NCBI GenBank assembly: GCA_945862385.1
Contig: CAMAXV010000002.1
Span: 186,001-250,000 of the forward strand
DNA: 64,000 nt
DNA from: Chitinophaga pinensis
GTDB lineage: Bacteria; Bacteroidota; Bacteroidia; Chitinophagales; Chitinophagaceae
Reading direction: 5' to 3'
Each line of letters begins with the position of its first letter. The stretch's first letter is position 1. Below are positions 1 through 64,000 of this stretch, piece after piece. A program made the translations under genes and the position numbers. The notes beneath the pieces are model-generated. The model made no database searches and was not told where the DNA came from. It saw nothing but the letters and a program-made list of their open reading frames with translations.

Positions 1-1
1 A

Positions 2-448
2 GCTAATGAACTCATAGAAAAGCTTGTAGATATTGTTAGCAAAGGTGGCAACTACCTGTTGAACATTGGCCCCAGTCCGGATGGCGATTTTGATGCGAAA
101 GCTTATGAAAGACTCGAGGAGATTGGCAAATGGATCAATACCAATGGTGAAGGCATCTATGGCAGCAGGATGAATAAAACATTCAATGAGGGCGAATCCA
201 TCCGCTTTACCAAATCAAAAGACGGACAAACCCAGTATGCGTTTCTCTTTGAATTTCCTGTCAATGGCATCCAGACTATTTCAAAAATAGACATTCCAGA
301 AAAAGCGACTATTCGCTTACTTGGAACCGATAAGAACCTGAAATGGAAGCGAACTGCCAATGGTGTTGAAGTAACCATTCCTCAGGCATTGCAGAACGTT
401 AGCAACCATGTCTGGACACTGAAAATAGCTGCGCCAGTAAAAAAATAA
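2..448 (+). CDS. alpha-L-fucosidase (GH29), C-terminal part; 5' end truncated by window edge
   Basis: Reading frame is open from base 2 (ANELIEKLVDIVSKGGNYLLNIGPSPDGDF...); the GGNYLLNIGPxxDG and GEAIYG-like motifs are typical of bacterial GH29. Confidence 0.85.
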   Translation, partial: ANELIEKLVDIVSKGGNYLLNIGPSPDGDFDAKAYERLEEIGKWINTNGEGIYGSRMNKTFNEGESIRFTKSKDGQTQYAFLFEFPVNGIQTISKIDIPEKATIRLLGTDKNLKWKRTANGVEVTIPQALQNVSNHVWTLKIAAPVKK

Positions 449-463
449 GTTGATGAAACTGAG

Positions 464-1843
464 CTATTTTATTTTGATGTGGCTGTAAACAGCAGGGAGT
501 GCTGCACGCAACCTGTCATACGTAGCTGCTGAAATATTTTGATTATCAAAAGGGGTGAACAATACATAGTTTTTGTTCGCCCCTTCTTTTCTTCCGTACT
601 TGTAGGCATAGGTAAACCATCCGTCTGGTTGAAGCTCTGCTTCACCTAATTGCTTATTGGGAACAGTAATGAAAAAACGATTGTCGGATTTTTTACCTGC
701 GTTCATGATTGCGAGCTTTCTCATCTCCAGATAGGCTTCCTTAGCAGTTTCTACTGCGGGATCAACCAGTTCCACATATGCTGCCAATACGGTTCTGTAA
801 ACATATTCGCCATGTAGTTGCAGGTTGTATAATTCATTTAGCACATTGCGGATGGTATCCCGCATGAAAGGATAGTGCGTACAACCAAGAATAAGGGTAT
901 TCATGGGCGTTTTAATACCCGTGACACGCATCTTTTCAAGCAGAGTGACCAAATGGTAACGAACATAGTTTTCAGGATCATTGAGTTGAATGTCCAGACA
1001 CTTCCCCTTGTCGTCGTATTCACAAAGCAGCTTGTTTTGCTCTGAATTAAACCGATAGATATTCAGCAATGCCGTATCGATCTTATACTGTGCATTTGAA
1101 ACAGAAGGGCCCTTGTAATCTTTTCTATAGTCTTTGGCGGTTTCATCAAAAAAACTGTAATCTCTGTCGATCGCATCTGCTAGTCCGAACCCACCCTGAC
1201 TCACAATAACCGGTTCCGGCATGCCCAGTCGGGTTGCCATTTCCCGGATGGTTTTGGGATAGCCATCAGAAGCTACGGTTCCTGCGGTGGCAAAAACACC
1301 AATGGCACCACGGGTATGGGTTGACTGGTAGGCCAAAGCAGCTTTCACACCAGCATTGATGACTCCCACCACGGGTACCGCTGCAGCACTTGTTTGCACG
1401 AACTGTTTCACTTCGGGTAAAGCAAAAGCAGTTGCTGTATTGCAAGCCAAGACCAGCATTTTCACACCTTGCTTAGATTGCTGACTTGTAAGAGTAAGAT
1501 CGTAGCGCTGTTTCAGGAGAAAATCCATGTTTTTAATGACATGTTCCTGTAACAATTTTGTTTTATTTTCTGCTGCATAGTTGCCATAGGGCATATTGGC
1601 CTGATCTGCCAGGTACTGGAAATATTCTTTATTAAAGTCAGGCTTCCCGTCAGCACCAGGCTTACCGGTTTCATTATTGAACGCATCCAGAGTGAGCATG
1701 GCTTCCAGCACAGTTAAACCACCCGTTCCCGAATCAAATACCCCAATAGGGAGGTTAGTTTTGTTTTGCGCATCCACGAAAAAAAACAGGAAAACCTGAA
1801 ACACAAGTAAAAACATGCCTGTTTTAAACATTCCTGACACCAT
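464..1843 (-). CDS. exported glutamate/aspartate racemase-like protein
   Basis: Hydrophobic N-terminal signal, then IGVFDSGTGGLTVLEAM, ACNTATA and LGCTHYPF motifs of the Glu/Asp racemase family; 459 aa. Confidence 0.8.
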   Translation of the reverse strand: MVSGMFKTGMFLLVFQVFLFFFVDAQNKTNLPIGVFDSGTGGLTVLEAMLTLDAFNNETGKPGADGKPDFNKEYFQYLADQANMPYGNYAAENKTKLLQEHVIKNMDFLLKQRYDLTLTSQQSKQGVKMLVLACNTATAFALPEVKQFVQTSAAAVPVVGVINAGVKAALAYQSTHTRGAIGVFATAGTVASDGYPKTIREMATRLGMPEPVIVSQGGFGLADAIDRDYSFFDETAKDYRKDYKGPSVSNAQYKIDTALLNIYRFNSEQNKLLCEYDDKGKCLDIQLNDPENYVRYHLVTLLEKMRVTGIKTPMNTLILGCTHYPFMRDTIRNVLNELYNLQLHGEYVYRTVLAAYVELVDPAVETAKEAYLEMRKLAIMNAGKKSDNRFFITVPNKQLGEAELQPDGWFTYAYKYGRKEGANKNYVLFTPFDNQNISAATYDRLRAALPAVYSHIKIK

Positions 1844-1975
1844 GATAGAATGATTTTAGTTAAACATACCCAATTTCTATCCAAATTTACCAGGTTTACA
1901 ATGGAAATATGGATAACTAAAGCCAATTTTGCATGGTCAACTCAGCTTAAATCAAATTCCCATCAAATAAACATC

Positions 1976-2272
1976 ATGAAAAAGAATTTAGTCAGCCTTT
2001 TATTTGCTGCCACCCTTTTTGCAGCAGCCTGTAATAATGCATCAGAAACTCCAGCCCCGTCAGAAGCGCAAACAGAAATGGCTACTCCTGAAGCAACAAA
2101 ATACACCCCTGAAATGGTTGTCAACAAAAAAGACTACACCTGCGGCATGCCAACTACAGCAGGCATCAGCGATACCTGTCATTATGAGGGAAATGCTTAC
2201 GGATTCTGCTCAGCTGAATGCAAGGCGGAGTTTCAGAAAGATCCTGCTGCTGCCCTTGCTGCTGCACAATAA
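1976..2272 (+). CDS. small lipoprotein with YHS-like metal-binding domain
   Basis: MKKNLVSLLFAATLFAAAC lipobox; YTCGMPTTAGISDTCHYEGNAYGFCSAECKAEF resembles the YHS domain. Start moved from the ORF-track start to the internal ATG. Confidence 0.75.
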   Translation: MKKNLVSLLFAATLFAAACNNASETPAPSEAQTEMATPEATKYTPEMVVNKKDYTCGMPTTAGISDTCHYEGNAYGFCSAECKAEFQKDPAAALAAAQ

Positions 2273-2292
2273 ACAATTTAAAACTGAACCTG

Positions 2293-3342
2293 ATGACTAC
2301 AGTTAAAGCATATGGTGCTACTCAAAGCACATCCCCACTTGAACCACTCCATATCACACGCAGAAGTCTTAAACCGCATGATGTGCAGGTTGAGATTTTG
2401 TATTGCGGCGTTTGCCACAGCGACATTCATACCGTAAGAAATGAGTGGAGCGGGAATACAAAATATCCTGTTGTTCCAGGTCATGAAATCATTGGTGTAG
2501 TGAAAGCCGTTGGTGCTGAAGTGAGTAAGTTCAGCGTGGGGCAAACTGTGGGTGTTGGGGTCATGGTTGATACCTGTAGAAGCTGTAAGCCCTGCAACTC
2601 AAAACTCGAGCAGTTTTGTGTAGAAGGTATTACCGGCACATATAATGCACTGGAAAGAGATGGCTCTGGTATGATAACCTATGGTGGTTATTCTTCAGAG
2701 ATTGTGACTGATGAAAACTATGTGCTTGATGTGAAGCAAACAGAAAACCTGGCAGGCGTGGCACCACTTCTTTGCGCCGGAATCACCACCTACTCCCCGC
2801 TGAAATATGCGAAAGTGGGTCCGGGTATGAAAGTGGCGGTTGTTGGTCTGGGCGGACTTGGTCACATGGCGGTTAAATTCGCAGTAGCCTTTGGTGCTGA
2901 AGTGACGGTCATTTCCACTTCTGCTTCAAAAGTGGCTGAAGCATCCAAATTAGGTGCCCACCATTTTATTCATGCGCCATCACAAGACGCGCTGAAGCCT
3001 TACGACTCATCTTTTGATGTTGTGCTCGATGCCATTTCAGCGGATCACGATTATACTGCTTACCTTAATCTGCTCGGTCTTGATGGGAGGTTACTTGTTG
3101 TAGGATTACCTGAGCACAATCCCAAAGTGGCTCCTTTTGCCCTCATCAAAAACAGGAGAAGCATCACGGGCTCTATGATTGGCAGCATCAGCGAGACGCA
3201 GGAGATGCTTGATTTCTGCCATGACAACAACATCGTGGCTGAAGTGGAAACCATCCCCATGGTATACATCAACGAAGCATACGAACGCATGATTAAAGGA
3301 GATATCAAATACCGTTTTGTAATAGATCTGTCAACACTCTGA
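2293..3342 (+). CDS. zinc-dependent NAD(P)-dependent alcohol dehydrogenase (YahK/CAD-type)
   Basis: CGVCHSDIHTVRNEW, PGHEIIGVV, GVGVMVDTCRSCKPC and GLGGLGHMAVKFA motifs; start reassigned to the internal ATG (MTTVKAYG). Confidence 0.9.
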   Translation: MTTVKAYGATQSTSPLEPLHITRRSLKPHDVQVEILYCGVCHSDIHTVRNEWSGNTKYPVVPGHEIIGVVKAVGAEVSKFSVGQTVGVGVMVDTCRSCKPCNSKLEQFCVEGITGTYNALERDGSGMITYGGYSSEIVTDENYVLDVKQTENLAGVAPLLCAGITTYSPLKYAKVGPGMKVAVVGLGGLGHMAVKFAVAFGAEVTVISTSASKVAEASKLGAHHFIHAPSQDALKPYDSSFDVVLDAISADHDYTAYLNLLGLDGRLLVVGLPEHNPKVAPFALIKNRRSITGSMIGSISETQEMLDFCHDNNIVAEVETIPMVYINEAYERMIKGDIKYRFVIDLSTL

Positions 3343-3343
3343 T

Positions 3344-4255
3344 ATGGGAACAAGCCGCAGAAATTTCCTGAACACTATTCCTTTGCTGGCAGCAGCTCCG
3401 CTGTTGTCTGCAAAGGGAGAAGAAACACAACAGCAGCTTGCTTCAACAGACTGGGATCACCTGAAGCTGAGTCTGAATGCCTATTCCTTCAATGATATGC
3501 TGATAAAAAAACAAATCAGCAAACATGAAGTGCTTGAATTTTGTGCCAAAACAGGATTCGCAGCAGTGGACATGACTGGTTACTATTTTTCAACTTATCC
3601 GGCTACTCCGCCAACTGAAGAGATATACGCATTCAAACGTAAAGCGCATGAACTCGGAATCGAAATCAGCGGAACAGGCGTGCGCAATGAATTTTCCCAT
3701 GCCTCATCAGTGGCACTGGAAAAAGAAATAGACCTGGTAAAAAGATGGATAGAAGTATCTGCTATGCTGGGAGCGCCAGTCCTTCGGATATTCACAGCAA
3801 AAGCATACGCAACAGGTGATGAACGCAAAAGGGTGGAAGAACGGATTCAATATGCCCTCAAACATTGCCTGCATGATGCTGCGTCAAATGGTGTGATCCT
3901 GGGTATTCAAAACCACAATGATTACCTGAGAACTGCAGATGAGTGCCATGAACTCATTCAGCCATTCAACTCGCCTTGGCTGGGACTGGTTCTGGACACA
4001 GGTACTTTTGTTTCACCTGACCCATATGCAGAAATTGCAAAATCCACTCCCCTTGCCGTTAACTGGCAGCTAAAAGAAAAACTGATCATCGATGATAAAC
4101 AAACCCTGATGGATCTTCCGAGGCTGTGTAAAATAATCCGGGAATGCGGTTACAGGGGCAATGTACCCATTGAAACACTGGGACTGAATGATCCGATCAA
4201 TGAAGTTCCCGTATTTATAGACAAAGTCAGGAAGGCTTTCTCAGGATTAAATTAG
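3344..4255 (+). CDS. exported sugar phosphate isomerase/epimerase family TIM-barrel protein
   Basis: RRNFLNTIPLLAAAPLL signal; GIQNHNDYLRTADE and LGLVLDTGTF are xylose-isomerase-like TIM-barrel motifs. Confidence 0.8.
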   Translation: MGTSRRNFLNTIPLLAAAPLLSAKGEETQQQLASTDWDHLKLSLNAYSFNDMLIKKQISKHEVLEFCAKTGFAAVDMTGYYFSTYPATPPTEEIYAFKRKAHELGIEISGTGVRNEFSHASSVALEKEIDLVKRWIEVSAMLGAPVLRIFTAKAYATGDERKRVEERIQYALKHCLHDAASNGVILGIQNHNDYLRTADECHELIQPFNSPWLGLVLDTGTFVSPDPYAEIAKSTPLAVNWQLKEKLIIDDKQTLMDLPRLCKIIRECGYRGNVPIETLGLNDPINEVPVFIDKVRKAFSGLN

Positions 4256-4276
4256 TCCTAACTCCACTAAATACCA

Positions 4277-5569
4277 TTACCTCGTTAACCTGTAAATCAG
4301 CAGGGCTGCGCGCTGTGTGAGGAAGGTGATGTCATTCAAATTGATGGTTTCACCCGGCGCATGTGCACCTTTACCTGAAGCTCCGAGTCCGTCAACACAA
4401 TCCAGGTAAGCAGCAATATAGGATATGTCTCCCGCCCCTCTGGAGCCGGGGTCTCCGGCAACCGATGCCCCTTTACCAAGGCTGCGTGAAACACCATCAA
4501 TGACTTTCAATACGGACTCATTACCTGGTGTAGGCGCCATGGAAGGAATGCCGTCTTCAAAAACAATTGAAGCACTGGTACCTGAGAGATTTTTTGAAAC
4601 AATATCACGCATGGTTTGACGGGCATTTTCCTTCTGCTGTTCTGTAAGAAAACGGAGATCGCCTGTAACAGTTACTGCTGGTGAAATGATGTTATCCTTC
4701 CCTATCGCTGCACCGTAAGCCTTTGCAGGGTCATAACTCATCTCTGAACCTCCTATGAACAATCCTGGATTGAACGTCAGGTATTTCTCAGAACTGAGCG
4801 CTGTTCTGAATTCATTGATGATTCGGGCTGCCTCATAAATGGCACCATATCCAGACGATTCTTTGAAGATGGTCGAAGAATGTCCTGTTTTCCCTTTCAC
4901 CTGTAGTGTCCAACCACTGGAACCCCTTCTGGCTGTGGCAATCGTGTTGAGCCCCGTTGCTCCTTCAAACCCAATGGCTATATCATGTTTTTTTGCCCTT
5001 TCGATGAAATCACCTCTACTGACCGATACCGGATCTCCTCCTCTTTCCTCATCACCTGTGAAATAAGCAGTAATCGTAACATCATTGAGTAAACCTTCAG
5101 TATGCAGTGCCTGCAAGGCCTTGATCATGATCACATCACCGCCTTTCATGTCGTTTACGCCCTGTCCGGTTGCAGTGGAATCATTGATCATCGTAAACGG
5201 CGTAAATGGCATATCGGGCTCAAAAACGGTATCGAGATGCCCGATCAGAAAAAGTTTTTTCCCTTTTTTTCCCTTCCTTTCAGCTACAAGATGTCCGGCA
5301 CGGCGCATGGAATCAGGCATCGCCACCCAGGTGCAGGTAAAACCAGCCTTTTCCAATTCGCGGGCATAAATAGCGCCTACTTTTTTAACGCCTTCAATAT
5401 TCAGCGATCCGCTGTTGATGTTGGCAGACTCTTTAAGCAGGGCAATCGCGTCTGTGTGGGAAGATTCTATGCTTGAGGCAACACGCTGCTCCTGTGAAGT
5501 AAGCACCTGCCCCTGGACTTGAGAAACTGTAAAACCAAAAAGAAAAAACAAACACATTATTCTGAACAT
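4277..5569 (-). CDS. exported M20 family metallopeptidase (carboxypeptidase G2-like)
   Basis: Signal peptide; LIGHLDTVFEPD, GVNDMKGGDV and TGDEERGG motifs. Confidence 0.88.
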   Translation of the reverse strand: MFRIMCLFFLFGFTVSQVQGQVLTSQEQRVASSIESSHTDAIALLKESANINSGSLNIEGVKKVGAIYARELEKAGFTCTWVAMPDSMRRAGHLVAERKGKKGKKLFLIGHLDTVFEPDMPFTPFTMINDSTATGQGVNDMKGGDVIMIKALQALHTEGLLNDVTITAYFTGDEERGGDPVSVSRGDFIERAKKHDIAIGFEGATGLNTIATARRGSSGWTLQVKGKTGHSSTIFKESSGYGAIYEAARIINEFRTALSSEKYLTFNPGLFIGGSEMSYDPAKAYGAAIGKDNIISPAVTVTGDLRFLTEQQKENARQTMRDIVSKNLSGTSASIVFEDGIPSMAPTPGNESVLKVIDGVSRSLGKGASVAGDPGSRGAGDISYIAAYLDCVDGLGASGKGAHAPGETINLNDITFLTQRAALLIYRLTR

Positions 5570-5579
5570 AACCGGGATT

Positions 5580-7136
5580 TTAAGGATGGATGAAGATACG
5601 GATTGCTTTTATCTTTCCCTTGCATTCCAGCTGCAAAACATAAACACCAGGCGACAGTTTTGCAACATCTATTTCCTTCCGAAATTTTCCGTTTGCAGCG
5701 ATAATATCACCTGATTGGAAAAGCAGTTGACCATTTGCTGAAAACAAATCAAACTTCAATCTACCTTCTGTATTCGAACCTGCGACTTCCAGTTTTTTCC
5801 CAAACTGCATGATGCTGTAAAGCGCACCCGGTAACTCCAGATTAATTACAGGAGTCACTGTATTGGCTGATAAAAGCAAACGTGTTGATACTGGAAAATG
5901 ATCAGACGTGGTTGTATTAAATTGCTTCACCCACTGACTCACTTCATAAACAACACGAACTGATCCCCTGATATAAAACCCCTTCAATTCATCAGACAAA
6001 ACAACATGGTCAACAGGATCAGGATATGCTGATATGGTTCTCGATCCTGTTTTACTTAATAATAAACTCACTGCCTGATAATGATTTAAACCCATGGAAT
6101 CACTTACAAATGGGCCATAAGCAGAAGGTAATGCCGAGATACCGGATGTAATAGCGGTATCCAGATCATCATTGAAATCACCCAGGATCATAAGCGGCTT
6201 ATTTTTGAAATAAGTATCCAGACTGTCTTTCAGTTCTTTTGCAGCGCCTTCGCGCTTCTGATGGTCTGCGAGGGTGTTTCCTGATTTACCATGCAAGAGA
6301 ATAAAATCAATACCGGAACTTCCTGCTACTTTCGCTTCAATCAGAAATGGAAAACGACCATTTGCCCAATTGATCCTGGCTGATTCGCTTTGCCTGAGCA
6401 TACCTCTTGCAGCAATACTACTGAAGATTGATTTCCGGTAAACAAATGCAAGCTTTTGACCAACTGCATATGCAGCAGTATTATTGTTTGCAGCACCTGA
6501 ACAGTAATCAGTCAACTTATACCCATAAGCAGGCATGGAAGCAATCAGCTTACTAAATCTCAGCGTGTCTACAACTTCTGAGAAGGCATAAACATCTGCA
6601 TCCAGGCTATCCATAATCTTTTTGATATTGGCCTGTGCAAGGTCGTCGTCAGCCGGACCGAATCCTGCCGTTTTGCTGCCAAACCACGCGATATTCCAAT
6701 TAACAATATCGAGTGTTTGATTGGCCGAAAACACGTCACCCTGCAAGAAAAATGTTTGTCCGCCTGCTGCCTGTGCTCCCGTAAGCTGCAAAGTATCAAG
6801 CACTGCCAGCGTGTTTCTGTCTGGATGGAACTGCACATACAATGTCTGTTTCCCCTTCCTCAATTGTTCCAATGAAAAAACTGCAAAACGGGAAAAGGAA
6901 TTGCCATCGGAGGATAACTGAAAGTAGTCAGGAGCCTGAATGACTAATCCCGCAACTGGAGCATGAACAGAAAAATGTACTGATTTTTTAAGGGATGGCT
7001 TCCCTAATTCCGAATGAAGATAAACGATGCGTTGTTGCTCCCAGACCAGCAGTGGCTGGGCATCCGACTTGAAATAAAAAAATACGAAAATTAATAATAC
7101 CAGACCCCTTAGGGCTTTCACACCATTCCACATCAC
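5580..7136 (-). CDS. endonuclease/exonuclease/phosphatase family protein with T9SS-like C-terminal sorting domain
   Basis: NWNIAWFG, ILGDFNDD and TSDHFPV EEP motifs; C-terminal LSPGVYVLQLECKGKIKAIRIFIHP resembles a type A T9SS sorting domain. Confidence 0.82.
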   Translation of the reverse strand: MMWNGVKALRGLVLLIFVFFYFKSDAQPLLVWEQQRIVYLHSELGKPSLKKSVHFSVHAPVAGLVIQAPDYFQLSSDGNSFSRFAVFSLEQLRKGKQTLYVQFHPDRNTLAVLDTLQLTGAQAAGGQTFFLQGDVFSANQTLDIVNWNIAWFGSKTAGFGPADDDLAQANIKKIMDSLDADVYAFSEVVDTLRFSKLIASMPAYGYKLTDYCSGAANNNTAAYAVGQKLAFVYRKSIFSSIAARGMLRQSESARINWANGRFPFLIEAKVAGSSGIDFILLHGKSGNTLADHQKREGAAKELKDSLDTYFKNKPLMILGDFNDDLDTAITSGISALPSAYGPFVSDSMGLNHYQAVSLLLSKTGSRTISAYPDPVDHVVLSDELKGFYIRGSVRVVYEVSQWVKQFNTTTSDHFPVSTRLLLSANTVTPVINLELPGALYSIMQFGKKLEVAGSNTEGRLKFDLFSANGQLLFQSGDIIAANGKFRKEIDVAKLSPGVYVLQLECKGKIKAIRIFIHP

Positions 7137-7181
7137 ACAAACCTTTCCATGAATTTACGAAAAATTCAGGATAAGGCGAAA

Positions 7182-7493
7182 TCAGTTCGCCATCAGCTTC
7201 TGTAACTCGTTCCTAAGATGGTTCACAGGCACCACACCTGATTGCCTCCACTTAACCTCGCCGTTTTGAAAAATGATAAGCGTTGGTACACCCTGCACCT
7301 GAAAATGACTGGCCAGTTCCTGGTTACGATCCACATCAATTTTCAGAATTGTGGCGGTGTCTCCAATTTGTGTTTTGAGGTCTTTGAGAATCGGTGCCAT
7401 CATTTTACAGGGACCACACCATTCTGCAAAAAAATCAACCAGCACAGGCTTATCACCCTTTATGATATCACCGAATTTAGCATTAGCTTCCAT
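7182..7493 (-). CDS. trxA: thioredoxin
   Basis: FFAEWCGPCKMMAPILK active site and VPTLIIFQNGE; start set at MEANAKFGD. Confidence 0.92.
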   Translation of the reverse strand: MEANAKFGDIIKGDKPVLVDFFAEWCGPCKMMAPILKDLKTQIGDTATILKIDVDRNQELASHFQVQGVPTLIIFQNGEVKWRQSGVVPVNHLRNELQKLMAN

Positions 7494-7677
7494 GAGTTTC
7501 CTGTTTTTTGAACATACTGAATAATAAAGCACCCATCATGGCGAAATACAAGGTACTGTTGACAGGACTGGAAGTGATTTTGCAGGTGCCGGTAAGGCAG
7601 CCTACATATTTCCAGTAAAGGAATCCTCCCAGTCCGCCAACAGCGGCTCCCACAAGATATAATAGATATTTTTTCAT
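7483..7677 (-). CDS. small membrane protein, DUF6132-like
   Basis: MKKYLLYLVGAAVGGLGGFLYWKYVGCLTGTCKITSSPVNSTLYFAMMGALL; GCxTGxCxITSxP motif; overlaps both flanking genes. Confidence 0.7.
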   Translation of the reverse strand: MKKYLLYLVGAAVGGLGGFLYWKYVGCLTGTCKITSSPVNSTLYFAMMGALLFSMFKKQETHGS

Positions 7678-7883
7678 CATTTTTTAACGGAGCATGTGCT
7701 GATGCCCAGGATTGGATAAATCGGACAGAAACTAACAAGGCTGGTGAGTGTAAATACGCCAGCTGCAACCAGCGCTACAATTCCCAATGTTCCTGTTACT
7801 GTTCCTGTGAAATACAATGCAGCCAGAATCGCTGCTGCTGAAAGTCTGATGACTTTGTCGGTGCTACCCATGTTTTTTTTCAT
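7677..7883 (-). CDS. DUF2892/YgaP-type small membrane protein
   Basis: MGSTDKVIRLSAAAILAALYFTG...FCPIYPILGISTC matches the inner-membrane YgaP-like fold with FCPxYxxLGxxTC. Confidence 0.78.
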   Translation of the reverse strand: MKKNMGSTDKVIRLSAAAILAALYFTGTVTGTLGIVALVAAGVFTLTSLVSFCPIYPILGISTCSVKK

Positions 7884-7952
7884 AACGTTGTTGTTTTAAG
7901 TGAATACAAAAATAGCATCAGGAATTTATGAAAAAGGTGACATTTATCACAT

Positions 7953-9272
7953 TCAGCGGATTTCTTTCAGCCAGATAAGCGGATGTCTGACAGGCAGGTT
8001 TCTGATGACCTCTTCTGTAGCAGGTTCATGATTCAATGCAGCCCAGGTCTGGAAAATGGATTCATCCTTGAAAGCTACTGCGCTGAATAGCAAAAAGGGA
8101 TGTGCGATAGGCCAGTCATCCCAGTACATGACATCCTGCTTATATGGCCATGATTTTTTATCTCTCACAAATGGAAGCAAAAAATCCACCCCTTTTCTGA
8201 TTGAACGATCCCCCTCAATCCTGAAGTTCCACAAACCCTCCTTGTGCCTCGTGCCCAGCCTACGGCTGGCAGGCTTGTGCCTTGTGCCTTGTGCCCTACC
8301 AGAGGTAGGTAAACTCGTGCCCAGCCTACGGCTGGCAGGCTCTTGCCTTGTGCCTTGTGCCTCCTCCCTGGCTGTATTCCCCAATACCTGACAAATCATC
8401 ACCATGGCATCCAGATTAAACAGTGAATAGCCGTAAGGCTTGGTACGTGCCAGCTCCCGTGGAAAGGAACCATCCACAGCCATTTGTCCGGGCAGATGGA
8501 TGTTCTTATAACGCTCCCTACATACTTGCAGGAGTGAATCATTTCGGGTAAAATCAGCAAATCCAGCAACCTGAAGTGTCCAGCAGGTGCCGTGGTTATT
8601 CAAAGCCCGGCTCTCATCGAGTCCGTATGGGTGTGTCGTTAACCAGACCAGGTAATCAGCAAACCAGTTTCTGAAAATGACGTAATCACCTTTTAATGCT
8701 GCCCTGCTGTTTTCCAGCACCTGCAATGCCCTGGCTACTTCCAGCAGGTGGATGGTGTCGATAATGCCGATACCCCGGCCGGTAAACCGACCTTTTATAG
8801 CCTGTGCAAACCTGAGGTGTGGTGACATCAGGGTTTCATCATCCATGAACCATGCCCGGGCGTGCCGAAATGCCTGTTGGGCAAAGCGCTCATCCTGGTT
8901 AATCAGGTAAGCAGAGGCCAACGCTCCCATAACCCTGCTGAACCTGATCATTGCCCTGCGGTGGTCTACAAAATTATCAGGATTGGTCATCCCATCGCGC
9001 TGGATATACGGACTGTCAACATGCCTGGGATCTGGCCACCAATAGTCGCCTTCTGAAAAAAAATCATGAACACCTCCTGCGCTTCTGACTGCCTTGGATG
9101 CAGTAACCGTTTCAGGATTTTGCAACAAGGCCCAATCAGCCTCTTTCATTACAGAAGCCGACAATACGCCAATTGCCTTTTTCATCCATTTGTCATGCCC
9201 GGGTTTTTCAGAAACAGCTGAACTGAGTGTGATGGACAATAATGCGCCAGACAGAATGAATGCTTTTAACAT
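7953..9272 (-). CDS. alginate lyase family protein (secreted) carrying an in-frame repeat insertion
   Basis: NNHGTCWTLQVAGFA, FPRELARTKPYGYSLFNLDAM and SWPYKQDVMYWDDWP motifs; a repetitive segment (about 8241-8368) lies in frame between conserved blocks. Confidence 0.78.
   Translation of the reverse strand: MLKAFILSGALLSITLSSAVSEKPGHDKWMKKAIGVLSASVMKEADWALLQNPETVTASKAVRSAGGVHDFFSEGDYWWPDPRHVDSPYIQRDGMTNPDNFVDHRRAMIRFSRVMGALASAYLINQDERFAQQAFRHARAWFMDDETLMSPHLRFAQAIKGRFTGRGIGIIDTIHLLEVARALQVLENSRAALKGDYVIFRNWFADYLVWLTTHPYGLDESRALNNHGTCWTLQVAGFADFTRNDSLLQVCRERYKNIHLPGQMAVDGSFPRELARTKPYGYSLFNLDAMVMICQVLGNTAREEAQGTRQEPASRRLGTSLPTSGRAQGTRHKPASRRLGTRHKEGLWNFRIEGDRSIRKGVDFLLPFVRDKKSWPYKQDVMYWDDWPIAHPFLLFSAVAFKDESIFQTWAALNHEPATEEVIRNLPVRHPLIWLKEIR
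8241..8368. repeat. repetitive/palindromic insertion in the coding sequence
   Basis: 28-bp direct repeat CTCGTGCCCAGCCTACGGCTGGCAGGCT at 8248-8275 and 8314-8341 (66-bp offset), interspersed with CTTGTGCC tandem units and the hairpin CCTACC-AGA-GGTAGG. Confidence 0.95.
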
Positions 9273-9390
9273 GCCTAATCTTTATCCTACAATTTACCGA
9301 AAAACATCCGGGTTACATGCTGAAGAAACGAAAACGATTTCAATGCTTAAATACCATCATCTCATCCAGAATCTTAACTTTGGTCCATCA

Positions 9391-11616
9391 ATGAAAAAAG
9401 GTAGTTTATTATCAGTAATAGCTTTGCTGATATGCATCAATGAAGCTGTATCCCAGGAGTCTGTCAATTCGATGATAAACCTGCTGGACACCGGGTATTT
9501 TGCGAAGAAAACCACTGAACACATAAAAGTGGATGGCTACATTGCTGAGCAAACCTGGGAAAAGGCGCAGAAAGCTACTAATTTCATTCAGAATTTTCCG
9601 GTTGACAGCCTCATGTCAAAGTCGAAGACAGAGGTTATGGTTACTTACGACGACAAACACCTCTATGTAGCAGCCAGGATGTTCAATACAGTCAAGAACC
9701 AGCAGTATGTAACGCCATCTCTCAAACGGGATTTCAGGGGTGAAGCCAATGACGCCATTGTGGTGAGTATAGACCCCTTTATGGACCGGATGAATTCCTT
9801 TTCCTTTGGCATCAATCCTTTTGGTGTACAACGCGAGGGACTGGTTGTCAATGGCGGGGTTGTGAGTGAAGACCTGAGCTTGTCGTGGGACAATAAATGG
9901 CAGGCACAAGCTCGGATTCATGAGGATTACTGGACCATGGAAATGGCCATCCCCTTCAATACTATTCGTTTTCGAAATGGCTCCAACAAATGGCTGGTGA
10001 ATTTCTACAGGTTAGACAGCCACAATGCGGAACGTTCTGGTTGGGCAAGGGTTCCAAACCAGTATGCCATGATTACACTTGCCTTCAACAAACCGCTTGA
10101 ATTTGAAACTCCAATTTCAAGAAAAGGTCCCAATATTTCACTTATCCCATTTGTATCACCCAGCATTTTCAGGAATCCTGTTGTGAAGTCTCCACAAAAC
10201 AGGGAATTCACTACCCAATCGAAACTCGGATTTGGCGGTGATGCCAAGGTGGGTATTGGTTCATCACTCAATGTAGACCTCACTTTTAACCCGGACTTTT
10301 CGCAGGTAGAAGTTGACAACCAGGTAACTAACCTCGACCGCTTCGAAATACTTTTCCCGGAGAAAAGACAATTTTTTCTGGAGAACGGCGACCTCTTTGC
10401 CAATTTCGGTGTGGATGGCATCAGGCCTTTCTTTTCCCGCAGGATTGGTGTAACAAGGGACCCTGGAACAGGTCAGAATATTCAGAATAAAATCGATGCC
10501 GGCATGCGCCTGAGTGGAAAAATTGGCGATGACCTCCGGCTGGGTGTGATGCAGATGCGAACAGCGGCGATTGATTCAATCAATCAGCCTGCCAATAATT
10601 TTTCAGTAATTGCGCTGCAGCAAAAGGTATTTCACCGTTCAAGCATTGGTTTCATATTCACCAACAAAGATGCTGCGGGCAGTGCCGATTTCAACAGGGT
10701 TGCTGGCATTGATTACAACATTGCCTCCAAAAGCAATGTGTTAAATGGCAAACTTTTTTACATGATGTCTTTTGATCCTACCAAAACCAGCAAGGATCAG
10801 GCTTACGGTGGAAGTATTGTTTACAACAAAAGAAAATTTGAGTCCCGGCAACGCCTGTTTACAATCGGTAGCGAATTCAATCCGGAGGTAGGCTACTTGC
10901 GGAGGGGAGGATTTGTAAAATATGCAGGAGACCTGATGTGGAAATATTATCCTTCAAAATCTACCATTAACAGGCATGGACCGATGCTTGACTATGATTT
11001 CACCCATTTCCCCGGCAAAGGTCTCACGGATTATGACCTGAATGCCATGTACAATGTGATGTGGAAGAACTATACACAGCTGATGGTGAGGTTCAGAAGG
11101 GATTTCACAAAACTGACTGAAGATTTTGACCCCACCAATACTGGGGGGACCAAACTCAAGTCAAATGAAGCGTTTGTTTATTATTCCTTCATCTGTAGTT
11201 TGGTTACTGATCAGCGGAAGAAAGTGGCAGCCAAACTGCAAACAAGGTCGGGGCAATATTTCAACGGAACCCGTTTGAATCTGGATGGTGAAATGAGTTA
11301 CCGTTTTCAGCCTTATGGCAGCATTTCTAGTGTTGTTTCCCTGAATAGGCTGCGTTTTCCCGCACCTTACAAAAGCCTGGACCTGGTACTTGTTGGTCCA
11401 AAACTGGAACTGACCTTCACGAAGTCAATCTTCCTGTCAACACTCATTCAATACAATAACCAGATCAACAACATCAATACCAATATCAGGTTTCAGTGGC
11501 GCTTTGCACCCGCGTCAGATCTGTTTTTGGTATATACGGATAATTATTACGCAGACAACTACCGTTCCAAAGGCAGCGCATTGGTGTTGAAGGCAACCTA
11601 TTGGCTAAATCTCTGA
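9391..11616 (+). CDS. DUF5916 domain outer-membrane protein with CBM9-like N-terminal domain
   Basis: MKKGSLLSVIALLICINEAVSQ signal; KVDGYIAEQTWEKAQ and FPEKRQFFLENGDLF...FFSRRIG are typical of this family; start moved to the internal ATG. Confidence 0.85.
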   Translation: MKKGSLLSVIALLICINEAVSQESVNSMINLLDTGYFAKKTTEHIKVDGYIAEQTWEKAQKATNFIQNFPVDSLMSKSKTEVMVTYDDKHLYVAARMFNTVKNQQYVTPSLKRDFRGEANDAIVVSIDPFMDRMNSFSFGINPFGVQREGLVVNGGVVSEDLSLSWDNKWQAQARIHEDYWTMEMAIPFNTIRFRNGSNKWLVNFYRLDSHNAERSGWARVPNQYAMITLAFNKPLEFETPISRKGPNISLIPFVSPSIFRNPVVKSPQNREFTTQSKLGFGGDAKVGIGSSLNVDLTFNPDFSQVEVDNQVTNLDRFEILFPEKRQFFLENGDLFANFGVDGIRPFFSRRIGVTRDPGTGQNIQNKIDAGMRLSGKIGDDLRLGVMQMRTAAIDSINQPANNFSVIALQQKVFHRSSIGFIFTNKDAAGSADFNRVAGIDYNIASKSNVLNGKLFYMMSFDPTKTSKDQAYGGSIVYNKRKFESRQRLFTIGSEFNPEVGYLRRGGFVKYAGDLMWKYYPSKSTINRHGPMLDYDFTHFPGKGLTDYDLNAMYNVMWKNYTQLMVRFRRDFTKLTEDFDPTNTGGTKLKSNEAFVYYSFICSLVTDQRKKVAAKLQTRSGQYFNGTRLNLDGEMSYRFQPYGSISSVVSLNRLRFPAPYKSLDLVLVGPKLELTFTKSIFLSTLIQYNNQINNINTNIRFQWRFAPASDLFLVYTDNYYADNYRSKGSALVLKATYWLNL

Positions 11617-12414
11617 TCAGGACTTAGGCACTCCTGCGATAATGCGCAGCGGACCACCACTTCCCTTTCCGATTTTAACCGGAAGTGCAACAATGTAAGA
11701 GCCTGTTGGCGGCAGTTTATCAAGGTTTGCCACATTTTCAAATCCCGGTTTGTTTTTACCATGGAGAATCTGATGGGTCTTGAAATCTTTAGACTGACCA
11801 TAATCGGTGCTAGGCGTATCCAGTCCCATTGCTTTGATATCCCGATTATCCAGCAACCACTGCGTCGTTTCTGGTGCTATACCCGGGAAATGCAGTTCCG
11901 GAATGGCTTCTACACCGTGTTTGGCTGTTCCCAGCACTTTTGCACGATCAGGATAAAAGGCTCCGTAACCTGTGTGAAAAAGGACAATACTGTTCTCGGG
12001 GATAGCTCCATTTTTTTCCTCCCATGCTTCCACATCTGCAACACTGATGAGATAATCTCTGTTTTCCAATGCCTTTTCTGAAACATCTATAACAACTGCA
12101 TTACCTGTTAGGCTGCTGAGCGGAATGCTGTCTACTGTCAGTCCACCCTGCGAAAAATGTATCGGTGCATCGAGGTGTGTACCGCCATGCTCAGGTGTAG
12201 CTATTTGAAAGGAAGAATAATAAAATCCTCCGGGTGTAATGCCTTCTGCATCAGTTTTATGCTGAAAACCGGTGGGGTTATTAGGCCAGTATATCGTACT
12301 GCTATCAAATGAATGGGTAAGGTCTATCCAGTTCATATCTTGCAATGAAGTCACAGCAAGTTGCTCATTGCAGGCTGTGAGCAAGAAAGCCGCATATACC
12401 AGGAATTTACGCAT
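11617..12414 (-). CDS. cyclase family protein (kynurenine formamidase-like), lipoprotein signal
   Basis: WIDLTHSFDSSTIYWPNNP, GGTHLDAPIHF and GLDTPSTDYG motifs; start MRKFLVYAAFLLTAC. Confidence 0.85.
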   Translation of the reverse strand: MRKFLVYAAFLLTACNEQLAVTSLQDMNWIDLTHSFDSSTIYWPNNPTGFQHKTDAEGITPGGFYYSSFQIATPEHGGTHLDAPIHFSQGGLTVDSIPLSSLTGNAVVIDVSEKALENRDYLISVADVEAWEEKNGAIPENSIVLFHTGYGAFYPDRAKVLGTAKHGVEAIPELHFPGIAPETTQWLLDNRDIKAMGLDTPSTDYGQSKDFKTHQILHGKNKPGFENVANLDKLPPTGSYIVALPVKIGKGSGGPLRIIAGVPKS

Positions 12415-12518
12415 ACATGGAAATTTAGTCCAAATATACAACAGGTACATGCAAAACCATTTCCTAGAGCAAGCCACAGGGATTGCAAGCAGACTTGAAT
12501 TTATAATTCAGGACTATT

Positions 12519-13742
12519 TCACAGATTTTCTGTGGAACGTTTTACAGGATTGAGGAAAATCAGTTGTACGATGATGACTGCTGCAACCACTACTGAAAGC
12601 ATCGCAAAATCAGCACCAAGATTTCCTGCATCTGTTGATTTGCCCAGGTAATCGGTTATGACTGCACCAGCAAAAATACCAGCCGTATTGAGGAATCCAT
12701 AGGCTGTTGCACGTTGATTAGGGCCAACAAACTGACATAAGATGGGCATGTTGTTGGTATCAAATAGTCCGAATCCAAATCCAAACAAAAAGGCTGCCCC
12801 AACAACATGTACAACAGTATACCCATAACCCATGAGCAGCAATGCCGGAATGGTCAAAGACAATCCGATGGCACCGGTATAAATCCTGCCCTTGCTGTTT
12901 ATCCTGAACCAGCGGTCGCTCAACACACCTCCCACCAGAACACCCATGAGAGAGGACAGTGAAATGGAAATGGTAGTAAGCGGACCAGCTACAGCCATGT
13001 CAATATCAAGATTTTGAGCAATGAGTGTAGGAGCCCAGTTTTTGATGGCCCAGCCTGGTAGGCTGGGAACGGCAAAATAAAGTACGATAATCCAGAAGGG
13101 AAAAGAGCTTAACAGTGAAGTGATGGAAGCCAGCGGTTTCTGCGAAACCTCTTTTTTTGCATCAGTAACTGGCTTAACATCCCTGATGAAAAACATGAGT
13201 AAAATCGCATATATGATGCCAATGGCACCGAAGAGGAGAAATGTCTGTTGCCAGGAATAATACTTGGATATGGTGGAACCAAAGCCACCCAATGCCTGAC
13301 CGATATAGATTCCAGCCATGTGAATGCCAACTGCAAGTGAACGCGACTGATCTGAGTGGCTGGAAGCAATCAGTGCCAGTCCGGCCGGAATATAAAGCGC
13401 CTCACTGAACCCCATCACTGCCCTCAGGATGTACACCTGGTTAAAATCACTGGCGAAGCCCATGGAACAGGTTACAGCAGACCAAACAAAAAGGCTGCCA
13501 ATGATAAGCCATTTTTTATTGAAGAAATCTGCAATTACACCTGAGAAGGCACTCATGGCACCATACACCCAAAGGAAAACTGCCATCAGCCTGCCAAAAT
13601 TGGTAGCCTGCTGCAGTTCAATGATATCCAGCTGCATGGCTGGCCTCATGGTAGAGATCATCTGCCTGTCCATGTAATTGAGCAAGGCAACACCCGAGAG
13701 GAGAAAGACCAAACGCCAGGGATAGCTGATTTTAAGTGACAT
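12519..13742 (-). CDS. MFS transporter (anion:cation symporter-like)
   Basis: About 12 hydrophobic segments; LNYMDRQMISTMRPAM start motif. Confidence 0.85.
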   Translation of the reverse strand: MSLKISYPWRLVFLLSGVALLNYMDRQMISTMRPAMQLDIIELQQATNFGRLMAVFLWVYGAMSAFSGVIADFFNKKWLIIGSLFVWSAVTCSMGFASDFNQVYILRAVMGFSEALYIPAGLALIASSHSDQSRSLAVGIHMAGIYIGQALGGFGSTISKYYSWQQTFLLFGAIGIIYAILLMFFIRDVKPVTDAKKEVSQKPLASITSLLSSFPFWIIVLYFAVPSLPGWAIKNWAPTLIAQNLDIDMAVAGPLTTISISLSSLMGVLVGGVLSDRWFRINSKGRIYTGAIGLSLTIPALLLMGYGYTVVHVVGAAFLFGFGFGLFDTNNMPILCQFVGPNQRATAYGFLNTAGIFAGAVITDYLGKSTDAGNLGADFAMLSVVVAAVIIVQLIFLNPVKRSTENL

Positions 13743-13790
13743 CAGTTGGGAATTATTAAAGTTTTAAACGCACAACATATTGAATTTTCA

Positions 13791-14711
13791 TCAATAAGAC
13801 CTGAGTTCATCAAACCGAATCAAAGCTAGATCCTCCTGGAATGCGGCATTCAGGTCTTTGGGCATATCTCTGAATGGCAGCCTGAAGCCGCCACAGTCGA
13901 TTCCAGCTGCCCGCATAAATTCCTTCCCTGTTGCCATCCCCCCATATTTGCCCAGCAGGGCAATCATATCGATAGATTGCTGCTGACAGGCTGCAGCCGT
14001 TTCCATGTCTCCATTTTTAAAAGCGCTGATCAGCTTTTGGTACAATGGCATTGCATAATTGTATGTACTGCCGATACCTGCTCTTCCACCCACTGCCAAT
14101 GCTCCCAGCAGTGATTCATCCCTGCCCCACATGACTTCATATTTTTTATTGGCGTAGTTCACACAACTGGTGTACTCCGAAATGTCATCATCGGTATATT
14201 TGATACCAGCCAGGTTCGGGATTTTACCATCCAGCATTTTAAGCAGCTTTGCCATAGGGAAACGCACCCCTGTTAAAACTGGAATATGGTAATAATAAAA
14301 CGACATATCCGGAGCAGCAGAAGCCACTTCAATGCAGCATGCGGCAAGGGTTTCAAGATCTGCCGGTTTAAAATAACTGGGTGCTGTCATTGAAAATCCA
14401 AACAATCCGGCATTTGATGCATGTGCTGCCAATTGTTTGCAGTCGGCAAGACAATTACCTCCAACAAATACAATCACCCGAAATTCATTATCACCCTTTG
14501 CTGCAGCGGCCCATGCATCTGTCAGACTTATTTTCTCTGCCATAGTCAGGGACGGACCCTCGCCGGTTGACCCACAAATGAAAGCCCCGGCTACGCCGTT
14601 TCTTTTCAGGAATGCATAATACTCCGGTATAAGATCCACATTGAGGCTGCCATCGGCGTGAAAAGGCGTAAATGGAGCTGCTATCAATCTTTCAGGCTGT
14701 GTTGTGATCAT
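13791..14711 (-). CDS. dihydrodipicolinate synthase/N-acetylneuraminate lyase family protein
   Basis: GSTGEGPSLT, SFYYYHIPVLTGV and GIKYTDDD; the YYYHIPxLTG motif favours the neuraminate-lyase branch. The 14726 start is also possible. Confidence 0.82.
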   Translation of the reverse strand: MITTQPERLIAAPFTPFHADGSLNVDLIPEYYAFLKRNGVAGAFICGSTGEGPSLTMAEKISLTDAWAAAAKGDNEFRVIVFVGGNCLADCKQLAAHASNAGLFGFSMTAPSYFKPADLETLAACCIEVASAAPDMSFYYYHIPVLTGVRFPMAKLLKMLDGKIPNLAGIKYTDDDISEYTSCVNYANKKYEVMWGRDESLLGALAVGGRAGIGSTYNYAMPLYQKLISAFKNGDMETAAACQQQSIDMIALLGKYGGMATGKEFMRAAGIDCGGFRLPFRDMPKDLNAAFQEDLALIRFDELRSY

Positions 14712-14798
14712 ATTGAATGCTTTCATGTAAACAGGTTAAATCGAGTCTACCACAAGTATGAAGATAAGGTTAATTTGAAATCAGATATCGCTGAAAAT

Positions 14799-15857
14799 TC
14801 ACACCAGTGGCAACTCCACCCTGCTTCCGGTTTGAGCGCTTTTATACACGGCAAGTACGATTTCAACTGCTTTTCTGCCCTCCCTGGCGTCCACCAGTGG
14901 AGTTCCGTCAGTGGAAATGGCATGAAGCAGGTCTTCAATCTGCAGTTGGTGACCTTTGAAGCTGATATCTGCCGGATTGGAAGCACCTCCACCATGTGAT
15001 AATCCGGTTTGTTTGGTACGATCCTGAATTACTTCATCTGCAGCTGTCATCTCCTTAAACTCCCATTTTGTGATGTTGCTTTCCTGCAAAACTGCTGTGC
15101 CTACGGTACCATTGATTTCTATGCGCTTCAGTTCGCCGGGAAAAATGGCTGTTGAGCAGGTGATATTACCCAAGGCACCATTGGCAAATTCCAATGCAGC
15201 AACAACAGTGTCTTCAACTGCTATCCCTTTGTGCCTGCGGTTAGTCCTGAAAGCCTGAACAGCCTTAACCGGACCCATATACCACTGCAGCAGATCAACT
15301 GAATGGATGCCCTGATTCATCAATGCGCCTCCCCCGTCCAGTTCCCAGGTTCCACGCCATGCGTTGGATTTGTAATAAGCCTCACTGCGGTGCCATTTTA
15401 CATAAGCATCTCCCAGTACGATATCTCCAAACTTGGAAGACTCCATGGCCCTCTTAAGTTCCATGGCCTGATCATAAAACCGGGAGGGGAAAATTACACC
15501 CACTTTGACCCCTTTTTCATCAGCAGCAGCGATGATGCGATCGCATTTTTCGAGCGTTACTTCGAGCGGTTTTTCAATAAGGCAATGTTTACCCGCAGCG
15601 ATACATGCCAATGCAGGGTCCTGGTGTGCACCAGACGGCGTGCATATGCAGACGATATCTACGGCAGGATCTGCCAGCATAGCTTCCAGGCTGTCAAATA
15701 CTTTGCATTCTTCAGTAGCTGCAAAGCTCTCCCGTTTTTGCGGTGTTGTGCTGAATACGCCAACAAGTTCAGCCTGTTGGATTTCCCTTATTGCCCGTGC
15801 ATGCACATGTGCAATCATACCGGCACCCACTATACCAAATCCATATTTCTTTTCCAT
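14799..15857 (-). CDS. Gfo/Idh/MocA family oxidoreductase
   Basis: GIVGAGMIAHVHARAI, CICTPSGAHQDPALACIAAGKHCLIEKPLEVT; start set at MEKKYGFG. Confidence 0.88.
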   Translation of the reverse strand: MEKKYGFGIVGAGMIAHVHARAIREIQQAELVGVFSTTPQKRESFAATEECKVFDSLEAMLADPAVDIVCICTPSGAHQDPALACIAAGKHCLIEKPLEVTLEKCDRIIAAADEKGVKVGVIFPSRFYDQAMELKRAMESSKFGDIVLGDAYVKWHRSEAYYKSNAWRGTWELDGGGALMNQGIHSVDLLQWYMGPVKAVQAFRTNRRHKGIAVEDTVVAALEFANGALGNITCSTAIFPGELKRIEINGTVGTAVLQESNITKWEFKEMTAADEVIQDRTKQTGLSHGGGASNPADISFKGHQLQIEDLLHAISTDGTPLVDAREGRKAVEIVLAVYKSAQTGSRVELPLV

Positions 15858-15987
15858 AAGCAAAATAATTTCTATACATCCAAAGATAGCTGTAGACATG
15901 CACATACCTGAAAAATGGGGATTTCTTGTTTTTAAGCACTGAGCTGAAAAAATAATCAGGTCAAAATATGGTAATTCCGAAATAATT

Positions 15988-16003
15988 TTTAGATTCGTCT
16001 AAA
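15988..16003. promoter_or_regulatory. candidate MntR/DtxR-family operator
   Basis: Palindrome TTTAGA-TTCG-TCTAAA ending 11 bp before the mntR ATG. Confidence 0.55.
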
Positions 16004-16014
16004 TTTTATCCGGA

Positions 16015-16449
16015 ATGATCAGGTATACGGAAACTGAAGAAAACTACATCAAAGCCATCTTTCACCTGCAGAAGCAGACAGCTCAGGTTTCAACACAGGA
16101 GCTCTCAGGATCACTGCAGACCAAACCGGCTTCCGTAACCGATATGCTGAAAAAACTCAAGACCAAGAGATTAATCAATTACAAGCCCTATCATGGTTTC
16201 CGGCTGAGTGCAGAAGGAAACAGGGTTGCTTTGGGCATCATCAGGAGACATAGGCTTTGGGAATTTTTTCTGTCTGAAAAACTGGATTTTAACTGGGATG
16301 AAGTGCATGAGGTTGCCGAGCAACTCGAACATGTCAGCAGCCAGAAGCTGATCGAAAAACTCGATGCATATTTAGGCTTCCCTAAACTTGATCCGCATGG
16401 AGACCCTATACCGGATCAGGATGGAAACTTTAGAACTACCATATTATGA
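16015..16449 (+). CDS. mntR: DtxR/MntR-family metal-dependent transcriptional regulator
   Basis: TETEENYIKAIFHL...PASVTDMLKKL...RRHRLWEFFL...DEVHEVAEQLEH; overlaps the downstream Nramp gene by 4 bp. Confidence 0.9.
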   Translation: MIRYTETEENYIKAIFHLQKQTAQVSTQELSGSLQTKPASVTDMLKKLKTKRLINYKPYHGFRLSAEGNRVALGIIRRHRLWEFFLSEKLDFNWDEVHEVAEQLEHVSSQKLIEKLDAYLGFPKLDPHGDPIPDQDGNFRTTIL

Positions 16450-18344
16450 AACATATTGATCAGGATTACAGTTCACTCAGTGAAGTACACCACAGTGTTG
16501 ACCCAGCCCATCAGAAAAAAGGATGGCGCAGGGTGTTGGCCTTCTTTGGTCCGGCCTACCTTGTAAGTGTCGGCTATATGGATCCCGGCAACTGGGCCAC
16601 GGACCTTGCCGGAGGCAGTCAGTTTGGCTATAAACTCATCTGGGTGCTGCTGATGAGTAACCTGATGGCCCTCCTGCTGCAAAGCCTTTCAGCCAGACTG
16701 GGTATTGTTCGCGGCAGGGATCTGGCACAGGCCAACAGGGAAACCTATCCTAAGGGTGTTAATTTTGCTTTTTATATTCTTGCTGAGGTGGCCATAGCCG
16801 CCACTGACCTGGCAGAAATTCTGGGTATGGCGATCGGTATTCAGCTGCTTACCGGACTGCCCCTTATCTGGGGCGTATTGCTTACCGTTGCTGATACATT
16901 TTTGTTTCTGTTCCTGCAAAGGCTTGGTATCAGGAAAATGGAAGCATTCATCATCAGTCTTGTTGGCATCATTGGCTTTAGTTTTCTCGCAGAGATGTTC
17001 CTGGCCAAACCAGACCTTGGTGAAGTGGCGAAGGGATTTATCCCGTCTATCCCCAATGAACAGGCGCTTTACATTGCCATTGGTATAATCGGCGCTACGG
17101 TAATGCCACATAACCTTTATCTGCATTCGGCGCTTGTGCAAACAAGAAAAATCAAACGGGATACTGAAGGCATCAAAAAGTCTATTAAACTGAACTTTAT
17201 AGACAGTGCCATTGCCCTGAACCTTGCTTTCTTTGTCAATGCTTTCATCCTCATTCTTGCTGCCACTGTTTTTTATACAACGGGCAGAACAGATGTAGCT
17301 GAAATCAAACAGGCCCATGAACTACTCGCGCCGATGCTCGGTACCTCCCTGGCACCAACATTGTTTGCCATTGCATTGATTGCATCAGGACAAAGTTCAA
17401 CCATTACCGGAACACTGGCTGGGCAAATCGTTATGGAAGGATACCTTCAGCTCAGAATAACACCCTGGGTAAGGAGGCTTATGACCAGGCTTATTGCAGT
17501 AGTTCCGGCAGTAATTGTTATCCTGATTAATGGAGAAAATAATATTGACAGCCTCCTGGTATTCAGTCAGGTTATCCTGAGCATGCAACTTGGCTTTGCC
17601 ATCATACCCCTGATTCATTTTACAAGCGACAGGAAAACAATGGGCGTTTTTACCATCAAACCTTGGGTCATTATCCTTGCGTCACTTATCACGCTTGTTT
17701 TGGTATACCTGAACCTCCGCATGGTTTATGAGCAGGCCTCTGTATTCTTCGAAAACTCAGATTCTATTTGGGCCAAAGCGTTGATTATTGCCGCTGCACT
17801 GGCATACATTACCCTGTTGCTTATGGCAATTTTCTATCCTTTGTTTGTAAAAGTTACATCAGAAGAAGAAATCAGTGTTCATCCCCTTCCTGAGAAACTT
17901 CAGCATGTGGTTATTCCCTTGCGTGAAAAGATGGCTGCCCAGAAAATTGCAGTGGCACTGGACTTCAGCAAAAACGATCATAAGCTGATAGGACATGCAC
18001 TCGGACAAGGTACAAAAGACAGCCATTACCTGTTGATACACGTTGTTGAGAGTCCAGCTACACGTTTCCTGGGTGATGCTGCAGATGACATGGAAACACG
18101 TAATGACAAGGAGCGGATGGAAAAATTTGTAGCTGAATTACGTGAAAAAGGTTATACCGCAGAAGGCATGCTGGGTTACAATAACCGCGTAAAGGAAATT
18201 GTGCGGCTCGTCAGGCAAAACCGGGCTGACCTGCTGGTAATTGGAGCACACGGACATAAAGGCATCCGTGATATGGTTTACGGACAAACTGTTGATGAAG
18301 TAAGGCATGCCTTGCGTATTCCTGTGCTTATAATCAACATCTGA
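16446..18344 (+). CDS. mntH: Nramp-family divalent metal (Mn2+) transporter with C-terminal UspA domain
   Basis: GPAYLVSVGYMDPGNWATDLAGG and GATVMPHNLYLHSALVQ Nramp motifs; C-terminal GAHGHKGIRDMVYGQT Usp nucleotide-binding motif. Confidence 0.92.
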   Translation: MKHIDQDYSSLSEVHHSVDPAHQKKGWRRVLAFFGPAYLVSVGYMDPGNWATDLAGGSQFGYKLIWVLLMSNLMALLLQSLSARLGIVRGRDLAQANRETYPKGVNFAFYILAEVAIAATDLAEILGMAIGIQLLTGLPLIWGVLLTVADTFLFLFLQRLGIRKMEAFIISLVGIIGFSFLAEMFLAKPDLGEVAKGFIPSIPNEQALYIAIGIIGATVMPHNLYLHSALVQTRKIKRDTEGIKKSIKLNFIDSAIALNLAFFVNAFILILAATVFYTTGRTDVAEIKQAHELLAPMLGTSLAPTLFAIALIASGQSSTITGTLAGQIVMEGYLQLRITPWVRRLMTRLIAVVPAVIVILINGENNIDSLLVFSQVILSMQLGFAIIPLIHFTSDRKTMGVFTIKPWVIILASLITLVLVYLNLRMVYEQASVFFENSDSIWAKALIIAAALAYITLLLMAIFYPLFVKVTSEEEISVHPLPEKLQHVVIPLREKMAAQKIAVALDFSKNDHKLIGHALGQGTKDSHYLLIHVVESPATRFLGDAADDMETRNDKERMEKFVAELREKGYTAEGMLGYNNRVKEIVRLVRQNRADLLVIGAHGHKGIRDMVYGQTVDEVRHALRIPVLIINI

Positions 18345-18380
18345 TATTTGTGATTCAATGCTGATTTTGTATATTCAGTT

Positions 18381-19436
18381 ATGAAAAAACTGCTTTTGAT
18401 CATTACAACCGGTCTTCACCTGATTACTTTGGCTCAGGTGAAGAGAGAAGGAATGACTGATACTGAAAGAAAGGGCATTATTGCTGATCAGTTTATCTAC
18501 GAAACTGCACCTTTCCCGGAGTGTCATGCCTCAACAATTGTTGAAACACCTGCAGGACTCGTTGCTGCCTGGTTTGGCGGAACGAGAGAGGGACATAAAG
18601 ATGTCAATATTTATACCAGCAGATTTACTGATGGAAAATGGACTGTACCCGAAATGGCAGCCGATGGTTTCATCAATGCTGACACAAGATATGCCTGCTA
18701 CAATCCTGTTTTATTCCTGGCTCCGGATGGAGAGCTGCTTTTGTTTTACAAAATTGGTCCGCGTGTAGTTGACTGGACCGGCTGGATGAAACGTTCAAAA
18801 GACAACGGACTGACCTGGGGAGCAGCAGAAAGATTGCCTGATGGCATACTCGGACCAATCCGCAACCAGCCTTATCTCGCAGATGAGTTATTGATTTGTC
18901 CATCCAGCACTGAAAGAGACGGATGGAAAGTACATTTTGAATTTACTTCTGACAATGGACGCACCTGGACAAAAGGTCCGGACCTCAATGACGCAAAGCC
19001 TATCAGCGGAATACAGCCTGCTGTGCTGAGACACGATAACAAAACACTTCAGGCCCTGACCCGTAGTCAGAACAGAACCATCAACGAAACATGGAGCTAC
19101 GATAACGGCCGCACATGGGATCTTTTGAAGCAGACTGAGATGCCTAATAATAATTCCGGCATTGACGCCATTACGCTAAAAGATGGCAGGCACCTGCTGG
19201 TCTATAACAATGTAAAGCCCCCGGAATCTGTTAAAGAAGGATGGGGCGGAAGGTCTCCACTCAATGTGGCTATATCCAATGATGGAAAAAACTGGGAACC
19301 CTTGGCAGTGCTGGAAAACGAACCTAAAATGGAGTTTTCTTATCCATTTGTTATTCAAACAGCAGACGGATTAGTCCACATCACCTATACCTGGAAGCGG
19401 AAAAAAATCAAACACGTTGTGATGAACATTAAATAA
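18381..19436 (+). CDS. BNR-repeat sialidase-like family protein (secreted)
   Basis: CHASTIVETPAGLVAAWFGGTREGHKDVNIY and SxDNGRTW Asp-box repeats. Confidence 0.8.
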   Translation: MKKLLLIITTGLHLITLAQVKREGMTDTERKGIIADQFIYETAPFPECHASTIVETPAGLVAAWFGGTREGHKDVNIYTSRFTDGKWTVPEMAADGFINADTRYACYNPVLFLAPDGELLLFYKIGPRVVDWTGWMKRSKDNGLTWGAAERLPDGILGPIRNQPYLADELLICPSSTERDGWKVHFEFTSDNGRTWTKGPDLNDAKPISGIQPAVLRHDNKTLQALTRSQNRTINETWSYDNGRTWDLLKQTEMPNNNSGIDAITLKDGRHLLVYNNVKPPESVKEGWGGRSPLNVAISNDGKNWEPLAVLENEPKMEFSYPFVIQTADGLVHITYTWKRKKIKHVVMNIK

Positions 19437-19461
19437 GCAAAAGCACCTGCATCAGGTAAAA

Positions 19462-20853
19462 CTATCTGAGTGTACCTGCTGCTGCTTGCATGGATATGAG
19501 GCTGTTGAAGAATTTTGACCTCAATTCCGCATATTTCTGCTCTGTTTCCAGTAATTTATTTTCCCTTGAGTTGACCAAAAAGAGGCTGCTTTCGCCCAGC
19601 TTTAACTTAATTTCTTCAGCTCTGAGTAGCGTTTGCTGGTTTTTCAGGTTTTGCTGCATAAAGTTAACCTGCTGTTGCATGGCAATCACTTCATTGAAAG
19701 CTGCCCGAACCTTGTTACCTATTTCCAGTCTGGCCTGATCAAATGTAAGCTGGTTGTCCTGAATTTTTATTTTGGCCATGCGGTACTCCCCTCTTGCTTC
19801 GCGTTGAAAAAGGGGAAGTCCGAATTGCACACCATATTTAAAGTTATTTTCAAACAAAGGAGAAGCGAAGGTTTTACTCAGGCCATAGCCCTTGTTCAAA
19901 AAATTATAGGACATGTCTAACTTGGGCAGCAGATTCTGAAATTTACTGCGTCTGTCAATTTCCAGAACATCAGACTTAAGGGAAGTAGTGCGCAATTTGG
20001 GATGTTCTTCCATGGCAATAAGTAATGCTTCATCCAGAAGAGGAACAGGGTAAGTATTTACCGGCACAACCATCCAGGATGTATCTGGCAGGACTTCTTC
20101 TGCAAGTTCATAAGGTTTTGCATCATCAGTCCACATAAAGTTGCTCAACATGAGCCTTGCCTTTTGTAAGTCAAGCCAGGATTGCCGCTCCATAACCTGA
20201 ATAGATTGCAATTGCGCAAATGCCTCAATCGTATCCAGTGCTGCGCGATCACCAGACTGCCATGCTTTCCGCACAAAATCAACTCGATTTTCATTGACCT
20301 GGATTGCCCTGACCAATACCTGATTGACCTGGTGTGATACAGTCCATTTCCAGTATGCCTCGCCGGCATCCTGCAGGAGGTCATTGATTGTCTGACGCTG
20401 TTCCTGGATACTCATCCGGATGAATATTTTACCCTGCTGAACTGCTGCCCTTCGCTTGTCGAATAAAAGCCCCTTAAGCACTGGAATAGATACCCCCAGG
20501 TAGGTGCTTTTCCCAATGGTCATGGATGGATCCACGCGAGAACCCAGGTTATTTTCCAGTCCGGCTTTAATATCTATACCATACCAGGTAGGTATTTTAA
20601 GTGACGGATTTGTGAAGTTGAAGTAACTTGAACCATCGAATGTCTTTCTGTCTGCCTCATAATATAAAGCTGGGTCAAACATCCCTCTTGAGGAAGTCAG
20701 TGCCGCTTTTGCCTGTTCAACACCAAGCGAAGCCTGTTTCACTACAGGATGGTATTTTCTGATGATATCCAATGTGGCATCCAGCATCAGATACTTATCC
20801 TGGGCTTTTGCACAAGAACAAATTGAAAGGAACGCAAATATCAGGTGCCGCAT
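19462..20853 (-). CDS. TolC-family outer membrane efflux protein
   Basis: Two coiled-coil regions, signal peptide MRHLIFAFLSICSCAKAQ; adjacent to HlyD and ABC genes. Confidence 0.82.
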   Translation of the reverse strand: MRHLIFAFLSICSCAKAQDKYLMLDATLDIIRKYHPVVKQASLGVEQAKAALTSSRGMFDPALYYEADRKTFDGSSYFNFTNPSLKIPTWYGIDIKAGLENNLGSRVDPSMTIGKSTYLGVSIPVLKGLLFDKRRAAVQQGKIFIRMSIQEQRQTINDLLQDAGEAYWKWTVSHQVNQVLVRAIQVNENRVDFVRKAWQSGDRAALDTIEAFAQLQSIQVMERQSWLDLQKARLMLSNFMWTDDAKPYELAEEVLPDTSWMVVPVNTYPVPLLDEALLIAMEEHPKLRTTSLKSDVLEIDRRSKFQNLLPKLDMSYNFLNKGYGLSKTFASPLFENNFKYGVQFGLPLFQREARGEYRMAKIKIQDNQLTFDQARLEIGNKVRAAFNEVIAMQQQVNFMQQNLKNQQTLLRAEEIKLKLGESSLFLVNSRENKLLETEQKYAELRSKFFNSLISMQAAAGTLR

Positions 20854-20854
20854 G

Positions 20855-22198
20855 TCATTTCTTTTTGTCTTTTTCAGCTGTAACAGGCTTGTAATATTCC
20901 GGAGGGAATCCGTTAATCTGCCGCCATAATTCATACCATATGCTCACATTTTTCAGCATGGCAAAACCTTTTACACCAGCTCCGAATCTCACATTCACAG
21001 GCCATGCCTTTTCTCTCTTACCCGGTACTACCAGAATTCTGAATTTACCATTGATATTTACATTTGTTTCAACGGCGATGACCTCACCTAAAAATGTTCC
21101 ATAGCTTGCTGCAGGCCATCCAGAAAAGACTATTGCAGGGAATCCGTCAAAAATGAGGCGAACTTCCTGGCCTTTATTGACCAGAACGAGGTCTTGCGGA
21201 GCAACAAACAACTCTACGGCGAGGTCTGTTTGCGTTGGTACAATTTCAGCGATGGTTTCACCCTCTTTGACCATTTCATTCAGACCCTGCTTACGGGCGT
21301 TGTTCACCTGGCCATCCTGCGGAGCTATAAGCCAGCGCTGGCTACCTCTGATAACATAATTAGCCAGTTGATTTGTATTTTTAGCCAGATCCCCACCGGT
21401 TGATGCCACCTCGCTTTGTGCACCTGCTATTTCGCTTCTGGCTTTAAAAATCTTGTCATCAGCATCCTGCCGCACGCCCAGCATTTCAATTCGGGTGATA
21501 GCCAGATCCTGACGTGTATTTAATAATTTCTGTTGTTTTTCTGTAGCAAAAGCCTGCATTTTATTGAATTGCGCAGTTCTTCTTTCCAGTTCTGTGAGTG
21601 CTATGATACCATCTGAAAACATTTGTTTGGCCCTACTGAATTGCAATGTAGCAATACCCAGATCAATCTCTGCAGCAACCAATTCAGCACTGTCACTTAA
21701 TACTTTCCGCTTTAACTGCTCCAATTTATTTTCCATTGCAGCAATTTTAAAATCCCTCGATTGTTCCAGGGCAATAACCTGACTTTGTGTGGCTTTTATT
21801 TTTTGCTGGTAAAAATCTATTTTGAGTTGTTTGGATTTTAATTGTTCCTCCGTACGCTCCACCAGATCGGGATCGAGGTAATCATCCTTTACATCTGCCA
21901 ACTGAACTATGGTATCACCCTTTTTAACCATGTCTCCTTCCTTGACCCACCATTTGATGATTCTTCCCGGTATGATGGTATTGAGCTCTTGTGGACGCTG
22001 GTCTTGATACAGGGTGGTTACAGTTCCTGCTGCATTGATATTTTGTGTCCACGGCAGAAACATCAAGACTGCCAAAGAGATGAGAATACTGTAAAACCAA
22101 TATTTAACCCTGCTATCACGGTGTGCCCTGTAAATAAGTTCAGGTGCCTGCGGGTCGAAACCTGTTTCCCTTTTAATTGTTCGGATTACATTTTTCAT
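20855..22198 (-). CDS. HlyD-family periplasmic adaptor (membrane fusion) protein
   Basis: One N-terminal TM; GRIIKWWVKEGDMVKKGDTIVQLAD lipoyl-like motif; long coiled coil; WLIAPQDGQVNNARKQGLNEMVKEGETIAEIVP. Confidence 0.88.
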   Translation of the reverse strand: MKNVIRTIKRETGFDPQAPELIYRAHRDSRVKYWFYSILISLAVLMFLPWTQNINAAGTVTTLYQDQRPQELNTIIPGRIIKWWVKEGDMVKKGDTIVQLADVKDDYLDPDLVERTEEQLKSKQLKIDFYQQKIKATQSQVIALEQSRDFKIAAMENKLEQLKRKVLSDSAELVAAEIDLGIATLQFSRAKQMFSDGIIALTELERRTAQFNKMQAFATEKQQKLLNTRQDLAITRIEMLGVRQDADDKIFKARSEIAGAQSEVASTGGDLAKNTNQLANYVIRGSQRWLIAPQDGQVNNARKQGLNEMVKEGETIAEIVPTQTDLAVELFVAPQDLVLVNKGQEVRLIFDGFPAIVFSGWPAASYGTFLGEVIAVETNVNINGKFRILVVPGKREKAWPVNVRFGAGVKGFAMLKNVSIWYELWRQINGFPPEYYKPVTAEKDKKK

Positions 22199-22199
22199 A

Positions 22200-23924
22200 T
22201 CAGATCTTTCCCTCCTGTTGTAGTATTAGTTTGGCAGGTCCGCTTTTTTTAATCTTCCCGTTTTCCATGATCACTATAATATCACATTTTTCAGCAAAAG
22301 TAATGTCTCCGGAAGCTACAAGTACGGTTGTCTGAGTTAAACCAAGAAGGTAATCTGTGATATTACGACAGAGCTGTCCGCCAGCCATTTCGAAAGGTTC
22401 ATCCAGGATTAATAAATCCGGATTCCCCGCAAAAGCTCTTAATAAAAGAATTTTTTTAGCTATGATACTGGAGAGTCCTTTACCCGTGGGTTTCAGCACT
22501 GTATCGAAACCTGCTGGCAGGGTATTTAAAAACGATTTCAATCCAAGCACCTCAACAAGTGGCAATAACTTCTGAACTGTTATGCTGGGATCTCCCATTG
22601 TAATATTCTCCATCAAAGTTCCAAGAAAGACATCCTGATCATGGTAGAATACACCTATATGTTTCCGGTATGATTCCGGTAAATAATTGCCGATGGGAAT
22701 ACCATTTATGAGCAAAGCTCCTTCCTGATGTTGATATATACCTGTAGCCAGTTCCAGCAGCGTTGATTTGCCAGAAGAAGCTTCGCCCATGATACATATT
22801 TTCATTGCCGGCAATACATCAAGATTAATATTATTCAATACCTGCTTATGACCATCAAAACTAAAAGAAAGGTTTTCAAATTGCAGGGTAACGCCCATTC
22901 CATTTGAGTTAAAATGCAACGAGCCCCCGGATTCAATTTCCTTTTCAGTAACCTTTGTTAATTTATCAAGGCTTGTAAGTAGGTCATAACCCTTATCGAG
23001 ACTGAGGATCAGCTTTTCAACAGCTGCCAGCACTGTAAGGATCACTATTTCCGCCGCAATGAACTGACCCAGGTTAAGCTGCTGATCCATCAGCAGAAAT
23101 GCGCCGATAATCAACATGGCAGCTGTAATCAGTAATTTAAACAGGATAAGAGACCAGTACTGAAATTTAAGTACAAGGAAGTGTTCTGTTCTTGCCTTGA
23201 GATACCCCTCGAGCATCTGATCTGTTTTCCTCAGGTGAAAGCTGTTGTTTCCTGCCACCTTGAATGTTTTGAAGGTTCTTGCGATTTCCTCAAGCCATCC
23301 TGCAACATTGTATTTGTAATTACTTTCCCTCAGTGATGCTGAGAATCCGGGTTTTGAGGTGTAATACAAGACCGCATACAGCACAGTTAACATTAAGAGA
23401 CCCAGAATGATGAAAACAGGGTTATAAAAAGATAGGAGAATGAGTCCGAATAATATCTGGATAACAGCAAGAGGGATATCAATCAACAATTTGGAGAGTG
23501 CTTTTTGCAGCGAAACTGTATCAAAGAAGCGGTTTACAAGTTCCGGAAGGTGGTATTGATCTGTGTAGAATGATTTTAGTTTGGGTATAATATAGGTGAA
23601 TTCAAAGGCATACCGTGTAAAGAGACGTTGCTGTATTTTTTCAACTACACGCATCTGACTTACCTGAAGCACACCCGAAGAGAGCACACCAAGAACTACC
23701 ATGAAAATCAGAAGCCACATTGAAGCAGGAAGCTTGCTTTGGCCTGCTGCAACCTGAGCAAAATTTATGATTGCCTGTATACCCAGCGGAAGGGATAACT
23801 GGATGAGTCCACTCAGGATGGCGAAGAAATAAATGGCAGATACTTCCTTTTTTTCAAGCCTGATTACTTCAAAAAATCTTCTGATAGATTTCCCGAGGGA
23901 AACCTCCACGTCATTACCTGCCAT
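22200..23924 (-). CDS. ABC transporter, fused TM + ATP-binding domains, degenerate NBD
   Basis: About 6 TM helices; Walker A MGEASSGKST; Walker B LLILDEPFE; signature region reads GKGLSSIIAKKILLLRAF. Confidence 0.85.
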   Translation of the reverse strand: MAGNDVEVSLGKSIRRFFEVIRLEKKEVSAIYFFAILSGLIQLSLPLGIQAIINFAQVAAGQSKLPASMWLLIFMVVLGVLSSGVLQVSQMRVVEKIQQRLFTRYAFEFTYIIPKLKSFYTDQYHLPELVNRFFDTVSLQKALSKLLIDIPLAVIQILFGLILLSFYNPVFIILGLLMLTVLYAVLYYTSKPGFSASLRESNYKYNVAGWLEEIARTFKTFKVAGNNSFHLRKTDQMLEGYLKARTEHFLVLKFQYWSLILFKLLITAAMLIIGAFLLMDQQLNLGQFIAAEIVILTVLAAVEKLILSLDKGYDLLTSLDKLTKVTEKEIESGGSLHFNSNGMGVTLQFENLSFSFDGHKQVLNNINLDVLPAMKICIMGEASSGKSTLLELATGIYQHQEGALLINGIPIGNYLPESYRKHIGVFYHDQDVFLGTLMENITMGDPSITVQKLLPLVEVLGLKSFLNTLPAGFDTVLKPTGKGLSSIIAKKILLLRAFAGNPDLLILDEPFEMAGGQLCRNITDYLLGLTQTTVLVASGDITFAEKCDIIVIMENGKIKKSGPAKLILQQEGKI

Positions 23925-24042
23925 ACTGGAAATTTAGAACTACAACAATAGATTGACAACAGTTTTTCAGAACCTTTGTTCAAAGCCTGCCACTGGTGTG
24001 CGAAATTATCCAATCCGGATTTAAAAATAAGTTAATTCGTAT

Positions 24043-24987
24043 TTAAGGTCTCATGACCATCGGGGGGGCACCCGGTGAATCTTTGGGTATTTCCAGCGGG
24101 AGGTTATTCAGAATAACTTCCTTTAATGCCTCAACCAGCGCTTCTTTAACATAATAACGGTAGGTCACCAGTCCGATTTCCCTTACCGGAGCAGGAGCTG
24201 AGAAATAACGGATATTTTTACGCATTTCCTCCCGCATTTCTTTTACAGCCAGCATGGGCAGTACAGTCATGCCATCCATTACATCAATAACTTTCTTGAG
24301 TGTTTTAAGGCTTCCTGCTTCAAATTCCAGTTGATGAATATCCCTTTCCCTTTCTTTCAGTTCACAAAGGTTCACTACCTGTGTACGCATACAATGACCT
24401 TCTTCCAGCAACCAGAGTTGATTGTGGTCAATGTCTGCAGGTAAAACAAAGTTTTTTTCAAGCAGTTTCTGGTTATCAGATGCATAAACCACAAACTCTT
24501 CGTTGAAAAGGTGATGTTCCATCAATCCTTTTCTGCCCAGTGGAATAGCCATCAAACCCGCATCCAGGTCACCCTGCTCAAGTCTGTAGATTATTTCATC
24601 TGTAGTAATCTCATTTATTTTAAGCTTTACACTGGGATATTTCTCCAGAAACTGCTTAACAAACATAGGCAGGATATATGGGGCCAAAGTTGGTATGATA
24701 CCTAACCTAAGCTCACCTTTCAGTACACCGCGCTCAGAACCAATAATTTCGTCCATTCGAGATGCTTCCTGTATGATTACACGTGCCTGAGAGATGATTC
24801 TTTTGCCCACTGATGTAGGGACCAATGGCTTTTTACTCCTGTCAAATAATTTTACACCAAGCTCGTCTTCGAGCTTTTTAACCATCATGCTCAAAGTAGC
24901 CTGTGTTACATGACATTTTTCCGCGGCTGTCACAAAATGCCTGTGATCATCCAATGCAATCACATATTCCAATTGCTGAATATTCAT
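24043..24987 (-). CDS. oxyR: LysR-family hydrogen-peroxide-inducible regulator OxyR
   Basis: MNIQQLEYVIALDDHRHFVTAAEKCHVTQATLSMMVKKLEDELGVKLFDRS; GHC(8)C pair in LLEEGHCMRTQVVNLCE matches the E. coli OxyR C199/C208 spacing. Confidence 0.92.
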   Translation of the reverse strand: MNIQQLEYVIALDDHRHFVTAAEKCHVTQATLSMMVKKLEDELGVKLFDRSKKPLVPTSVGKRIISQARVIIQEASRMDEIIGSERGVLKGELRLGIIPTLAPYILPMFVKQFLEKYPSVKLKINEITTDEIIYRLEQGDLDAGLMAIPLGRKGLMEHHLFNEEFVVYASDNQKLLEKNFVLPADIDHNQLWLLEEGHCMRTQVVNLCELKERERDIHQLEFEAGSLKTLKKVIDVMDGMTVLPMLAVKEMREEMRKNIRYFSAPAPVREIGLVTYRYYVKEALVEALKEVILNNLPLEIPKDSPGAPPMVMRP

Positions 24988-25046
24988 GCTACTAATATAA
25001 GGCTGATATAGATATTAATAATATAGATAATACTTATATTGAGGTT

Positions 25047-25071
25047 ATAGATATACTCTATGTCACAATAG
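25047..25071. promoter_or_regulatory. candidate OxyR operator
   Basis: ATAGATATACTCTAT (ATAG-N7-CTAT) followed by ATAG 10 bp after CTAT; further ATAG at 25008 and 25023. Close to the E. coli consensus ATAGntnnnanCTAT. Confidence 0.45.
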
Positions 25072-25081
25072 AGTAATTCAG

Positions 25082-25113
25082 TTTGTTTGGTGTTTAATTT
25101 TATAGCACATTTG
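25082..25113 (+). promoter_or_regulatory. candidate Bacteroidota-type promoter
   Basis: TTTG (25082-25085), 20 bp spacer, CACATTTG (25106-25113) versus the TTTG/TAnnTTTG consensus (one mismatch). Confidence 0.4.
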
Positions 25114-25119
25114 CTTAAC

Positions 25120-25442
25120 GCTAAGTTAACAAATCCTTTTCCTTTTTACAAGTTTCAGTCAATCTAACGGGAAACCCCCAAATATCCGATAAGAACAAGC
25201 CACTAAGATCCAATTACAAACCCAATCCAGCAAGACTAGGTTTGAGAAATACCACAACAAAAAACTAAAATGCAACTATCATAATCAATAACCAAACTAT
25301 TGAAAGTGTAGTTACCATATATTCAGAACGATTTAGATCCAATAATGTCAGAATTGAAAAATCATAGGGCCTTCGGGCTCAGTGCGAGCGTTAAGAGTTA
25401 TTAGACAAACGAAGGGGTATTTCCATACCCCTTCCCTTTTTT
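25120..25442 (+). ncRNA. candidate OxyR-linked sRNA transcribed divergently from oxyR
   Basis: No ORF of 60 aa or more; candidate promoter at one end and intrinsic terminator at the other; transcript ends are inferred. Confidence 0.3.
25411..25442 (+). terminator. intrinsic terminator
   Basis: GAAGGGGTA-TTTCCA-TACCCCTTC (9-bp perfect stem), then CCTTTTTT; may also serve the convergent helicase gene. Confidence 0.85.
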
Positions 25443-25467
25443 AATTCCTTTCAGCAAATTAATTGTG

Positions 25468-26751
25468 CTATACCCTTTCTCTCAGATTCTTCTGAATGAC
25501 AATTCTCCTTGGTGCAGCTACTCCTCTGAAACTAGTATTACTGGAATTTTCACGCCTGCTTTGTTGAAAATTTGATTTAACAAAAGGCTTTGGGGTGAAA
25601 ACGTAAGATCCTGTATCCATCACAAAAGGATGATCGGATTCAACGGGGATTGTGTTACCAATAAGTTTATGGATATCCCGCAGGTATTCTTTTTCTTCCT
25701 GATCACAAAATGAAAGTGCTATACCACTGGCACCAGCGCGACCGGTTCTGCCAATCCTGTGAACATAGGTTTCCGGAACATTGGGAAGCTCATAATTGAT
25801 GACATGGGTCAGCTCATCGATATCTATACCTCTTGCAGCAATATCGGTAGCCACTAATGCACGCGTGGTGGCAGATTTGAAATTACTGAGAGCCCGTTGC
25901 CTTGCATTTTGTGATTTATTACCATGAATAGCTTCTGCTGTAATTCCCTGTTTAATCAAATCCTTGACAATCTTATCAGAACCATGTTTGGTGCGGGCAA
26001 AAACAAGCACCCGGGTGATTGACTGATCTTTGAGGATGTGAACCAGCAGGTTTTTTTTATCTCCCTTATCTACAAAGTAGACAGACTGACGAACTGTTTG
26101 CGCCGTGGATGAAACGGGTGTAACTTCTACTTTGACAGGTTGATTGAGAATATTAGCTGCAAGGGAAGCAATTTCCGGAGGCATGGTTGCAGAAAAAAAC
26201 AGCGTTTGCCTCTTTGCAGGCAGTTTGGCAATTACCTTGCGTACATCATGGATAAAGCCCATGTCCAGCATACGGTCTGCTTCATCGAGCACAAATATAC
26301 TGATATGTGCAAGACTGATATAACCCTGTTGCATCAGGTCAAGTAACCTGCCAGGTGTAGCAATAAGAATATCAGTGCCCTGCCTGAGTGAGGCCGTCTG
26401 TGGATGTTGGGAGACACCACCAAAAATAACAAGATGCTTAAGGCCCAGGTTACGACCATAGACCCCTACACTTTCCGCAATCTGGATAGCAAGCTCACGG
26501 GTTGGCGTCAGAATAAGTGTGCTGATGCCCCTTGGCAAATCACCTTTTTGCTTTGCAAGATAAAGACGCTGAAGTATGGGAAGGGAGAAGGCAGCAGTTT
26601 TACCTGTACCTGTTTGGGCGCAACCAAGTAAATCCCTTCCTTCAAGGGCTACCGGAATAGATTGTTGCTGGATAGGTGTGGGCATAGTATACCCTTCAGT
26701 GTCGAGCGACCTTAAAATGGGCTCGATCAGATTCAATGCTTTGAATGACAA
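25468..26751 (-). CDS. DEAD-box RNA helicase (RhlE-like)
   Basis: [49 protein letters not shown] and [10 protein letters not shown]. Confidence 0.95.
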
Positions 26752-26907
26752 TTTGTAACAATTTTAATGTGAATGCTGCAAGTGCAGCATTATATAACCT
26801 GCCCTAAAATGACCTGATGAACTTTGATACGTAAGATTAACAGGGCTGTCGAGAGACTATATGAATACCACAAAGTTAGTGAAAAAAAGGGATATGCCCG
26901 TTTTCCA

Positions 26908-27531
26908 TCAGGGGGAGAGCCAGGAAGCCTCCTTAAGAAACCCTTCCGTGTAACGGAAAACCGCCCTTCTGTTACCAGTATGATGCGTATAATACCATTC
27001 CATCCAACTGATTTCAGTCTCCACCACCACAAAATTTGCAAGCCCCATTTCACTCTCTTCTAATGTATATGCAAAAGATGTCAAAGCAGGATTGAGTCCT
27101 GTAAAGGGTTCATCAAATGCAACGGATGGGGCTGTTTCCGACATGTAATACCGGCGGCTGTGATGTCCGGTTTTGCCCCAGTGCTCCCTGCACAGGCTAT
27201 CCTGGTGATGGAGTATTACCTTGCCACTCAACCTGATTTGGGTGGCCACAGATTGATCATAAAACAACCAGGAGAGGCAATCCCCGCGTTCAAAATCATT
27301 CATCTTTTTGCTTCGCAGGTCGGTATGCAGAAAGAGCCGTTTCCCAACCATATCAACCCTCCTCAAAACAACGGTTCTCATCAGCGCCATACCGTCAACA
27401 GCGGTGGCAACTGCAGCCTGGTGCATAGCCGATTTCCTGCTGGAAGCTCCGCCATGCAACAGTGTCCAGCAATTCTCTTCTACAGACTGTAAAGAACCGA
27501 GCAGGTCAAGGTTGTTAATCTGTGTGTCCAT
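26908..27531 (-). CDS. pyridoxamine 5'-phosphate oxidase family protein
   Basis: VLRRVDMVGKRLFLHTDLRSKKM...LSWLFYDQSVATQIRLSGKV flavin-binding pattern; start MDTQINNLDL. Confidence 0.75.
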   Translation of the reverse strand: MDTQINNLDLLGSLQSVEENCWTLLHGGASSRKSAMHQAAVATAVDGMALMRTVVLRRVDMVGKRLFLHTDLRSKKMNDFERGDCLSWLFYDQSVATQIRLSGKVILHHQDSLCREHWGKTGHHSRRYYMSETAPSVAFDEPFTGLNPALTSFAYTLEESEMGLANFVVVETEISWMEWYYTHHTGNRRAVFRYTEGFLKEASWLSP

Positions 27532-27535
27532 GGTA

Positions 27536-30358
27536 CTACCGGGCTGAACTGGCTGTTTCAGGCATCTGAAAACCAATAATTCGGGAAGATGCTTTGCTCA
27601 CAAGTGTAGCTGCTTCACTCAGATCCTGCAAACTAAGTGCATTGAAGTATTGTTCAGCATTGATAACCCTGTCAGCTGTCCTTTCACCCCTCGCAATATC
27701 CTGCAATGCAGAGAGCCAGAAAGCATTTGTTTTCACATCTACCTTATACTTTTCAATCCAGGCCTTTTTTACTTTGTCAACATAAGACTGATCAATTCCT
27801 TTATTGGCAATGCGGTTGAGTTCATTGTTAAACGAGGCTATCAGTGTATCCACTTTCGCAGGACCACATGGCAGTTGCAGGATCATCTGGAAAGCACCGT
27901 AGGGGGTTTTATTAAGACCTGCAATGGTACCTCCGCCATAAATACCCTGTATTTTTTCCCTCATTTCCTCTGTGATAATAATATTGATAGCATCACTTAA
28001 ACCATTCATTTTCAAAGCCAGGGCCTCACTATAAACAATATCACCAGCAAAAACACCTACTATCAGGCTTTTATCTTCTTTTCCTTTATTCACCCGGAAA
28101 GTCTGCTGCCCCTTAGCAATCCTTACTTTATTGTCCTTTACTACCGGCTTGGAAACTGCGGGCAACCCGGCAACATACTTTTCCAGCATGGCAATAACTT
28201 CCTTTTCATCAAAGCTACCTACCATACTGATTTGCATACCACCCAGGTCTCCAAGCAATTCCTTGTAAATGGCCAAGCTCCTGTTGAGGTCGATTTTGTC
28301 AAAATGTTCCGTCTTGGGAATTGCGGTTGGCGCAAGGGGATTGGCATTATACATAACAAGGTTCAGGCTATCGATGAATGCAACCTGCGGATTGGCGCCA
28401 AGCATGGCAACCTGTGCTTTGCCCCGCTGAATGACGGAATTATAAAGACCACTATCTTTTCTAGGCTCCCTGACATACAGGTTGAGCAATTGAAAAAGCA
28501 CCTCCAGGTCTTTTTTGCTGCTTGATCCAGAAAATCCTGCACTGTAATTGCTGATGGATGGCCTGAGCGAGCTTACCTTTCCGGCAAGGGCCTTGGTGAG
28601 ATCGGTTGGACTAAACGCACCCACACCCATTGCAGATACGAGACTTACAGCATTTTCTGCACTGTATTTATCGGAAAGGCTGTAGTTCGACAAACCGCCG
28701 GGTCTGGAAGCTGCAAAGAGAATCTGGTCATTTTTGAAATCAGTCACTTTCAGAGACACCTTTACGCCATTAGACAAAATCAGTTCTGTTGTTCCGAGCT
28801 TTGCGTTGGCAGACCTGCTAACCACTTTACCTGGTTTGGGCATGGTTGTAAGCAAACTTGCTGCAACTGCCTTTTCCTCATAGGGTTTAATACCAGCATC
28901 CGACAATTTACTGTCTAACATAGTCAGAATAGCCTGATCAGCTGGCATGGAAGTATTGCCCTCCGGGCCCATTACATAAGTAAACCTGTTTTTTTCGTTT
29001 TTAAATATATCTGTTATGGCGTTTACCTCCTGAATACCGATAGCTGGAATCATCCCTTTAACAAGTTCATATTCTGCTTCAATACCGGGAATAGATTCAC
29101 CATCGGTAAAATTTCGGATATACTCATCTGCGTATTGCACGGATTCTGTTTTATCCCTGTTGTTCCAGCTGCGTTCGTAGGAACTGAGCAGATTCATTTT
29201 GGCCCTTTCCAGTTCCGCGGCAGTAAAACCAAAACGCCTTACCCTTTCTATTTCGGTCAGTGCTGCATCAATACCCTTTTTGACATCATTCGTTCCTGTT
29301 CCACCCTGAATGGTGAAGGATTGATAATTTTTAGCATAACCGCCAAAGCCAGCGTACGCATAAACAAAAGGTGGGTTTTCCTTCTGGGTCAGTTCCCTCA
29401 ACCTGCTACCCAGCATGGATGTATAAAGATTGTTAAACAGTTCTTTCCGGTATTCTCCGGCAGTGGTTGCTTTTTTATAAGCAAAGGCAGGATAGTTGAT
29501 GGCAAATTCAAATCCAGTTGCTTCCTTATCGGTTACAACCATGGCTGTATTATCTGAATAAGGAGGAACTGCAGCATATTCCCTTTGTCTGGTTTGGGCA
29601 GCAGATTTAATTCTCGCAAAATGCTTTTCAATCATTTTTTTAGCCTGGTCAACCGGGAGGTCTCCCACCACTATGACTGCCATCAGTTCAGGCCTGTACC
29701 AGTCGCGGTAAAAACGCCTGATGGCATCCGGTTGAAAATTTTTGATGATGCTGTCGTTACCGATGGGGAGACGCTGAGCGTATTTTGAACCTTTGAAAAG
29801 ATTAGGGTAAACTTTTTTAAACATCCTTTCTTCACCGCTTTTACCTAAACGACTTTCTTCCAGGATTACGCCCCTTTCGCTGTTAATATCTTCTGTATTA
29901 TAGGTCACCTGATGTGCCCAGTCTTCCAGAATCTGGAATCCTTTTTCCAGGTTGGCCGGCTGATCAGCAGGAATAGGCAGGATATAAACAGTTTCATCAA
30001 ATCCTGTATAGGCATTCAGGTCGTTACCAAACTCAACACCAATCCCTTGCAGGTAAGAAACAATATCATTCTTTTTAAAGTTTTTTGTACCATTGAAAGC
30101 CATGTGTTCCGCAAAATGTGCCAGTCCGAGCTGGTCATCATCCTCCATTATCGATCCAACCTTTACTACCAGCCTCAGCTCCAGCTTTTTTTCTGGCTTC
30201 TTATTTTCCCTGATGTAGTAGGTCAATCCATTCTCCAGTTTACCTTTTATCAACTTAGCATCCTGCGGCAAAGCCATTGCAGGATTAATCTGTGCAGTGG
30301 ATTTATCTGCAACTGCAACCGAGAGCAGTAAGAAGAGGAAAGGGATTAACTTGTTCAT
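27536..30358 (-). CDS. M16 family metallopeptidase (insulinase/pitrilysin-like), exported
   Basis: GLAHFAEHMAFNGTKNF (HxxEH) and RGVILEESRLG; two-repeat length; signal peptide MNKLIPFLFLLLSVAVADKSTAQ. Confidence 0.93.
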   Translation of the reverse strand: MNKLIPFLFLLLSVAVADKSTAQINPAMALPQDAKLIKGKLENGLTYYIRENKKPEKKLELRLVVKVGSIMEDDDQLGLAHFAEHMAFNGTKNFKKNDIVSYLQGIGVEFGNDLNAYTGFDETVYILPIPADQPANLEKGFQILEDWAHQVTYNTEDINSERGVILEESRLGKSGEERMFKKVYPNLFKGSKYAQRLPIGNDSIIKNFQPDAIRRFYRDWYRPELMAVIVVGDLPVDQAKKMIEKHFARIKSAAQTRQREYAAVPPYSDNTAMVVTDKEATGFEFAINYPAFAYKKATTAGEYRKELFNNLYTSMLGSRLRELTQKENPPFVYAYAGFGGYAKNYQSFTIQGGTGTNDVKKGIDAALTEIERVRRFGFTAAELERAKMNLLSSYERSWNNRDKTESVQYADEYIRNFTDGESIPGIEAEYELVKGMIPAIGIQEVNAITDIFKNEKNRFTYVMGPEGNTSMPADQAILTMLDSKLSDAGIKPYEEKAVAASLLTTMPKPGKVVSRSANAKLGTTELILSNGVKVSLKVTDFKNDQILFAASRPGGLSNYSLSDKYSAENAVSLVSAMGVGAFSPTDLTKALAGKVSSLRPSISNYSAGFSGSSSKKDLEVLFQLLNLYVREPRKDSGLYNSVIQRGKAQVAMLGANPQVAFIDSLNLVMYNANPLAPTAIPKTEHFDKIDLNRSLAIYKELLGDLGGMQISMVGSFDEKEVIAMLEKYVAGLPAVSKPVVKDNKVRIAKGQQTFRVNKGKEDKSLIVGVFAGDIVYSEALALKMNGLSDAINIIITEEMREKIQGIYGGGTIAGLNKTPYGAFQMILQLPCGPAKVDTLIASFNNELNRIANKGIDQSYVDKVKKAWIEKYKVDVKTNAFWLSALQDIARGERTADRVINAEQYFNALSLQDLSEAATLVSKASSRIIGFQMPETASSAR

Positions 30359-30409
30359 GCATGTGGGTTTAAGCAACAAAGATAATGCCGTTTATAAGTG
30401 GAATCAAAA

Positions 30410-30437
30410 CAAAACCCATGGAAAACCATGGGTTTTG
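30410..30437 (-). terminator. hairpin, candidate terminator/5' structure
   Basis: CAAAACCCATGG-AAAA-CCATGGGTTTTG, 12-bp perfect stem; on the minus strand followed by TTTTGATT. Confidence 0.5.
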
Positions 30438-30548
30438 ACTTTTAGGGTGCCGTTTCATAAATCAGCGGTGCCGAATGGCTAATATGTTGAATATAACCGC
30501 TTTCATTATTCAGGTATGAATTTCCAACAATAAAAGTGTTATTTAATA

Positions 30549-30581
30549 GAAATAGGTGACGAAATAGGTGGAGAAATAGGT
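30549..30581 (+). repeat. three direct repeats GAAATAGGT at exact 12-bp spacing
   Basis: GAAATAGGT starts at 30549, 30561 and 30573. Confidence 0.9.
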
Positions 30582-30867
30582 TATTATCAATTTAACCGTT
30601 TTATATTTTTGCTTTTACCAACATCATTAATATTTCTTATCTTATTGATAATGTTTACTTTAAGCATAAAAAGTAGGGGAATCACCAAATTTCGGACCAA
30701 CTTCAATAGCTAAAAAACAAGAAGGGTTGACAGCTTATATCAAAATCAAATACTATTCGCAGGAGTATTAATTACCCGTTATTGAACTACCTATTCCAGC
30801 TTAATTGCTCCTGCTATTATAATGACTAAAAGCATATTCATCAGATAAGTCACATAAAAAAATCCGG

Positions 30868-33282
30868 CTACTCCTGAATTATCTTAACGGTTTTGACGTT
30901 TTTGTTTTGCTTCACGCGGTATACAAATGTGAGATTTACCTGACGTGGCCGGAACCCACTATAACCCTGGAAAGAAAAATTGCTTCCAGTTACTGTGGTC
31001 CTGGTTTTTCTTGAATTAAAAACATCTGTGATATTAAGGGTTAACGTTCCCTGCTTTTTTAGAATATCATGACTCGCTGATAAATCAGCATAAAACAAAC
31101 CTGACCTTCTGCCCTGAACAGTTTTCTGAGCTGCCTCATAATTCATCCTCCATTGAATGTCCAGCGCACTGCTTAAGCTAAACCTTGAAGTGTGCCTGAG
31201 AAACCAGCTGTAGGTATCTGCAAGAAAGGTAGGAAGAATGTTTGTACCATCAATTTTAGCATAAAACAAGTTGAAATTTCCATCCATCCGCAACCATTTA
31301 TATGGTTTTACAGTAGATGTCAACTCAACGCCAAATGCCTTTTCAGATAAAAGATTTTCAGTACGGGTTACTGCATTACCGAGATTATCTACTTTTCTTA
31401 TTCGATCAATTCTGCCAGTGGTAGAGCGATGATACAATGAAGAAGTAAGTGATCCTTTGTCAAATGTTTTAATATGACCTATTTCAAAAACATCACTGAA
31501 CTCCGGATTAAGATCCGGATTGCCACTAAAGAAACTTCTGCTGTCAGATAAGGTCACATACGGACTTAGATCATTATAAAACGGCCTTCTCACTCTCCTG
31601 CTGTAACTCAATTGTAATCCGTTTTCTGCAGGTAATTGATAATCAAAATGAACACTTGGAAAAAAGTTCAAATAATCTCTCGGATTCACTTCATTGGTTT
31701 CCTTTAAAGTAGTAGTAACATCAGTAAATTCAGCCCTTAGTCCTGCCTGGTATCCAAAATTTCCTTTCTTGTTGGAAATGATGCCATATAATCCATGAAT
31801 ATTTTCGTCATACAGAAAGACATTATCCAACCCTGGTATTACGTCAAAAATACCTGATGCATTTTGCTGGGTAACAAGATAGTCATTAACCATTTCCCTG
31901 AAACTCGTTCTTAAACCTGTTTCAAGTTTGCCATCCTTGCCAAAAGGATATATGTAATCTACCTGTAATAACCATTGTTTTTCAAACTCATCATTCAATG
32001 ACTTTTGATTCAGATTCCTGCTTTTAATTTCAGTGCCATCAGGGGTAAAGCTGCTTTGAAAATACGACTGATCTGAATTCTCCCAATAGTCTATGTACTT
32101 GAACTCGCTCATAATCTCATGTCCCTTTTTCTTAAAACTTTTTTTATGCACAATAGAGAACTCAGAATTGGGTTCATCCTCTTCCTCCAATTGCTTTCTA
32201 TTCACAAACCCTGTGATATTAGATTTGGAATTGAGGAAATCATCATACCTGAAATTGCGCTCTCTGCTGGCAAGGCTTCCCCGGTACAAATATGCTGCAG
32301 TAAGGATATTTGTTTCATTGAAGAAATAGTCCAATCCTGCCCGTACATTGTTGTTGAATGTTCTTAAACGCATGCGATCCTCTTGTTCAAAGAAGAACGT
32401 TGAATCTCCTGAAACATAAGACTGAGAAACCTTTCCGATTGCAGGTTGAATTCGGTGTGCAATACCATAATTAACAAAAAAGTTGATTTTGTTTTTCCGG
32501 TAATTCAGGTTAGCTGCAACACCATAATTATCCGGATTACCTGTAATCAATTCAAATGAGCCATTGAAACCCTGCCGCCTGTCTTTCTTTAATACAATAT
32601 TGATGATGCCTGCCATACCCTCTGCTTCGTAACGAGCAGACGGGTTTGTAATGAGCTCCACGCGCTCCACCAGGCTTGCCTGCAGTTGCTGTAAGCCGCT
32701 TCCACCTTTTATACTTACCAACCCTGAAGGCTTACCATCAATCAGTATCCTGACATTATCACTGCCCCGCAGCTTGACCGCTCCATCAGGATCAACTGAA
32801 ACAGATGGTATGTTTTGCAGTATATCAGAGGCATTACCGCCGGCGTTGGCCAGGTCTTTCCCTACATTGAATATTTTTTTATCAAGAGACAACTGCATGC
32901 TGCTTTTTTCAGCCTGAACAACAATATTATCAAGCATTTGTCCTTTTAAGTCTTTCAAAAACAAAGACCCCAGCTCTATCAGGCTATCTCCTTCTTTTAC
33001 CACCAGATTCATGGTCAAGGGTTCATGCATAACATGGTATACCTCCAGCTTGTATTTCCCTGGTAAAGCTGATATAGTAAACCGGGCATCAGCCATGAGG
33101 TTGTAGCCCTTGATCAGGCTATCTTTCTGCTTCAGCAATACACTGGCAAATGATGCTGGAACACTGTCTCGAGCACCCAAAACAATGCCTTTGATGGGTA
33201 CAGGAGTTAAAGACTGTGACTGAAGGTCTGAATAGCTTAGGAGAAAAAGACAAACCAGGGATAAAGAAATGTACCGCATCAT
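30868..33282 (-). CDS. TonB-dependent receptor-like outer membrane beta-barrel family protein
   Basis: Carboxypeptidase-regulatory-like N-terminus; ILIDGKPSGL and NPSARYEAEGMAGIINIVLKKDRRQGFNGS plug motifs; barrel C-terminus. Confidence 0.9.
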   Translation of the reverse strand: MMRYISLSLVCLFLLSYSDLQSQSLTPVPIKGIVLGARDSVPASFASVLLKQKDSLIKGYNLMADARFTISALPGKYKLEVYHVMHEPLTMNLVVKEGDSLIELGSLFLKDLKGQMLDNIVVQAEKSSMQLSLDKKIFNVGKDLANAGGNASDILQNIPSVSVDPDGAVKLRGSDNVRILIDGKPSGLVSIKGGSGLQQLQASLVERVELITNPSARYEAEGMAGIINIVLKKDRRQGFNGSFELITGNPDNYGVAANLNYRKNKINFFVNYGIAHRIQPAIGKVSQSYVSGDSTFFFEQEDRMRLRTFNNNVRAGLDYFFNETNILTAAYLYRGSLASRERNFRYDDFLNSKSNITGFVNRKQLEEEDEPNSEFSIVHKKSFKKKGHEIMSEFKYIDYWENSDQSYFQSSFTPDGTEIKSRNLNQKSLNDEFEKQWLLQVDYIYPFGKDGKLETGLRTSFREMVNDYLVTQQNASGIFDVIPGLDNVFLYDENIHGLYGIISNKKGNFGYQAGLRAEFTDVTTTLKETNEVNPRDYLNFFPSVHFDYQLPAENGLQLSYSRRVRRPFYNDLSPYVTLSDSRSFFSGNPDLNPEFSDVFEIGHIKTFDKGSLTSSLYHRSTTGRIDRIRKVDNLGNAVTRTENLLSEKAFGVELTSTVKPYKWLRMDGNFNLFYAKIDGTNILPTFLADTYSWFLRHTSRFSLSSALDIQWRMNYEAAQKTVQGRRSGLFYADLSASHDILKKQGTLTLNITDVFNSRKTRTTVTGSNFSFQGYSGFRPRQVNLTFVYRVKQNKNVKTVKIIQE

Positions 33283-33382
33283 AGTTAGATGACAATTTAG
33301 TTATTTTCTCTCAGGTTTGTACACAGAACTACGTTTAGTGAAACCTGTGATAATGTTTACCTTTGAAAACAAGAATTGAAAG

Positions 33383-34120
33383 ATGCTATACCTCCATAAA
33401 TTACTGCCCTTTTTACTTTCGCCGTTTCTGTTGCTCTGTATTTTGATTGTAGCTGGACTAATCAGAAAAAAGTACCGATTGATCTGGTTTTCGTTGATTA
33501 CGATGTTGTTCCTTTCAACACCTATTGTAAGTAACTATCTTTTTTCCCTGCTTGAAAATGCCGGCAGCAGAAAACAACCAGCAGATATGGCACCTGCTGA
33601 TGCCATTGTAGTCTTAAGTGGGATGACCCACGGGGTTCCGTCTAAAAGCGGACCAATAAGTGAGTGGCATGACCCTGACCGTTTTTTTGGCGGTATTGAA
33701 TTGATGAAATCAGGACTGGCACCTAAACTGGTTTTTACAAAAGGAAGACTGCCCTGGCGGCTTGGCCCCACAGAATCTTTTATTTTAGAACAGAAAGCCA
33801 TTGAGATGGGGATTCGACCTAATCAGATACTTACAGCTGAGGAGGCTGAAAATACTGAAGAAGAAGCTGAAGCCTTAACCAGGTTGCTGGATGGAAAAGG
33901 AAATCACATCATTCTTGTTACATCTTCTTATCACATACCAAGGGCAGTCATAATTTTTGAAAAGGCTGGCTTCAGGGTTCAGCCCTATCCCGTTGATTTC
34001 AAAACAGGTGGCAACCGGATTGTTCCAATGGATTTCGTACCCCGTCCGGATGGACTATCAATGGTTGAGAAGTGTGTCAGGGAAACAATCGGAAGAATCT
34101 ATTACAGGCTGAAATCCTGA
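33383..34120 (+). CDS. YdcF/ElyC/SanA family (DUF218) protein
   Basis: DAIVVLSGMTHG, ELMKSGLAPKLVFTKG, LVTSSYHIPRAVIIFEKAGF; two N-terminal TMs. Confidence 0.88.
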   Translation: MLYLHKLLPFLLSPFLLLCILIVAGLIRKKYRLIWFSLITMLFLSTPIVSNYLFSLLENAGSRKQPADMAPADAIVVLSGMTHGVPSKSGPISEWHDPDRFFGGIELMKSGLAPKLVFTKGRLPWRLGPTESFILEQKAIEMGIRPNQILTAEEAENTEEEAEALTRLLDGKGNHIILVTSSYHIPRAVIIFEKAGFRVQPYPVDFKTGGNRIVPMDFVPRPDGLSMVEKCVRETIGRIYYRLKS

Positions 34121-35065
34121 TTATTGCTGCGCAGCCATAGCTGCGAGTATCTCTTTTTCAGAAATAGCCGGCTGTTCTATCTTATCCATTTTAACTTCAG
34201 TTGTTTCCTCAAAGACATGACCATCTTCATAACCAACTGAAACATAAACAAATAAATGTTGCCTGGTGGCTCCCTTGAATGTACCTTTTACAGGAGTACA
34301 ATCCTTAAAGTTGCGACCAACAGCAAGTTTTACATGCGTCTCTCCTACCCAGGTGTTATTGGTTGGATCAATGCCGCACCATCCCTTTTGGGGTATATAG
34401 GCCTCCACCCAGGCATGGGTTGCACCTTCTCCACGCATACCATTTTTATTGGGACAAATATACCCACTTACGTAGCGGCAGGGTATGCCGGCTGTGCGGA
34501 GTAACTGCAGCAGCACATGAGCAAAATCCTGACAAACACCTTCCCGCAGTTTCATGATTTCATCAACCGTTGTCTCAATGTTTGTGATCCCTTTTTTGTA
34601 GGTAAAATTGTCAAAAATATACCTGCTGCAGGATTCCACCAATTGCCCAATGTTGCGGGTATCATCATTAATATCGCTGCAGATTTTAATGATTTCATGC
34701 TGACAAACAATCTGTTCTGCATTGGAAAGCTCCAGTAATAAAAGAGATTTTTGTATTTCTGTATGCAGGTCAGTAAAACTGCCCACATTATTTGTGATAT
34801 CTGAATCCGGTGCAACTGTGCTAACCAACAACCTACTCTCCACCTTTAGCTCCTGATGCCCTTCCAGCACATTAAAAAACCCTGTTCGGTTACCCCAGTA
34901 ATCCTGATAAATCTGGATCTCGGGATTACCGGTTATAATCAGCTCATGCTGAAGTACTTCCTGGTCTGATCCCGGAATTGGGTAGATCCGCAATTCATTC
35001 ACACTTTCTGAAACCGGAGACTCGTAAAGATATCTTGTAATATGCTGAATCCTGAACAGGGCCAT
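34121..35065 (-). CDS. transglutaminase-like family protein with bacterial transglutaminase-like N-terminal region
   Basis: REGVCQDFAHVLLQLLRTAGIPCRYVSGYI, ATHAWVEAYIPQKGWCGIDPTN. Confidence 0.93.
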   Translation of the reverse strand: MALFRIQHITRYLYESPVSESVNELRIYPIPGSDQEVLQHELIITGNPEIQIYQDYWGNRTGFFNVLEGHQELKVESRLLVSTVAPDSDITNNVGSFTDLHTEIQKSLLLLELSNAEQIVCQHEIIKICSDINDDTRNIGQLVESCSRYIFDNFTYKKGITNIETTVDEIMKLREGVCQDFAHVLLQLLRTAGIPCRYVSGYICPNKNGMRGEGATHAWVEAYIPQKGWCGIDPTNNTWVGETHVKLAVGRNFKDCTPVKGTFKGATRQHLFVYVSVGYEDGHVFEETTEVKMDKIEQPAISEKEILAAMAAQQ

Positions 35066-35074
35066 GCTACACGT

Positions 35075-36016
35075 TTATGCGTATGAAAAGAAGGAGTGAG
35101 ACAATTGATTATGAAAAGTATTGATATTATTCTGTGTGATGTCAAGAAATCCACGCAATGTTTGATCTTGCAATGCGTTTTGGTCAGCGTACTGAACATG
35201 ACTGAGCAGCCTTCCAAATAACCGCATCATCTCAGTTCTTCCGGCAGGTTGATTTTGCTCCACCAATTCTTCCAGGTGTCTTTTAATCCGTTCAAGACTG
35301 TACATGACCGAATGCGGAAACTGACGGTTAAATATCACCTGATCAAGCACATTCTTATCAGTATCACTGCTTCGGTAATTCTTGAGGTGCAGCTCATACC
35401 CTGAAAGTGTAAACAACAAACTGCGCCAGAAAAGAATATCTCTTTCCTGCTGTTTGGCTGATCCAATACCGTTAAAATGTATGCCAGTAATAGATAAAGT
35501 AAGCTGACACCGCTCAATGTATTTACCCAGGTTCATAAAACCCCATGCCATTCCCCTGGGCATAGTGCTGTCTGTAATCCCTGTGTACAGCAGACAGTTG
35601 GTAAGCAGCGTCTCCATGGTCACCAGCTGCTCACTAGACAAAAGCCGACTTGTGGTTTTGGGATTATTAATAAGGTGGTAAAGTTGATTGACCTGTTCCC
35701 ACATTTCCTTGGTTATGTGATCCTGCATCCCTCTGGCATTTTCCCGGGCTTTATTCAGTATCGATTTCAGTGAATTGTTGTTCTCAGCATCCAGCAAAAG
35801 GTATTCAATAACCTGGTTAGGATTGGCTGTCAACTCGCTGCTACGCTCGGGAGATATCCCGGAAAAGACACGTATGACAGGCTCCCAGCTGTTTATACCA
35901 GATGATCCTTTATCCAGAGATAACACATAACTGGTCATTAACATCCTCAACAGACCTTCAGATCTCTCGAGGTACCTGTTCATCCAGAACATGGAATCTG
36001 CAATCCTACTCAGCAT
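35075..36016 (-). CDS. alpha-E domain-containing protein
   Basis: MLSRIADSMFWMNRYLERSEGLLRML start is characteristic; adjacent to ATP-grasp. Confidence 0.93.
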   Translation of the reverse strand: MLSRIADSMFWMNRYLERSEGLLRMLMTSYVLSLDKGSSGINSWEPVIRVFSGISPERSSELTANPNQVIEYLLLDAENNNSLKSILNKARENARGMQDHITKEMWEQVNQLYHLINNPKTTSRLLSSEQLVTMETLLTNCLLYTGITDSTMPRGMAWGFMNLGKYIERCQLTLSITGIHFNGIGSAKQQERDILFWRSLLFTLSGYELHLKNYRSSDTDKNVLDQVIFNRQFPHSVMYSLERIKRHLEELVEQNQPAGRTEMMRLFGRLLSHVQYADQNALQDQTLRGFLDITQNNINTFHNQLSHSFFSYA

Positions 36017-37484
36017 CGTTCAAATTTTGTTTGAAGGAATCCGTATCAATAACCCAGGTGTCTTTGCTTCCCCCACCCTGAGAGGAATTTACCACAAGGG
36101 AACCTTCTCTGAGCGCCACCCTTGTTAAACCTCCGGGAACAATATCAATTCCTGATGGTCCGCATAATGCATATGGCCTGAGGTCAACATGCCTTGCCTG
36201 AAGGCTGCCGTCAATAAAACACGGAACCGTAGAAAGTTTGATGATGGGTTGGGCAATGAATTCCCTTGGAGATTCCTCCACCCTGGCTCTAAAAAGCTTA
36301 ACCTCCTCGTCTGTGGCCTTATTACCCATCAGCATACCATAACCACCAGACTGGTTGGTTCCTTTCAGTACCATCTGATTGATTTTGCTGAAGACATACT
36401 CTCGTTCATCGGCATTGCTCATCTGGTAAGTGGGGACATTCGGAAGGATCGGTTCTTCATTCAGGTAATACCTGATCATATCAGGAACGTAAGCATATAC
36501 AGCCTTGTCGTCTGCAACACCATTTCCAATCGCATTAACTATGGCCACATTACCCTTTCTGTATGCTGCTACCAGTCCGGGTACACCCAACACACTATCC
36601 GGTTTGAAATTTAACGGATCCAGAAACTCATCATCCACTCTCCGGTAAATAACATCTACCTGTGTGAGTCCGCGTGTTGTTTTCATATAGACCTTGCTGT
36701 TATTCACTACAAGATCTGTTCCTTCTACCAGTGGAATACCCATCTGCCTAGCCAAAAATGTATGCTCATAATACGCTGAATTGAATACACCGGGTGTGAG
36801 GATTACTGCAACAGGATTGCTAACCGATCTTGGAGAAAGTGCAAGCAAATTACTGTGCAGGATGAGCGGATAATTGTTAACCATCCTGACTTTATTCTCA
36901 GAAACCTGATCTGGAAACAGACGCTTCGTAACCTCCCGGTTTTCGAGCATATAAGACACACCCGAGGGCGTTCGCAGGTTGTCTTCCAGGATATAAAACT
37001 GTCCCTCGTCTCCCCGGATCAGGTCAATCCCTGAGATATGTACATAAATCCTGTGTGATACATCAATACCGGCAACTTCACGGGTGTAATGTGGACAGGA
37101 AGCAATGAGCGCATGAGGAATTATCCCGTCGTGCAGAATTTGCTGTTCGTGGTAAATATCATGCAGAAACATGTTGAGCGCCTTGAGACGCTGTTTGATT
37201 CCGCGTTCAATATGATCCCATTCTGAGGAAGTGATTATCCTGGGGATGACATCAAAAGGAAAAATCCTTTCAATACCGGCATCATCACTGTAAACGGTAA
37301 AGGTGATGCCCTGATTCATAAAGAGCTCACCTGCATGCATGTGTTTCTGCTTTAGTTCATCTGATTTCAGATGAGACAAAGACATCATCAGCTTACTGTA
37401 AGGCTCCCTAACTGAATTGTCCCCAAGCATCTCATCCCATGCGCCAGAGCGCAGGTAGTCCGTGAGCATTGCCTGGATGGTCAT
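36006..37484 (-). CDS. circularly permuted type 2 ATP-grasp protein
   Basis: DLIRGDEGQFYILEDNLRTPSGVSYMLENREV, GGYGMLMG, HVDLRPYALCG. Confidence 0.94.
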   Translation of the reverse strand: MTIQAMLTDYLRSGAWDEMLGDNSVREPYSKLMMSLSHLKSDELKQKHMHAGELFMNQGITFTVYSDDAGIERIFPFDVIPRIITSSEWDHIERGIKQRLKALNMFLHDIYHEQQILHDGIIPHALIASCPHYTREVAGIDVSHRIYVHISGIDLIRGDEGQFYILEDNLRTPSGVSYMLENREVTKRLFPDQVSENKVRMVNNYPLILHSNLLALSPRSVSNPVAVILTPGVFNSAYYEHTFLARQMGIPLVEGTDLVVNNSKVYMKTTRGLTQVDVIYRRVDDEFLDPLNFKPDSVLGVPGLVAAYRKGNVAIVNAIGNGVADDKAVYAYVPDMIRYYLNEEPILPNVPTYQMSNADEREYVFSKINQMVLKGTNQSGGYGMLMGNKATDEEVKLFRARVEESPREFIAQPIIKLSTVPCFIDGSLQARHVDLRPYALCGPSGIDIVPGGLTRVALREGSLVVNSSQGGGSKDTWVIDTDSFKQNLNDAE

Positions 37485-37655
37485 AGTTCTGTTTTAAATG
37501 ACAAATGGCTGCATTAACCCCTATTGAGGAAATAGCAACCATTGTAATGAAGATACTGAAAAAAATTGAGAAAACCATAGCATCGCCTAACTTGAAACGG
37601 ACTTCCAATACTAAATTTTCAAAGTATTGCTTAATAGTTTCAAAATGCTGATTTA

Positions 37656-38897
37656 TCAATTTGATTTCAAATACTTCTCCATTTCCAGAAACAAACTGAT
37701 CAATGGACCTATTGTCTTCAGGTCGTCTGAACGCTGGGGTTCATTGACATAATAGGTATAGGTCCCCGGCCTGTACGGAATTCCGCCAAGTCCTGCACCA
37801 CTGCAAGAATGGTGAATATGGGGCAGTCCCTTTTCATCAACGGTGATGAATGTTTTGAGCAGTCCTTTATACGCCTTTTCCAATGCCGGTTTCAGGACAT
37901 CGGGCAACAATCCTTTGTTCAATCCTTTTGCCATGGCATAAGTAAACATTGTTGATCCGGATGCTTCCAGATAGTTTCCCGGCTGATCTCCCTTGTTGGG
38001 AATCTGATACCATACCCCCGATTCGGGATCCTGATACCGAGCTACAGCCTGCAACATATCACTTAAAATCCGGATGAGTTCCCCACGCTGGGGATGCTTC
38101 TCCGGAAAAAGATCAAGGATATCCACCAGGGCCATAGCATACCACCCCATGGCTCGGTTCCAGACTTCTGGTGAACGACCGCTAACTGGATCAGCCCATC
38201 CCTGTTTTTTACTCTCGTCCCAGCCATGGTATAGCAATCCCGTCTTGGGATCTTTCATGTGTTTCTCCATCCAGATCAGCTGATTGGCGATATCTGAGAA
38301 AACATCCTTTTGAAATGTATGGGCGTAGGAGGCATAAAAATAATCCAGCATATACGCGCCATCCAGCCACATCTGATAGGGATATTTGTACTTGTGCCAG
38401 AAACCGCCTTCTTTGGTGCGGGGCTGCCATTGTATCTGTTCCCACAAATGGTCCATGGCTTTCCTATACTTAATAGCTTCCGTTTTTTTGTACAGTTCAA
38501 GCAGGATCAGTCCGCCGGTTACCTGATCAGAATTATATTCCAGTGGCTGATAAGTGCGGATACTGCCATCCTCGCCAATAAAATGATCGATAATTTTCCT
38601 TGTATAGTTGAAAAGTGACTGGTCGCCTGTTCTCTCCAGTAAACGCAGGATCCCTTTCAGTGCTACAGCTTCTTCATAATTCCATACTGCGGTGCGTTTG
38701 GAAGGATCATTACCTTCCTTGTCCTGCATCATGTGCTGGACGAACTTCTTTACCACAATGGAATCAGGGTAGGTGCGCATTATCATGGTGGCAAAACCGC
38801 TTGCCCAGTCTAATTCACGCTGAGGTATATTTCCCTGAGCAAACAAATTTTCTGTTGAAATGAAACCAACTAGCAATATGATGATCCATCTTTTCAT
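37656..38897 (-). CDS. glycoside hydrolase family 88/105 (unsaturated rhamnogalacturonyl hydrolase-like), secreted
   Basis: MWLDGAYMLDYFYASY, PEVWNRAMGWYAMALVDIL, ASGSTMFTYAMAKGLNKGLL. Confidence 0.92.
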   Translation of the reverse strand: MKRWIIILLVGFISTENLFAQGNIPQRELDWASGFATMIMRTYPDSIVVKKFVQHMMQDKEGNDPSKRTAVWNYEEAVALKGILRLLERTGDQSLFNYTRKIIDHFIGEDGSIRTYQPLEYNSDQVTGGLILLELYKKTEAIKYRKAMDHLWEQIQWQPRTKEGGFWHKYKYPYQMWLDGAYMLDYFYASYAHTFQKDVFSDIANQLIWMEKHMKDPKTGLLYHGWDESKKQGWADPVSGRSPEVWNRAMGWYAMALVDILDLFPEKHPQRGELIRILSDMLQAVARYQDPESGVWYQIPNKGDQPGNYLEASGSTMFTYAMAKGLNKGLLPDVLKPALEKAYKGLLKTFITVDEKGLPHIHHSCSGAGLGGIPYRPGTYTYYVNEPQRSDDLKTIGPLISLFLEMEKYLKSN

Positions 38898-38983
38898 AGT
38901 CTCAAATTAGCAAAAAGAATTTCAAAGAATTAATATTCCTGGTTGATTGTATCGCTATTTTTGGGAATAATAAAATAACTGCA

Positions 38984-39730
38984 ATGGTAACGTTGAAACT
39001 CTTATCTGCACTGCTTCCAATTTTAATGGGCTTTGGTGTGATTTTCGGCATGCAAAAGTACAGTGAATGGAAACATAGTCCGAGAGGTGTTTCACCTTCC
39101 TATTTTGCCTCTGTGGCCTTACTCTTTGCACTTTTTCTGAGTCTTATTTTTTCTGAAGTCTGGAACAAAGTATCCAAAACAAATGCATTGATGACTGAGC
39201 AGGCAAATTCCATGCGTGCATTGCTTAGGATGACAGAACCACTTGGCCCTGATTCAATCAGGGTTGCCAATGCCGTAAAAAACTACATTCAAAAACTGAA
39301 GGAACAGGAAGTCAACGACGACATGCTGGGCGGAAGCGGATATACCAATTACAAGGTTCAGTCCTTTTCAAAAAAAACATTTCAGGAGTATTATTTGATT
39401 GCTGCAGACAACAATTACTTTGCCGGACATAACGGAATGCAGCAGGCATTTTATACCGAACTTGAAAACATACGGCAATCCTGGTTTGAACGACGTGAAT
39501 TGCGAAAACAGCATATACCTTTAACTAAAATTGCTGTGCTATTCATCTTCGGACTGTTCACCCAGATTGCCATTGCCTTTTCTCATATAGGTAACAAGAA
39601 TGCTTTGCGGGCAACAACCATTTTATTCAGTCTGGCTTTTGCATCTGCTGTTGCCTTACTGGCTTATATAGATAACCCACATCAGACCTCCTATCTGGTT
39701 CAGATTGATGTATTGAGCGATATCAGGTAA
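38984..39730 (+). CDS. bestrophin-like/DUF4239 membrane protein
   Basis: Topology of 2 TM + soluble + 2 TM, internal repeats typical of DUF4239; distant match by eye. Confidence 0.5.
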   Translation: MVTLKLLSALLPILMGFGVIFGMQKYSEWKHSPRGVSPSYFASVALLFALFLSLIFSEVWNKVSKTNALMTEQANSMRALLRMTEPLGPDSIRVANAVKNYIQKLKEQEVNDDMLGGSGYTNYKVQSFSKKTFQEYYLIAADNNYFAGHNGMQQAFYTELENIRQSWFERRELRKQHIPLTKIAVLFIFGLFTQIAIAFSHIGNKNALRATTILFSLAFASAVALLAYIDNPHQTSYLVQIDVLSDIR

Positions 39731-39742
39731 CTGTATCAGCCA

Positions 39743-41581
39743 TCAATGCTTAATCAGGCGTTTGACAGTTGATTTTCCAGACATATCCAGAAACCGCATG
39801 ATGTAAACACCCTTGGGTAGTTTTTCAACATTAATGAACTGTGGATAGCCCGGCATTATTTTTGCCCGGTAGAAAATCCTGCCAAACTGATCCAGGAACT
39901 CCAGGTCACTGTTTTCTTTAACCTCTACCTGAACCTGATTGACTGCAGGATTTGGCCAGATGCGTATTGTCTCACCAATAGAAAATTCTACAAATTTTAC
40001 TGCCGATAAACCAAACTGTCCACTTAGATCTACCTGTTTAATTCTAAAATAAACCAATCCACTGAAAGGCTGTAGGGAACTGTATGTATACCGACGAGCA
40101 CCACTGCCACCTTCATGAATGTCTATCTGTCCGAGTTTTCGCCACTGCATGCCGTTGGTACTGCTTTCTATTTCATATGCTAGGGTATTTACTTCATCAG
40201 CAACCTGCCAGTCCAGTTTCAATTGCCCCTTTGAATCCTTTCCAGCATTAAAACCCAGCCAGCGGACGGGCAGCAGGCAAATCTCACTCATATCAAAAAC
40301 CGCTATGGGTGAGGTGAAAGAACCTTCACGAATGGCTACATTGAACATCCTTGCTCCAAAAGTAGGTGTGAGGGATGTATTCTGATAATAAAGGGAATCA
40401 AGTAACATTTCAGCCTGAGCTGTGGTCATGATGCCCGATAATTTTCGCAAAATAATGGTATTGACATTGGTTGCAGTTGACCTGACAGCAATATAATTTA
40501 CTCCACCAATCGTAAAGTTCTTGTTGATCACAGCACCGGTAAAACCCAGTCTTATGCTATCTGATGCAGCACTGGCAGTGCCTTTAGGGAACAGCACCTC
40601 GCTGTTACTATTCTGAATCATTGCCGGATCATAAGTGATGATGATTTCATCAATAGCTCCTGATGAACTGGTTATGTTGTCATTGCCAGGACCATTGGTA
40701 AACCTTTTACTGCCTGAACAGGCTCCATTTACGTTACCAAAACCAGGAGTTTGTGTATTGAGGTCTAAACCCGGAGTGGTATAGATAATCACATTTGAAA
40801 AGACATAGTTGGAAAAGTCAAGAAAGAAATAAGCAGGACCAGAACCTTCAGCACCAACCATGATTTCAAAATCACTGACCATCGAATATTCTACCCTAAC
40901 CCTGTTTTTCGGATCTGTAACTGTAGCGATGTTGGTTGACCTCGTAGACCTGAACCTGGTAAGACCTGTTGCAGGATTAAAAAACTGGGCTACATTGGTT
41001 GTAGCACCTAAAGCGACTGCTGCAAATCCGCCAAACTCATTGTATTGGTTGGAAGAAGCTCCGCCGTTACCATCTATATCATAAGTATTCAGGCGTACAT
41101 TTTGTAAGACCACCTTTGTTCCGGTATGCGTGGTATTGTTATAGCTGCCACCCAGTATAAATTCAAATTTAAATTTAACATTGCCTCCCCCATTGTTGAA
41201 AGTGACTGTAGGAGCAAAGAATCGATCCAGATTGGCTGTCATGCTTCCCCCGGTTGCCACATTGGATGCGTAATCAAACGGTATTGTTCCTGCAGCAGAT
41301 CCTGCGGGCAGGGCGAAACTACCATTGGTTATGCTAACAGTCCGAATGATACAATCAATAGGCTGTCCACCAATTGTTATTACGTTGGTATACAAAGTAA
41401 CATTTCCTGCAGCTGAACCGTTGGTTCCAACTTTATGGATTTTATTGGCGGCAGTAAACTGGAAGGTGCCGAAACCGACATTGAAAATGGGTTGCGCATG
41501 TAATTGACTTACAGACATCAGGGATAGACTGATTACCCCAATAATAAGGGCCACCAAGGCCTTTGAGGGACTGGTTTTCAT
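39743..41581 (-). CDS. secreted protein with T9SS type A C-terminal sorting domain
   Basis: Signal peptide; C-terminal IRIWPNPAVNQVQVEVKE...LPKGVYIMRFLDMSGKSTVKRLIKH. Confidence 0.85.
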   Translation of the reverse strand: MKTSPSKALVALIIGVISLSLMSVSQLHAQPIFNVGFGTFQFTAANKIHKVGTNGSAAGNVTLYTNVITIGGQPIDCIIRTVSITNGSFALPAGSAAGTIPFDYASNVATGGSMTANLDRFFAPTVTFNNGGGNVKFKFEFILGGSYNNTTHTGTKVVLQNVRLNTYDIDGNGGASSNQYNEFGGFAAVALGATTNVAQFFNPATGLTRFRSTRSTNIATVTDPKNRVRVEYSMVSDFEIMVGAEGSGPAYFFLDFSNYVFSNVIIYTTPGLDLNTQTPGFGNVNGACSGSKRFTNGPGNDNITSSSGAIDEIIITYDPAMIQNSNSEVLFPKGTASAASDSIRLGFTGAVINKNFTIGGVNYIAVRSTATNVNTIILRKLSGIMTTAQAEMLLDSLYYQNTSLTPTFGARMFNVAIREGSFTSPIAVFDMSEICLLPVRWLGFNAGKDSKGQLKLDWQVADEVNTLAYEIESSTNGMQWRKLGQIDIHEGGSGARRYTYSSLQPFSGLVYFRIKQVDLSGQFGLSAVKFVEFSIGETIRIWPNPAVNQVQVEVKENSDLEFLDQFGRIFYRAKIMPGYPQFINVEKLPKGVYIMRFLDMSGKSTVKRLIKH

Positions 41582-41712
41582 GGTACGACGGATTAGGAGG
41601 GGTGTTAAAGAAAACCTTTAACACATAACTAAAACGTCGGCTTTAAACAGAATATTGTGATTTCATTAGAATTTGGCAGACAATAACCTAAAGAATAGGT
41701 ATTACTACGCAA

Positions 41713-43362
41713 TCACTTTTGCTTTCCTGGACCATAAACGTATTTTCCGTTTACAACCGTATGCAAAACCCTGACATCTTTAATTTTTTCAGGGGCTATT
41801 TGCTGGATATCCTGATCGAGCACAGTGAAATCTGCATAATTACCTGCTTTAAGCACGCCTGTTTTACCATCGAGAAAAGATGCGAAAGCATTTCCTGTGG
41901 TATAAGCCCTGATGGCTTCCTCTACAGTCATCTTTTCAGCGGGATACCATCCATCGGGATTCTTATTATCTCCTGTTCGTCTCGTTACTGCAGCATAGAT
42001 TCCCAGCATGGGATCCACGGGAGCAACGGGCCAGTCTGAACCAAAAGTAATCATAACCTTGTTTTCAAGCATGCTGCGAAATGCATATGTCCCCTTTAAC
42101 CTGTTGGTATCCAATCTTTTATATGCCCAAATACCATCATCTACCAGGTGATAGGGGTGCATGGAAGCTACAACCTGCTGGCGGGCGAAATTACTGATAG
42201 CATTCTTTGTAACATGCTGTGCATGTTCAACGCGGAAACGCCTGTCCCTTTCGCCATTGACTTTTCTGGCTTCATCGTATACCCCCAGGATAAAATCATT
42301 GGCTTTATCGCCGATGGCATGCACTGCCACATGGAGACCAGCTTTATCTGCGCCAAGCACCCATTTGCGCAAATCCGAAGTATCCGTTATGTTCAATCCA
42401 TGTGAATGCGGATCGTCGAGGTAGGGTTGATGAAACCAGGCTGTAGTAGAGCCTAGTGAGCCATCCACATATCCTTTGAGTCCGCCCCAGTGAACCATAT
42501 CATCACCTCTTCCGTTTCTTTGCACGAAGGTGTCGAGTTGTTGCCAGGTAGCCAGCGGAACGAAAGAATACATGCGGAGTTTCATATTGCCGGCTGCTAC
42601 TGCCCTGCGGTAGGTTTCCAAATCTTTCCAACCACCATAAGAACCCATATCATTAACCTGCGTTACCCCCTTTGACAAGGCATGTTCAACCGCTGCCTGC
42701 AGATACTCATCCAATTGTGCAGGTGTGGGATCAGGGATGACTTTAAGGATAAGGTTCATGGCAGCATCCTTGAAGATACCTGTTGGTTCACCATTCGCGT
42801 CCTTCACAAGCACTCCGCCTGCGGGAGAAATAGTTGCGGCTGTGACCCCGGCAAGCTGCATGGCCTTGCTGTTGGCAAAAGCCATATGTCCATCGTAACG
42901 GGTAATAAATAATGGATGATCTCCTGTTACGGAATCAATCCACGCTTTTGATGGCAACTCACCACCCCAGTTTTCATGGTCCCAGCTACCTTCCATAATC
43001 CAGGTATCACCGGGATGAGATGCGCTGAATTCCCTGATTCTTTTGATGAATTCTTCTGGCGTCATGGCGTCTTTCAAATACACACTGGATAATCCGTAAC
43101 CTGCAGAAAGAAAATGGGTATGGTTATCTGTAAAACCCGGATACACCCATTTTCCATCCAGGTCTACTTTATCCTTACCGCTGAATTTTGCTGCATCGTC
43201 TCCCACATAGATAATCTTTCCATCCTTAACAGCCATGACCGTTGCTACCGGATTGCTAACATCTCCTGTCCATATTTGTCCGTTTACATACACACTGTCT
43301 GCCTGATCACCGGAACAAGCACAAAGGAGTACGATGGAAAACAACACGATTAACCTGGTCAT
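41713..43362 (-). CDS. amidohydrolase family lipoprotein (YtcJ-like)
   Basis: LLCACSG lipobox; PGFTDNHTHFLSAGYGL, VAVHAIGDKAN, ITFGSDWPVAPVDPM. Confidence 0.9.
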   Translation of the reverse strand: MTRLIVLFSIVLLCACSGDQADSVYVNGQIWTGDVSNPVATVMAVKDGKIIYVGDDAAKFSGKDKVDLDGKWVYPGFTDNHTHFLSAGYGLSSVYLKDAMTPEEFIKRIREFSASHPGDTWIMEGSWDHENWGGELPSKAWIDSVTGDHPLFITRYDGHMAFANSKAMQLAGVTAATISPAGGVLVKDANGEPTGIFKDAAMNLILKVIPDPTPAQLDEYLQAAVEHALSKGVTQVNDMGSYGGWKDLETYRRAVAAGNMKLRMYSFVPLATWQQLDTFVQRNGRGDDMVHWGGLKGYVDGSLGSTTAWFHQPYLDDPHSHGLNITDTSDLRKWVLGADKAGLHVAVHAIGDKANDFILGVYDEARKVNGERDRRFRVEHAQHVTKNAISNFARQQVVASMHPYHLVDDGIWAYKRLDTNRLKGTYAFRSMLENKVMITFGSDWPVAPVDPMLGIYAAVTRRTGDNKNPDGWYPAEKMTVEEAIRAYTTGNAFASFLDGKTGVLKAGNYADFTVLDQDIQQIAPEKIKDVRVLHTVVNGKYVYGPGKQK

Positions 43363-43472
43363 GGTGCAATAATTTTTGTAAAAATAAACGATTTGGGAGC
43401 TAAATACATTATTGTTGAAAGGCAACCCATTGATAAACATGTCTGCAAGGAATAAATAGTAACTTTAAGCTG

Positions 43473-44450
43473 ATGAGTTCCCGCCTTACCATAATTTTCT
43501 TTTGTTTGCTGCTGGCCATGGCCTGCTCAAAGGAAGCGATGGACCTGTTCCGCGGATTTGAAAAACCGGTGCATTTTCCAGAACCGGTTTACAATGTGAC
43601 TAAAAACCCGGTAACCGCAGCTGGATTTGCCCTGGGAAAAATGCTTTTTTTCGACAGCACACTATCTGTTGATCGGTCTACGAGTTGCGGATCATGCCAC
43701 ATGCCTTCATCGGCTTTCACCCATCATGAACATGATTTCAGTCACGGTTTAAATGGCGCCCTTACTACCCGCAATGCACCTCCCCTTTTCAACCTGGCAT
43801 GGAGCAAAAGCTTCATGTGGGATGGCAGTATTGCTGAACTGGATTTACAGCCTGTCAAACCACTCACCAACCCCATTGAAATGGGGATGCAGATGTCTGA
43901 TATACTGAGCATGCTCAATGCATCCAATATGTACCGCCGCATGTTTGCAGACGCTTTCGGAACTCCTGTGGCATCAGAAGAGAAAATGATGAAAGCATTG
44001 TCTCAGTTCATGCTGATGCTGGTAAGTAACGACTCGCGTTACGACAGCATACAAAGAGGTTCAGCCGCATTTACACCGCTGGAAAACGAAGGCTACCTGT
44101 TCTTCCGGCAACACTGCAACAGCTGCCACCGGGAACCGCTGTTCACTGATAATCAGTTTCACAATACTGGCCTGCCGGCTTCAAATGTGGCCGACTCCGG
44201 AAGGTTTTTCACCACCCGTAACACCAGAGACCTTTTCGCATTCAAAACACCTAACCTTCGTAACCTGAGTTATACCAAACCTTATATGCATGATGGCCGC
44301 TTTTCAACAATCGACCGGGTTCTGGATCATTACCAAAAAACCCTACCCATTAAGCCTGAAGACCGCATTGGCCTGAAAGCCTTTCTTAAAACACTGGATG
44401 ATCCTGCATTTATCCGTGATCCGCGCTTTGCCGGTGGCGGACATCACTAA
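43473..44450 (+). CDS. di-heme cytochrome c peroxidase/MauG family protein
   Basis: Two CxxCH sites (SCGSCH, HCNSCH); GKMLFFDSTLSVDRSTSCGSCH, RNAPPLFNLAW, TPNLRNLSYTKPYMHDGRF. Confidence 0.93.
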   Translation: MSSRLTIIFFCLLLAMACSKEAMDLFRGFEKPVHFPEPVYNVTKNPVTAAGFALGKMLFFDSTLSVDRSTSCGSCHMPSSAFTHHEHDFSHGLNGALTTRNAPPLFNLAWSKSFMWDGSIAELDLQPVKPLTNPIEMGMQMSDILSMLNASNMYRRMFADAFGTPVASEEKMMKALSQFMLMLVSNDSRYDSIQRGSAAFTPLENEGYLFFRQHCNSCHREPLFTDNQFHNTGLPASNVADSGRFFTTRNTRDLFAFKTPNLRNLSYTKPYMHDGRFSTIDRVLDHYQKTLPIKPEDRIGLKAFLKTLDDPAFIRDPRFAGGGHH

Positions 44451-44508
44451 TGCCAGAACTGAATTTTGAAATTGTATCTTTAGGGCAAACAACCATTTGT
44501 ACTCCAGT

Positions 44509-46749
44509 ATGATACGTCCAATCCTGTTCTTCCTCATCCTTGCAAGTAATTTATCTGGCTTTTCACAGTCTGCCTTCAACATCATCCCCAAACCTGAATC
44601 AGTAATACCCGGAAAGGGTGTTTATGTTTATGGTGCGCATACAAGGATCTATGCAAGCAAACCCTTTCTGGCTGCCGCTCAACTGCTGGGAGAAACCATG
44701 AAACTACCCGCAAAACAGGTAGCACTTTGGCAAAAGGGAATGTCTGTGCCTTCCGGTTCAGTTGTTTTTGAAAAAACATCAGGAAAGCAGGAAGACAGCA
44801 GCGCATACCGGATAGATATCAAAAGTGGTGAAATACGCATCAGCAGCTCAGGATATGCAGGCGCATTGTACGCCATGCAAAGCATCACGCAGCTGGTACT
44901 GACCAGTAATCAAACAAACGGGATTCCCTGTGCAACTATAGCAGATAAGCCGAGATTTGGTTACCGCGGACTGATGATGGATGTGTCCAGGCATTTTTAT
45001 CCACCTTCCTTTGTGCACAAGATGATCGACCTGATTGCCTTGTATAAACTCAATACCCTGCATCTCCACCTCACTGATGCTGCTGGCTGGCGGATAGCAA
45101 TCAAACGTTACCCACAGCTGACAGAAAAGGCAGCCTGGCGTTCAGAAGGACAATGGAAACCCTGGTGGAAAGGCGACCGGGCATATGCCAGGTTCGGCGA
45201 AGCCAAAGCCTATGGTGGCTTCTACACACAGGACGAAGCACGTGAAATGGTGACTTACGCTGCAACCAGGGGGATAACCATCATCCCTGAAATTGAAATG
45301 CCGGGGCATTCCGAGGAAGTCATTGCTGCCTTCCCGCACCTGGGTTGTGTAGGAGCAAAAGCTGGACAGGGTGAATTTTGTATCGGCAACGACTCTACAT
45401 TTGTTTTCATGCAGGATGTACTGACAGAAATCATGTCCATCTTCCCATCCCAATACATCCATATAGGCGGAGATGAAGCAGGAAAAAAGAACTGGAAAGC
45501 CTGCAGCAGGTGCCAGCAACGCATCAAAGACAACAAACTGAAAGATGAACTGGAACTGCAGAGTTATGCCATCCGACGCATGGAAAAGTTTATTTCCTCC
45601 AAGGGAAGAACACTGCTGGGTTGGGATGAAATACTGGAAGGAGGATTAGCTCCGGGGGCTGCAGTGATGAGCTGGCGGGGAGAGAAAGGCGGCATCGATG
45701 CAGCCAATATGGGGCATGATGTGATCATGACGCCTGGAGAGACCTGTTACTTCGATAAATACCAGCAGGACCCGACTCTGGAACCTGAAGCCATAGGTGG
45801 ATTCCTGCCATTGCAAAAAGTGTATAACTATGAACCCATACCAGCAGAACTGCCTGGTGATAAACACCGCTTTGTAAAAGGAGCACAGGCGAATGTATGG
45901 ACGGAATACATTCCCACCATGGAACATTTTGAATACATGGTTTTCCCCCGCATCATCGCCCTGAGTGAAGTTACCTGGAGCAACAAAACAGCCAGAGAAT
46001 GGACTGATTTCCAGTCGCGACTGACAGCGCATTACAGAATCCTGCAGCAAAAAAATGTCAATTACTGCAGACCATCTGACCGGGTGGAGATCAGTCCGGT
46101 CATCAACGCCGCTGCCAGACAAACTACTATCACCCTCAGCACAGAGCAATATAATCCCGAAATCAGGTACACAATAGACGGTTCCATGCCAACAACAACA
46201 TCAACTGTTTACACTGGTCCCTTTACCCTTTCAGGCTCTGCATTGTTGAAAACAGCAGTCTTCAGAAACGGCAAGATAGCTCAGCAACCAGACACGCTTG
46301 ACCTTCGGCTACACAAGGCCTTGGGAAAGACCGTCACTTACGTTAAAAAATGGAGTGGTAGTTATCCGGCTCAAAAAGAACAAACACTGGTTAATGGGTA
46401 TACCGGTTCATTGACCTATCAGGATAAACAATGGCAGGGCTTCCTGACCGACCTGGATGTCACAATCGACCTGGGCATGCTGCAATCCCTTCAAAATGTT
46501 TCCTGCCGTTTTATGCAGGTTATTGGTCCGGGTGTATATATGCCGCTCTACGCAGAAGTGTATGTTTCGGCAGACGGACAAAACTTCATTCCTGCAGGAA
46601 GGAGCACCAACGATATATCGCCGCTATACGACAGGCTAACTTTCAAATCATTTTCGATTGATCTGAAAAATACAGAAGCCCGATATGTGCGATTCTTTGC
46701 CAAAAACCAGCGCGGGTTCATGTTTGCAGATGAAATCATTGTAGAATAA
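44509..46749 (+). CDS. beta-N-acetylhexosaminidase (GH20) with C-terminal chitobiase and F5/8-like regions
   Basis: RGLMMDVSRHFYP, LHLHLTDAAGWRI, PEIEMPGHSEEV, IHIGGDEAGKKNW; start set at MIRPILFF. Confidence 0.95.
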   Translation: MIRPILFFLILASNLSGFSQSAFNIIPKPESVIPGKGVYVYGAHTRIYASKPFLAAAQLLGETMKLPAKQVALWQKGMSVPSGSVVFEKTSGKQEDSSAYRIDIKSGEIRISSSGYAGALYAMQSITQLVLTSNQTNGIPCATIADKPRFGYRGLMMDVSRHFYPPSFVHKMIDLIALYKLNTLHLHLTDAAGWRIAIKRYPQLTEKAAWRSEGQWKPWWKGDRAYARFGEAKAYGGFYTQDEAREMVTYAATRGITIIPEIEMPGHSEEVIAAFPHLGCVGAKAGQGEFCIGNDSTFVFMQDVLTEIMSIFPSQYIHIGGDEAGKKNWKACSRCQQRIKDNKLKDELELQSYAIRRMEKFISSKGRTLLGWDEILEGGLAPGAAVMSWRGEKGGIDAANMGHDVIMTPGETCYFDKYQQDPTLEPEAIGGFLPLQKVYNYEPIPAELPGDKHRFVKGAQANVWTEYIPTMEHFEYMVFPRIIALSEVTWSNKTAREWTDFQSRLTAHYRILQQKNVNYCRPSDRVEISPVINAAARQTTITLSTEQYNPEIRYTIDGSMPTTTSTVYTGPFTLSGSALLKTAVFRNGKIAQQPDTLDLRLHKALGKTVTYVKKWSGSYPAQKEQTLVNGYTGSLTYQDKQWQGFLTDLDVTIDLGMLQSLQNVSCRFMQVIGPGVYMPLYAEVYVSADGQNFIPAGRSTNDISPLYDRLTFKSFSIDLKNTEARYVRFFAKNQRGFMFADEIIVE

Positions 46750-46791
46750 TAAGACAATAACCCCTTCGAACAGAACACAGGATAATACCGC

Positions 46792-47640
46792 TTAGCCCTT
46801 AAGGATCCCCCTGAAATAGCCCACTGATTCTGCCATTCCTGCGAGTGGATCGTTCATATCCTTTTCATACTCAATGCTACTGATGCCAGAATATTTGATT
46901 TTACGGAGTGCCTTTACAAAAGCAGGGAAGTTGATGGCACCGCGACCGATTTCAATCACTTTGGCATCTTTGGCCATTGCAGTAACATCCTTGATGTGCA
47001 AATCAAATAACCTGTCTTTATAATCAACCACAGCCTTTTCAGGCAATACGCCTGCACGGAAGGTATGCCCGATATCAATACACAACCCCATCCGTGGATC
47101 CATGTCTTTGATGCGATCGTAGACGTCTTTCGGACTTGGATACAATTTATCTTCGGGACCATGGTTGTGAATGGCCATTTTAATATTTGTTGCTTTCACT
47201 TTTTCTTCTGTGTAAGCAAGCAGCTCAGGATTAGGAACACCCACAATCATGTTCACACCACATTTACGTGCATACTCGAAAGCCTGATCAACAGCTTCTT
47301 TGCTCTTCATATAAATAACACCAATGGTGTACATATTGATACCAGCATCAGCAAGCTTCTTCTTTATGCCATCAATGGTTTCCTGACTGCTATTCAGGGG
47401 CAGGTGAAACTCTTTAACTGACAGGTTTGTTACTCCCAAACGCTTCATCATGGCAATGGATTTGTCCAGGTCAAAACGAAGGAAAGAGAAGCCTGCAAAA
47501 CCCATGGGCAAATCAGCAACTTCAGCAGCAGAAATGGAGTTTGAGACAACAGTTGCCTGACCTATGAGTGGAAGAGTTGCTGCGGCTGCAATTCCCATTC
47601 CGCTGTTTCTTAAAAAATCTCTTCTGTTTTGCATATACAA
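46792..47640 (-). CDS. exported sugar phosphate isomerase/epimerase family protein
   Basis: QNRRDFLRNSGMGIAAAATLPLI twin-arginine-like signal; IAIHNHGPEDKLYP and GLCIDIGHTFRAG. Confidence 0.85.
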   Translation of the reverse strand: MYMQNRRDFLRNSGMGIAAAATLPLIGQATVVSNSISAAEVADLPMGFAGFSFLRFDLDKSIAMMKRLGVTNLSVKEFHLPLNSSQETIDGIKKKLADAGINMYTIGVIYMKSKEAVDQAFEYARKCGVNMIVGVPNPELLAYTEEKVKATNIKMAIHNHGPEDKLYPSPKDVYDRIKDMDPRMGLCIDIGHTFRAGVLPEKAVVDYKDRLFDLHIKDVTAMAKDAKVIEIGRGAINFPAFVKALRKIKYSGISSIEYEKDMNDPLAGMAESVGYFRGILKG

Positions 47641-47673
47641 TCATTTAGAGAATAAAAAGGTTTGTTGTTGGTG

Positions 47674-47689
47674 ATACAAATTATTGTAT
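47674..47689. promoter_or_regulatory. candidate operator in divergent intergenic region
   Basis: ATACAA-ATTA-TTGTAT palindrome between the divergent 46792(-) and 47761(+) genes. Confidence 0.35.
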
Positions 47690-47760
47690 TTTTTGGTTGG
47701 TTTAGCAATTAAATGCCATAACTTAATAAAACGTTTTCGCTGCCACCTTAAACCAATACT

Positions 47761-49071
47761 ATGCTTTTCGTATCGATTGCCTGCTGTATCCTGATCCTGA
47801 TTCTGTTGATTTCATGGCTCAGGTTCAATACATTCATCGCTTTTATACTTGTTTCGATTACCGGGGGATTATTACTCGGACTTCCACTGGAAAAAATTCC
47901 GGCGTCCATTCAGAAGGGGATTGGTGACACCCTGGGTTCTTTGCTCATGATCCTGTTGTTTGGCGCTATGATTGGTAAACTGGTGGCAGAATCCGGTGCT
48001 GCACAAAAAATCAGTGATGTGATGCTGAAAACCTTCGGCATCAATAAGATAACCTGGGCACTGGTGATGACAGGGTTCATCGTAGGTATACCTTTGTTCT
48101 ATAATGTTGGTTTTGTGCTGCTTGTTCCGCTGATTTTCTCAATCGTTTACCGGGTTAAACTTCCTGCAGTCTATGTTGGATTACCTATGCTGGCTGCGCT
48201 TTCCACTACGCACGGACTCCTTCCACCGCATCCATCACCGGCTGCGCTGGTAACGCAATTGAATGCGGATATGGGACAAACACTGCTCTATGGCATCATC
48301 ATCGCTATACCTACCATTATCCTTGCCGGACCAGTATTTGCATCTACTCTGAAAGGCATCACTACAGAACCGCTGCAAACCTTCAAGCCGCGCATCCTGC
48401 CTGACGATCAGCTGCCCGGATTCCTGAACAGCATACTCACCTGCCTTTTACCTGTTGGCATCTTGCTGATCACTACCATTTTTCAACTCGGCGAAAACGG
48501 AGCGGAAAGTCCGGTTTTACTGCGTTTCATTGCAGAACCGGGTATGCTGATGCTACTCTCCGTATTATACGCCACTTTTGCCCTGGGGATTTTCAAAGGG
48601 AAAAAAATGCGTGAGGTAATGGCCATCTATGCTGATTCCGTGAAAGATGTGCTGATGATTATCCTCATCGTTTCAGGAGCCGGTGCACTTAAACAAATTT
48701 TTGTAGACAGTGGCGTTAGCAATCAGCTTGCTGATGCCATGAACCAACTTGATTTACCGCCTTTACTATTGGGCTGGCTGATCTCAGCACTCATCCGGGT
48801 AGCCATGGGATCTGCTACGGTAGCAGGTTTGACAACGGCTGGTATCATCGCCCCGCTTGTGTTAGCTACAGGAACCTCTCCCAGCCTCATGGTGCTGGCA
48901 GTAGGATCAGGAAGCTTGTTTTTCTCTCATGTCAATGATTCCGGATTCTGGCTTTTCAAGGAATATTTCAACCTGAGCATGAAAGACACCTTCAGGTCCT
49001 GGAGTGTCATGGAAACAATCGTTTCCGTGATGGGCTTAATAGGTGTTATGGTGCTGGAAAGATTCATTTAA
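47761..49071 (+). CDS. GntP family gluconate/sugar-acid:H+ symporter
   Basis: Many TMs; THGLLPPHPSPAALV and SGSLFFSHVNDSGFWLFKEYFNLS are GntP hallmarks. Confidence 0.95.
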   Translation: MLFVSIACCILILILLISWLRFNTFIAFILVSITGGLLLGLPLEKIPASIQKGIGDTLGSLLMILLFGAMIGKLVAESGAAQKISDVMLKTFGINKITWALVMTGFIVGIPLFYNVGFVLLVPLIFSIVYRVKLPAVYVGLPMLAALSTTHGLLPPHPSPAALVTQLNADMGQTLLYGIIIAIPTIILAGPVFASTLKGITTEPLQTFKPRILPDDQLPGFLNSILTCLLPVGILLITTIFQLGENGAESPVLLRFIAEPGMLMLLSVLYATFALGIFKGKKMREVMAIYADSVKDVLMIILIVSGAGALKQIFVDSGVSNQLADAMNQLDLPPLLLGWLISALIRVAMGSATVAGLTTAGIIAPLVLATGTSPSLMVLAVGSGSLFFSHVNDSGFWLFKEYFNLSMKDTFRSWSVMETIVSVMGLIGVMVLERFI

Positions 49072-49121
49072 GCCGTCCAATTAGTAAAAAAAGATTATTC
49101 ATTCACTGCTAAAAAAACAAC

Positions 49122-50219
49122 ATGCCTTTACGCAGAGACTTTCTTAAATCAGGTGCCGCTGCAAGCGGACTATTCATGCTCTCTTCTTTTTCAGAAAAAA
49201 AGCAGGAAGAAAAAATCATGCCTCCCCGCATCCGCTTCTCAGTAATCAACATCAACCACAGCCATATTTACGGGATGTGTAATGCCGTTATCAAAGGAGG
49301 AGGGGAACTGGTAGCAGTATATGCAAAAGAGGCTGACCTCCTTTCACAATTTTCCAGGTCTTTTCCGCAAGCAAAAGTTGCCAAAGATGCAAAAGAAATT
49401 CTGGAAGACAACAGCATTCAACTGATCCTGAGTTCAGGCATTCCGGATGAACGCGGACCCCTGGGCATTGAAGTGATGAAGCATGGCAAAGACTACCTGG
49501 TAGACAAGCCAGGCATCACCACGCTGGAACAACTAGCCGCTGTTAGGAAAGTACAAAAGGAAACCAAACGCATTTATTCAATCATGTACAGCGAGCGCTT
49601 TGAAAACAAAGCTACCATCAAGGCTTCTGAATTGGTTCAGGCGGGTGCAATTGGTAATGTTATTCAGACTATCGGCTTGGGTCCGCATAAAATAAATCCC
49701 AAATCACGGCCCGACTGGTTCTGGGAGAAAAAGCGTTACGGAGGAATTATCTGTGATATCGGATCACACCAATTCGACCAATACCTGCATTTTACCGGCT
49801 CTACTTCAGCGGAAGTAGTGGCATCACAGGTCGGTAATACCCACCACAAAGATCATTCCAACTTCGAGGATTTCGGGGATGTGATGCTGAAAGGCAATGG
49901 CGGCATGGGTTATATCCGGGTGGATTGGTTTACACCAGACGGACTCAAAACATGGGGAGATGGCAGGCTGACAATTCTGGGATCTGAAGGATTCATTGAG
50001 ATCAGGAAAAATATCGATATCGCCCGCTACAACAGCGGCAATCACCTCTATATGGCCAATAACAAGGAAACGATTTACATGGATTGCAAGGACGTTGAAC
50101 TTCCTTTCGGAAGGCTTTTTGTGGACGATGTAATCAACCGCACGGAAACAGCCATGACGCAGGCGCATTGCTTCCTGGCAACAGAACTTGCCCTGAAGGC
50201 ACAAAAAATGGCCAGATAA
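49122..50219 (+). CDS. exported Gfo/Idh/MocA family oxidoreductase
   Basis: LRRDFLKSGAAASGLFML signal; GKDYLVDKPGITT and GGIICDIGSHQFDQYLHFTG. Confidence 0.88.
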   Translation: MPLRRDFLKSGAAASGLFMLSSFSEKKQEEKIMPPRIRFSVININHSHIYGMCNAVIKGGGELVAVYAKEADLLSQFSRSFPQAKVAKDAKEILEDNSIQLILSSGIPDERGPLGIEVMKHGKDYLVDKPGITTLEQLAAVRKVQKETKRIYSIMYSERFENKATIKASELVQAGAIGNVIQTIGLGPHKINPKSRPDWFWEKKRYGGIICDIGSHQFDQYLHFTGSTSAEVVASQVGNTHHKDHSNFEDFGDVMLKGNGGMGYIRVDWFTPDGLKTWGDGRLTILGSEGFIEIRKNIDIARYNSGNHLYMANNKETIYMDCKDVELPFGRLFVDDVINRTETAMTQAHCFLATELALKAQKMAR

Positions 50220-50261
50220 TTCGTATATTCAAACATCGATTCAACACATAAACACATTGCT

Positions 50262-51734
50262 ATGCCCAAACAAAACCACAGGAGAAATTTTCTCAAAAAC
50301 AGCTCGCTGGCTGCAGCCGGCTTTTTTATTGTCCCCAGACATGTAATCGGAAAAGGATACACGGCACCGAGCGACAAACTGAACATCGCTGCCATTGGAG
50401 CAGGTGGAAAAGGACAATCAGACCTCTTCAATTCTTTCAACAATGGCGCCAACAACGTGGTGGCTTTTTCTGATGTGGATTGGGATAAATGCAAGCCTGC
50501 CATTGAGAAGTTTCCCAACGCTAAAAAATACCGTGACTTCAGGGAAATGCTTGATAAGTCAGGCAACGAAATTGATGCCGTAACCATCTCTACACCGGAT
50601 CATTTCCATGCCTATGCCGCCATGGCCTGCATGCAACTGAAGAAGCATGTCTATGTTCAAAAACCACTCACCCACAATATTGCTGAAGCCAGGATGCTCA
50701 CTGAAGCAGCCCGTAAATACAAAGTGGTAACCCAGATGGGCAACCAGGGTGCCTCTAACCCGCAGCAAAAAGTTGCGATGGACTGGTTTGACCAGGGACT
50801 GATCGGCACTGTCAACAAAGTGGAAATCTGGACCAACAGACCGGTATGGCCACAGGGTATTCCTGTACCAACCGGTAAACATGCACTGCCTGCTTCCATG
50901 TCTGCTGCAGACTGGAACACCTGGCTTGGCCCGGCCTCGTATGTGGATTATGATCCACTCTATCATCCATTCAAATGGAGGGGCTGGTGGAATTTCGGAA
51001 CCGGTGCACTGGGAGACATTGGCTGCCACACCATTGACTCTCCGTTCAGAATTCTTGGACTAGGTTATCCAACTGAGGTAGAATGCAGTGTAGGTCAGGT
51101 TTTCATCAAAGACTGGACACCTGAACACATCCCTGAAGGCTGTCCGCCTTCATCTCTTGTAGAAATTAAATTCCCTGCTACCAAGAAAAATAAAACACCC
51201 ATGAAAATGGTGTGGATGGATGGTGGTCTTAGGCCTTTCCATCCTGATCAACTGCCTGCCAATGAGCCACTCAGCACTGATGGCAATGGAGCCAACGGCG
51301 TATATCTGCATGGTTCAAAAGGATTGATGGTGATAGACATGTACGGAAACAATCCACGGATTTACCTGAACAACGGAGAAAAAATCACAGCCCCAGCTCC
51401 CGATCCAAATGCTCCTAAACTTCCTGAATTCGGACACCAGATTTCCTGGACTGAAGCTTGTAAAGCCGGCTTCAACAGCAAGGAACACAAGGCCCTGAGT
51501 TCTTCATTTGATTATTCTGGTCCGCTCACCGAAACCGTTCTCATGGGCAACCTGGCAATCAGAAGCTATATGCTGCGCAAAGAAGTGAAAGGAAGCAACG
51601 GACGCAGCGGGTTCGACTTCTACGGTCGTAAAAAACTTCTGTGGGATGGCGCATCCATGAAGATTACCAATTTTGAGGATGCCAACCAGTTTGTAGGTCG
51701 TGTGAACAGAAGCGGATGGGAATTCAAAATGTAA
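50262..51734 (+). CDS. exported Gfo/Idh/MocA family oxidoreductase
   Basis: NHRRNFLKNSSLAAAGFFIV signal; AIGAGGKGQSDL, ISTPDHFHAYAAMACMQLKKHVYVQKPLTHN, GALGDIGCHTIDSPF. Confidence 0.93.
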   Translation: MPKQNHRRNFLKNSSLAAAGFFIVPRHVIGKGYTAPSDKLNIAAIGAGGKGQSDLFNSFNNGANNVVAFSDVDWDKCKPAIEKFPNAKKYRDFREMLDKSGNEIDAVTISTPDHFHAYAAMACMQLKKHVYVQKPLTHNIAEARMLTEAARKYKVVTQMGNQGASNPQQKVAMDWFDQGLIGTVNKVEIWTNRPVWPQGIPVPTGKHALPASMSAADWNTWLGPASYVDYDPLYHPFKWRGWWNFGTGALGDIGCHTIDSPFRILGLGYPTEVECSVGQVFIKDWTPEHIPEGCPPSSLVEIKFPATKKNKTPMKMVWMDGGLRPFHPDQLPANEPLSTDGNGANGVYLHGSKGLMVIDMYGNNPRIYLNNGEKITAPAPDPNAPKLPEFGHQISWTEACKAGFNSKEHKALSSSFDYSGPLTETVLMGNLAIRSYMLRKEVKGSNGRSGFDFYGRKKLLWDGASMKITNFEDANQFVGRVNRSGWEFKM

Positions 51735-51772
51735 ACAGGCTTTAAGAATTTGCATAAACGCTTTGATTCATG

Positions 51773-51806
51773 AAACTGCCCCGCTTTCGCGGGGCAGTTT
51801 TTTTTA
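51773..51806 (+). terminator. intrinsic terminator
   Basis: AAACTGCCCCGC-TTTC-GCGGGGCAGTTT 12-bp perfect stem, then a T-run. Confidence 0.95.
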
Positions 51807-51839
51807 TAGTATCTTCAGTACTTACAATTTTGTTCAGAT

Positions 51840-54800
51840 ATGAAAAAAATCCTCCTCGCCATCTTTTGTCTGGGAATGATGACCGGACACGCCCAAAAGA
51901 AAAAGTCAGCTCTGCAGCAAACACAAACTCAAGCCAGTCCTGATTCTATTTTCAGTAACCTCAAATGGCGCAATGTTGGCCCCTTTCGTGGTGGCCGTGC
52001 CAATGCCATTGCCGGGGTCAGGAACAACGATCTTAGGTTTTATGTGGGTTATACAGGCGGCGGCGTTTGGACCACTGAAGATGGTGGCAATAGCTGGAAA
52101 AACATTTCAGACGGACAATTTGGTGTGGGATCCATTGGTGATATCGCTGTGTCAGAATCAGATCCGAATGTGATTTTTGTGGGCACCGGAGAACATGCAG
52201 TTCGTGGAGTAATGACCAGTTACGGTGATGGCGTATATAAATCTACCGATGCAGGTAAAACATGGAAAAACGTTGGTCTGCAGAAGACAAGACATATTTC
52301 AGACATTGCTATTGATCCCCGAAATGCTGATGTAGTCTATGTTGCGGCACAAGGCACTGTTCATGGTCCGAATACAGACCGTGGTATTTTCAAATCAACA
52401 GATGGTGGCACAAGCTGGAAAAAGGTGTTATACATCAATGATAGTACAGGCATCTCTTCGCTTTCCATGGACATGAATAATCCCCGCATCCTGTATGCCG
52501 CTTCATGGGAACATAGAAGGTACCCATGGACAGTCTCCAGTGGCGGTCCGGGTTCAGCTATCTGGAAATCTACAGATGAAGGAAATACCTGGTCGAAACT
52601 CGAAGGCGGATTGCCGAAACTCATGGGTAAAGCAGGTATCAGCGTATCCCGCGCCAACAGCAACATGATTTATGCAATTATAGAAACCGAAAAAGTAAAA
52701 TCAGGATTATATCGTTCTGATGATGCTGGCAAAACCTGGTCTTTATTATCAAACAACCAGGATATCTCTTCCAGGTCTTGGTACTACATGGAAGTCTTTG
52801 CAGACCCCAATAATGAGAACACGGTATATGTGCTCAATGCACCCATGATGAAATCTATCGATGGTGGAAAAACATTTGCGAGGGTTCCCGTACATCATGG
52901 TGACACACACGACTTATGGATTCATCCTACCAAAAGCAACATCGTTGCCCTGGCAGATGATGGCGGTGCAGAAATAAGTTTTGATATTTGTAAAACCTGG
53001 TCATCGATCATGAACCAGCCAACAGCACAATTCTACCGGGTTAATACCGACAATGTATTTCCATATAAACTCTATGGCGGTCAACAAGACAATACCTCTG
53101 TAATTGCAGCAAGCAGAAATAATGGAGCCTCACTCACCGAACGCGACTGGATAATTGGTCCGGGCTGCGAATGTGCCTTCCCGGCATTTGACCCCAATGA
53201 ACCGACACTGATTTATGGCGGTTGTTATCAGGGTTACATTGAAGTGCTTAATACTAAAACTGGAGAGTCAAAAGATATACAGGCCTACCCAACTATGAAC
53301 CTGGCCAATGATCCGAGTACGATGAAATACAGGTTTAACTGGAATGCCCCGATCATCGCCTCGCCACACGATCCTAAAACCATCTACCATGGTGGCAATG
53401 TAGTACTGAAAACAACCAATGGGGGCATCAGCTGGGAGCCCATCAGTCCTGACCTCACCCGAAATGAAAAGTCGAAGCAGGGCCCAGGAGGTATGCCTTT
53501 CACCAATGAAGGAGCCGGTGGGGAGAACTACAATACGCTCTTTTACCTGACGGAATCTGCACTTGAAAAGGGTGTTATCTGGACTGGCAGCGATTGTGGA
53601 TTTGTACATGTTACCATGGATGGCGGAAAAACCTGGAATAATGTAACACCAGCTGGATTACCTGAGGCGCAAATTAACAGCATTGAGCTGTCTGCTTTCG
53701 ATAAGGGGACAGCATATATTTCAGCAACCCGGTACAAGTTCAATGACTATGCTGCCTATGCTTTCAAGACTATTGATTATGGTAAAACCTGGACGCCCAT
53801 CAATAATGGAATTAAAGAAGACGATTTTCTGAAAGTAATTAGGGAAGACAGGAAAAATAAAAACCTGTTGTATGGTGGGAGTGAAAGAGGATTTTACCTG
53901 TCAACAGACGGCGGACAACATTGGCAATCCTTCCAGCGCAACCTGCCTGTGGTGCCTGTAACTGACCTGATGATCCGAGACAATGACTTGGTAGCTGCTA
54001 CAGCAGGGAGGGCATTCTGGATTCTTGATGACCTGGGAGCCATTCAACAATATGTTGCAGAGGCTGCATTACCCAGGCTGATTACGCCCAAGCCAGGTTA
54101 TAAGATGGGTGGGGGTGCAGGTCTACCGGAAGACAAGTACAGTGCCGGACAAAATGCACCCGATGGCATCATACTTGATTACTTCCTGCCAGAAGTACAT
54201 GACAGCATCACAGTTAAATTAACCATCTCCGATGCATCAGGAAAAGTGGTGAGAACATTCAGCAACAAAAAAGATGAGGGCTATGTAAGGTATCCAGGCG
54301 GACCCGCACCCGCAGCATTGTTGCCTGACGCAAAGGGACATAATCGTTTTCTGTGGGATTACCGGACCGCAACACCCACACCAGACGTAAAAGGAGTTTA
54401 TATTTTCGGTGACTACAGAGGTTATGCGCTTGCACCTGGAACATATACTGCCAGATTGGATGCAGGAACAACCAGCAGCAGTGCTGATCTTATTTTGTTG
54501 GCCAATCCGAAGATTAAAGCCAGTGCAGCAGAATGGGAGGAACAACAAAAAATGCTTGCAGAGATGACTTCAACCATCAGTGCAATCCATCAGCAGGTTA
54601 ATGATCTGCGTAAAGTAAAAAAACAACTGCAGCACCATGCTGATGTTTTCAAAGAAGTAGCCAATGCTGCGAAAGTGGTAGAGGAAGCCAAAAAACTGAT
54701 AAAAGACATTGATGGATGGGAGTCCAATATTGTTGAAAGCAGGATTCAAAACGGACAGGATGTAATTAACTGGCCCAGCAAACTCAATGCAGAATTGTTT

Positions 54801-54980
54801 TTCATCAAGGGATTGGCAGATGCAGCTGATCCACGCATCACGCAAGGCATCAAAACACGCTATACAGATTTACTGACACAGTGGAAACAGGAGAAAGAAA
54901 AATTACAGCAACTGAAGCATGCAATTGTTTCTTATAACCAACTATACAAGTCACAGGGTATGGAAGGCATTGTACTTTGA
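51840..54980 (+). CDS. VPS10/sortilin-like BNR beta-propeller glycosyl hydrolase-like protein (secreted)
   Basis: LKWRNVGPFRGGRANAIAGV; many STDGGxTW Asp-box repeats; 1046 aa. Confidence 0.88.
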   Translation: MKKILLAIFCLGMMTGHAQKKKSALQQTQTQASPDSIFSNLKWRNVGPFRGGRANAIAGVRNNDLRFYVGYTGGGVWTTEDGGNSWKNISDGQFGVGSIGDIAVSESDPNVIFVGTGEHAVRGVMTSYGDGVYKSTDAGKTWKNVGLQKTRHISDIAIDPRNADVVYVAAQGTVHGPNTDRGIFKSTDGGTSWKKVLYINDSTGISSLSMDMNNPRILYAASWEHRRYPWTVSSGGPGSAIWKSTDEGNTWSKLEGGLPKLMGKAGISVSRANSNMIYAIIETEKVKSGLYRSDDAGKTWSLLSNNQDISSRSWYYMEVFADPNNENTVYVLNAPMMKSIDGGKTFARVPVHHGDTHDLWIHPTKSNIVALADDGGAEISFDICKTWSSIMNQPTAQFYRVNTDNVFPYKLYGGQQDNTSVIAASRNNGASLTERDWIIGPGCECAFPAFDPNEPTLIYGGCYQGYIEVLNTKTGESKDIQAYPTMNLANDPSTMKYRFNWNAPIIASPHDPKTIYHGGNVVLKTTNGGISWEPISPDLTRNEKSKQGPGGMPFTNEGAGGENYNTLFYLTESALEKGVIWTGSDCGFVHVTMDGGKTWNNVTPAGLPEAQINSIELSAFDKGTAYISATRYKFNDYAAYAFKTIDYGKTWTPINNGIKEDDFLKVIREDRKNKNLLYGGSERGFYLSTDGGQHWQSFQRNLPVVPVTDLMIRDNDLVAATAGRAFWILDDLGAIQQYVAEAALPRLITPKPGYKMGGGAGLPEDKYSAGQNAPDGIILDYFLPEVHDSITVKLTISDASGKVVRTFSNKKDEGYVRYPGGPAPAALLPDAKGHNRFLWDYRTATPTPDVKGVYIFGDYRGYALAPGTYTARLDAGTTSSSADLILLANPKIKASAAEWEEQQKMLAEMTSTISAIHQQVNDLRKVKKQLQHHADVFKEVANAAKVVEEAKKLIKDIDGWESNIVESRIQNGQDVINWPSKLNAELFFIKGLADAADPRITQGIKTRYTDLLTQWKQEKEKLQQLKHAIVSYNQLYKSQGMEGIVL

Positions 54981-55004
54981 ATTCATTTAAATAAAAAAGG
55001 AAAG

Positions 55005-55034
55005 GGCCACCATAAATAATGGTGGCCTTAATTT
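55005..55034. terminator. intrinsic terminator between convergent genes
   Basis: GGCCACCAT-AAATA-ATGGTGGCC 9-bp stem, then TTAATTTTT. Confidence 0.88.
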
Positions 55035-55055
55035 TTCCAAAAAACCCACAGATGC

Positions 55056-55469
55056 TTAAGGCTTTTTAATTGTCACTTCCTCAACAACCTTTCTTTCAGT
55101 GACTACCTGAAATTTTTTGTCCGCCTTGTTTCTATAGGCAGCAATGGTGAAGGTGACATTACCAAAATCAACAGGTACACTGAAAATTTTGGTCAGTTTC
55201 CTGTCTGAATACACCTCCTCATAGAGTGTTTTTCCAGATGCATTACTGACAATGACAACATACTTCTCATTGGCTTCATTGTCGTAATTGAGCAGAAAAT
55301 TTACATGCTCATCAACCGTACCCACGTAGGTTACTGTGTTAACTGGTGAATTCGCTACAGCCTGTGTCTTCTGTGCATTTGCGCCTGCAAAAGAGATGAC
55401 ACTGAGAATTGCGGAGAGGAACAGATTCATGATGATGTTCCTGTTTGAGTTTGCACGGTTTGCTTTCAT
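55056..55469 (-). CDS. small secreted hypothetical protein
   Basis: Signal peptide-like IIMNLFLSAILSVISFAGANAQ; beta-rich remainder; no confident family. Confidence 0.65.
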   Translation of the reverse strand: MKANRANSNRNIIMNLFLSAILSVISFAGANAQKTQAVANSPVNTVTYVGTVDEHVNFLLNYDNEANEKYVVIVSNASGKTLYEEVYSDRKLTKIFSVPVDFGNVTFTIAAYRNKADKKFQVVTERKVVEEVTIKKP

Positions 55470-55634
55470 AATTCCAATTTTTGGTTAAATCATTCGACAC
55501 ATGGAAGCGTTGTTGCGTGCAAGCCAATCGTAAGGGCAAGTTTAAATGTGTATCAGATACATATACCAATACCAAAGGAGGCACTTTAGTAACCCCCTTT
55601 TTTTTAAACTTTAATGTTAAAAAAATATTAAGAC

Positions 55635-55665
55635 CCTGAAACCCTTTGCAGCAAAGGGTTTCAGG
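55635..55665 (-). terminator. intrinsic terminator of the 55673-56821 gene
   Basis: CCTGAAACCCTTTG-CAG-CAAAGGGTTTCAGG 14-bp perfect stem; T-rich on the minus-strand 3' side. Confidence 0.85.
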
Positions 55666-55672
55666 AAATAAT

Positions 55673-56821
55673 CTATTTCAGCAAAGACATCGCCGCGTCT
55701 ATATATACAAAATTCTCAGGCTGGTGATGGTGGATGGGTTTGGTGACTGCAGTTTCTCCGAGTCTAACCACCACTGCATTTTTAGCAGGAATGATGTAGA
55801 CATACTGCCCGAATAATCCGTTCTGGGCAATGGCATGTACCCCATTATGATCGACCATCCAATACTGATACCCGTAAAAATCAACAGGATTGCCGTTCTC
55901 GGTAGGATCTTTCAGATACGTTGCCGGTGTAGTGGCAGCTGTGATGTATTGTTCGGATACAATCTGTTTTCCGTTCCAGTTACCCTTCTGTAACACAAGC
56001 TGTCCGAACCTGGCATAATCACGTGCCACAGCATTGAGGCAGCAAAAAGCCTTCTCGTGTTTTTTGGCACCATCAAGGAGCCAGATTGCATCAGACTGTG
56101 CACCCATAGGTTGCATAAACCTTTCTGATACCAAAGTAGAAATATCTTTTCCAAAAACTTTCTCCACAATCAAACCCAGTACCTGGGTATCGCCACTGCG
56201 ATATTCCCAGTTAACCCCGGGTTCTTCTTTCCTCTCCATTTTAGAAATCAGGAAATCCATGTCTTCTCCGTAATAAGCATACGCATTGAGACTGAAATAA
56301 CCTTTATCCGACTCCTTGTAATTGGTACCTGAACTCATGGTGAGCAGGTCTTTTATTTTCACCTTCTCCAGTCCGTTTGTCTTGAAGTGATCGAGATAGT
56401 TCCCGGCTGGTTCGTCAAGTGATTTGATTTTCCCCTCATCCAGTGCAATACCAATGAGGAGCGATATGATACTTTTAGCGGCCGAAAAGGACCCACTTAG
56501 GGTAGTGGTATCGTATCCATCCCAATAACGTTCGTATTTGATCTTGCCATCCTGGATAACCATGAAGGCATGGGTATTGTTGGTATCAATGGTGTTCAAA
56601 AGATCTGCAGGAATTTCCAGCTGATTGTAGGCTGAATCCAGCTCCCAGAATTGCGGCTGCGCTGCAGCAGGAACCACACGTGTTGGATGTGTTTTGTAGT
56701 CGTGAATGGTATGTAACCCCCAAGTGAGGTAATTACGCATGTGGGCAAGGTGATTGGTGTAAGACAATCCGGCCAGCACAAGAACGAGGGCCAGCAAAAC
56801 AAGTGATATCTTCTTAATCAT
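55673..56821 (-). CDS. serine hydrolase (beta-lactamase/class C-like)
   Basis: SGSFSAAKSIISLLIGIALDEGKI (SxxK), LLTMSSGTNY, YAYYG, HAIAQNGLFGQYVYIIP. Confidence 0.9.
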   Translation of the reverse strand: MIKKISLVLLALVLVLAGLSYTNHLAHMRNYLTWGLHTIHDYKTHPTRVVPAAAQPQFWELDSAYNQLEIPADLLNTIDTNNTHAFMVIQDGKIKYERYWDGYDTTTLSGSFSAAKSIISLLIGIALDEGKIKSLDEPAGNYLDHFKTNGLEKVKIKDLLTMSSGTNYKESDKGYFSLNAYAYYGEDMDFLISKMERKEEPGVNWEYRSGDTQVLGLIVEKVFGKDISTLVSERFMQPMGAQSDAIWLLDGAKKHEKAFCCLNAVARDYARFGQLVLQKGNWNGKQIVSEQYITAATTPATYLKDPTENGNPVDFYGYQYWMVDHNGVHAIAQNGLFGQYVYIIPAKNAVVVRLGETAVTKPIHHHQPENFVYIDAAMSLLK

Positions 56822-56830
56822 AAAATTATT

Positions 56831-58117
56831 TTATGCAAATGGTTGATCTATGGAAATGCTTTGTTTGGAGAAGAATTTCGGTCCTTCAGGAGTCATATAC
56901 AGACAATCTTCCAGCCTGATACCGAATTCACCGGGAATGGATATGGTGGGCTCATCGCTGAAACACATGCCCGGTGCAAGCCTGGTCATGTTTCCCTTTA
57001 CGAAGTTTGTCCACTCGTGACCTTCCATCCCTATGCCGTGGCCTGTTCTGTGTGGCAATCCGGGTAAGCCATAATTTTTCATGAAACCGGCATCCTCAAT
57101 AACCTTGCGGGCTGCAGCGTCAACCGCATCACAGGTGGCGCCAATCTGCGCAGCCGCAAATGCAGCATCCTGTGCGCGCTTTTCCAGGTTCCATACATCA
57201 ATCATTTTCTGTGTAGGCTTACCAACAACTATCGTTCGAGTAATGTCTGAAGCATAGCCTTCGCAGCTGGTTCCACCATCCACCATCACCACATCCCCTT
57301 CCTTGATGGTTTGTGGTGTGATGCTACCATGGGGGAGGGCAGAATACTTACCTACCTGAACAGAAGCACCTCCGCTGAAACCCAGTTTACGGAATGCAGC
57401 TGAGATATTACCACTGAACTCTGATTGCGACATACCCGGACGGATGGTGGCAAAGGCAGCTTTATAGGCTTCAATAGTCACATCACTTGCCCTTTGCATG
57501 AGGGCAATTTCTGAAGCTGTTTTATACATCCTGCAACCGGCAGTAACCGGAGTGGCATCTACTACTTCAAAACCAGTAGCGGCTTTTCTAACGCCATCAG
57601 CGATGAAAAACCTGACCCGCTCTTCCATACCTATTCTACGGTGCTTTATGCCTCTGTCTTTGACGATGCTGACGATCAGCTCATACGGACTCTCATGTTC
57701 TTCCCAGCAACGCAATTCATCACCAAATACAGGATTGATGAGCTCCTTGGCACGGTCGTCTTCAAATTTCGGACAAACATACGCAATCGCACCTTTTGCA
57801 GGAATGACCACACCAAATGTTCGCTCACTTTGTCCCCAACGCATACCTGTAAAGTAAGCGCAGGTGACAGTGCCTTCCATAAAAATCGCATCCAGCTTTT
57901 GCTGCTGCATCAACTCCTGGGCCTTCGCGATCCGCTGCTTGCGCTCTTCCACTGTTATGGGAACGACGCCTGCAGTCATGGGCTGAAGTCGCTCAATAAC
58001 TGATGGCATATCAGATGAGCGTTCACCCGAAAAAGATGACAACGCCAATGCACCTGTTGATAGGGAGGCAGCTCCAAGGAAATTTCTTCTGTTGAATCTA
58101 TTGTTCATGGCTTTCAA
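56831..58117 (-). CDS. exported M24 family Xaa-Pro-type peptidase
   Basis: NRRNFLGAASLSTGALAL signal; metal ligands in VDGGTSCEGYASDITRT, HRTGHGIGMEGHE, SDEPTISIPGEFGIRLED. Confidence 0.92.
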   Translation of the reverse strand: MKAMNNRFNRRNFLGAASLSTGALALSSFSGERSSDMPSVIERLQPMTAGVVPITVEERKQRIAKAQELMQQQKLDAIFMEGTVTCAYFTGMRWGQSERTFGVVIPAKGAIAYVCPKFEDDRAKELINPVFGDELRCWEEHESPYELIVSIVKDRGIKHRRIGMEERVRFFIADGVRKAATGFEVVDATPVTAGCRMYKTASEIALMQRASDVTIEAYKAAFATIRPGMSQSEFSGNISAAFRKLGFSGGASVQVGKYSALPHGSITPQTIKEGDVVMVDGGTSCEGYASDITRTIVVGKPTQKMIDVWNLEKRAQDAAFAAAQIGATCDAVDAAARKVIEDAGFMKNYGLPGLPHRTGHGIGMEGHEWTNFVKGNMTRLAPGMCFSDEPTISIPGEFGIRLEDCLYMTPEGPKFFSKQSISIDQPFA

Positions 58118-58129
58118 TTTGTTCGTTCA

Positions 58130-59731
58130 CTATTTGTTGATGGTAGGATAGGTGATGCCAAGTTGTTCAAGGTATGTGCCATACTTTGAAGGATCGTAAT
58201 GGTATTTTTTAAGTTGATCCTTGTACTGATCCATAATGCCCTTGTTCAGGTGTATAGCAGGTGGATCTTTTTCTGTGATAAACGGCTTATACTGAACATC
58301 TTTTGTTTGCACTTCCTTAAAGTATTTTTTGGCTTCTGTGATAACAGTCGGATTGGTGAAACAATCTAAAAGCGTCATGGCTGTTGCTTTTGCCCCTGCC
58401 AATGATCCTTTGTGGGCAATGGGTGTTGCCATGGCGATGGCATCAGCCCAGTGGTGGCCTTTGGTTCCCGGAATGTTTGCAGGGAAACGCAACACCACAG
58501 TTGGTATATTCCAGGAGATATCCGCAATATCATCAGAACCACCACCCCAGGAGAAAGCCACTGAGCCCTTGATGGAATCTGGCTTTGTGCGCAGTCCGTC
58601 GATTGGTTTACCCTGGTTGTCTTTTTTGGGTGCCTCTACCAGCTGCTGTACAGCCCGGGCCATGGTCTGGTCCTTATCATCCCAGGCAGGCATACCTACT
58701 TTTTTGATGTTGGCATACATGGCTTCAGCAAGTGGCTTGTTAAAATGCCCTGGCCAGGCGGTTCCCAGAATCTGATAAGATACGTTGGTGTTGGTCATCA
58801 TGGCTGCACCTTTGGCAATCTGGATCCCAGATTCATAATTGGCTTTGATATCTTCATAGGTGCGTTCCCTGAAATAATACCATACACTTGCTTTTGAAGG
58901 CACCACATTAGGCTGGTCTCCGCCATCCACAACAACATAGTGAGACCTGTTGGTTGGCTTGAGGTGCTCACGTTTATAATTCCATCCCACGTTCATGAGC
59001 TCAACGGCATCCAGGGCACTCTTGCCCCTCCATGGAGCGCCTGCCGCATGGGCTGCATCGCCTTCAAAATCAAAGCGCACGCTTACGAGTCCGTTACCGC
59101 CATTATCACCGTAATCGCAGGTAAAATCACCGCTAACATGGGTGAATATGCAGGCATCCACATTTTTAAAATAACCATCACGGATATACCAGGCTTTCGT
59201 TCCCACCAGTTCTTCTGCCACGCCGGGCCAGATCATGAGAGTACCAGGTATTTTTTGTTTCTCCATCATCTCCTTCATGGCGATGGCTGCATATATAATG
59301 ACAGCCTGACCAGAATTATGCCCTTCTCCATGTCCTGGTGCACCATCAACAATGGGTGCCCTGAACGCCACACCAGGTTTCTGGGATGCCTTGGGGATGC
59401 AATCAATGTCACTACCCAGTGCAATCACCGGAGATCCATTGCCCCATTTGGCCATCCAGGCAGTTGGCACTCCTGAAATGCCCTTTTCTACGGTAAATCC
59501 GTTTTTCTCCAGTACAGAAATAATGAATTTAGAGGTCTCCCACTCCTGAAAACCCAGCTCTGAATAGCTGAAAATCTGATCCACCATCACCTGGATGTCC
59601 TTCGCATATTTATCCATCGAAGCATTAAGGCTGGTCTTCATGGATTGTAAAGCTTTATCATCCATTTTTTGTTGTGCGGTGGCGTTCAGAACAAGACAAT
59701 AGCCCAGGCATAACAGGAGTAATTTTTTCAT
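58130..59731 (-). CDS. exported M20 amidohydrolase, AbgB-like (p-aminobenzoyl-glutamate hydrolase subunit B-like)
   Basis: Signal peptide; IALGSDIDCIPKASQKPGV, DGAPGHGEGHNSGQAV, PGVAEELVGTKAWYIRDGYF. Confidence 0.9.
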   Translation of the reverse strand: MKKLLLLCLGYCLVLNATAQQKMDDKALQSMKTSLNASMDKYAKDIQVMVDQIFSYSELGFQEWETSKFIISVLEKNGFTVEKGISGVPTAWMAKWGNGSPVIALGSDIDCIPKASQKPGVAFRAPIVDGAPGHGEGHNSGQAVIIYAAIAMKEMMEKQKIPGTLMIWPGVAEELVGTKAWYIRDGYFKNVDACIFTHVSGDFTCDYGDNGGNGLVSVRFDFEGDAAHAAGAPWRGKSALDAVELMNVGWNYKREHLKPTNRSHYVVVDGGDQPNVVPSKASVWYYFRERTYEDIKANYESGIQIAKGAAMMTNTNVSYQILGTAWPGHFNKPLAEAMYANIKKVGMPAWDDKDQTMARAVQQLVEAPKKDNQGKPIDGLRTKPDSIKGSVAFSWGGGSDDIADISWNIPTVVLRFPANIPGTKGHHWADAIAMATPIAHKGSLAGAKATAMTLLDCFTNPTVITEAKKYFKEVQTKDVQYKPFITEKDPPAIHLNKGIMDQYKDQLKKYHYDPSKYGTYLEQLGITYPTINK

Positions 59732-59795
59732 GATTCACTTTTAGGCTTTCAATTTACTGAATTAACTGACAATAGTCAGCACCTGGAGGTTACCT

Positions 59796-60770
59796 TTGCC
59801 ATATATGGAGCTGCTGAAAGCGCAAAATATCAGTAAAATAGCAGGAGAAAGGGTGTTGCTGGCAGACACTTCACTGGAAATTCTGTCTGGATCGAGGTTG
59901 GCCATCATGGGTGAAACGGGTTCCGGGAAAAGTACGCTGCTAAAAATCATGGCTGGACTTATCGCTCCTTCATCAGGAGAAGTTCGGCTAAATGGAAAGA
60001 AACTGGAAAATCCGACTGAACAGCTGATCCCCGGCCATCCGAAGATAGCCTACCTCTCCCAACATTTTGAACTACGCAACAACTACCGGGTCATTGAACT
60101 ACTTGAAATGACTGCCAAACTGGAGGCGGATGCCTGTAGCAACATCATTGATTTGTGCAGAATCAGCCACCTGCTCCAACGCAAAACCCATGAAATTTCA
60201 GGCGGCGAACGCCAGCGGATTGCTTTAGCACGGCTACTCCTCGGGAATCCAGACCTGCTCCTGCTGGATGAACCATTTAGCAACCTGGATATGGTTAACA
60301 AGTTAATCGTACGGGAAGTACTACAGGAAATTAGTACAACACTGCAACTTACCTGTGTTATGGTTTCACATCACCCTGAAGATGTATTGCCATGGGCTGA
60401 AACGGTGATAATCATGCAAAAAGGAAGAATTATTCAAAAAGATACCCCGCAAATGGTTTATAACCAGCCGGTTAACAGCTATACTGCTTCACTGACCGGA
60501 CTCAATAACCCGTTACTTCCGGGGGAAGAAGCACTGGCTCAGGCACTGCGGTTAGACAAAAGCCTACCCAACTGGATAAGGCCGGAGAACCTCAAAATCA
60601 TTCAAAAAGAAGATACCGGAGCAAATGGATTGATTCAGTCAGTTACATTTTGTGGACATTTCTGGCTAAACAGGGTGAATATGGGCTATCGAGACCTGAT
60701 TGTTATCTCAGAACAATCCGATTTTCAGGTGGGCCAAGAAGTTTCAGTTCTCCACAGCCGTAAAAAATAG
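59796..60770 (+). CDS. stand-alone ABC transporter ATP-binding protein
   Basis: GETGSGKSTLL, ISGGERQRIALARLLLGNPDLLLLDEPFSNLD, MVSHHPEDVLPWAE; no permease gene adjacent. Confidence 0.92.
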   Translation: MPYMELLKAQNISKIAGERVLLADTSLEILSGSRLAIMGETGSGKSTLLKIMAGLIAPSSGEVRLNGKKLENPTEQLIPGHPKIAYLSQHFELRNNYRVIELLEMTAKLEADACSNIIDLCRISHLLQRKTHEISGGERQRIALARLLLGNPDLLLLDEPFSNLDMVNKLIVREVLQEISTTLQLTCVMVSHHPEDVLPWAETVIIMQKGRIIQKDTPQMVYNQPVNSYTASLTGLNNPLLPGEEALAQALRLDKSLPNWIRPENLKIIQKEDTGANGLIQSVTFCGHFWLNRVNMGYRDLIVISEQSDFQVGQEVSVLHSRKK

Positions 60771-60964
60771 TAGTTGTGAAAAAAGAGAAATGAAAACCCT
60801 GTAAAAAAATCAAAAAATCAAAATAATTAGATAACTTCGCCTATATCTTTGTGGTGAGTTTGAATATCCCTATAATTAACCTGTCCAATTCAGCCTAAAA
60901 ATAGTCCAATTCCTTTTCTAAAATACCAGCCAAACCACACTCAAGTTTACTAAAAAATTGCATC

Positions 60965-61987
60965 ATGAAAATAACAGGATTCACCAGCTTACTTGAAACT
61001 TCCTTCGGAAAAAATCCAGTTTCCGCCAGTTCATTGTTACACGGCATCAGAATCAAGCATGAAGATAACTGGTACCTCGTTGGCGACGCGTGTAAAAACC
61101 TGGGAAGAAACCCTCACAGAATTGTTAATGCAAGCCCTGAAGAGCTGGATTACAAAATCCTCTTCAATGCTGCACTAGTGCTTTCTGCCAATAACTACTC
61201 TGAAAAAGTGAACCTTACACTTGGCTTCCCCTTTTCTACTTACAACATGTTCAGGCCTCTTGCCGAGAAATACCTGATGAACAAGAATTTTGTGGTGGAA
61301 TATGATACATCCGTATATAAACGCGATGGTATTGTTGAAAGAAAGGTTGTGGAAGTATCTCAGTTTGATATCATTCCTGAACTTGCGGCCTGTGTAATCG
61401 GGCTTAAAAAAGAATACAATGCTACTGAAGAGAATTTTCTCATGATTAGTATTGGTTTTGGCACTATTGAAATGGGTGTTGTTACTGCAGAGGGACTGAA
61501 CAGGAGAACAGTAATATCTGTACCTGGTATCATACGTTGCATCAAGCACCTCAGAGATGAATTGGAGCGTGATAACTTCATCGGTTTCATGACCGACCAT
61601 CAGCTTGACGAAGCCTTCAAAAAAGGCAGTGTTGTCCTGAACAGGCAAAATATTAACCTGAATACACTGAGAAGCAATATTCTGAAGAGTTTTTACAAGG
61701 AATACATTTCAGATACTATCCGTTCCATGATTTCTGACCGTGATTTTGAGACCCTGCAAAAGATTTATGTCTGCGGTGGCGGCGTTCACTACCAGGAAAT
61801 CAGGGACTGCTTCAGGAATGAATTTGAAAAAATCATGCCTGTGGAAATCGTTGCAGAACCCGACACATTGGCTGCAATCGGATACTACCACAACTCCCAA
61901 AAAATGCCTTCTGTAGGTGCAACTAATATTGTGGGCATCGACCTGGGTAATTCATCAACCTATGTTTGTGCTAAGGAGACTGAATAA
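60965..61987 (+). CDS. ParM/StbA-like actin-family ATPase with apparently circularly permuted motif order
   Basis: FLMISIGFGTIEMGVV (phosphate-2-like), KIYVCGGGVHYQEI (adenosine), EPDTLAAIGYY (connect-2-like), then NIVGIDLGNSSTYVCAKETE (phosphate-1) at the C-terminus. Confidence 0.8.
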   Translation: MKITGFTSLLETSFGKNPVSASSLLHGIRIKHEDNWYLVGDACKNLGRNPHRIVNASPEELDYKILFNAALVLSANNYSEKVNLTLGFPFSTYNMFRPLAEKYLMNKNFVVEYDTSVYKRDGIVERKVVEVSQFDIIPELAACVIGLKKEYNATEENFLMISIGFGTIEMGVVTAEGLNRRTVISVPGIIRCIKHLRDELERDNFIGFMTDHQLDEAFKKGSVVLNRQNINLNTLRSNILKSFYKEYISDTIRSMISDRDFETLQKIYVCGGGVHYQEIRDCFRNEFEKIMPVEIVAEPDTLAAIGYYHNSQKMPSVGATNIVGIDLGNSSTYVCAKETE

Positions 61988-62011
61988 TCCAATAGAAATC
62001 TAAAATCCCTT

Positions 62012-62500
62012 ATGAAATTTTTTGAAAAAAATAATATTGTAGAGAGTTTATTCATCCCCAAGGATGTAACAGTTACTGGAACCATTGAAGGAAAAATATC
62101 CGGAAGGATTGAAGGATTCATCAAAGGTGATGTAAAAATCAATGGAAAGGTTGTTGTGAGCGAAACCGGTTCAATTGGCGGATCATTGAAATGTTATGAC
62201 CTTGTTTTACAAGGTATAATCAAAGGCGATGTGGTGGCTTACAACTCAGTAACAGTAATGCCTGGCGGTGTCATTGAAGGAAATGTTTCTTCCAATTCCA
62301 TCAATGTAGACTCCAAAGCCAATGTAAAAGGCAATATCAAAAAGACATCTGGAAAGGAAGATAATCACAGGGCCTCCTTTACACCCAGTAACCTGTTACC
62401 AAAACAGGATCTGATGCCATCATCCAAAAAAGACTTGGTTCCAAGGTCATTTGGTGAAGTAAAAAACGAAGAGGGTCAGGATACCAGTAACTTCTGGTAG
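62012..62500 (+). CDS. bactofilin family cytoskeletal protein
   Basis: VTGTIEGKISGRIEGFIKGDVKINGKVVVSETGSIGGSLKCYDLVLQGIIKGDV short beta-helical repeats. Confidence 0.93.
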   Translation: MKFFEKNNIVESLFIPKDVTVTGTIEGKISGRIEGFIKGDVKINGKVVVSETGSIGGSLKCYDLVLQGIIKGDVVAYNSVTVMPGGVIEGNVSSNSINVDSKANVKGNIKKTSGKEDNHRASFTPSNLLPKQDLMPSSKKDLVPRSFGEVKNEEGQDTSNFW

Positions 62501-62528
62501 TTTGTAAACTTTTGTTGGGGTCTAAAGT

Positions 62529-63623
62529 CTACTTTAAGCTGACTCTTTTGCCTGATTTGACAGCTGTATAAAGCGCATCAATGATGCGCATATCGCGCAG
62601 CCCTTCCTCTCCGTCAACGGCTACTAATGGCTTTTTGCCATCCAGCAATATGGCTGCAAATTCATCCATTTGTATGGTTTGGTGAGTTATGTGCGGGAAT
62701 TGCAACTCCCCTTTGTTCGTTCTGCCTTTGATTGGGCCATATCCTGTTGAGGGTTGTAACTCCGCAAAACCTTTCTCTCCATTGAGGAAAAACCGGTCGA
62801 GGTTATTCATGCTGTAAGTCGACAAACAGGATGCCACTGCTCCTGAGGGAAAACCCAGCTGAAACTGAATGGTTTCATCAACTCCTTCAGCGAACTTCAC
62901 AAAATCAGTCTTGGTTTCCTGCGCTGTAACCCATGTAGGTTCTTCACCAATCAAGTACCGTGCACCATTAACCGCATAGATGCCAATGTCCATCATAGAG
63001 CCCCCACCTGCAAGCGCTCTATTCAGGCGCCACTGCTTCGGATCTCCAATCCTGAAACCACACAATCCCTGAAAGAACTTCACGTTTCCGAACTCACCTG
63101 CATTGCGCATCCTGATGATCTCCAGCGTCTTGGGTTCAAAATGCATGCGGTAGCCAACGAGCAATTGAACACCCGCCTTTTTACAGGCATTGACCATTTC
63201 CTCAGCCTCTTTGGCATTGAGTGCCATCGGTTTTTCCACAATCACATGTTTTCCGGCTTTTGCCATGCGGATGGCCATATCCTTATGCAGGGCATTAGGT
63301 GTGATGATGTAAACAGCATCTATATCGGAATTATTTCTGATCTGATCAACCGTTTCATAATTGTAACAGTTCGACGCAGAGACATTGTATTTAGCACCCC
63401 AACTCACCAATTTTGAAGGCGTACCACTCACCAATCCCGCAACTACAGCCCTTTTTGAATCTTTCATGGCTTCTGCCACCCTGGAAGCATAGCTGCCAAG
63501 TCCGATTAAAGCAACCCGAAGCACTTTTCCTTCATGATATTTCTCATCATTGCTAGGAGTTACAAAAGGCAGTGCCCAAACGGGAGCTGAAAGGGTTTGC
63601 AGAAAAGAACGGCGACTGGTCAT
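62529..63623 (-). CDS. exported Gfo/Idh/MocA family oxidoreductase
   Basis: MTSRRSFLQTLSAPVWALPF signal; RVALIGLGSYASRVAEAM, YIITPNALHKDMAIRMAKAGKHVIVEKPMALN. Confidence 0.93.
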   Translation of the reverse strand: MTSRRSFLQTLSAPVWALPFVTPSNDEKYHEGKVLRVALIGLGSYASRVAEAMKDSKRAVVAGLVSGTPSKLVSWGAKYNVSASNCYNYETVDQIRNNSDIDAVYIITPNALHKDMAIRMAKAGKHVIVEKPMALNAKEAEEMVNACKKAGVQLLVGYRMHFEPKTLEIIRMRNAGEFGNVKFFQGLCGFRIGDPKQWRLNRALAGGGSMMDIGIYAVNGARYLIGEEPTWVTAQETKTDFVKFAEGVDETIQFQLGFPSGAVASCLSTYSMNNLDRFFLNGEKGFAELQPSTGYGPIKGRTNKGELQFPHITHQTIQMDEFAAILLDGKKPLVAVDGEEGLRDMRIIDALYTAVKSGKRVSLK

Positions 63624-63683
63624 GTGGTGTAGTTTTATCTAAGTTAACATTAATTTAAAATGGTGTCTACCAATGCATAAAAA

Positions 63684-63748
63684 AATCCCCTCCATCCTTC
63701 GGCTGGCAAGCCTGGCGAGGCCTGTCCACCGCGGCGGAAGGGGGGATT
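63684..63748. repeat. long imperfect GC-rich palindrome (terminator or dispersed repeat)
   Basis: AATCCCCTCCATCCTTCGGCTGGC...GTCCACCGCGGCGGAAGGGGGGATT arms are imperfect inverted repeats in an A/T-rich spacer. Confidence 0.7.
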
Positions 63749-63778
63749 CCGAAAGCTGTTGGGATATTTTTTGAAAAT

Positions 63779-64000
63779 TTATTGTCCGCGACCTTGTTGC
63801 ATGCGCTTTCTCATCTCGTCATAAAAGGCATTGACCGCCACAATCTTTTCATCAGTGAGAGGTATCGCCTTATATGCCTTGTCGCGCGCGGCTTCCAGTT
63901 CTTTCATCTTTTTAGCTTTATCTTCTTCAGAAAGCGACTGGTCCATACGGATGGGACGGGATTTCATCTGAAAATCGAAGCTGGCATCGATGATTTTGTC
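63779..64000 (-). CDS. hypothetical protein, C-terminal part (5' end beyond window)
   Basis: Minus-strand frame is open to the window edge (DKIIDASFDFQMKSRPIRMDQSLSEEDKAKKMKELE...); charged helical C-terminus. Confidence 0.65.
   Translation of the reverse strand, partial: DKIIDASFDFQMKSRPIRMDQSLSEEDKAKKMKELEAARDKAYKAIPLTDEKIVAVNAFYDEMRKRMQQGRGQ

Follow-up and report, generated by a model that had tools for sequence, protein, structure and literature searches.

The window, by which we mean the whole 64,000-nucleotide stretch of DNA analysed here, carries on its forward strand a gene (60965-61987) for an actin-like protein of the ParM/ALP type which is very likely a natural circular permutation. 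This statement refers to the level of sequence; the fold is not shown. The chain of 340 amino acids begins at strand beta-3, and the phosphate-1 hairpin VGIDLGNSSTYV forms its final ~20 residues, with the C-terminal residues NIVGIDLGNSSTYVCAKETE representing the phosphate-1 motif. To our knowledge, no actin-family protein has phosphate-1 anywhere but at the N-terminus. The coding sequence was assigned by translation, profile, rotation and doubled-profile evidence. An actin-like reading frame with a terminal phosphate-1 motif at this position had been described in a first-pass annotation. This observation was confirmed and the frame translates as described; the interpretation as a circular permutation was supported by every sequence-level test that the annotation had proposed and by several more.

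The elements of the fold could be located along the chain using alignment A3, which consists of 34 sequences with 29-65% identity to the window protein. The start of strand beta-3 (FTS at 60980-60988, FPS in most relatives) was placed with A3 and with the ALP_N and ParM profiles, and the new N-terminus lies five residues upstream of it. The invariant residue E139 (61379-61381) was identified by comparison with normal ParMs and stands where the fold has its catalytic Gln or Glu. The phosphate-2 strand-turn FLMISIGFGTIE comprises residues 158-169 (61436-61471) and includes the invariant E169. It had been equated with that of ParM, which held as far as homology is concerned, but S162 replaces the Asp of ParM. 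The adenosine motif GGG (residues 271-273, 61775-61783) is invariant in the alignment. A segment of 18 residues (61880-61933) leads from the old C-terminal helix to strand beta-1, and the relocated phosphate-1 motif GIDLGNSST follows directly (residues 324-332, 61934-61960; alignment, rotation scan and doubled profile). All three nucleotide-site motifs were detected: phosphate-1 and adenosine are complete and invariant, and phosphate-2 is present without its Asp.

A search with the native protein against Pfam yielded the actin-like protein N-terminal domain ALP_N with 32.0 bits (cut-off 26.3), and the match spans only positions 40-145 of the 148 positions of the profile. In PHROGs, phrog_691 ("partition protein") was matched with an E value of 1.8e-24 over profile positions 44-320. 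Since both matches lack the start of the profile, the body of the protein corresponds to a ParM/ALP-type actin-like protein without the phosphate-1 hairpin. The claim that the upstream DNA encodes no phosphate-1 motif back to the nearest TAG also held. The in-frame stop is located at 60902-60904, and the motif is absent from all six frames of 60701-61000. The upstream neighbour (59796-60770) encodes an ABC transporter ATPase, which was not seen beside the permuted actin in any of the other listed neighbourhoods.

For computational de-permutation the last 24 residues were moved to the front. This increased the ALP_N score of the window protein from 32.0 to 38.9 bits and the coverage from 40-145 to 1-145; the phrog_691 score rose from 87.5 to 98.8 bits and the coverage from 44-320 to 3-320. 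Two distant relatives behaved likewise, with ALP_N scores increasing from 52.6 to 59.6 and from 34.5 to 47.2. The check on profile coverage after de-permutation therefore favours permutation. A scan of rotations against a normal-order reference profile, built from 14 ParMs of plasmids and phages, revealed that the best cut lies just before the C-terminal phosphate-1 in 31/34 members of A3. In the three other members phosphate-1 is followed by a long tail, which cannot be removed by any rotation. In the leave-one-out control, all 14 normal ParMs scored best at their own start or no more than 18 residues from it.

We also moved only the tail and compared the real tail with 200 shuffles of itself. 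The window protein reached 73.8 bits with the real tail, above all 200 shuffles (maximum 65.3). Across the family the real tail exceeded all shuffles in 26/34 members, and in the other eight one to seven of the 200 shuffled tails scored as well. The permutation signal is modest in each single member, and its strength lies in the consistency across members. When the normal-order ParM profile was doubled, every native family sequence (34/34) aligned unbroken across the junction, whereas 13 of the 14 normal ParMs stayed within one copy and the remaining one overran by 14 positions. An hhalign comparison of the native family with normal ParMs gave a probability of 99.4% and paired query columns 5-318 with ParM columns 24-345. 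Exactly the N-terminal hairpin of ParM and the C-terminus of the query were left unmatched, as permutation predicts. An AlphaFold2 model from two sequences only was poor (mean pLDDT 45.4), and an actin fold in three dimensions is not shown.

Relatives of the protein were found in 9/41 genomes of the genus, in 6 of 289 listed genomes of the class sample (two merely weak, one of these being MreB) and in 24/396 genomes sampled from the phylum (including one weak match, to MreB). In the class of genome G472, homologs occur in 31/250 genomes; genomes G000 and G542 belong to other classes. Altogether 49 distinct relatives from three classes of the phylum were obtained, and the permuted order is common to all of them. 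Each of the 49 open frames contains a single phosphate-1 motif, located C-terminal to the adenosine motif. No member has a phosphate-1 hairpin at the N-terminus, which had been named as the outcome that would refute the permutation; the check on motif order in orthologs accordingly came out as conserved throughout. All members of A3 begin at strand beta-3 (FPSVxE) and finish with G-D-GN--T, with G324, D326, G328, N329 and T332 invariant in the 34 sequences. The link that leads from the former C-terminal helix to beta-1 is 17 or 18 residues long in 46/49 members and varies in sequence, and phosphate-1 is followed by 6-23 residues in 45/49 and by 49, 99, 100 and 101 residues in the remaining four. 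These data show at the sequence level that the permuted motif order is conserved and old. In three genomes the gene lies on contigs of 3.55-4.29 Mb, and we consider it likely that the family is old and chromosomal in the phylum rather than a plasmid segregation protein. Genomes G472, G518 and G829 contain two permuted copies each, and in G472 and G518 each copy is followed by its own bactofilin gene.

The comparison of active-site residues showed consistent exchanges. The position of E139 is Glu in 34/34 permuted members and Gln in 13/14 normal ParMs, and the Asp of phosphate-2, present in 14/14 normal ParMs, is replaced by Ser in 31/34, by Gly in two and by Asn in one. The phosphate-1 Lys of ParM is lost as well, and D326 and the adenosine GGG are invariant in A3. 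With respect to the metal-coordinating Asp of phosphate-2, the protein does not meet the criterion for the ParM/ALP branch. In the window protein, S162 is encoded at 61448-61450, and E169 lies farther along the same loop. Judged from sequence alone, nucleotide binding is likely. Owing to the loss of the Asp, ATP hydrolysis may be slow or catalysed in a different manner, a possibility which is inferred and not backed by ATPase data.

The next gene downstream, separated by a gap of 24 bases, encodes a bactofilin of 162 amino acids (62012-62500, forward strand; Pfam Bactofilin, E 8.2e-19). It is the sole bactofilin match in this genome and ends with ...SNFW, the C-terminal residue being encoded at 62498-62500. 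Using a profile of Pfam-confirmed bactofilins, we detected a bactofilin downstream and on the same strand in 37/49 distinct loci, usually as the next gene and sometimes after about 1.0-1.2 kb. Pfam was run on 20 of these 37 proteins, and all 20 scored above its cut-off. Of the 32 bactofilins that are encoded by the next gene and whose C-terminus is visible, 31 have Trp (27) or Phe (4) as the last residue; bactofilins located past an intervening TPR gene have other C-terminal ends. The single exception, in G005 (L082:17-2029), has a bactofilin frame extending to 670 aa, which could be a fusion or an assembly error. The 12/49 loci without an adjacent bactofilin are confined to three clades. One lineage of this kind, family f67 (L015, L016, L017), has a tail of ~100 residues after phosphate-1. 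This tail of the permuted actin itself ends in Trp (LGKFLKTGMW or similar, ...GMW or ...GTW) and resembles the ends of bactofilins. A ParR gene directly downstream is a criterion for a plasmid partition ParM (type II par). A small ParR-like gene beside the permuted actin was not recognised in the 20 neighbourhoods listed, whereas most of the normal ParMs fetched are followed by a gene of ~90-125 aa.

As the best explanation of the whole, which we regard as likely in the absence of expression, ATPase and polymerisation data, we propose a permuted actin that forms a scaffold together with bactofilin. The chain would be broken in the turn that connects strand beta-2 to beta-3, and the old N- and C-termini would be bridged by the near-constant link of 17-18 residues. 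The C-terminal beta-1/beta-2 hairpin is inferred to refold in cis as phosphate-1; packing in cis is the probable arrangement, again without a demonstrated fold. The protein is predicted to bind ATP and to polymerise into nucleotide-dependent filaments, an inference for which no polymerisation data exist, and the loss of the Asp would favour stable over dynamically unstable filaments. These filaments may act with the adjacent bactofilin as a scaffold that organises the envelope or the cell shape. From gene order and the protein families involved, we infer that the permuted actin probably works with bactofilin; for a role in envelope or shape, inferred on the same basis, the chances seem a little short of even. 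The C-terminal peptide of ParR docks on ParM. By analogy, and as a hypothesis only, the aromatic C-terminus of bactofilin would dock on the actin-like filament. A bolder reading, a phylum-wide family of permuted actins without the phosphate-2 Asp that forms a two-component cytoskeleton with bactofilin by docking of aromatic ends, is one we would lean slightly against.

Other explanations of the gene have to be weighed against this proposal. One objection is that the protein has normal order and only seems permuted because its start was called wrongly, its N-terminus is frameshifted or an unrelated extension at the C-terminus happens to look like phosphate-1. Several assemblies of the genus are indeed fragmented drafts and the motif is short. 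Against this reading, no frame upstream of the window gene contains phosphate-1, all 49 open frames have a single such motif on the C-terminal side, G-D-GN--T is invariant in A3, and the rotation and doubled-profile tests contradict it. The order conserved in orthologs refutes it, and we regard it as all but excluded. A second reading accepts the permutation and assumes completion in trans by strand donation. Each subunit would insert its C-terminal beta-hairpin into the nucleotide site of the following one, so that the active site would be completed by filament assembly itself. Cis and trans cannot be separated by sequence, and the hairpin does lie at the chain end, after the link of 17-18 residues. 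Nevertheless, the near-constant length (46/49) and variable sequence of the link are expected of a fixed bridge within a subunit, and in three members a donated hairpin would have to carry along the 99-101 residues that follow phosphate-1. What is known of actin folds, whose two termini are close neighbours in subdomain IA, also speaks against donation, and we consider completion in trans very unlikely.

The remaining alternatives concern function. Despite its permutation, the protein could have kept the role of ParM in DNA segregation, acting on the chromosome or an integrated element, with bactofilin as an anchor and not as a shape factor. The nearest known relatives are ParMs of plasmids and phages, two or more genomes of the genus have the gene beside dnaA, and bactofilins can anchor ParAB in myxobacteria. 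However, no ParR-like neighbour was recognised in 20 neighbourhoods, unlike most normal ParMs, including that of L129, and the gene resides on chromosome-size contigs; we judge this reading unlikely. Similarly improbable, in our opinion, is a nucleotide-binding regulator that resembles Hsp70 or FtsA, does not polymerise and only recruits bactofilin. The exchange of the phosphate-2 Asp for Ser in 31/34 members and the missing phosphate-1 Lys would agree with such a role, but the nearest solved relatives are filament-forming ParMs, with the reservation that polymerisation cannot be judged from sequence. The dnaA arrangement was observed at L081 (G044) and L082 (G005), where the actin-bactofilin pair adjoins this gene, unlike in the window. 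Locus L129 (G520) of the same phylum encodes a ParM-like protein of normal order (MGIFVCDLGFSSAK...), and a frame of 115 aa lies directly downstream, as in plasmid ParMs.

Among known systems, the permuted actin is closest to ParM/StbA and the actin-like proteins of plasmids and phages (ALP_N PF17989, phrog_691), with which it shares the order of beta-3, catalytic, phosphate-2 and adenosine elements and C-terminal helix. The ParM of pCBH (6ixw) was matched by profile with an E value of 5.4e-08, and Dh-cParM1 (8x1i) is likewise among the closest known systems; a PDB search with the window protein as single sequence gave nothing real (best E 0.91). In contrast to ParM, the permuted family has phosphate-1 at the C-terminus, lacks the phosphate-2 Asp, contains Glu for the catalytic Gln, is chromosomal, and has a bactofilin neighbour and no ParR partner gene that we could find. 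A plasmid or phage origin was rejected, with only distant normal-order ParMs and no close plasmid or phage relative. MreB is also chromosomal, its adenosine and C-terminal segments match the permuted protein weakly, and the permuted phosphate-1 (DxGNAxTxV) and phosphate-2 (G-GT-E) resemble its DLGTANT and GGGTTE. However, it is the ALP_N domain that fits this protein, whereas MreB does so only locally and below the cut-off. An identity as MreB was rejected: MreB_Mbl reached 16.8 bits (cut-off 27) over residues 266-312 only. The MreB-like_C match was also below the cut-off, and a separate normal-order MreB gene is present in the same genome (G000:C6, 415 bits). FtsA has a rearranged actin fold with subdomain 1C instead of 1B; this is a domain relocation in which the N-terminal phosphate-1 is kept, and not a circular permutation. 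The YlqF/YRG family and cpRAS are GTPases with a conserved, cyclically changed motif order (PMC2430557). They are comparable as a nucleotide-binding fold with such a change, but belong to the unrelated P-loop fold.

In the open-licence literature searched, we found no natural permutation of ParM or of another actin-family filament protein; the sole paper on ASKHA proteins and permutation dealt with kinase fold groups in general and not with a permuted actin. Databases, as we take it, probably list these proteins under generic ParM/StbA names, where they go unnoticed. A natural and conserved permutation would show that new chain ends within subdomain IA are compatible with the actin fold. It would also provide new free termini near the nucleotide site and test which parts of filament assembly depend on chain order. 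The steady association with bactofilin, which polymerises without a nucleotide, would connect two cytoskeletons, the actin-like one and that of bactofilin, and offers a directly testable partner. None of the papers found in the search describes a bactofilin that is consistently accompanied by an actin-like protein. In Hyphomonas, a bactofilin and an M23 endopeptidase control cell form (PMC10945521). The permuted actin loci share with this module the adjacent bactofilin in most lineages and an upstream M23 peptidase in one. In this lineage (L075, L077, L085) the gene for the M23 peptidase is followed, in this order, by those for the permuted actin, a TPR protein, bactofilin and a small membrane-like protein.
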